This document shows, in pieces, positions 1-26,605 of a stretch of DNA of 26,605 bases. Made by a program: the position numbers and the translations under genes. Origin of the DNA: a virus; IMG/VR virus record IMGVR_UViG_3300034375_006353, positions 1 to 26,605 of that record; one strand, written 5' to 3'. The notes below the pieces were generated by a model. That model searched no databases. It was not told the DNA's origin and saw only the letters and a list, made by a program, of their open reading frames with translations. Positions within the stretch are counted from its first letter, which is position 1; every line of letters begins with the position of its first letter.

Positions 1-169
1 CTTGGATAAACAGCTTATCAAAAGCTGTCTGGTCAACGACTCTAGCTCGCCTAAACACACCCCTAGAGTCTATATTCTCTAATTCAATTTTCTTTTTCTT
101 TCGATACTCTTCTGTTCCTGACTCTATCAGGACAGGGTATTCAGATATCGAAGAGGTCCGCTTCTTCAT
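1..169 (-). CDS. 5' end of an unidentified phage gene (runs off the window edge)
   Basis: An open frame begins with ATG at 169 and stays open for 56 codons to the left edge. Its first residues read MKKRTSSISEYPVLIESGTE, followed by a lysine run (YRKKKKIELEN) and an Arg-rich segment (GVFRRARVV). A strong Shine-Dalgarno sequence (GAGGAGG) lies about 8 bases upstream, inside the end of the primase-helicase gene, with which it overlaps by 29 bases. That overlap and RBS argue for translational coupling in one minus-strand early operon. I do not recognise the family. Downstream of a phage primase-helicase a replication gene such as a polymerase or nuclease would be usual, but nothing in these 56 residues shows it. 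Confidence 0.72.
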   Translation of the reverse strand, partial: MKKRTSSISEYPVLIESGTEEYRKKKKIELENIDSRGVFRRARVVDQTAFDKLFIQ

Positions 170-1901
170 TCTGGATTACCTCCTCTTCCCCAGTGTCGAA
201 AGAGCTAGTGATGCTACCGATCGACGCAGCAATTTCATCAACGCTGACTCCCTCGGAATACCTGCCGCAAGTTGGATCGTATCTCAGGTGAGCGGAGCCC
301 GTCTCTCCAAGCCACTTGAAACGAACCTTCCAAACGACAACAAAGGTATCTCCGTTCTCGTCTCTCGATACAGTCACACCAAAGTCTGCCTTCGCAAACC
401 ACGCAGCAGATCCAGAGATGTCCATGCCTCCGGGGGTAGGCAACTTTCCGCCCTCCCCTCGATACATCTTCTGCGGGTGCGCCACGATCCAGATATGTAT
501 GTGATGTTTTTTAGCAAACGCATGAAGACGAGTGAGCATCGTATTGATAGCATCCGTCTCTAGAGCAACGTCAGTATAATTAAACGGATCAATCACCAAC
601 CCGTTTACTCCCTCGTTCTCGACAAGTACAGCAGTCCTTTGAAGAATCGACTCGATCGTGTGAGAAGAGGAGGGATCAAGAAAGAAGAAGTGTCGATCGA
701 GCCAAGATGCCGAGTCTTCAAGATCTTCTTCACTCATCACCTTCCCTTCGAAGAGAGGCTTACCCGCATACTTCTCGATCAGTTTCCCTGCATGTATTTC
801 GATAGGGTTCTCTGCTGAAAAGATTGCGAACTTCCAATCCTCTTTCATTGCAAGACTCACCATTGCAAAGTCTATAAACTCAGACTTGCCAGAGCCCGGA
901 ACACCAGTAACTACCGACACCTGATCGGAGCAGATAGTCATGAGTCTATCAATCGAAGGTATACCAATCTTCGCACCACCCTTGAATCCACCAATGCGTA
1001 TGTCGCTAATCGTAGTGGCTACTGAACTGGCTCGAACGATGCCCTCGTAAAGAATGTTCTCGACTTCTTGGAAGGCGTTCTTGATCCCAACCTCGCCATG
1101 AGTTGCCAAGCACTCGTTGGCATCCTTGACCCCATACTTAGACCAGTCTATTACGCCGACTCTCCTGCGCCCAAGAAAATCCAATAGCCTTCCCTGAAAC
1201 TCTCTGCCCTTTTCGTCTGCATCAACAGCGACAACTACATCAATCTTGTTGTTCTGAACAGCATCGACCACAGGCTTCAGGAAAGCAGGGACATCACTAG
1301 CCTTGCCGATGTTCGCCCCCGACGGAACCGAAAACGCCTCGTAGCCACACGATCGAAGCGCAAGAGCGTCGAACTCTCCCTCTGTCAAAACAACCATGTC
1401 ACCAAAAGCAATGTTCGGAAACAAGCTACGGCACACTCCCGTCTGGGTGTAAGCCTTGTTCTCGACAGCTCTCCACTTGATTGCTCCATCAGCGTAAGAG
1501 AATCCAATCGAACTGTCCTTCCCTCCAAGAGATGTGTAATAGACATCATCAGATAAAAGAATCGAACCCTTGATTTCGTCAGAAATCTTTTCAGGATTGA
1601 TAGATCTTGAGGAGAGAATCTTGTCAAAATCTTTTAGACTGTCCTCATCACTGGCCCTCGTGAACGAAGGTGCTGTCCGGATAATCCTCTCAGGTTGATT
1701 CTGACTCATACTCACTTGCCCCTTCTCCTCACAGTTATGGCAGTACCAGACTGCGGCTGTGTCTTCGAATGTGACACGAAGACATTTTTTATTTCTGTTT
1801 GATCCAGATCTTTCAGACGAACACTCGGGACATACAAAACTTTTAGTTCCAATATCTTGCGCCCCTAGTTGCGACTCTACAAAACTTTTAATCGAATACA
1901 T
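141..1901 (-). CDS. Bifunctional DNA primase-helicase (T7 gp4 / Twinkle-like)
   Basis: A replicative protein that should lay RNA primers and unwind the fork. Counting from the longest start, an N-terminal zinc finger has two CxxC pairs near residues 28-31 and 58-61 (CPEC, CHNC). A Toprim domain follows with the Glu motif TEGEFDAL near 177-184 and the acidic DADEKG near 231-236. The C-terminal half is a RecA/DnaB-type helicase with Walker A GVPGSGKS near 337-344, Walker B GLVIDPF near 438-444 and a switch histidine in WIVAHPQK near 475-482. About 590 residues is normal for gp4/Twinkle proteins. The longest frame starts with GTG at 1913, where an AGAGGG lies too close to be used. ATG at 1901 has GGTGG/GGA at a usual spacing and is preferred. 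It is followed by the coupled gene at 169. Confidence 0.95.
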   Translation of the reverse strand: MYSIKSFVESQLGAQDIGTKSFVCPECSSERSGSNRNKKCLRVTFEDTAAVWYCHNCEEKGQVSMSQNQPERIIRTAPSFTRASDEDSLKDFDKILSSRSINPEKISDEIKGSILLSDDVYYTSLGGKDSSIGFSYADGAIKWRAVENKAYTQTGVCRSLFPNIAFGDMVVLTEGEFDALALRSCGYEAFSVPSGANIGKASDVPAFLKPVVDAVQNNKIDVVVAVDADEKGREFQGRLLDFLGRRRVGVIDWSKYGVKDANECLATHGEVGIKNAFQEVENILYEGIVRASSVATTISDIRIGGFKGGAKIGIPSIDRLMTICSDQVSVVTGVPGSGKSEFIDFAMVSLAMKEDWKFAIFSAENPIEIHAGKLIEKYAGKPLFEGKVMSEEDLEDSASWLDRHFFFLDPSSSHTIESILQRTAVLVENEGVNGLVIDPFNYTDVALETDAINTMLTRLHAFAKKHHIHIWIVAHPQKMYRGEGGKLPTPGGMDISGSAAWFAKADFGVTVSRDENGDTFVVVWKVRFKWLGETGSAHLRYDPTCGRYSEGVSVDEIAASIGSITSSFDTGEEEVIQNEEADLFDI

Positions 1902-1918
1902 TAGTCCATCCACCCCTC

Positions 1919-1948
1919 TTGACAGACACGCTTTCTACAGGCTATAGA
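1919..1948 (+). promoter_or_regulatory. Sigma70-like promoter, plus strand
   Basis: A perfect TTGACA (-35) at 1919-1924 is followed after 18 bases by TATAGA (-10) at 1943-1948. It points right, away from the primase-helicase gene and into a gap that has no plus-strand gene. A start near 1954 would give a short RNA ending at the terminator at 2059-2105. The -35 match is exact, the -10 is 4 of 6, and the spacing is one base above optimum. Confidence 0.5.
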
Positions 1949-2000
1949 ATCCTATAAGCCTATATGATTCTCCTCTGAGAGAATCTAGTTCTTATAGGAT
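1939..2000. repeat. Overlapping, mutually exclusive inverted repeats
   Basis: ATCCTATAAG (1949-1958) has a perfect reverse complement at 1991-2000, enclosing GATTCTC/GAGAATC (1966-1972 and 1979-1985). The left arm also pairs backwards, AGGCTATAG (1939-1947) with CTATAAGCCT (1952-1961), with one bulge. The two pairings share bases and cannot form together. They overlap the -10 region of the plus-strand promoter, so they could be an operator, a replication-origin element or an RNA switch. Confidence 0.6.
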
Positions 2001-2106
2001 CTAAGCGATCCGCACAAGACGTAGAAAATTTAATGGCCTGCTTGCAATGAGCAGGTCAGGGGGAGGAGAGAGTTAAACCCCTTTCGATCTCCTCCCCCAT
2101 TTTATT
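1955..2106 (+). ncRNA. Candidate small structured RNA, about 150 nt
   Basis: This is the only gap of about 200 bases without a gene in the window. On the plus strand it has, in order, a consensus-like promoter, a 5' stem (TATAAG at 1953-1958 with CTTATA at 1991-1996) enclosing a 7-bp hairpin (1966-1972 with 1979-1985), an AT-rich stretch near 2021-2034, a 6-bp hairpin (2037-2042 with 2050-2055) and an intrinsic terminator. Only trivial reading frames (5 and 9 codons) occur on this strand. It could be a phage regulatory RNA, an origin-priming transcript beside the primase gene, or merely a structured intergenic spacer. I recognise no known RNA family. Confidence 0.4.
2059..2105 (+). terminator. 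Strong intrinsic terminator, plus strand
   Basis: A perfect 11-bp GC-rich stem, GGGGGAGGAGA at 2059-2069 with TCTCCTCCCCC at 2088-2098, has an 18-base loop and is followed by ATTTTATTTTT. The T-rich tail is on the plus strand. Read on the minus strand the hairpin is followed by TGACCTGC, so it is poor as a terminator for the minus-strand genes either side. Confidence 0.68.
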
Positions 2107-2114
2107 TTTACTCT

Positions 2115-2507
2115 TTATCTTTTATTCTTCAGTCTGTTCAACAAGATATCTCTGCGTATTCTTTTGGGGATATCGCATAGTTCTTGTATCAGGTCTCTTA
2201 CTAATTCATAATCCATAGATGCTGATTTGCACACATCTACAAATGAATCAGAAGACGCCCACTCTTTGATCTCTGCTTCCTCTTTGGGATTGCCAGCGCA
2301 AAGATCTTTAAGAGACTGAAGAATTATTGCAGACGCTAGTCTTGATTTAGACTTGAGATTGTAATCTTCGCTCTCGGATTCTCTTTGTCGAGATGATGAA
2401 ATGCGTGTATCTCTTTGATCTGCCGGTCGTTCTCGATCACCTGAGTCTTTTGAAGCAAGTCCATTATCAAACTCGGGTCCAAGTCTGGCCTTCTTGTCTT
2501 GTACCAT
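2115..2507 (-). CDS. Small conserved-looking phage protein, start uncertain
   Basis: The last 75 or so residues look like a real folded domain: ASAIILQSLKDLCAG, an acidic stretch, then WASSDSFVDVCKSASMDYE and VRDLIQEL. Small phage proteins with a similar 'W-x-x-S-x-x-F-x-x-[VL]-C' pattern are common near recombination genes (from memory), and their function is unknown. The first 55 residues are charged and low in complexity. They lie entirely over the catalytic part of the RusA gene in another frame. No ATG, GTG or TTG lies near the RusA stop, so the choices are ATG at 2507 (172-base overlap with RusA), a -1 frameshift from RusA, or a non-standard start. The stop at 2115 is the last before the structured gap. 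Confidence 0.6.
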   Translation of the reverse strand: MVQDKKARLGPEFDNGLASKDSGDRERPADQRDTRISSSRQRESESEDYNLKSKSRLASAIILQSLKDLCAGNPKEEAEIKEWASSDSFVDVCKSASMDYELVRDLIQELCDIPKRIRRDILLNRLKNKR

Positions 2508-2716
2508 ATCTCTACGATCAACTTCACGTCGCCGGTTATAGGGCAGTCCGGAGGACGTACATAAGATTCGAACTGTTTGGAATATTTTAGCGCCTTTTCG
2601 GATTTAATCACACGGGGCTTACCCTTTATAGACACAAGCCTCCTGCTGTTCGACTTACTGGCTGGCTCGCCGGGAATAATTTGCTCCCAAAAAACCGTGT
2701 CTTTTCCTGTTGACAT
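2336..2716 (-). CDS. rusA-like: RusA-family Holliday junction resolvase
   Basis: This 126-residue protein should cut four-way DNA junctions formed during phage recombination and replication. The N terminus carries the family signature IIPGEPASKSNSRR (13-26). The acidic core RRPDLDPS (75-82) plus ENDRQI (95-100) supplies D78, D80 and D97, matching the three catalytic aspartates of E. coli RusA (D70, D72, D91). The usual D-x-D-N-x-x-K pattern is altered here: Asn is replaced by Pro and the Lys is absent, with two residues fewer before the last Asp. The frame is open up to 2836, but ATG at 2716 puts the IPGEP motif at its usual distance and leaves a 42-base divergent gap to the exonuclease gene. 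No strong RBS is visible (purine-rich GATAAGA only). Confidence 0.88.
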   Translation of the reverse strand: MSTGKDTVFWEQIIPGEPASKSNSRRLVSIKGKPRVIKSEKALKYSKQFESYVRPPDCPITGDVKLIVEIWYKTRRPDLDPSLIMDLLQKTQVIENDRQIKEIHAFHHLDKENPRAKITISSLNQD

Positions 2717-2737
2717 ATTCTTATCTTGCTTTATTCT
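2710..2737 (+). promoter_or_regulatory. Candidate promoter of the plus-strand recombination operon
   Basis: A perfect TTGACA at 2710-2715 and TATTCT (4 of 6) at 2732-2737 are 16 bases apart and point at the exonuclease gene. A start near 2744 would leave a leader of only about 15 bases. The -35 box overlaps the start codon of the divergent RusA gene (2714-2716), so the two operons would interfere directly. Confidence 0.5.
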
Positions 2738-2741
2738 TGAA

Positions 2742-2762
2742 TCATTGGAAGGGAACCAATGA
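2742..2762 (+). promoter_or_regulatory. Hairpin holding the RBS in its loop and the start codon in its stem
   Basis: TCATTGG (2742-2748) and CCAATGA (2756-2762) form a perfect 7-bp stem with the 7-base loop AAGGGAA. The Shine-Dalgarno sequence of the exonuclease gene spans the 5' stem end and loop, and its ATG (2759-2761) is paired in the 3' arm. It may act as an RNA hairpin that limits translation, or as a dyad operator for a DNA-binding protein such as the 59-residue protein at the end of the operon. Confidence 0.55.
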
Positions 2763-3649
2763 CCATTATTAATAACCACGATGCCCCTGCATCGTTCATA
2801 TCGTTTTGCGAAAACGATAGGTACACAAAGGGGCATTCAGACTACTCGGCTACACAGCTAATTGACGAGCCGCGCGTCGTGGAGTTTAACAGAAGGTATC
2901 CGGAGCTAGTGATAGACGACCCATACGAGAATCCGTGGAAGTTTATCTCGACGATATTCCACGCGCTTATGGAACAGCATTCACCAGAAGACGAGATCGC
3001 AGAGGAGCGTATGTTCGCGGAGATTGGAGGGGTGACTATCTCCGGCGCGATGGATGTTCAGGCTGGGCCAGACCATTCAGTTACCATCGGTGACTATAAG
3101 ATGACCACTGTCTATGGCATCAAGGACACTAAGAAGTTTGAACAGCAGTTAAACATTTACGCTTGGCTCATTGAGAGCCAGACAAGTAAAGTAGTTACTA
3201 GCTTGAAAGTGTATGCCTTCTTGAGAGACTGGAGAATATCTTCTTCGGAAACAGTAAGGGGCTACCCACCGACGCCGGGGATCACAATACAACTTCCACT
3301 CTGGGACTATGACGAGAGAGAAAGTTTCATCGCCGACAAGGTTTCTACCCTGCTTTCTTGCAAAGACCTACCGGATGACGACCTGCCTGAATGTACGCAT
3401 GAGGGGCGATGGCCTTCTGGTACATCGTATCGAGTAGTGGACATGAGGGATGATAGTTATGTTGAGTTTGATAGAAAGGGTGATGCTCAGAAGCATTGGG
3501 ATCAGCTTGATTCCGATTCTCAATTTAACTCTGCTCTCGGCAAGACGTTTAGTGAGTACCGTAGATGCAAGAGCTACTGTCCTTTCAATAAGATATGCAA
3601 CACTTATAAGGGGTTTCTAAATGAGCGCAGCAACAAAAGAAGCAGATGA
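2759..3649 (+). CDS. PD-(D/E)XK exonuclease, RecB/Cas4-like
   Basis: This is probably the 5'-3' exonuclease of the phage annealing system, making single-stranded DNA for the Rad52-like protein encoded next. The N-terminal motif SATQLIDEPRVVEF (30-43) is typical of phage nucleases of this superfamily. The active site is readable: H68, an acidic stretch at 78-88, SGAMD with D99, IGDYK with D112 and K114, then Q130-x3-Y134 in EQQLNIYAWL. The C terminus has RRCKSYCPFNKIC (C270, C274, C280), resembling the cysteine cluster that binds an iron-sulfur centre in Cas4 and AddB, with C17 a possible fourth ligand. The spacing is CX3CX5C rather than CX2CX5C. ATG 2759 follows GGAAGGGAACCA, a good RBS. The first 75 bases also hold nested inverted repeats. 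Confidence 0.88.
   Translation: MTIINNHDAPASFISFCENDRYTKGHSDYSATQLIDEPRVVEFNRRYPELVIDDPYENPWKFISTIFHALMEQHSPEDEIAEERMFAEIGGVTISGAMDVQAGPDHSVTIGDYKMTTVYGIKDTKKFEQQLNIYAWLIESQTSKVVTSLKVYAFLRDWRISSSETVRGYPPTPGITIQLPLWDYDERESFIADKVSTLLSCKDLPDDDLPECTHEGRWPSGTSYRVVDMRDDSYVEFDRKGDAQKHWDQLDSDSQFNSALGKTFSEYRRCKSYCPFNKICNTYKGFLNERSNKRSR
2781..2836. repeat. Nested inverted repeats at the start of the exonuclease gene
   Basis: An outer pair, ATGCCCCT (2781-2788) and AGGGGCAT (2829-2836), encloses a perfect 9-bp dyad TATCGTTTT-GCG-AAAACGATA (2799-2819). A third, CGATGC-CCCT-GCATCG (2779-2794), competes with the outer arm. All lie within codons 7-26 of the exonuclease gene and upstream of the divergent RusA gene. 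Their position between two divergent operons suggests an operator or an RNA structure. The 21-bp dyad has the size of a typical repressor site. Confidence 0.55.
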
Positions 3650-4307
3650 TTCTACCTTCGATGTAATCGAAAAGCAGTTGAAGGCACCCTTCTCTCCCAA
3701 TCAGATCAAGTGGAGAGCTTCTAATTTTAACGGGGACAAGTCCACTGCTCTCCTGTATCTCGATGCAAGAGACGTTATGGATAGACTTGATGATGTCTTT
3801 GGAATTGGCCGGTGGACTACTGACTACAAAGATTTAGACACGCGGTGCGTTTGCAAATTGTCTGTGTCTTTCGATGGATGGGGTTGGGTTCACAAGTCTG
3901 ACGTTGGAACTCAAAGCACTTTCGAGGGTGAGAAGGGGATGTATAGCGACGCTCTCAAGCGAGCCGCTGTTCAGTTTGGTATCGGAAGATATCTATACGA
4001 CGATGACATACTAGATAACAAAAGATTCAGCACTTCGAATAAGCGATTCACGAAAGAAGCAGACGATGAGATTTACATGCTTGTAGAATCTCATTACCGG
4101 ACCTACGCAAATTCAAAATCGAATTTGCTTTTAGCGTTGTTTCAGTCTGCGACTACATTGAAAGAACTCAAGAAGTATTACACAGACAACAAGGTTGTTG
4201 TTGAAGAGTTAAAGAGTGAAGACTCTGAAGCAGCACTCTACGTTTCTAAACTTTACAAGCGGCGTGGTGCCGCACTCAAGAGAATCGAGGAGATGATTCA
4301 TGGCTAA
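3621..4307 (+). CDS. Rad52/Sak-like single-strand annealing protein
   Basis: A 228-residue recombinase expected to coat the single strands left by the exonuclease and anneal them to complementary DNA. The family signature is in the N-terminal half: LLYLDARDVMDRLDDVFG (44-61), GRWTTDY (63-69) and above all the Rad52 helix SDALKRAAVQFGIGRYLY (109-126). Beyond residue 130 a lysine-rich, mostly helical tail is not conserved in an obvious way. The gene overlaps the exonuclease by 29 bases (RBS AAGGGG before ATG 3621) and the next gene by 8, so the three are translated as a set. Exonuclease plus annealase is the usual pairing, as in lambda Red. Confidence 0.9.
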   Translation: MSAATKEADDSTFDVIEKQLKAPFSPNQIKWRASNFNGDKSTALLYLDARDVMDRLDDVFGIGRWTTDYKDLDTRCVCKLSVSFDGWGWVHKSDVGTQSTFEGEKGMYSDALKRAAVQFGIGRYLYDDDILDNKRFSTSNKRFTKEADDEIYMLVESHYRTYANSKSNLLLALFQSATTLKELKKYYTDNKVVVEELKSEDSEAALYVSKLYKRRGAALKRIEEMIHG

Positions 4308-4686
4308 GGTTCACGGAAATATCAGGAAGAATGACAAGAAGAATGACAAGCAGCCTGACTTGCGTGGCTCTGTAAAGATTGGTGGATGGACCGGGCATCG
4401 AGCAGATGAGAAGAACAGGGATGCTGCTCAATGGCTTAAGAATTTAGCTTCTGAATTTAGCGAGAAGAAGGAAACGTATTTGAACGTCGCCATCTGGAAG
4501 AGGGTAGATGACGAGTCTGGTCAGGCTTATTTCTCTATGACCTTGGAGGATAACTCGTGGCGTACTTCCAGTGGTGGAGCAGGACGAGGCGCAACCACAT
4601 CTCAGCCTGCGAAGAAGCAGGAAGCTCCGAAGACAGAAGACACTTCACAGGCTGGATTCGACGGCTTCGAAGATATAGACTTCTAA
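4300..4686 (+). CDS. Single-stranded DNA-binding-like protein with acidic C-terminal tip
   Basis: A 128-residue protein with a lysine-rich N terminus (GNIRKNDKKNDKQPD), a central segment of likely beta strands (KIGGW, ETYLNVAIWKRV, AYFSMTLEDNSW), a flexible Gly/Ser/Gln region and the acidic end GFDGFEDIDF. Bacterial SSB (DFDDDIPF) and T7 gp2.5 also end in an acidic tip closed by Phe, which binds partner proteins. The tail, the position after the annealase and the size support an SSB-like role. I cannot prove an OB fold by eye. ATG 4300 has GGAG about 7-10 bases upstream and sits inside the end of the Rad52-like gene. Confidence 0.68.
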   Translation: MAKVHGNIRKNDKKNDKQPDLRGSVKIGGWTGHRADEKNRDAAQWLKNLASEFSEKKETYLNVAIWKRVDDESGQAYFSMTLEDNSWRTSSGGAGRGATTSQPAKKQEAPKTEDTSQAGFDGFEDIDF

Positions 4687-4694
4687 GTTTATTT

Positions 4695-4994
4695 ATGTGG
4701 AAGTCTGAGGAGTATCTGAGGTTTGTGAGAACTCATCCGTGCTTGGTGTGCGGTTCAGATAGAGTGGATGCACACCATCCTAGATACTCCGTGACGCTTG
4801 AGCTAAGCGGCATGGGCATGAAGCGGTGTGGAGATGACTTGGCTGTTCCGCTTTGCCGCACGGATCATACTCTCTGCCACACTCATGGCAGAGAGATAAC
4901 ATTCTGGATTGATGTAGGCATCGACCCTATTGAATGGTCTAAAGAGAAGTTTGAAGAATGGAAGACATCGCAATCAAATTCGAAGCCCAGTTAG
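4695..4994 (+). CDS. HNH-type zinc-binding nuclease-like protein (DUF968/Ref-like)
   Basis: A 99-residue protein with a treble-clef look: CLVCG (C16, C19), DAHHPR (H27, H28), GDDLAVPLCRTDH (C54, H58) and CHTHG. This Cys/His order with an AHH core matches small phage HNH proteins such as the DUF968 and P1 Ref-like groups, which nick or cut DNA during recombination. The end GIDPIEWSKEKFEEW is also typical of the group from memory. The frame is open from 4557, but ATG 4695 places MWKSEEYLRFVRTHPC just before the first Cys pair and lies 8 bases after the previous stop. No clear RBS is seen, so re-initiation after the SSB-like gene is likely. Confidence 0.82.
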   Translation: MWKSEEYLRFVRTHPCLVCGSDRVDAHHPRYSVTLELSGMGMKRCGDDLAVPLCRTDHTLCHTHGREITFWIDVGIDPIEWSKEKFEEWKTSQSNSKPS

Positions 4995-5458
4995 TCTCAG
5001 CAAGTATGACGGTTGCAGGTGGGCATAAGATAGTATTGAGGATAAACCCAGAAGATATTCTTGATAACCCTCACAACTCTTCAGAGAAAGACAGGGATGT
5101 TTCAAGGGTGAGATCTCTCATGCTTCAACAGCCCAACACTAGATTCGCCTGTGCTTTAGTTCAATTAGAGTCTGAGAGTGACCAGCCAGTTGAGCCTCAG
5201 GATATCAAGAGAGCTAAGAAAGTTAGCTCTGTCATCTCGATGCTTTGCAGAACAGATGCTAGAAATTTTTCTCGTTGGCTTATTGAGAATAAGTTCGGAG
5301 GAGAGAGATCATTTTTCGATCCAGATCTTCTTGACGAACAAGTCTGTCTTTACATTTTAAAAGACTTGGCAAAGTTTGAATCCCGTTCTGATTTAAAAAA
5401 GAATCCCAAGGCTGTAGCTAAGCTCGAAGAGATTTTGAATGAATACAGATTTGAGTAG
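4958..5458 (+). CDS. Uncharacterised conserved phage protein in the recombination operon
   Basis: 166 residues. The N terminus (IKFEAQLVSASMTVAGGHK, then IVLRINPEDI and TRFACALVQLE) and the end (SRSDLKKNPKAVAKLEEIL) resemble a family of small phage proteins found beside annealing proteins and resolvases. This is a memory-based resemblance and the function of that family is unknown to me. The N-terminal half looks like beta strands and the C-terminal half is helical, with NFSRWLIENKFGG in the middle. No catalytic motif, signal peptide or membrane segment is visible. It overlaps the HNH gene by 37 bases and the next gene by 20, so its expression is tied to the operon. Confidence 0.75.
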   Translation: MEDIAIKFEAQLVSASMTVAGGHKIVLRINPEDILDNPHNSSEKDRDVSRVRSLMLQQPNTRFACALVQLESESDQPVEPQDIKRAKKVSSVISMLCRTDARNFSRWLIENKFGGERSFFDPDLLDEQVCLYILKDLAKFESRSDLKKNPKAVAKLEEILNEYRFE

Positions 5459-5681
5459 GATATTCGATCCAGTTCAGAACCCTTCCCACTACACTGAGGG
5501 CAGGGTCTACGAACCTGTTAAAGTGATAGAAGATTGGGGCCTCGACTATCACCTTGGTACTGCCCTGAAATATATATCAAGAGCCGGTAGGAAAGGTTCC
5601 TTCGTCGAAGATATACAGAAAGCTATATTCTATTTGGAGAGAAGGCTCTCCATTGAAATGAAAAGGAACAGCAATGAATAA
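5439..5681 (+). CDS. DUF3310 protein (T7 gp1.7-like nucleotide kinase family)
   Basis: An 80-residue protein whose whole length is the DUF3310 domain: NPSHYTEGRVYEPVKVIEDW, then LDYHLGTALKYISRAGRKG and DIQKAIFYLERRL. This domain forms part of T7 gp1.7, reported to be a nucleotide kinase, and is common in phages of many kinds. A role in nucleotide supply for replication is therefore likely but not shown by catalytic residues I can point to. The ATG at 5439 lies inside the end of the previous gene, and the stop overlaps the next start by 8 bases. Confidence 0.9.
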   Translation: MNTDLSRIFDPVQNPSHYTEGRVYEPVKVIEDWGLDYHLGTALKYISRAGRKGSFVEDIQKAIFYLERRLSIEMKRNSNE

Positions 5682-5853
5682 GCGAAGAGGTCGTCCTGCT
5701 CTCGGAAAGCCCGGAAGCCACAAGATGTATACGTTTCAGATGCCTATCGCGCATATAAAGAAGCTCCGCACTCTGGCAAAGAAGGAGGAAACTACTGTTC
5801 CCGAACTTCTCCGGAACGCTGTGGAGCATGTGATTAATAACGGTCCGATCTAG
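5674..5853 (+). CDS. 59-residue ribbon-helix-helix DNA-binding protein
   Basis: A short gene of 59 codons from ATG 5674 to TAG 5851-5853. The N terminus RRGRPALGKPG is an AT-hook-like basic arm. It is followed by a predicted strand (MYTFQMP) and two helices (IAHIKKLRTLAKKEE and TVPELLRNAVEHVI) separated by a turn, the layout of CopG/Arc/MetJ-type ribbon-helix-helix proteins. Such proteins act as dimers that repress promoters through short inverted repeats. It is the last protein gene of the operon, and the dyads at 2742-2762 and 2799-2819 near the operon promoter are obvious candidate targets. It overlaps the DUF3310 gene by 8 bases and ends 15 bases before the tRNA. Confidence 0.75.
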   Translation: MNKRRGRPALGKPGSHKMYTFQMPIAHIKKLRTLAKKEETTVPELLRNAVEHVINNGPI

Positions 5854-5856
5854 TAT

Positions 5857-5950
5857 GTGAGGGGGGACGGGCTCGTAACTCAGCTGGTTAGAGTGCTGTT
5901 CTTATAAAGCAGTGGTCGCGGGTTCGAGTCCCGCCGAGCCTACCCCTCAC
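5857..5950 (+). other. 8-bp stem flanking the tRNA
   Basis: GTGAGGGG (5857-5864) just before the tRNA is the perfect reverse complement of CCCCTCAC (5943-5950) just after it, and a short CTTTTGC follows. The precursor could therefore close on a second stem stacked near the acceptor arm, with four unpaired bases on the 5' side and none on the 3' side. It may guide end processing or serve as a weak terminator for the operon. Confidence 0.5.
5869..5942 (+). tRNA. tRNA-Ile (anticodon UAU)
   Basis: A full 74-nt cloverleaf. The acceptor stem is GGGCTCG (5869-5875) with CGAGCCT (5935-5941), the first pair being G-U, and the discriminator is A5942. The D stem is ACTC/GAGT with GG in the loop. The anticodon stem is CTGTT/AGCAG around loop CTTATAA, which gives U33 and anticodon UAU. 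The T stem is GCGGG/CCCGC with loop TTCGAGT. CCA is not encoded (ACCC follows). UAU reads AUA directly. Most bacteria instead read AUA with a CAU tRNA carrying lysidine. ATA codons are visible in the adjacent early genes, for example in the DUF3310 gene. The tRNA closes the plus-strand operon and its last three bases overlap the stop of the converging gene. Confidence 0.93.
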
Positions 5951-6158
5951 CTTTTGCTATCTCTATGCTGACGTTTATCCCATAGATTAAATTTCTTATC
6001 TCTTTTGTCAGGTCATAAATTAATTTATCATCAAGAATTTTTGTAACTTCTTCTGATAATAAGAAACCTTCTGCGTTGCTTAAACATATTTTTGCTTGGT
6101 ACAACATTGCTGTAGCATCGCTTTCAAAAGTCCTGACTTTCAGTAGTTCCACCTTCAT
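5940..6158 (-). CDS. Small hypothetical protein, 72 residues
   Basis: I do not recognise this protein. It is short and looks helical, with KVRTFESDATAMLYQAKICL, EEVTKILDDKLIYDLTKEI and a final NLIYGINVSIEIAKGEG. No motif, signal or membrane segment is evident. ATG 6158 has AGGT about 8 bases upstream and overlaps the end of the HExxH gene by 35 bases, so it appears to be the last gene of the minus-strand late operon. Its TAG stop (5940-5942) lies on the 3' end of the tRNA on the opposite strand. It may be a conserved phage protein of unknown role. Confidence 0.68.
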   Translation of the reverse strand: MKVELLKVRTFESDATAMLYQAKICLSNAEGFLLSEEVTKILDDKLIYDLTKEIRNLIYGINVSIEIAKGEG

Positions 6159-6522
6159 AAAAATACCTGTTCTCTACCGCGCACAGCAGCAAATAAAAGT
6201 TATCATCGTGGCCTCCATTGGTTCTCTTCCAGTGGGGGCCGTGTTTGTAATGGGATATGACGTGGCAGTATTCGTGCAGAAGAACTGATATAGATTCGCT
6301 TCTTGATAAGAACTTACTTACTCTTATGAGCGGAATTCCGCTCCCCAGTTCGACGTAACCTAAGCAGTCCTTCTCAGATTTGGGCAATTTTTCGACCCGC
6401 AAGCGAGTTTTTCGACCGTACTCATTGATTAGCCACTTGTGTATCTGATGTAACCTGTCTCTTTTAGAAACTTGTTTACGAATACTTCGCCTTGACCCTT
6501 TCCATTCCGATCCATTCGACAT
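6124..6522 (-). CDS. HExxH zinc metallopeptidase-like protein (SprT-like fold possible)
   Basis: 132 residues from ATG 6522. The helix VLLHEYCHVISHY contains the zinc-binding HExxH at 83-87. It is followed by HGPHW (94-98) and GGHDDNFY (103-110), where H105 is a plausible third ligand. The pattern recalls SprT-like and other small phage metallopeptidases, but the exact family is uncertain. The basic N terminus (KGSRRSIRKQVSKRDR) may bind nucleic acid. A GTG at 6531 would add three residues. ATG 6522 is preferred because AGGTG lies at a suitable spacing. The gene overlaps the phosphoesterase by 47 bases and the following gene by 35. No signal peptide is seen, so it should act in the cytoplasm. 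Confidence 0.75.
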   Translation of the reverse strand: MSNGSEWKGSRRSIRKQVSKRDRLHQIHKWLINEYGRKTRLRVEKLPKSEKDCLGYVELGSGIPLIRVSKFLSRSESISVLLHEYCHVISHYKHGPHWKRTNGGHDDNFYLLLCAVENRYFYEGGTTESQDF

Positions 6523-7348
6523 CGAAATCACCTGACTTTACATTATGAAGAAGGCAACAACCTCTGCGCCACATCTGATTAGCCGGACCAGCCCAAGGTT
6601 CGGAGTGTTCGAAGTAGCAGCCAGCTACTAATCCATGCAGGTTCTTTCCTCCGCTGTCTGTTCTGACTGAGTGATCGAACGTGTGCGTGTGCCCTTGGAT
6701 GCAGGTTCCGAATTGCTTGGTGATGAGGCTGGCTGCTTGGTGCATTCCAGAGATAGGTCTCCCCATAACCCCAGACGTGAAATAATGAGAAAAGGAACAT
6801 CCTTCAATCTTTTTGATCTCAAGAAACGGCACCTCTTCCCAGCCAAGCTCTTTCAACCTCAAGTCATCTGTCGAAATTATCTCTTCAAATCTTGGTTCTG
6901 ATTCAATGAACTTTGAGATTCTATGTTCATGGTTGCCGATACAGAATATCTTCTTAGGCTCGTATTTATTCTTACTAGAGCCTCTGTTGTAGTTCTCTAT
7001 CTGTATATGAAATCTCAGCATTGCATCGAGTCCGATGTCTATATCTTTCCAGTAAGATGCTCCGTTAAAAGATTTACTACCCGGCTTATCAAAAGAATTA
7101 AGAGAGTGCATGTCCCACAGATCGCCTAGATTTACTATGTAATCAGGCTTTCTATCTACAGCTAACCTCCCTAACCATTCAAATCTATGGTTGGATATGC
7201 CGGGTTTTGCGTGACTGTCAGGCACAACGAGTATTGTCTTTCCCAATTTAGGTTTCTTTGATGCTCTTTTGTAAGGAGGAGGAGGCTTCAGCTGGTGAAT
7301 GTCTCTTCTGATTCTCTCTTCGGTAAGTTCTTGTTTTTTGTTTGACAT
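6476..7348 (-). CDS. Calcineurin-like metallophosphoesterase
   Basis: A 290-residue enzyme with the full set of metal-binding motifs of the family in order: PDSHAKP (D44, H46), NLGDLWD (D76), IGNHEHR (N139, H140), FSHYF (H188) and QGHTHTFDH (H220, H222). It should hydrolyse a phosphomonoester or phosphodiester. Phage members are common, but the natural substrate is usually unknown and may be a nucleotide or nucleic acid end. The first 37 residues are basic and proline-rich (KPPPPYKRASKKPK). The ATG at 7348 follows directly on the T tract of a terminator, and its only good Shine-Dalgarno sequence (AAGGAGG, 7374-7380) lies on the far side of that hairpin. It overlaps the next gene. Confidence 0.92.
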   Translation of the reverse strand: MSNKKQELTEERIRRDIHQLKPPPPYKRASKKPKLGKTILVVPDSHAKPGISNHRFEWLGRLAVDRKPDYIVNLGDLWDMHSLNSFDKPGSKSFNGASYWKDIDIGLDAMLRFHIQIENYNRGSSKNKYEPKKIFCIGNHEHRISKFIESEPRFEEIISTDDLRLKELGWEEVPFLEIKKIEGCSFSHYFTSGVMGRPISGMHQAASLITKQFGTCIQGHTHTFDHSVRTDSGGKNLHGLVAGCYFEHSEPWAGPANQMWRRGCCLLHNVKSGDFDVEWIGMERVKAKYS

Positions 7349-7380
7349 AAAAAAGCCCCTGCCGAAACAGGGGCCTCCTT
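7346..7380 (-). promoter_or_regulatory. Shine-Dalgarno and start codon bridged by a hairpin
   Basis: AAGGAGG (7380-7374) is a perfect ribosome-binding site but lies 25 bases from the ATG at 7348-7346. The intervening bases are the terminator stem-loop plus its T tract. With the 6-bp CCCCTG/CAGGGG stem folded, only about 7 unpaired bases (C plus six U) separate it from the ATG, which is the ideal spacing. The G bases at the edge of the Shine-Dalgarno sequence can also pair with the stem base. Confidence 0.6.
7349..7375 (-). terminator. Intrinsic terminator after the lysis cassette, minus strand
   Basis: On the minus strand, GCCCCTG (7374-7368), loop TTTCGG and CAGGGGC (7361-7355) form a 7-bp GC-rich stem followed by TTTTTT (7354-7349). 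It ends the virion and lysis transcript just after the outer spanin gene. The T tract touches the ATG of the phosphoesterase gene, so some read-through must feed the last three genes unless they have their own promoter, and I see none. Confidence 0.88.
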
Positions 7381-7382
7381 GT

Positions 7383-7640
7383 TTATTCTCTTATGCTGTC
7401 GATTGCATCGCAATACATATCAATATCAATCAGGTATTGAAGAACTGGCAACGGGACGTACTCGTCACTCAGAGCTTCGATCGCTTCCTGATTCGGGACC
7501 GGGCAGGGTGGTACTATCGTCTCCCTCGGTTGCTTCGCGCAGCCTGCGCTTCCAATGCTTGATAAGCACAGCGCGATTAGGGCGAGGCCCGAGAAGTTTC
7601 TCAATACCTTTTGATATGCTGTTGAGTTTTTCTTCAGCAT
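7383..7640 (-). CDS. Outer-membrane spanin lipoprotein, Rz1-like
   Basis: An 85-residue protein with a basic start (MLKKNSTAYQKVLRN), a hydrophobic core (GLALIALCLSS) and a Cys at 34 in GSAGC, which looks like a lipoprotein signal. The -3 residue is Ser rather than the usual Leu or Val. The mature part is proline-rich early on (PRETIVPPCPVP), as in other Rz1 proteins. It starts inside the preceding membrane-anchored gene in another frame and runs 82 bases past its end, the overlapping Rz/Rz1 layout. Together the two would join the inner and outer membranes and fuse them in the last step of lysis. This points to a Gram-negative host. Confidence 0.78.
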   Translation of the reverse strand: MLKKNSTAYQKVLRNFSGLALIALCLSSIGSAGCAKQPRETIVPPCPVPNQEAIEALSDEYVPLPVLQYLIDIDMYCDAIDSIRE

Positions 7641-7752
7641 GTTGGTTCTCTTTCTTGATCTTTCCGAGGTTTCTTTTGTCTTCTCCCCAAAGAAGCGAGA
7701 ATGCTATGACAGTCCCTATGGAAACAGCGATTGAGAACAGAGCTTCAATCAT
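7465..7752 (-). CDS. Inner-membrane spanin, Rz-like
   Basis: 95 residues with one N-terminal membrane helix (about 3-22, ALFSIAVSIGTVIAFSLLW), followed by a charged segment likely to form a coiled coil (KRNLGKIKKENQHAEEKLNS). This is the build of an i-spanin, anchored in the inner membrane and reaching into the periplasm. It partners the Rz1-like protein encoded in the overlapping frame. Its ATG overlaps the stop of the holin-like gene as TAATG, so it is probably translated by re-initiation, and no strong RBS is present. Similarity to lambda Rz is in architecture rather than sequence. Confidence 0.78.
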   Translation of the reverse strand: MIEALFSIAVSIGTVIAFSLLWGEDKRNLGKIKKENQHAEEKLNSISKGIEKLLGPRPNRAVLIKHWKRRLREATEGDDSTTLPGPESGSDRSSE

Positions 7753-7928
7753 TAGCCGTTACTTGCTTTGCCGAAATTAGCTCCGAGAATGTTAATAACC
7801 TTTAAGATGCTATCAACAAACTTGTTATCGGAATCGTTGGGAGTCATCGTCGCAACGACAGCGAATGCTCCCACCAAGTTCAATGCAATCTCTATAATGC
7901 TGTTGATGTTTTCTAATATCCAATCCAT
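7752..7928 (-). CDS. Small holin-like membrane protein, 58 residues
   Basis: A 58-codon gene between the endolysin and the inner spanin. It has one clear hydrophobic helix (IIEIALNLVGAFAVVATM, about 11-28), a short polar turn (TPNDSDN) and an amphipathic C terminus (VDSILKVINILGANFGKA). The last part resembles small single-pass proteins often found in phage lysis cassettes (from memory). A holin or pinholin role fits the position, because the endolysin lacks a signal peptide and needs a pore. ATG 7928 has GAGGTG 5-10 bases upstream, overlapping the endolysin stop. Identity as the holin is inferred from context. Confidence 0.72.
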   Translation of the reverse strand: MDWILENINSIIEIALNLVGAFAVVATMTPNDSDNKFVDSILKVINILGANFGKASNG

Positions 7929-7931
7929 TTT

Positions 7932-8249
7932 TCACCTCTTATTAGGTTGGAACTCGATGTGTATATGATCTCTTTCGAGAACAACATCAAACTCGTCACC
8001 TAGTTCAATAGCTAAGCCCTCCGTGAACTCAACTAAATCCTTTTCCTCTATCGCCCAAATCCGCAGATCGGCTGCGTAGCCGACGTAGTGCAATGAGTTT
8101 GGCGAATGCTTTCCATCACACAGTGATGTGACAACCATGTCTTGCAAACCCATCGACCAGAAATATCCAAGCGCCACTTGCAGACCAAGGACAAGCTCCG
8201 GCTTGACACCGTTCATCGACACATCGTGTTTTAATTTTAATACTGTCAT
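7932..8249 (-). CDS. Endolysin, peptidase M15 family (VanY-like)
   Basis: A 105-residue enzyme that should cut peptide crosslinks in peptidoglycan. The M15 zinc site is visible: SLHYVGYAADLRI supplies H54 and D61 (H-x6-D), and LERDHIHIEF supplies E92 and H95/H97. It is a catalytic domain alone, without a cell wall binding domain or signal peptide, so it must be released by a holin. It is short even for single-domain M15 lysins. It starts 4 bases after the stop of the giant virion protein gene with no clear RBS, so translation by re-initiation is likely. The holin-like, Rz and Rz1 genes follow at once. Confidence 0.88.
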   Translation of the reverse strand: MTVLKLKHDVSMNGVKPELVLGLQVALGYFWSMGLQDMVVTSLCDGKHSPNSLHYVGYAADLRIWAIEEKDLVEFTEGLAIELGDEFDVVLERDHIHIEFQPNKR

Positions 8250-8253
8250 TTAG

Positions 8254-11200
8254 CTAGTTATTCAATGCGGATAGAGGGAACGGAAATCTCGGAGATAGGT
8301 CAGATTTTTCCATGACCTTCTTCGAAGAGGACAGTAGTGCATTCCTGAGGGCATCAATTCTTTTAATGGCTTCTGCTTTCTGGTCTGGGTCTGTCCTAGT
8401 GTCTAGCAATATAAACCTCTCAGCCCTTCTCAATCTTTCTAGCTCTGTGTCTATGGCGTTGATCGCAGGCTTCATGGATATAACACCTGAGTTTTCTTCA
8501 AATATCTCTCTGGCTTTTTCAATATCGCCATCGTTCCTTGCTGAGTTAAAAGCGTTCAGTATTCCTGTCGTTGAATTTCTGAATGCGTACCACTCCGACA
8601 TTGCACCTGCTGATCCCTCTGCGCTTTGCAAGAAGCGCCTAGCGATCATCATCTGATCCGCTCTTAAGGTCGGCCTTGCGGGTAGCCCTTTAACATTTCT
8701 CATCGCCCAGTCAGCAACTGTCAATAAGTAGCCGCCTAGCGTTCCTGTGTATCCCCTAAGGACATGCTCTACCTTAAGCGGTGATGCGTCAAACGCTTCT
8801 CCGATTGTTACAGCAAGCTCGTTTGTAGATAATCTCTTTTGATATTCAGGGTCAGCTCCAGTTAAATACCAAGGCACGATGCTGCTGCCGGTGTAGAATG
8901 AATGATTCATCATTGCTTCTAAGACAGGCTTTGCAAACTGAGGACCGAAGACGTTGATCTCAAGAGTCGAAGCGACTCCTCTCTTGATTGCATCTACAGA
9001 TTGCTTGTATGTCTGGTCGCCACTGTAATAGTGATACACTCTTTCCGGCACAGTTTTAAATAGAAACCCAACTTCGAAAGGTACAGGTATCTTAAAGCCG
9101 GGCATATCACCAAAGCCGGGGATAATCCAGTTATCATCTCTTACTTCAGGCTTTGCATTTTTGTATTCGTCTTCATCTTCCACCATCCCGGCGTACATAA
9201 GGGATGCTGTAGCCAGCAAGGAAGCTCTACTCAAAAATCCTATGAGTGCTTTGTTTCGAGTCTCGTTCGTTACGGTAGAATACTTACCTGTCCCCGCTCG
9301 ATACAAAACATCTAAGCCTTGAACTCTTGCATTAAGGAATGGAACAACGGCAGTGATTATCTTCGCTAGTCCAGAGTTTCCTCTTCTAGAAAAGTTAATA
9401 ACTTCAGCCGCTTGGTAGATAGCTTCAGATTCCGCTTGTCCTCTCGTGAATCCTTTTTCTAATAGATCTTGAAGAACGCTTTCATAGACCGCTTGCCTTG
9501 TTGCTGCGTCAGACTTAGTGGATACATCACCACTCCAATCCCACAGCTTTGTAGCCGAAGACCAGAATGGAATCTTCTTCCCCGGCATCTGCCCTTCTTC
9601 TTTCAACTTCTTGGTAAACTTCTTGACAAGATCCTTAGTTGTCCTTGCGTTGTCAAATCCGCTGATAATCCCTGCGCTCTTTAGGGTCTGATAAGAATCG
9701 TTTTCTCCGCTAAAGAAACTTCTCATCGTGTCTATGACAGGCTTTGTACCACCGGCAGTAGTCCAAGTGGACAAGGAGTCTCTGAGTAAGTTTGCCATGA
9801 TGAAGTCAGGGCTTCGAGTGACCATTTCCCTAAGGAACTGAGCGGGAGCGGAAAAGAAGTTCAAATACTTTATGTGCCCCTCGGCCATCCCAGCGAGAGA
9901 GTCATGCAGAAGCGGATCAAAAACATTAAAGTATCTATCTTCTCCATCCATTCTCACAGAGTGAGTGTCTGCTCTTACTTGACTAGGCTCTACTTCTGTT
10001 GCCATTCCAATGAGAACAGCGTCGTCCATCACTCTAGTTGCTGCGACGTTCTTCATTCCGCTGGTGACAGCCGCTTCTAGGTTTCGCATAATTCCAGTAA
10101 GCGGATCGACAACCATCGAATCTCCGCCCCTTGCCTTGCGAGGCGGCTTCGCTCCAGTCAAGGAGCCAAACATAGAGGAAGGCATTCTGGATTTCTGGGC
10201 AGCATCCATAGGCGGCATCCGTCCATCTCTTTCCATCTGGGCAAGCTCTTCCCCTATGAGATCTTGCATTCCAGCTATGAGTCTTTCATCCGCCTCGCCT
10301 TCGAACTCTCTATAGAAGGGTATGTAGTCTCCGTACTTCTTGAAGACCTCCCCCATGCTGTCGTTGATAATCCCTGTGTCTTTCATGTAGTCAACGATTG
10401 CATCATTCCATTCTCTGTAGTCTGCATCTACAGATTCAAACAGCTCTGTCCAGCCGTTAGCCTGAGCTGTATCCATGACGGTCTGTCTCTCTTCAGCAGA
10501 CATCGAGACCATCCTGCCTTCTCTTTCAAATCTCCCCTCCCTGATTGCGATTTTCCATACATGCCAATCTCTAAGGAGGTCAACTTCCCCTTTGAATAGA
10601 GGCTGTAATATTTCGATAAGCCCCTTTTCGTTTGTATCCACTCGGGTTATTCCATCCCTGTAGACCAACCTTCCTGATGTAATGGCCTCTTGAACTATGC
10701 CTTTAGACTTGTCCGACAAGTACGCAGCCTTGAGCGCGTCCATGCCAGCGAGCATGTAACTTTCATCTCCTCTAATTTCTCTAGCTTTCTCGACAGCTCT
10801 TCGTATTCCTTCATACTTGTCTATGAACTTCTGCCTAAACCAAGCAAGAGGTCTGTCCGATAGTACGTCTTTTACAGATTCCCAAAGACTCTTATGGACA
10901 GGCGGAGGGCTTATCGTGGCGTGGAGAACGTCATAAGATCTATCGCCCTTTGTCCGAGCTGTATCTACGGTAAGCTCCACTAGCTTCTCATTTGATAATG
11001 AAAGTTTACGAGGCTTCATTTCTCCTAGCGCAATCGGTATAGACATATCATCCATGATCGACTGGTCAGCTGAAACCGTTGACTTTTCTTTTGAAATTCT
11101 AGGTATAAAGCCCGGAGTTTTATTGATTAAGTTATCTCCGAATTTAGAAATTTCTTGATCTGAAGTCTGGCTATCGAACTGTGCGACATAAAGATAAGTG

Positions 11201-14200
11201 TCGCTGTACCCTGAAGAGTATGGCCCCGGCAAAGCTCCAACGATTCTAAAGTTCGGAACAGTATCTTCAGATATACCAGTCTCTTCTTCTAGTTCCCTGA
11301 GCGCAGTCTCAAGGGGGGATTCTCCGGGGTCGAGTCTGCCCTTGGCTATGCTCCAGTGATACCCGTCAAAGAAATTTGCGACCTCTCTTAATACAATATT
11401 ATCCTTATCATCTTTGACCATGACACCGTAAGACGGGATAGATATATTCTCTATCGGACCCCACTCCTTAGGTGTAATCTCGGTTATGTCAAAGTCAGGA
11501 GAAGTCTTAAAGTCCTTCATCGCTCTAATTATTTTGCGATCTCTCTCCCGACCCCTTTCGTTCGTAGACTCGGAGACCTTTTCTATCGCCTTATCGGGAG
11601 AGAAGGATTCGACAGAGCTAGTCTCTTGGCTTGCAGTACCCTTGTCTTTCCACTGAAGATCGTTCAGGGAGAACTTTCTTCCGGGCTGGCCCGTGCTGGT
11701 GAACTGGGCTGCGGCGCTGCTGTCGCCGACAATATCTGCCCTGCGAGAAGCTAGATCCCTTCTCCTTGCTTCAAGGATGTTGAACGCTTCTTCGTTTTCT
11801 TCTGGGTCAACAGGGCCAAATTCGCTAACAGCTTTGCGAAGATCATCAACAGGAATAGAAAGAACCTTGTCGATTCCTTCTACTAAATCTTCGTCTGTAA
11901 CCTTGTCAAAGACCAGAGAGGCTTCCGGAGCGATGTTCATATCTCTCATGGAATCTATATCGTTAGCTTCCGGACCCCAAAGGCCTGCTCGCATGTCATT
12001 CTTCAGCCCGCCCTGAGCGCGGTAAGGCATCGTGCCGCCGGGGTCAATCCTAACCCCGCGACCTTCTTTAATAAGCAGGTTGTCAAACACAAGGCCAACG
12101 ACATCCCAGTTCCCCAACCAAGCATCAACAGCAAAGTTCTCTTGCACGCCCGGCACTCTCTCGCTTACAAGAAGATCTCTATCCATTCCTAAACCGGGAA
12201 CAAATGAAGAGGCTACAGAAAACTCGCCGTTCCTCACTGCGGGGTTAGCGTCAGCAACTTCGACACCTGCAAGCTGGTACAGCTTACTGGCGAGGATTTC
12301 ATTTCTCCCGATATCAGGATCTCTCGGTGTCTTAACGTAATACTGCTCCCCGGTGTCTTCGTTTCTATACATTCCACCCGCGTTTGATCCAGTTTGACTC
12401 CCAACCTGTTGGAATCCGTCCTCGTCTACGTTGACAATCGACCATCTCGGATTCCTAGTCCAACCTATAACGGGGGCTCTCTCCCTCGCGGCGTCTCTGG
12501 ATGCTAGATAATTTGCCCCAAAACTCCTCATCTCACTATCTAACTGATCGAGTACGGCGAACGCACCCTTGACGCCATCATTGGCACGTTTAGATGCGGG
12601 GATAGAATCATCTTTCCTATAGTTCTTAAAATTTGAATCTAAAACTGCGCTACCTAAAACGTACTGCAACGTATCATCCGGAAAAGCATAATGTTCAATA
12701 AAACTTTCTAAATCTGGAAGCATTTCCAGATCACTAAACGGAGGAGTTGTGACCATCATCGTGTGTAGAGCGTTGAATAGCTTGCGATTATACGCAGATC
12801 TTTCTCCACCACCTGTAATTGCATTAAAGAAAAGACTACGGAAAAGAGATTTATCGTCTTCTCTTGAATAGGGATATTGGTCGCGCCGCCATTCCTCATA
12901 ATTTCCAGTATCGTATCTTAATAGCCCATATTCATTTAGTTCAAGTATGTCTGAATTTGTGAAATCTTCAGATAGTAAAGCTCCTTTCAATAAAAGTGCT
13001 CTGAATATTTTACTCTCTAAAGTTTTAGATGTGGCAGTTATTGGCTTACCTTCGGGAAGAGATTGAACAATGTATTTGTTCGAACCCTGCCAGCTTCCCA
13101 CGGAATTTATATTATTCATTGGGGTAAAAGATTTATTTATTGATGGAAATACTGAATCATAAATATCTTGAGATGAAATTACTCCATCCTCTACTGCCAT
13201 TCGTTGTTCGGCCATCTCAATTAGTTGTTGACCTATAACATTAATAAATAAGTCGTTATACTCTAAAGCATTCTTGAAGGGATAAAATTCTTTTACTTCA
13301 AAAGTTCCGCTAGTAAATAATCCAGCTTCAAAATCGAAACCTCTTGCTGAATCAGACTGATGAGCAGGAGTCTGGGCGCGCACGCTTCCAGATATTTTTC
13401 CAGCAGGAAATACAAAAATAAGACCATCACTAAAGTCTTCTTCGGCTGTGCTTATCTTGGAGGTTAATTCCCCAACTCCGTCTATAGAGATTGTTCTACC
13501 TACCGCTCTATCACTAGCCCAATCAAGTGCTTCTTCGTAGGTAGTTGAAGATCCGAGTGCGCCAGCTTCGTCTCTTGAAGAAATGTCAAATAAAAATCTA
13601 GAAAAACTTGTGCCTCTGAAGACAGGCATGTTTGTAACTGGCGACGTTCTTTCAAAAATATATTTAAAGATAGCTGCATGGGCTCTTTCTACGGGCGTTT
13701 GCAGAACAGACCCGGTGAAGCGTTGAACGCTGTCGTAGTCATTGTCCCATGTGTTATCTTTATCCTTAGCTATCTCGCCTATGCTTTGTTTTAAATCCTC
13801 AACATCTGTTGTTTTGTTATCAAAATATTTTTCTGCAAATTCTAAAACACTCTTATAGCCTTCTAAGAATCTCGGCGTTTCACCTGACAAACTCTTTACC
13901 GTAGAAGAAACAGCTGACTCTGAGTTATCTAAACTTCTCAAAATAAGCCTAGCTTGTGTAGCAGAACGAGTGTGTTTAAGGCTGTCTAATATTGGATTTA
14001 CATATCTTTTATGGAGCGACGCGATAGTTACGGCGCTTGGAGTTTTTCCTGAATCAATTAAACTCTTAAGTTTTCCATAGTCGCTAAGAACCACAACAGC
14101 TCTTGCTTCCATTGGAAGAAGTTCTTCAGTTTGCATAACTTTTTGTATAGCTGGATATATAAATGATATGTAACCATCTTCAAGTTCTTCTTGAACCGCT

Positions 14201-17200
14201 GATACAATTAAATGCCCTTCACTGAACGAACGGTAATCTCTTTGAGACAATGAGTTTACCATTAAATCAAGATTTAAATCATACTCTCTATTTAAGTCTC
14301 CAGAAAATCCGAAGTCACTTTTTAAGATGTCACTATCCGATCTTCCGTCAGCTTCATTGGTAAATTGGTTAATGTCTCTTACATCGTCTTCTATCTCATT
14401 GTTAAATGGGATAGTGGAAATGTCATATAAGAATCCATGATGACGCGAAGGATCATGCAGTTCTCTCATTGGGGTGTTTTTTACACTTTGTAATTCAACT
14501 TCTAAACCTTCTATCTGGCGACTTAGCTGTTCGCCACTCAGGGGATATTCGTCTTCATCGAGAATTCTTCGACTTGTTAGCCTATAACCATTTACTATTT
14601 GGTTTACGGCGTTGTTAATTGCTTTTACAAACGTCTTGTAATTGTCAACGGAGCCGTAATTTTTTATGCCCGCTGCCTGCATGAGACGTTCGGGATCACT
14701 ATTGCTACTCAATAAATCCAAGTCTGAATTCGTCATGCTGTCTAAATTCAAAGAGAACTTTGTTGTCATGTCAGCAGGAACGAAACCACCGGGCACTTCG
14801 AGTAAGTAAGAGCTGTCACCCGCAACAGACCGTTTAGACATCTCCTCTTTAAGCTCTTGCCTGTATGCAGAATCTGATTCTTCTTCCCTTCTTTCAAACT
14901 CTCCAAGCATTTTCTGGCTGGTGATCGAGTGACGCTTTAAAGTCTTGTTGACTTTTCTTTCTTCAGGCTGCTCGGAATCTGCCTGCCTTCTTGCAATCTC
15001 GCCTCTGATTATTCTTGCTTGTTGAGCAGAGGATTCCTCAGTGTCCTTAAGAGTCCTGATCTGATTTCTTTCTCTAGATTGAACAGTTCCGATATTGCTG
15101 ATAACTTGCGAGGCGTCAGCAAATCCGATACCGCTGAACGCATTGGCAAGTTTCTCCATAAATCTCTGGATACGCTCAAGCAGCGTCCGGGGACGACCAG
15201 CAATTTGTCTTCTGACATTCTTATCTGAATAGAACTGCCGGTACATTTCGGCGACAGCTTCTTCCTGAATAGACTCTTCAGTTTCGTAACCCTTTACGCC
15301 TTTATAGGTTTCCTCGGCCCATTCGCTAAATGACTTACCGTCGCTCCGCTTGACCCTGTAAGTCGCATTAACTAATGCTCTCCACTCGTTCATCGTGAAC
15401 AAGTCTAAATCTCTCATGGCGTGGATAGCTTCGTGATTTACAACATCTCTCACCGCCTGACGGATCTCTGCATCCGTTGTCGCATTCCTGACAGTCGGGT
15501 GGTTTAAGTTGATTGCAATAGTCCGAAGCCCGCCGAGGTTGGGGTCAAAGAATCCTTCTGCATTTACGGACTCATTGATTACCTTTGCGGCTACGTCACT
15601 CTTGACACCAGCATCAACTAAGGCTTGCTCAAGCTCTTTAAGAATCGTTTGATTCCTTTGAGTTTGATCGCCTTCGATTCTTCTCTCAGGGGCAAAGCTC
15701 GGAAGCTCCTCCGCTGTCGCGAACTCTTCCCTTAACGCTGGATCTAGTCTGGCTCCGCGAGCCCTGAGGAAACCGGCGAGTCTTTCGCGGGCGCGAGATT
15801 TTTCTTCAGCACTTCGAACATCCCAGTCAGCTAAACCGGGAGTGAGTTCTGAAATTCTTTCGTCTCTGAGAATGTTTGCGGAGTTTTCATCGGGAGCAAA
15901 TCCGTATTCAAGAACAGAAGTTGTTCTCCCCTCCTCGTTCACTCTTTCAATCGTTGCGAATCCACTCGATTTATTCTTGTCTACTGTGAAATCAACAGGC
16001 TGATTCGATAAAACTTCCACCCTTGCGCCCGGATCAGAAGTTTCAATTTCTTCTGCTAAACTTTTAGCGTTGTTTTTGTTCTTGTAAGTTTTTATTTCTT
16101 GTCCGTTTTTCTTTACGGTGTAGCTTCTGCTCCGATGCTTCAAACGCTTGGCGGAGTTGATGGCTTCTTTTCTATTAATCGCACCGTCTACAATCTCGCC
16201 GTTCGCGTTACGAACGAAGTAACCTTCGGAGGGCTCAGTAGTGACTTCGTAGTCGCCAACCTTTAAAGCCCTTCCGTTATCAGCTTCTTGAATGTCCTGA
16301 TAAGTGACAGGCGTAAACATGCCCTTAACTTTATCAGTCTTAGGGAGGTCTCCCCTGACCCGCATGTCAGAGATAAACTCCTTGTACGTTTCTGAACCGT
16401 ACTTACCAGTCACACTTTCAAAATCACCCTGAGTTATTCGTCCATTCTCTTGGCCGATTTTAAGAAGTTCTTCGTACTGGTTCTCTGTGTAGGGAGTTCT
16501 TCTGGGCTTTAGAGGTTTCCTTCCATCTTTCTGACTAACTCTTTGAGCGTATCCTCTAGTCTCTAACGCTTGAACAATACTTGAAGCAACAGCTCTGTCA
16601 GTCTTGGAGTTCCCCATTCCCAGAACTTGGCGAACGGTGTCTCCATTAATCGACTTAGCCTTTCGAGTTCCCTTCACGGCAGCATCGAACTGCGCTCGGG
16701 TGAACATAGGCATGTCCGCTCCGCCATCTTCTTCGACATACTCTTGAACCTTCAGGCCAGACAGTACCGATCTAATCCTTCTTCTTTCTTTGTTGTCAGT
16801 ATCTTTTAAGTTTGCTGTCCTGCCGTTCGTTTGCCGTAATACAAAAGCCCTAAACCCGTCTGTATTCGTAAGAATGTTTCTGGAGTCAGCAGCCTCTATG
16901 ACATCTGCTATCTCTACAGGAGTGTTCTCTTGAGCCTGAAGTCCAGCCATTCTGACTGTATCGTTGTTTCTGCCAGCTTCTTCGTTAGCTAACCTCCAAC
17001 GATTTTCATTCTCCGATTGAATCCTTTCTGCTCTTTCTATTTCAGCTTGATAAGCAGCTTCCCTCTGAGAGTCCTGACTTTTCCTGAGCCTCCTTTCGGC
17101 ATCAGACATTTTATTCCAGTTCTCTTCAGCTTTCTTATTTGCTCTGTGAGCCCTGTATGTACCGGCAGTGCCAAAAACTCCCACTACAGGGATGGTTCCG

Positions 17201-18189
17201 GCTACAGTTGCTTTCATCTCATCAACAAATCCAACATCATCTAAGCTGATAGACTCGCCAGCTTGCGCTCTTTCGAGTACCGTTTGCATCAACTCTGTAG
17301 GAAATTCCGTTAATGACTCTAAGGCTCCCTTGCCGATAGTCTTTGATAATGTCTCTTTCCCGGCTCGCGTGGTGGTGGCGGCAAGGGATTGCTTAAGGCT
17401 CCGGGTCGCCGCAAGCTGAGCGCCACGACCAATACCTCCGGTCAAGGCAATGAATATGTAGTCCATTGCTGCCTGCGGACCGGCGGCAGCGGCAGCGGCA
17501 AAGTTGTTTATGTCTTCCGGTGTTACATCTTTTTGCCCACCTTTAGAAGCAACTTCATACTGTCGCTCAAGGTTGTCTGCAAAGAATTGAGTGGCGAGAG
17601 TTCCGATAGCGAAAGCTGCACCAAACCCAGCCTTCGCTAAAGGATGAGGCGAAGCGGTTGCTCCAGCCCTGAGAACAGGCAGAAGCCTAGCAAGGCCAGC
17701 GCCAACTTTTTGTCCTAGTTTAGTTTTAGCTACAAGATCCGAAGCCCCGACCTTGCCAGCAGCCATCGCGGGAAGCATGTACGGAGTAGATATGCCAACT
17801 TGTTCTTTTGCAAATGTCCAAGCGGTGCTTGCTGCGTCTGCTAAACCTTTCTTATCGTAATCATCAATGATATCAGTGTATTGGACAGGCTCAGGCAGAA
17901 TCTCCGCAGCTGCTCTGTTTGTTTCTTCGTATATCCGTCCGGCTTCGTCTAAAGATTCTTGAGAGCCGAAGCCACCGAGAACTGTTGACGGTGCCGCAGA
18001 TAAGGCTCCGGCCATTCGCGTGATCGTAGATCTAGCAGCAGGGAAGAAACCGGAAGGCTTTTCGAAAAGATCAGGTCTCTCCTGCATCAGCTGTTGATAA
18101 GCCTGCTCTCTCGTCACGCCAGCAGGGAAAGATATTACCTTCCCGTCGGGCAACTCTATGCCATTCGGTTCGTTCTCAAGCCAAGCCAT
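8254..18189 (-). CDS. Giant polyvalent internal virion protein (3,311 residues) with effector domains
   Basis: Likely packed in the virion and ejected with the DNA. Order: ELPDGKVISFPAG start (12-24); hydrophobic Ala/Gly-rich region (about 50-340); zincin with HEAIH at 919-923 and a further Glu near 976-981; ADP-ribosyltransferase-like fold with FRG (1524-1526), GSSTT (1546-1550) and DFEAGLFTSGTFEV (1619-1632); kinase-like fold with K1953, E1964, D2029, N2037 and D2049; Nudix box at 2284-2306 with all consensus residues; long helical half with YIPFYRE; and an LPD38-like C terminus with PFLNARVQGLD (about 2950-2960) and IPVPFEVGFLFKTVPER (about 3032-3048). K(F/L)SL(N/S) occurs at 1144, 2172 and 2395, between modules. 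Codons 1150-1876 are AT-rich. It ends 4 bases before the endolysin gene. Confidence 0.9.
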   Translation of the reverse strand: MAWLENEPNGIELPDGKVISFPAGVTREQAYQQLMQERPDLFEKPSGFFPAARSTITRMAGALSAAPSTVLGGFGSQESLDEAGRIYEETNRAAAEILPEPVQYTDIIDDYDKKGLADAASTAWTFAKEQVGISTPYMLPAMAAGKVGASDLVAKTKLGQKVGAGLARLLPVLRAGATASPHPLAKAGFGAAFAIGTLATQFFADNLERQYEVASKGGQKDVTPEDINNFAAAAAAGPQAAMDYIFIALTGGIGRGAQLAATRSLKQSLAATTTRAGKETLSKTIGKGALESLTEFPTELMQTVLERAQAGESISLDDVGFVDEMKATVAGTIPVVGVFGTAGTYRAHRANKKAEENWNKMSDAERRLRKSQDSQREAAYQAEIERAERIQSENENRWRLANEEAGRNNDTVRMAGLQAQENTPVEIADVIEAADSRNILTNTDGFRAFVLRQTNGRTANLKDTDNKERRRIRSVLSGLKVQEYVEEDGGADMPMFTRAQFDAAVKGTRKAKSINGDTVRQVLGMGNSKTDRAVASSIVQALETRGYAQRVSQKDGRKPLKPRRTPYTENQYEELLKIGQENGRITQGDFESVTGKYGSETYKEFISDMRVRGDLPKTDKVKGMFTPVTYQDIQEADNGRALKVGDYEVTTEPSEGYFVRNANGEIVDGAINRKEAINSAKRLKHRSRSYTVKKNGQEIKTYKNKNNAKSLAEEIETSDPGARVEVLSNQPVDFTVDKNKSSGFATIERVNEEGRTTSVLEYGFAPDENSANILRDERISELTPGLADWDVRSAEEKSRARERLAGFLRARGARLDPALREEFATAEELPSFAPERRIEGDQTQRNQTILKELEQALVDAGVKSDVAAKVINESVNAEGFFDPNLGGLRTIAINLNHPTVRNATTDAEIRQAVRDVVNHEAIHAMRDLDLFTMNEWRALVNATYRVKRSDGKSFSEWAEETYKGVKGYETEESIQEEAVAEMYRQFYSDKNVRRQIAGRPRTLLERIQRFMEKLANAFSGIGFADASQVISNIGTVQSRERNQIRTLKDTEESSAQQARIIRGEIARRQADSEQPEERKVNKTLKRHSITSQKMLGEFERREEESDSAYRQELKEEMSKRSVAGDSSYLLEVPGGFVPADMTTKFSLNLDSMTNSDLDLLSSNSDPERLMQAAGIKNYGSVDNYKTFVKAINNAVNQIVNGYRLTSRRILDEDEYPLSGEQLSRQIEGLEVELQSVKNTPMRELHDPSRHHGFLYDISTIPFNNEIEDDVRDINQFTNEADGRSDSDILKSDFGFSGDLNREYDLNLDLMVNSLSQRDYRSFSEGHLIVSAVQEELEDGYISFIYPAIQKVMQTEELLPMEARAVVVLSDYGKLKSLIDSGKTPSAVTIASLHKRYVNPILDSLKHTRSATQARLILRSLDNSESAVSSTVKSLSGETPRFLEGYKSVLEFAEKYFDNKTTDVEDLKQSIGEIAKDKDNTWDNDYDSVQRFTGSVLQTPVERAHAAIFKYIFERTSPVTNMPVFRGTSFSRFLFDISSRDEAGALGSSTTYEEALDWASDRAVGRTISIDGVGELTSKISTAEEDFSDGLIFVFPAGKISGSVRAQTPAHQSDSARGFDFEAGLFTSGTFEVKEFYPFKNALEYNDLFINVIGQQLIEMAEQRMAVEDGVISSQDIYDSVFPSINKSFTPMNNINSVGSWQGSNKYIVQSLPEGKPITATSKTLESKIFRALLLKGALLSEDFTNSDILELNEYGLLRYDTGNYEEWRRDQYPYSREDDKSLFRSLFFNAITGGGERSAYNRKLFNALHTMMVTTPPFSDLEMLPDLESFIEHYAFPDDTLQYVLGSAVLDSNFKNYRKDDSIPASKRANDGVKGAFAVLDQLDSEMRSFGANYLASRDAARERAPVIGWTRNPRWSIVNVDEDGFQQVGSQTGSNAGGMYRNEDTGEQYYVKTPRDPDIGRNEILASKLYQLAGVEVADANPAVRNGEFSVASSFVPGLGMDRDLLVSERVPGVQENFAVDAWLGNWDVVGLVFDNLLIKEGRGVRIDPGGTMPYRAQGGLKNDMRAGLWGPEANDIDSMRDMNIAPEASLVFDKVTDEDLVEGIDKVLSIPVDDLRKAVSEFGPVDPEENEEAFNILEARRRDLASRRADIVGDSSAAAQFTSTGQPGRKFSLNDLQWKDKGTASQETSSVESFSPDKAIEKVSESTNERGRERDRKIIRAMKDFKTSPDFDITEITPKEWGPIENISIPSYGVMVKDDKDNIVLREVANFFDGYHWSIAKGRLDPGESPLETALRELEEETGISEDTVPNFRIVGALPGPYSSGYSDTYLYVAQFDSQTSDQEISKFGDNLINKTPGFIPRISKEKSTVSADQSIMDDMSIPIALGEMKPRKLSLSNEKLVELTVDTARTKGDRSYDVLHATISPPPVHKSLWESVKDVLSDRPLAWFRQKFIDKYEGIRRAVEKAREIRGDESYMLAGMDALKAAYLSDKSKGIVQEAITSGRLVYRDGITRVDTNEKGLIEILQPLFKGEVDLLRDWHVWKIAIREGRFEREGRMVSMSAEERQTVMDTAQANGWTELFESVDADYREWNDAIVDYMKDTGIINDSMGEVFKKYGDYIPFYREFEGEADERLIAGMQDLIGEELAQMERDGRMPPMDAAQKSRMPSSMFGSLTGAKPPRKARGGDSMVVDPLTGIMRNLEAAVTSGMKNVAATRVMDDAVLIGMATEVEPSQVRADTHSVRMDGEDRYFNVFDPLLHDSLAGMAEGHIKYLNFFSAPAQFLREMVTRSPDFIMANLLRDSLSTWTTAGGTKPVIDTMRSFFSGENDSYQTLKSAGIISGFDNARTTKDLVKKFTKKLKEEGQMPGKKIPFWSSATKLWDWSGDVSTKSDAATRQAVYESVLQDLLEKGFTRGQAESEAIYQAAEVINFSRRGNSGLAKIITAVVPFLNARVQGLDVLYRAGTGKYSTVTNETRNKALIGFLSRASLLATASLMYAGMVEDEDEYKNAKPEVRDDNWIIPGFGDMPGFKIPVPFEVGFLFKTVPERVYHYYSGDQTYKQSVDAIKRGVASTLEINVFGPQFAKPVLEAMMNHSFYTGSSIVPWYLTGADPEYQKRLSTNELAVTIGEAFDASPLKVEHVLRGYTGTLGGYLLTVADWAMRNVKGLPARPTLRADQMMIARRFLQSAEGSAGAMSEWYAFRNSTTGILNAFNSARNDGDIEKAREIFEENSGVISMKPAINAIDTELERLRRAERFILLDTRTDPDQKAEAIKRIDALRNALLSSSKKVMEKSDLSPRFPFPLSALNN
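12560..14760. other. AT-rich island inside the giant gene
   Basis: Hand counts of 60-base lines give 19/60 GC at 13201-13260 and 16/60 at 13801-13860, against 42/60 at 12001-12060 and 31/60 at 14761-14820. The island covers codons of about 1150-1876, that is, an unknown helical region, the ADP-ribosyltransferase-like fold and the linker to the kinase-like fold. It begins next to the first KFSLN motif. It suggests an acquired or fast-evolving module, and its edges are approximate. Confidence 0.6.
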
Positions 18190-18191
18190 AT

Positions 18192-20180
18192 TTACATTGC
18201 TCCAAACGCAGCATTGAATCTTTCGGTGTTAGCTGGGATTCCAGAGATTCCACCACCAAGTCCACGACTCTGTATCGACGATATTAACTCTGATAATAAT
18301 CTTTGCTGTTCTGCTGGCGTGGCGGTTAAGAAGTTGGGGTCTTTAGCTAAAACAGTTTTGGCTATCTCAGCAGCTTGATAGTATGTATCCCTAAGGCTCT
18401 TCGCTCTGGCTTCGTTGAGCGTTATAGTGGATTCACCAACTCTCTCTGCTAACTTCTCTGCTGCATCTCTTCTATCGTTCTCTCTTCTTTGCTGAGCAAG
18501 GGTGGTCGCTTGATTTAAACCAGCGATCCCTGCCTCTCCGATGTTTTTACCGGAGGCAAACTCAAGACCACCACGCAGCATTGCGTCAAATAAAGGCTGG
18601 AGCTTCCCAGACTTGAGCATGTTGGACGAGTCTTTTGTAGTTGTATCTTTTTTACCCTCGCTACCCGCAAGTGCGTCGAAGTTAATTGCTCCGTACTCCG
18701 TGACCGGGCTAGGTCCGGGCGGGGCAAAATTGTTTGCCTGATCTACGACAGAAGATCTCCCGTCAGGAAGAGCATCTTTAGATGCAAACTGGCTAGTGTA
18801 GTTCTCCAAAGTAAAACGATCGGGAGAGTTGAGGACTTCTTGGCGTTCAGCTTCAGTCATCCCGCGATAACCAACTCCCATCCTTCTTCCTGTAAGCTCC
18901 AAAACATCTTCTGGACTAGCGCCATACCCAGCCCTTCCGGGGTCTGAAGCCTCTGATCTCGCTTGGTATATAAATTCAAGATCGCTATTTGGCATATCTT
19001 GTAACTGAACTTCGTTAAAATTATTTCTCTCTAAAACTGGGGGACGTGAAAGAATACCTTCAATAAGATTTCTTCTTCGTATTTCTTCAGGGGTGCTATT
19101 TGAATCAAAATTGTAGCCCAATTCTCTCGGGTTAATCAAAGTAAGCGCACTCTCAGGAACTTGACTTTGCATTGTCAGATCCGGAGCCGGGGAGTATCCG
19201 ACACCATCTGGGCTAAACGGAGTCTGGGGGAAATCATCATCGTAGGCGTCGGGGACCACGCGGTAGCTGCGATCTGGGCTAAACGCAGTCTGGGTGCCTG
19301 CTAGATCACTTCCTTCTCCCACAATCGGGTTGTAGCCTAAGAGGTTTTGAATAGTCTGTACCCTAGTTAGGTAGTTCCTTGTTTCTTCCGGAATTCTACC
19401 AACGCTCGCATCTCCCGAAAGGTATCTACCCATATTCCCCTGACCCCAGTTGTAAGCTCGTATTGCGTCTTCGGGTCGATTAAACCTTTCAGCCATTTTG
19501 CCTATGTAAGAAACTCCACCAGAAACATTCTCGTCCACATTGAACGGATCGCTAACGCCTACTTCGGTTTGAGTTGAGGGCATTAGTTGGAATAACCCCT
19601 GAGCCCCGGCAGTGGATACTGCCATCGGGTTTAATCCGGATTCAGCCATAGCCGTAGCTACTGCTAGATCCGGATCAACTCCTCGCGCAATAGCTTCTTG
19701 CCTAATTTTTCTTATAATCTCTTCTCTGCCACTTACACGAGCAGAATCGTATAAATTAAAAGCCTTCATTTGCTGCACAGCTTGAGGGGGTATGCCACCG
19801 CCTGTCTGGAATTTCCTGACGCTTCCTCCTCCGTACATCATTTGAGTAGGCACATCCATTTGGGGCTGCATCTGATCCTGAGGCATCATGCCCATAATCC
19901 CACCCTGAGATTGAATCGGTGGAGCTTGAGGCGCTGACTGTGCAGGTTGGCCCATGATCTGCTGAGACATTGCGAGATACTGGTCTACCAAGGCGGGCTC
20001 TTGCATCTGCCTTTCACCCTGCTTGGATTCCATTTCGTTCAACATTTCAGTTCTTCTTTTGATCTCATCCATGCCTAGAATCTGAGCCGCTTTGCCTGAC
20101 TCACCGGCAGCGACCTTCTGAACAGAAGACATATCGAGATTTCGAAGCATCTCTTGTAGCTGTAATAAATTTGCAGTCAT
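18192..20180 (-). CDS. Virion-associated lytic transglycosylase (SLT domain)
   Basis: A 662-residue internal virion protein that should open peptidoglycan during DNA entry. The SLT domain lies at about 150-275: catalytic E180 in AMAESGLNP, then AGAQGLFQLMPSTQ (191-204), YIGKMAERF and AYNWGQGN (242-249). Before it is a Gln/Met/Pro-rich region and the Gly motif MYGGGSVRKFQTGGG (115-129) shared in style with neighbouring proteins. The C-terminal 380 residues have no known motif but include a short duplication, TAFSPD and TPFSPD, matching a 23-base DNA repeat. ATG 20180 has AAGGG about 10 bases upstream. Its stop is 2 bases from the start of the giant gene. It probably acts in the ejected channel with that protein. 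Confidence 0.92.
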   Translation of the reverse strand: MTANLLQLQEMLRNLDMSSVQKVAAGESGKAAQILGMDEIKRRTEMLNEMESKQGERQMQEPALVDQYLAMSQQIMGQPAQSAPQAPPIQSQGGIMGMMPQDQMQPQMDVPTQMMYGGGSVRKFQTGGGIPPQAVQQMKAFNLYDSARVSGREEIIRKIRQEAIARGVDPDLAVATAMAESGLNPMAVSTAGAQGLFQLMPSTQTEVGVSDPFNVDENVSGGVSYIGKMAERFNRPEDAIRAYNWGQGNMGRYLSGDASVGRIPEETRNYLTRVQTIQNLLGYNPIVGEGSDLAGTQTAFSPDRSYRVVPDAYDDDFPQTPFSPDGVGYSPAPDLTMQSQVPESALTLINPRELGYNFDSNSTPEEIRRRNLIEGILSRPPVLERNNFNEVQLQDMPNSDLEFIYQARSEASDPGRAGYGASPEDVLELTGRRMGVGYRGMTEAERQEVLNSPDRFTLENYTSQFASKDALPDGRSSVVDQANNFAPPGPSPVTEYGAINFDALAGSEGKKDTTTKDSSNMLKSGKLQPLFDAMLRGGLEFASGKNIGEAGIAGLNQATTLAQQRRENDRRDAAEKLAERVGESTITLNEARAKSLRDTYYQAAEIAKTVLAKDPNFLTATPAEQQRLLSELISSIQSRGLGGGISGIPANTERFNAAFGAM
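19206..19294. repeat. 23-base direct repeat inside the transglycosylase gene
   Basis: ATCTGGGCTAAACGGAGTCT plus GGG at 19206-19228 recurs with one mismatch at 19272-19294. It encodes the paired QT(A/P)FSPD segments after the SLT domain. It is a small internal duplication, probably in a flexible linker. Confidence 0.75.
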
Positions 20181-20190
20181 GATGTTACCC

Positions 20191-21102
20191 TTAAGATCCG
20201 AGGTAGCTGCCGAGAGCGCCGATACCTGCTATGCCTAAACCGCCTGCAATCTGACCCGCGCTCGGACCCGGCGTTCTGGTCGCTTGGTTCATTGCCGTTG
20301 CGTAAGGAGTTCCAGACAACAGGGAGGCGAAGTAGTTAAGCTGGTTTCGTTTCCAATCTCTGCGCTCAACAAAGTCTTGGTATGCCTGATCCCGTATGGC
20401 CTGTTCCATTTCCCTGCCTCGAACTCCCGCTTGCTGCAATGCGTTTATTCTTTCTAGGGCTTGAGTTTGCTGCATGTTCGCTAAGTTCTGGAGCTGTGCC
20501 GATGCGTCCAGTCCAAGCCTTGCTCCAGACTGTCTATTCTGAACATCTTGGGCAAAAGCCTGTTGGGCTTGATCGAACGCTCTGAATCTTGTGTCAGCTT
20601 CGAACTCTCTCATTGCTCGAAAGGCTTCATCGGAAATAGCTCCAGCCTCTCTCGCCCCCATTAAAGTTCCTCTTCCGCCCACTGCCCCGGCAGCTATCGC
20701 AGCGTCAGATACATTTCTTCTGGACTGATTCAGCGCACCTTGATAGTCTTCCATCATTCTCTCTCTTCCGAGACCGAGTATGTTTTCAAGGTACGGGTTC
20801 ATGTATTGCTGAGACATCGCAGGGAATGTAGGCGTATCAAATCCTACTCTCGAAGCCTGAGAGGCAATACCTCTAGACTGGGCAAGCTCAGGTCTGGCCC
20901 CTTGGTCATAGAGGGACTGTACGCCGCCGAACGCTTGAAGCTCCATCGGCGAAAACCCAGCAACCCGTTGGCCCGGATATCGCGAGTACCTCTGATTGGC
21001 AATGCCCTTGCCAGTAGCTGCGATACCTTCCCAATACGGCTTAGACCAAGAGGGAAGATCTTGGATAACTCTTTGCGTACCGCCGCCGCCGCTAGAACCC
21101 AT
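20191..21102 (-). CDS. Glutamine/alanine-rich internal virion protein
   Basis: A 303-residue protein with no enzymatic motif that I can see. It opens with a Gly run (MGSSGGGGTQ), then DLPSWSKPYWEG and RYPGQRVAGFSPMELQAFG. A helical, Gln-, Ala- and Arg-rich core contains PYLENILGLGRERMM and DQAQQAFAQDVQNRQ. The end is glycine-rich and hydrophobic (GQIAGGLGIAGIGALGSYLG), like a short membrane-active tail. Similar proteins lie next to transglycosylase and giant ejection proteins in marine podoviruses (from memory), which suggests an ejected core protein. The frame extends to TTG 21114, but ATG 21102 has GGAG at a good spacing and is chosen. It overlaps the previous gene by 11 bases. Confidence 0.85.
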   Translation of the reverse strand: MGSSGGGGTQRVIQDLPSWSKPYWEGIAATGKGIANQRYSRYPGQRVAGFSPMELQAFGGVQSLYDQGARPELAQSRGIASQASRVGFDTPTFPAMSQQYMNPYLENILGLGRERMMEDYQGALNQSRRNVSDAAIAAGAVGGRGTLMGAREAGAISDEAFRAMREFEADTRFRAFDQAQQAFAQDVQNRQSGARLGLDASAQLQNLANMQQTQALERINALQQAGVRGREMEQAIRDQAYQDFVERRDWKRNQLNYFASLLSGTPYATAMNQATRTPGPSAGQIAGGLGIAGIGALGSYLGS

Positions 21103-23719
21103 AATTATCTCCAATCATGTTAGACATGATACCATCGTTTATAGGGGCAGGCTGCTCTACTGATCCGGTCTTATTTACCCTGACCTGATCCAAGAAGTTA
21201 TACAGCTTTGCTGCTCCATTTTGATTGTTGCCATCGCCTAAGTGGGAGACAACATCTGCGGGAATGACGAACTCTCCACTTGATAATGCAGCTGGGTCGC
21301 TCCCATCTATCGTTGTAGATATTGTGTCGTCCATGCCGCCATCGAATCCACCGATGTAGCCACCACCAGCTTTCATGTTGATAGCGTTTAAGTCTTGCAC
21401 AAACTGAGGTGGTTCATACGGTCCATAACGGTTTAAGAATTCTTGCGTTAAAGAAGTCGTTACGTCCTGAACTTCACCGCCCATTCTCTCATTGACTATG
21501 GGGCTCATTAATCTGTCTATAGGCTGTAATGAAAAGGACGCCAGCAGAGCAAGTCTTTCCAACGGAACTATCTGATTAAGATCTTGTTCTGTACCTACAG
21601 ATCCACCACTGTCTCTGACAAGTTGAGCGAAAGTATCGTAGTATCCATCCCAACCAGACTCTTCATCTCCGAACATAAAATGAGATATGTCAAAGGTGTC
21701 CGGATTCTCAGGATCAAATCCCGAATTTATATCTTCATGAGAGGATCTAAGAATTGATTCGAACGGAACTCCAGTTACGTCCATATATTCATCAAGGGAA
21801 ACGATCATAGATTCTATGAAATCGTTATCTGTAAATATATCAGAAGACCATGCAGGTATATACTTTCCGCCTAAGTTCCTAGATCTTCGTGATCCCCTAC
21901 CGCCTACATAATTTTGAACAAGTTCGTTAAACATTTCCTCTTGGAACGAAGAGTTAATCCCTGTAAAGTTATCCCCGTCTCCTGAGAAATTTACTAGATT
22001 TTGCTGTTCGTAGTTTATTTGACTTAGTTCTTCTGGCGAGCCTTCAAATACATAGTATTCAGTTTCATAGTAATAGTCATTTATGCCATATGGAACTAGT
22101 GTTTGAGTTGTCGTCTTCGGGCTGTCGCTCGCGTCGTATTGCTCTTTGGACACCTTGGTAAAATTTTCATTTAGTATTGGATCTGAATTAAAGTTTGTAG
22201 ATAAAAGAGATTGGAGATTTAATTCAGGTTCATCACCTGTAAACAATTTCAAAACTGAAGATGGAAAGTTATCTAAATCAGATCCAAAATCGTAATCGTT
22301 ACTCCCGGCGAAGACAGGCATTTCCATAGGATCTAACGGACCACCGATAACATTAACTAACCCTCCACCTGTGGGCGGAGTTTGAGTTACGTCACCATCG
22401 CCGCCCTGATCGCCATCGCCATAGTTATAAGTTGCGATACTGGGAGGTTTGTTTCCCAAGAGGAGAGACTGCAAGTCGGTTACATCTACCGCAGAAGCAG
22501 GTCGACCGTTATCGTCGAATGTATAGAGTACGCTCCTGCCTCTCGTATCTGTCATTATTTCTTGGTTAGCAGAAAGAGATAACTGAGGAACTCCACTGGA
22601 TACGGTATAGCCAAACTGTTTGTCAGTATCCCACGGAGCGTATCGAAGGTTTGGGGTTTCTTCTTGACCGGGACTCGGCTCTTCAGTCGGACTCGGCTCT
22701 TCAGTCGTGCTTTGAGTTTCTCCTGTAAAAAAATCGGGGTACTCGCTCAGGCTTGCTATACCAGTAATCGAGTACCTGTCATTTGGGTCATGCGTAACAA
22801 TGAACTCTTCTCCGTCGTTGTTACTGGCGATGAACTGATTCTCGTCAAGAGCTGGGACAAAGGAGCCGGAGTTGGGATCGAACTGGAAACCAAACTGCCT
22901 GTCCGTATCCCAAGGTGCGTAAATAAAATTTTGTTCTACCTCTCCAAAGGAAGGAACTTCAGGAGCTTCTTGACCTAAGAGTTTGTATATCTCTTCATCG
23001 CTGCTAAGTATTGCAATAGCTTCTGCTTCTGTGTAGACACCTAGCGAAACAAGATTGATTAAGGTTTGTCTAGCTAGCTCAAATCGTTCCGCATCTGTTC
23101 TCGGTTCGCCTATCTGGGCGGCTGCGTCTGATGCTCTTTCAAACCTATACTGATCGCCAAACTGGTTTAGAATTGCAGAGCTTTCATTAATTTTATTCTT
23201 GAGCGCACGAAAATACATTTCATCGTTAAGCTCAATAGATCTGAGAAAACTATTTACATCCGTGAATCCTTGACCAAGTGCTTCCTGCTCTAGCGAGATA
23301 AGAAAAAGCTCAGCCTCTTGAGCAACACTCATCTGCTCAGGCGATAACCGCTCCCCTTCATAGCCTACAATTTCCCTCAGGCTTGCTTCGTTCCAATCAC
23401 TCCTAAATGGATCTCTTTCTGTTGGAGCGTATACTTCAGTTAGACCGGAGGGAACTTCCGGATCTTCGAGCATATACGAAGTATCAGTTGCCGATTCGAA
23501 GTCGTAGGCGTAGGGATCAAAGTCTTCCGGCAGGCTAGTCGGCGTAAACTCCCCATACTGCGGCAGACCGTACCCATACAGTCCTTGCGTATTCTGTACG
23601 CCGAGGTTTGCCCCAGTTTCTAGACTGTCCGGGTTGAACCAAGAGGGCGTCTCATCAAACTGCTCTTGGTTATCGGCTACGGTTTGTATCCCGGTGTTGT
23701 TCGGATCTTCAATAGCCAT
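21092..23719 (-). CDS. Large acidic structural protein with duplicated domain and conserved C-terminal motif
   Basis: 875 residues, strongly acidic. YAPWDTD(R/K)QFG occurs at 267 and 360, marking two copies of a roughly 93-residue unit separated by TEEPSPTEEPSPGQEE. The first 250 residues are helical and acidic. The middle (about 460-680) is AT-rich in the DNA and looks unlike known families. The C terminus has KAGGGYIGGFDGG (783-795) and LSSGEFVIPADVVSHLGDG (812-830), then NGAAKLYNFLDQVR. This ending is common in internal virion proteins of marine phages (from memory) and its function is unknown. ATG 23719 has GGAG about 9 bases upstream. It lies between two Gly-rich structural genes and ends inside the start of the next. 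Confidence 0.87.
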   Translation of the reverse strand: MAIEDPNNTGIQTVADNQEQFDETPSWFNPDSLETGANLGVQNTQGLYGYGLPQYGEFTPTSLPEDFDPYAYDFESATDTSYMLEDPEVPSGLTEVYAPTERDPFRSDWNEASLREIVGYEGERLSPEQMSVAQEAELFLISLEQEALGQGFTDVNSFLRSIELNDEMYFRALKNKINESSAILNQFGDQYRFERASDAAAQIGEPRTDAERFELARQTLINLVSLGVYTEAEAIAILSSDEEIYKLLGQEAPEVPSFGEVEQNFIYAPWDTDRQFGFQFDPNSGSFVPALDENQFIASNNDGEEFIVTHDPNDRYSITGIASLSEYPDFFTGETQSTTEEPSPTEEPSPGQEETPNLRYAPWDTDKQFGYTVSSGVPQLSLSANQEIMTDTRGRSVLYTFDDNGRPASAVDVTDLQSLLLGNKPPSIATYNYGDGDQGGDGDVTQTPPTGGGLVNVIGGPLDPMEMPVFAGSNDYDFGSDLDNFPSSVLKLFTGDEPELNLQSLLSTNFNSDPILNENFTKVSKEQYDASDSPKTTTQTLVPYGINDYYYETEYYVFEGSPEELSQINYEQQNLVNFSGDGDNFTGINSSFQEEMFNELVQNYVGGRGSRRSRNLGGKYIPAWSSDIFTDNDFIESMIVSLDEYMDVTGVPFESILRSSHEDINSGFDPENPDTFDISHFMFGDEESGWDGYYDTFAQLVRDSGGSVGTEQDLNQIVPLERLALLASFSLQPIDRLMSPIVNERMGGEVQDVTTSLTQEFLNRYGPYEPPQFVQDLNAINMKAGGGYIGGFDGGMDDTISTTIDGSDPAALSSGEFVIPADVVSHLGDGNNQNGAAKLYNFLDQVRVNKTGSVEQPAPINDGIMSNMIGDNYGF
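22671..22706. repeat. Tandem 18-base repeat, two copies
   Basis: GGACTCGGCTCTTCAGTC occurs at 22671-22688 and again at 22689-22706 with no gap and no mismatch. It encodes the repeated PSPTEE linker between the two YAPWDTD units of the 875-residue protein. A slippage-prone hinge of variable length is likely. Confidence 0.9.
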
Positions 23720-23728
23720 TGTAAACTC

Positions 23729-24895
23729 CTACGCGATTCTTCCAGATCCGGGGATAGATCCGATTCCGCCCATCCTGCGACGCTCATCTAGGTCATAAGG
23801 GCTGACGGGTTTCGTGAGATTAGGTCTTGATGGCATCGGAGGAGGGGGAGGAGCAGGTGTCTGGCTGGGGCCACCCATTCCTGCCATCAATGACGAGAGC
23901 CCCGTCGAAGCTGCCTTGAGACCGGCTCCGATTCCTGAACCTGCCCCTGCTCCTCCTGCCGCTGCTAGGTTTGCAGCTTCCGCAGCAGTCACATTTCCAG
24001 CAGCGAGCTGAGCAGCCGTAACTCCTCCTCCGTAACCGGGAGCTAACACGCCCGCACCGGGCGCTAGTGCTGACCCTGCCCCTGCCCCTGCTATACCCGC
24101 AGCGCCAGCGCCGAGAGTTCCGAGCATCCCGCCTATGGCTAAGCCTTGAAGCGCACCTTCCTTGCCGCCAGCTATTGCGCCGACACCTGCGCCGACACCC
24201 GCGCCAGCAGTCCCGGCCACAGCCATCTGGCCGAGTAGGGGGAGTGCAGCAAACCAAGCAAACGCTTCCGGGTTCCCCGTTTCCGGGTTTATAGTGACCG
24301 GGCCAAGAAGAGCCTGTAACCCGCTAAGCTCTTTGGGGTTAATGTGCATGAGCATGGTGTCGCCATTGCGACCCTTCGAAGCTATATCCCTAGACTTCTC
24401 GATCATCCCGCCTTGGGCATAACCACCAACGCCGCCGGACTCAAGATCCATAGTAACCTTGTTATACAGATCCATTCCCGGCTGAGACCCCATCGCTACC
24501 CGGCCACCGTCCGCGAACCCGCCCTGCGGCTTTTCGTCAGCAGTCAATCCTTGCCAAAGCTCACCAAGCCAACGATCACCAGTTCCAACCTCATCCTGAG
24601 CTTGCTGCATCGGTGAAGGTTTCTGGGTAGGCAAAGGTCGCCTTGCCCCAGTGACAGGTCCGAGAGGACTTCTGTTGGGCATTGCCTTAAGTCTTTTCAT
24701 GCCCTCATTTCTGTTATTAAACTGAGCGGGAGTAGGTTGATCTTTTTCAGGGAATACATCCCCCATCGTCTTATTCTTTAAACCCGCATCAGGCAAAGGG
24801 CTCCCGGCGATAGCCGGAAGTTCATCAGGCATTAATTTGCCCGTGGGATTTGTATCTTCTAGAGTTTCAAACTGACCAAAAGTTTTACTCATCAT
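23729..24895 (-). CDS. Gly/Ala-rich internal virion protein, membrane-active core
   Basis: 388 residues. The N-terminal 130 residues are polar and proline-rich. Two Gly motifs follow (FADGGRVAMG at 127-136 and GYAQGGMIEKSR at 158-169), then GRNGDTMLMHINPKELSGL (175-193) and GPVTINPETGNPEAFAW (198-214), a block I recall from other marine phage internal proteins. Residues 215-345 are almost only Gly, Ala, Val and Leu, apparently several hydrophobic segments that could insert into a membrane. The C terminus is proline-rich (PPPPPMPSRP). The coding DNA here is very GC-rich, so shadow frames appear and should be ignored. RBS is weak. Two adjacent ATG codons are possible starts (24895, 24892). A role in DNA ejection is inferred. 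Confidence 0.85.
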   Translation of the reverse strand: MMSKTFGQFETLEDTNPTGKLMPDELPAIAGSPLPDAGLKNKTMGDVFPEKDQPTPAQFNNRNEGMKRLKAMPNRSPLGPVTGARRPLPTQKPSPMQQAQDEVGTGDRWLGELWQGLTADEKPQGGFADGGRVAMGSQPGMDLYNKVTMDLESGGVGGYAQGGMIEKSRDIASKGRNGDTMLMHINPKELSGLQALLGPVTINPETGNPEAFAWFAALPLLGQMAVAGTAGAGVGAGVGAIAGGKEGALQGLAIGGMLGTLGAGAAGIAGAGAGSALAPGAGVLAPGYGGGVTAAQLAAGNVTAAEAANLAAAGGAGAGSGIGAGLKAASTGLSSLMAGMGGPSQTPAPPPPPMPSRPNLTKPVSPYDLDERRRMGGIGSIPGSGRIA

Positions 24896-24903
24896 AATAT
24901 TGC

Positions 24904-25314
24904 CTAGACTACTTCTGTTCCAAAAATACTTATAGATAAATCAGAAACTGCACTCGCGTTCTTATAAGACTCAGCGTATATTGCGTCGCCGGAAACTAAT
25001 CCTATTCCTAATGAAAGAACGTCAGTATCGCTTGCCGATAAATCTTTGTTATAAATTACATATTGTTTATTATCAAACCCAGCACCACTTTTGACTACTC
25101 TTATTGTATACGGATGGGTAGCGGCTGCTGAATCTACATGGCAAACAACTATTGAGGATATAACTGCTTGTGAGTAATCTCTTGAGTTAAACCTAGCAGC
25201 AGAAGCATCCGGTACTTGATAAATCAAGCAACCAGCGGAGTCGGCGAGGGGTACTGTCGCAGGGTCAGAAGATAGAAGTACCGCCTGAGCAAGTATCTTG
25301 AATCCATCAGCCAT
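24904..25314 (-). CDS. Small phage structural protein (tail or head accessory)
   Basis: 136 residues, predicted mostly beta strand, without a signal peptide. The pattern FKILAQAVL, VISSIVVCHVDSAAATHPYTIRV (shown as 20-residue-limited pieces: VISSIVVCHV and THPYTIRVV), KQYVIYNKDLSASDTDVLSL and GDAIYAES resembles a common group of small phage proteins of about 100-130 residues encoded near tail genes (from memory). Its fold may be a decoration or tail-tip domain. ATG 25314 overlaps the stop of the previous small gene by 8 bases. RBS is weak, so coupled translation is likely. The function is not established. Confidence 0.78.
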   Translation of the reverse strand: MADGFKILAQAVLLSSDPATVPLADSAGCLIYQVPDASAARFNSRDYSQAVISSIVVCHVDSAAATHPYTIRVVKSGAGFDNKQYVIYNKDLSASDTDVLSLGIGLVSGDAIYAESYKNASAVSDLSISIFGTEVV

Positions 25315-25462
25315 AAGTCACTATGCCTATAGGCGGAAACGCCATGGTCAATTTTATAATTTTATTATTTGATCGCCTATTCTCCGCTGCATAGTTTTCT
25401 TTCTTTCCAGCAGGAGGGTTGACGAAGATTTCTCTATTTAAGTCATCTTTGTTATCAGCCAC
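25307..25462 (-). CDS. 51-residue small protein with GTG start
   Basis: This short gene fills the gap between the tail stopper gene and the next structural gene. Its GTG (25462-25460) overlaps the TAG stop of the stopper gene as TAGTG, with GGAAGAAG just upstream, so it should be translated by coupling. The protein is polar and basic (DNKDDLNREIFVNPPAGK, ENRRSNNKIIKL) with a hydrophobic end (MAFPPIGIVTYG). I do not recognise it. A longer frame starts with TTG at 25513, inside the stopper gene, and is less likely. Its stop overlaps the following ATG, which supports a real gene. Confidence 0.62.
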   Translation of the reverse strand: MADNKDDLNREIFVNPPAGKKENYAAENRRSNNKIIKLTMAFPPIGIVTYG

Positions 25463-26605
25463 TATCTTCTTCCATCCGGCTTGACTCGCATTCTTGAGTC
25501 TCCAAGCTCCCAACCAGACTCTATCTGGGTGCTGTCATTGTCGTAGAATTTGACCGACATAGTTCTTCCCCGGATTCTTGTGTTTACATATTCCATGGAC
25601 TGGTCGAGAGTTAAGGATCTAGTGCTTGTTCTGGTTGACGCTGGATAATCTTTTGCGACAAGATCTACAGCAATCTCAGGCACAGTCGTATACAAACCTC
25701 TTATGTCTGGAATGAATCTATCTACAAAAATAGATTCGTCTCCATCGTCAAGATCGAAGTATCCGCTTTCTATGTAAGAATCCATCTTTGACTGGTCGTC
25801 TTTATATCCATCTTCTTGATTATAAATTATAGATCTTTCGATCCCTTGGTATGCACCAGAAGAATACTGACCTCTGTTGTAAGCAGAGTTTGGTTTTTCC
25901 CTCAAGCCGGAATCTGACCAAGCAGTTCTAGGCATAGATCCATACGCCCATGTACCATCTACATAATTGTACAAAACATATTTGTCAGGTTCATTTGAAG
26001 TTCTGGATGGATAAAACCATATTATTTCATTAAACAACAAATTCGAGGCAGTAAATATAACTTCTCTTTTGAAGTAATTTAACTCTTCAAATACCTTTGA
26101 AAGCACAGAGCAATCTATTTTTTGAACAGTGGTTCCATCAGTTTGAAAAAAGTTGTTATCTCCCATCCAGTACACAATTCCCCTAGCGGCCTTGTGTGCA
26201 TTTATAGAAGCTAAAGAAACTCCATCAGCAATTTCTTGAAGTGCAAATACAGAATTTCCGCCAATCCAGCTCAAAGAGTACATAGATGAATCTGTCCAGA
26301 CGATTATCTGTTTGTCAGATCGGGCAGCCGAGATAATTTTAGAGCCTTTCTGTAGTGGCGTGCCGCCAGCAGCGTTAGAGCTTGTTCCTTCCCAAGATCC
26401 GGGTCTATCGTTGTCGCACCATCTTATAAGCATCGGGTCGTAATTACCGAATGTATCAGTTGCTCCAAAAGCAATAATCTGCCTAGAGGCTGGATTTGTC
26501 ATCAAGAATCCAACTTGATCGGGAACAGATCCATGACCATCATCTGTTGATAATCCCAATGACGACATCGGAACTGCATCTGACAGCATGATTCCAGATG
26601 CGTAT
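25462..26605 (-). CDS. Tail stopper / P22 gp10-like structural protein (5' part missing)
   Basis: The frame is open to the right window edge, so the true start lies outside. ATG 26589 is probably internal. At least 380 residues are present. Recognisable family segments, in order, are RQIIAFGA, DPMLIRWCDNDRPGSWE, SAARSDKQIIVWTDSSMYSL, ARGIVYWMGDNNFFQTDG, NEIIWFYPS, DKYVLYNYVDGTWAYG and the closing SRMRVKPDGRR. This set belongs to a widespread phage protein that plugs the head-tail channel in podoviruses, with a beta-propeller-like repeat build (from memory). It would sit between the portal/adaptor and the tail needle or hub. Its TAG stop overlaps the GTG of the next small gene. Confidence 0.85.
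   Translation of the reverse strand, partial: YASGIMLSDAVPMSSLGLSTDDGHGSVPDQVGFLMTNPASRQIIAFGATDTFGNYDPMLIRWCDNDRPGSWEGTSSNAAGGTPLQKGSKIISAARSDKQIIVWTDSSMYSLSWIGGNSVFALQEIADGVSLASINAHKAARGIVYWMGDNNFFQTDGTTVQKIDCSVLSKVFEELNYFKREVIFTASNLLFNEIIWFYPSRTSNEPDKYVLYNYVDGTWAYGSMPRTAWSDSGLREKPNSAYNRGQYSSGAYQGIERSIIYNQEDGYKDDQSKMDSYIESGYFDLDDGDESIFVDRFIPDIRGLYTTVPEIAVDLVAKDYPASTRTSTRSLTLDQSMEYVNTRIRGRTMSVKFYDNDSTQIESGWELGDSRMRVKPDGRR

Follow-up and report, generated by a model that had tools for sequence, protein, structure and literature searches.

A predicted plus-strand small RNA with a conserved fold and C-rich loops beside the primase-helicase gene of uncultured phages

The gap and its transcription signals

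The window, an IMG/VR virus fragment of 26,605 bases that appears to be of a marine-type phage, comes from an uncultured phage group related, at one tail protein, to podoviruses infecting Roseobacter and SAR11. A 201-bp gap (1914-2114) sits within its minus-strand RusA-ORF-primase operon, and genes encoding a PD-(D/E)XK protein, a Rad52-family protein and later products follow on the plus strand from position 2759 (Table 1). An earlier note, made from the window alone, had proposed an orphan transcription unit between the primase-helicase and RusA genes. This placement was accurate on the primase side, while on the RusA side the adjoining gene is a 130-aa ORF that overlaps RusA. The unit does run opposite to both flanking genes, as that note had claimed, with the signals of the gap on the plus strand and the neighbours on the minus strand. 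It also lacks a meaningful reading frame, since no ORF of at least 20 aa was found inside the predicted transcript; the sole listed ORF (1759-1947) terminates upstream of the predicted RNA start, and no minus-strand ORF was consistent across the gaps examined. Elsewhere in the window, a 3,311-aa ORF (8254-18189, minus strand), probably a virion polyprotein, occupies more than one third of the record, and a tRNA-Ile gene with anticodon TAT lies at 5869-5944 on the plus strand.

Table 1. Features of the gap and of the neighbouring genes, with window positions
Feature	Position	Strand	Basis or remark
Primase-helicase (Toprim_2 + DnaB_C)	141-1913	-	Pfam; the plus-strand promoter points away from it
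Sigma70-type promoter (TTGACA 1919-1924, 18-bp spacer, TATAGA 1943-1948)	1919-1948	+	Read directly
Nested inverted repeats over the -10 element, start site and first hairpin	1940-2005		Putative operator
First hairpin of the predicted RNA (GATTCTC-CTCTGA-GAGAATC)	1966-1985	+	Folds in window and L004 transcripts
Hairpin H1 of the conserved core	2034-2058	+	Inverted repeat, covariation
Hairpin H2 (stem 2059-2069/2088-2098, 11 bp, 100% paired; 18-nt loop with ACCCCUUU)	2059-2098	+	
Stretch AAACCCCUU of the H2 loop, a complement to SD AAGGGGUUU of the Rad52 gene	2075-2083	+	9-nt perfect match; pairing predicted
T-rich tail ATTTTATTTTTA, directly 3' of H2	2099-2110	+	Read directly
130-aa ORF, immediate upstream neighbour, overlaps RusA	2115-2507	-	No predicted function assigned
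RusA Holliday-junction resolvase	2336-2716	-	Pfam
Second promoter (TTGACA-N16-TATTCT)	2710-2737	+	Consensus scan; overlaps the RusA start codon
SD of the PD-(D/E)XK gene (GGAAGGG)	2747-2753	+	Candidate H2-loop target
SD of the Rad52-family gene (AAGGGGUUU / AAGGGGTTT)	3608-3616	+	Candidate H2-loop target

The TTGACA and TATAGA elements reported earlier were both present on the plus strand 18 bases apart, and their position would set the RNA start at about 1954-1956. Within the gap, this promoter ranked first (p 0.03 relative to 100 shuffles). A simple consensus scan listed neither the promoter nor the terminator: TATAGA is without its last T, and an 18-nt loop is longer than the scan allows. 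Exact-pattern scans for the promoter block matched only L004 and the contigs near-identical to the window. The second promoter, whose TTGACA recurs at the equivalent position in L004, L032, L035 and L036, probably drives the PD-(D/E)XK/Rad52 operon.

Inverted repeats at 1946-1956/1961-1971, 1949-1958/1991-2000 and 2034-2042/2050-2058 were confirmed on the plus strand of the gap, together with the several hairpins, the 11-bp GC stem and its T-rich tail, all of which had been described before. H2 with its ATTTTATTTTTA tail is a probable intrinsic terminator in the window phage. The stem 1949-1958/1991-2000 straddles the predicted start near 1955, so that its left arm would fall mostly outside the RNA; from its position, a role at the level of the DNA is more likely. 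Over the whole block 1940-2005, nearly every base was the same in the window and L004 when aligned.

The plus strand between 1950 and 2112 folded at -62.9 kcal/mol (z -6.6), a value equalled by 0/200 shuffles, and the minus strand of the gap also folded well (z -5.6). Among 2,522 windows taken across the 26.6-kb record, the gap displayed the lowest GC-corrected folding energies, its minus strand ranking first and the plus-strand window second. Since the minus strand ranks first, the whole-gap fold alone cannot pick the strand, and comparative data decide. Copies of the gap motifs elsewhere in the window did not exceed chance.

Conservation of the promoter and of a two-hairpin core

Relatives were gathered by their primase from viral contigs. 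L001-L003 were near-identical to the window, L004 shared 83% identity, and a near clade (L005-L009, L032-L036, L080, L084-L086) showed primases 54-66% identical, with the same gene order as the window where readable. A TTGACA-N18-TATA-type promoter was found at the same distance from the primase in L004, L032, L005-L009, L033, L035 and L086. The -10 element varied to TATTCT in L080 and TACATC in L085, and in L034 the TTGACA-N18-TATA promoter was lost. In all but one (L036) of 12 near-clade gaps, so in 11, the best plus-strand promoter came out at p<=0.07 against dinucleotide shuffles; because several of the 12 are close kin, they represent about six or seven independent lineages. On the minus strand, the best promoter never reached p 0.05 by shuffle test in 45 gaps. 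The L033 group carried an additional, stronger plus-strand promoter (TTGACT-N17-TGGGATAAT). The promoter half of the gap was 85% identical between the window and L004, compared with 32% at fourfold primase sites; recent transfer of the gap only could be an alternative source of this identity.

Other elements were observed in the gaps of individual lineages. The plus strand of the L034 gap bears ten-base tandem repeats (TTGACTCTGT) at ~180-230 nt from the primase start, giving four copies of a -35 element ahead of one GATAAT. A short plus-strand ORF beginning MGAYVL, MGPYVL or MRAYVL occurs in the gaps of L033, L034, L035, L080, L085 and L086; read by eye, it comes after the first promoter and an AAAGGG-like Shine-Dalgarno (SD) sequence, and possibly encodes a leader peptide. 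Palindromic repeats crowd the gaps upstream of the primase in L036, L084, L010, L015, L187, L198 and L203, with TAGGTACCTA in L036 and L084, TAGGAATATTCCTA in the L010 group and TAGAACGTTCTA in L187 and L198, and may serve as operators or iterons for a protein with changing specificity. The primase reading frame of L035 (5001-6731) contains an internal stop or frame shift.

The core formed by H1 and H2 adjoins the upstream ORF, and H2 covaries among relatives. A covariance model trained on eight sequences (L033, L034, L035, L080, L085, L086, L005 and L007) recovered held-out matches at the expected place and strand in L032 (50 bits), L004 (39 bits) and the window (19 bits), the last being weak (E 0.001-0.002). 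In the core alignment, 98.6% of cells were paired, as opposed to ~60% in a slid-structure control, and two-sided changes were found in 15 of the 19 core pairs, with 6.0 in shuffles; the alignment being fitted to the covariance model, these counts lean toward the model. Covariation exceeded both the shuffled and the slid controls in a strand-specific manner, the mark of a conserved structured RNA. The core pairs comprised 22 G.U and no A.C on the plus strand, which identifies the plus strand as the folded molecule, and the G.U bias was also seen in the single sequences of L005, L033 and L032. Fold z values for the window and seven relatives ranged from -4.7 to -6.2 on the plus strand and from -1.6 to -4.3 on the minus strand. 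The earlier note had made its proposal depend in part on conservation of the promoter or stems among relatives; both turned out to be conserved, with the plus strand folded.

The proposed intrinsic terminator held in part. It was present in the window and in several distant relatives, but 3' of the homologous stem the T-run was absent from those closest to the window (L004, L005-L009, L032, L033 group). L036, L084 and L041 harbored compact units of 82-102 nt with hairpins and a clean intrinsic terminator lying just before the end of the upstream ORF, and plus-strand terminators were seen by eye at the gap in L042, L160 and L170. The features of small RNAs ended by rho-independent termination, namely a promoter, a body, a GC stem and a T-run, were found in the window, L036, L084 and L041.

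A core pattern scan retrieved the L005-L009 type only. A stretch of L008 (8154-8231, minus strand) scored 25 bits with the core model, as if the core occurred there a second time, yet is an ordinary terminator of similar sequence, a GC-rich hairpin with TTTTTT located before a tRNA. Rfam searches gave no match for the window or five related loci at the gathering threshold, nor anything credible on the gap at E<=10, and no counterpart of the gap was returned by blastn from 50,697 phage records.

Loop motifs and Shine-Dalgarno sequences

The loops of the core were conserved in their own right, over a small number of independent lineages. Most near-clade members bore UCCUCC or CCUCC in the H1 loop or its flank, which the window does not; the H2 loop reads UAUCCCUUU in relatives and ACCCCUUU in the window. 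Relatives combined UCCUCC with UAUCCCUUUC in their core loops, and the AUCCCUUU loop was retained while stems varied, as were UCCUCC and UAUCCCUUU. The motifs CCUCC and CCCUUU are complementary to SD sequences. Besides its match to the Rad52 gene, the window loop matched the SD of the PD-(D/E)XK gene over 7 nt with one wobble. The loops of L007, L034, L085 and L036 matched that SD by 10 nt, and matches of 7-11 nt to the PD-(D/E)XK or Rad52 SDs were found in most lineages; other genes matched the loop better than PD-(D/E)XK in L032 and L033.

AAAGGG SDs mostly accounted for 12-50% of called genes in phages with the AUCCCUUU loop (6/48 in L004, 8/24 in L080, 3/17 in L032, 2/12 in L033, 3/10 in L035, 2/8 in L034, 2/5 in L085 and 2/4 in L086), for a background of at most 1%; a simple script was used to call the gene starts, which makes individual SD assignments error-prone. 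L036 and L084, whose RNA carries CCUCCU, had no AAAGGG SD in 84 genes and favoured AGGAG SDs. AAAGGG SDs were also absent from the called genes of the window (0/16) and L007 (0/24). The SDs of the window include AAGGG and AGGGG, and the PD-(D/E)XK start of L007 is probably miscalled. Overall, the loop motif tends to agree with the SD type that each phage uses.

Complementarity between the loop and the PD-(D/E)XK SD was higher for cognate than for permuted pairs (p 0.002, seven lineages), in a test conceived after the loops had been seen and with hand-picked loop segments for L036 and L084. Within the AUCCCUUU type, the cognate advantage was weak (p 0.09 for match length, 0.26 for energy), so that the loop may have a general anti-SD character and not be directed at a single gene. 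PD-(D/E)XK as sole target was supported neither by ranking nor by permutation within one loop type. Because SD assignments carry error, the loops are held to be anti-SD-like and the target mRNAs are suggested. Pairing of loops with SDs has a chance approaching even, and a specific role of PD-(D/E)XK or Rad52 as target seems rather doubtful.

A small RNA and its possible roles

On the evidence of sequence comparison, a real plus-strand RNA is very probably produced from the gap, and it can be held with high confidence that the conserved core fold is functional as RNA. The phage small RNA put forward in the earlier note is supported by the conserved promoter and stems and by the plus-strand fold. 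While the existence of a small RNA is well supported, its mechanism is proposed here. Host sigma70 RNA polymerase would start a plus-strand RNA of ~150 nt near 1955, which the intrinsic terminator would end near 2106 in the window phage; we infer early expression from the sigma70-type promoter. The two-hairpin core at the 3' end would display C-rich anti-SD loops, which would base-pair with SD regions of phage mRNAs. The most plausible targets would be the PD-(D/E)XK and Rad52 genes, encoded on the same strand 0.7-1.6 kb downstream, and pairing would lower or time translation of the target mRNAs in the manner of c4 RNA. A phage small RNA acting by such loop pairing is, tentatively, the best overall explanation, somewhat short of being probable. 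The pattern of CCCUUU loops in AAAGGG-SD phages and CCUCCU in AGGAG-SD phages could also reflect an RNA that mimics the 16S anti-SD tail, matched to the SD type of the phage, as a general governor of phage translation instead of a regulator of one mRNA, which we regard as unlikely.

Transcription as such, with its antisense overlap, could instead be what counts, setting primase level and replication timing by collision with RusA-ORF-primase transcription and by pairing of the RNA with the primase 5' leader, leading to RNase III cleavage. The geometry is that of lambda pO, where an antisense promoter abuts the start of a replication gene, faces away from it, converges with the operon and yields a short RNA, which is ended by intrinsic termination close to where the upstream gene finishes, before its stop codon. 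This position is kept in distant relatives of different sequence, a plus-strand terminator is often there (L036, L084, L041, L042, L160, L170), and the convergent pO promoter lowers pR transcription and affects lambda replication (PMC3985674). A pure cis role would constrain the loops little, yet UCCUCC and UAUCCCUUU are kept as stems change, and we consider this account possible rather than likely. The palindromic block might also be a repressor operator switching the plus-strand promoter, the RNA being incidental: GGCTATAG-AATC-CTATA(A)GCC overlaps the -10 element and the start, and its near-perfect conservation between the window and L004 goes beyond the needs of the stem. Such an operator, which appears improbable as an explanation, would leave the covarying 3' core and loops unexplained, and is compatible with an RNA role rather than exclusive of it.

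Were the gap to serve in the minus-strand RusA-ORF-primase mRNA as a leader or spacer, its hairpins would be regulatory or its AGGAGG and GAAAGGGA would act as ribosome standby sites, as the good minus-strand fold in the window and the SD-like complements of the loops might suggest. That is very improbable, since the stems would be disrupted in a minus-strand transcript (the G.U and A.C counts above), the minus-strand z was weaker in 8/8 sequences tested, a start codon does not consistently follow the SD-like loops, and the conserved promoter is on the plus strand. A replication origin with iterons, the RNA priming DNA synthesis, would fit the adjoining primase-helicase and the lineage-specific palindromic repeats of the gaps. 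GC skew in six long relative contigs tracked gene direction only and showed no origin at the gap, which left the replication-priming transcript of the earlier note without support. Moreover, conservation concerns a folded RNA with C-rich loops and not an AT-rich region for unwinding, promoter, terminator and conserved fold together describe a discrete RNA, and lambda OOP, earlier proposed as a primer, was later shown not to be one (PMC12197685); an origin at this place is highly improbable.

The small RNA proposed to pair with SDs could exert an additional effect of the pO/OOP type on the primase, because its promoter fires head-on into the RusA-ORF-primase operon; both actions may coexist, but an effect on this operon is not thought likely. 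The predicted end (2106-2110) leaves 5-9 nt before the stop of the ORF at 2115, unlike in lambda, where OOP overlaps and destabilises cII mRNA, the overlap with the 3' end of the upstream gene leading to RNase III decay. No sequence or structure relation to OOP or other known phage RNAs was obtained with blastn against the phage records or with Rfam, and we know of no counterpart in OOP of the conserved anti-SD loops. The anti-SD small RNAs of alphaproteobacteria are chromosomal and expose CCUCCUCCC loops. Exposure of CCUCC in a loop or linker is common to both, as a motif resemblance only; their architecture differs, and Rfam gave no match here.

The c4 RNA of P1 and P7 carries complementary sequences in its loops that pair near the ribosome binding site of ant mRNA and block translation (PMC12197685). 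The RNA described here is likewise phage-encoded and structured, and would carry complementary sequence in its hairpin loops, its targets and pairing being predicted; unlike c4, it has different neighbours, and neither the window nor the five related loci matched an Rfam family at the gathering threshold. The sar RNA of P22 is also a phage antisense RNA blocking translation initiation of a phage mRNA (PMC12197685), but is antisense to ant mRNA at its own locus, whereas the targets proposed here are encoded elsewhere. We regard it as a novel small RNA of a familiar type, belonging to neither the OOP nor the c4 family. With a defined promoter, fold and loops, it provides a conserved small RNA of uncultured phages that is open to testing. 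If the loops do recognise the SD type of their own phage, the phage would use an RNA encoded against its primase operon to adjust its programme of translation, or at the minimum the recombination genes.
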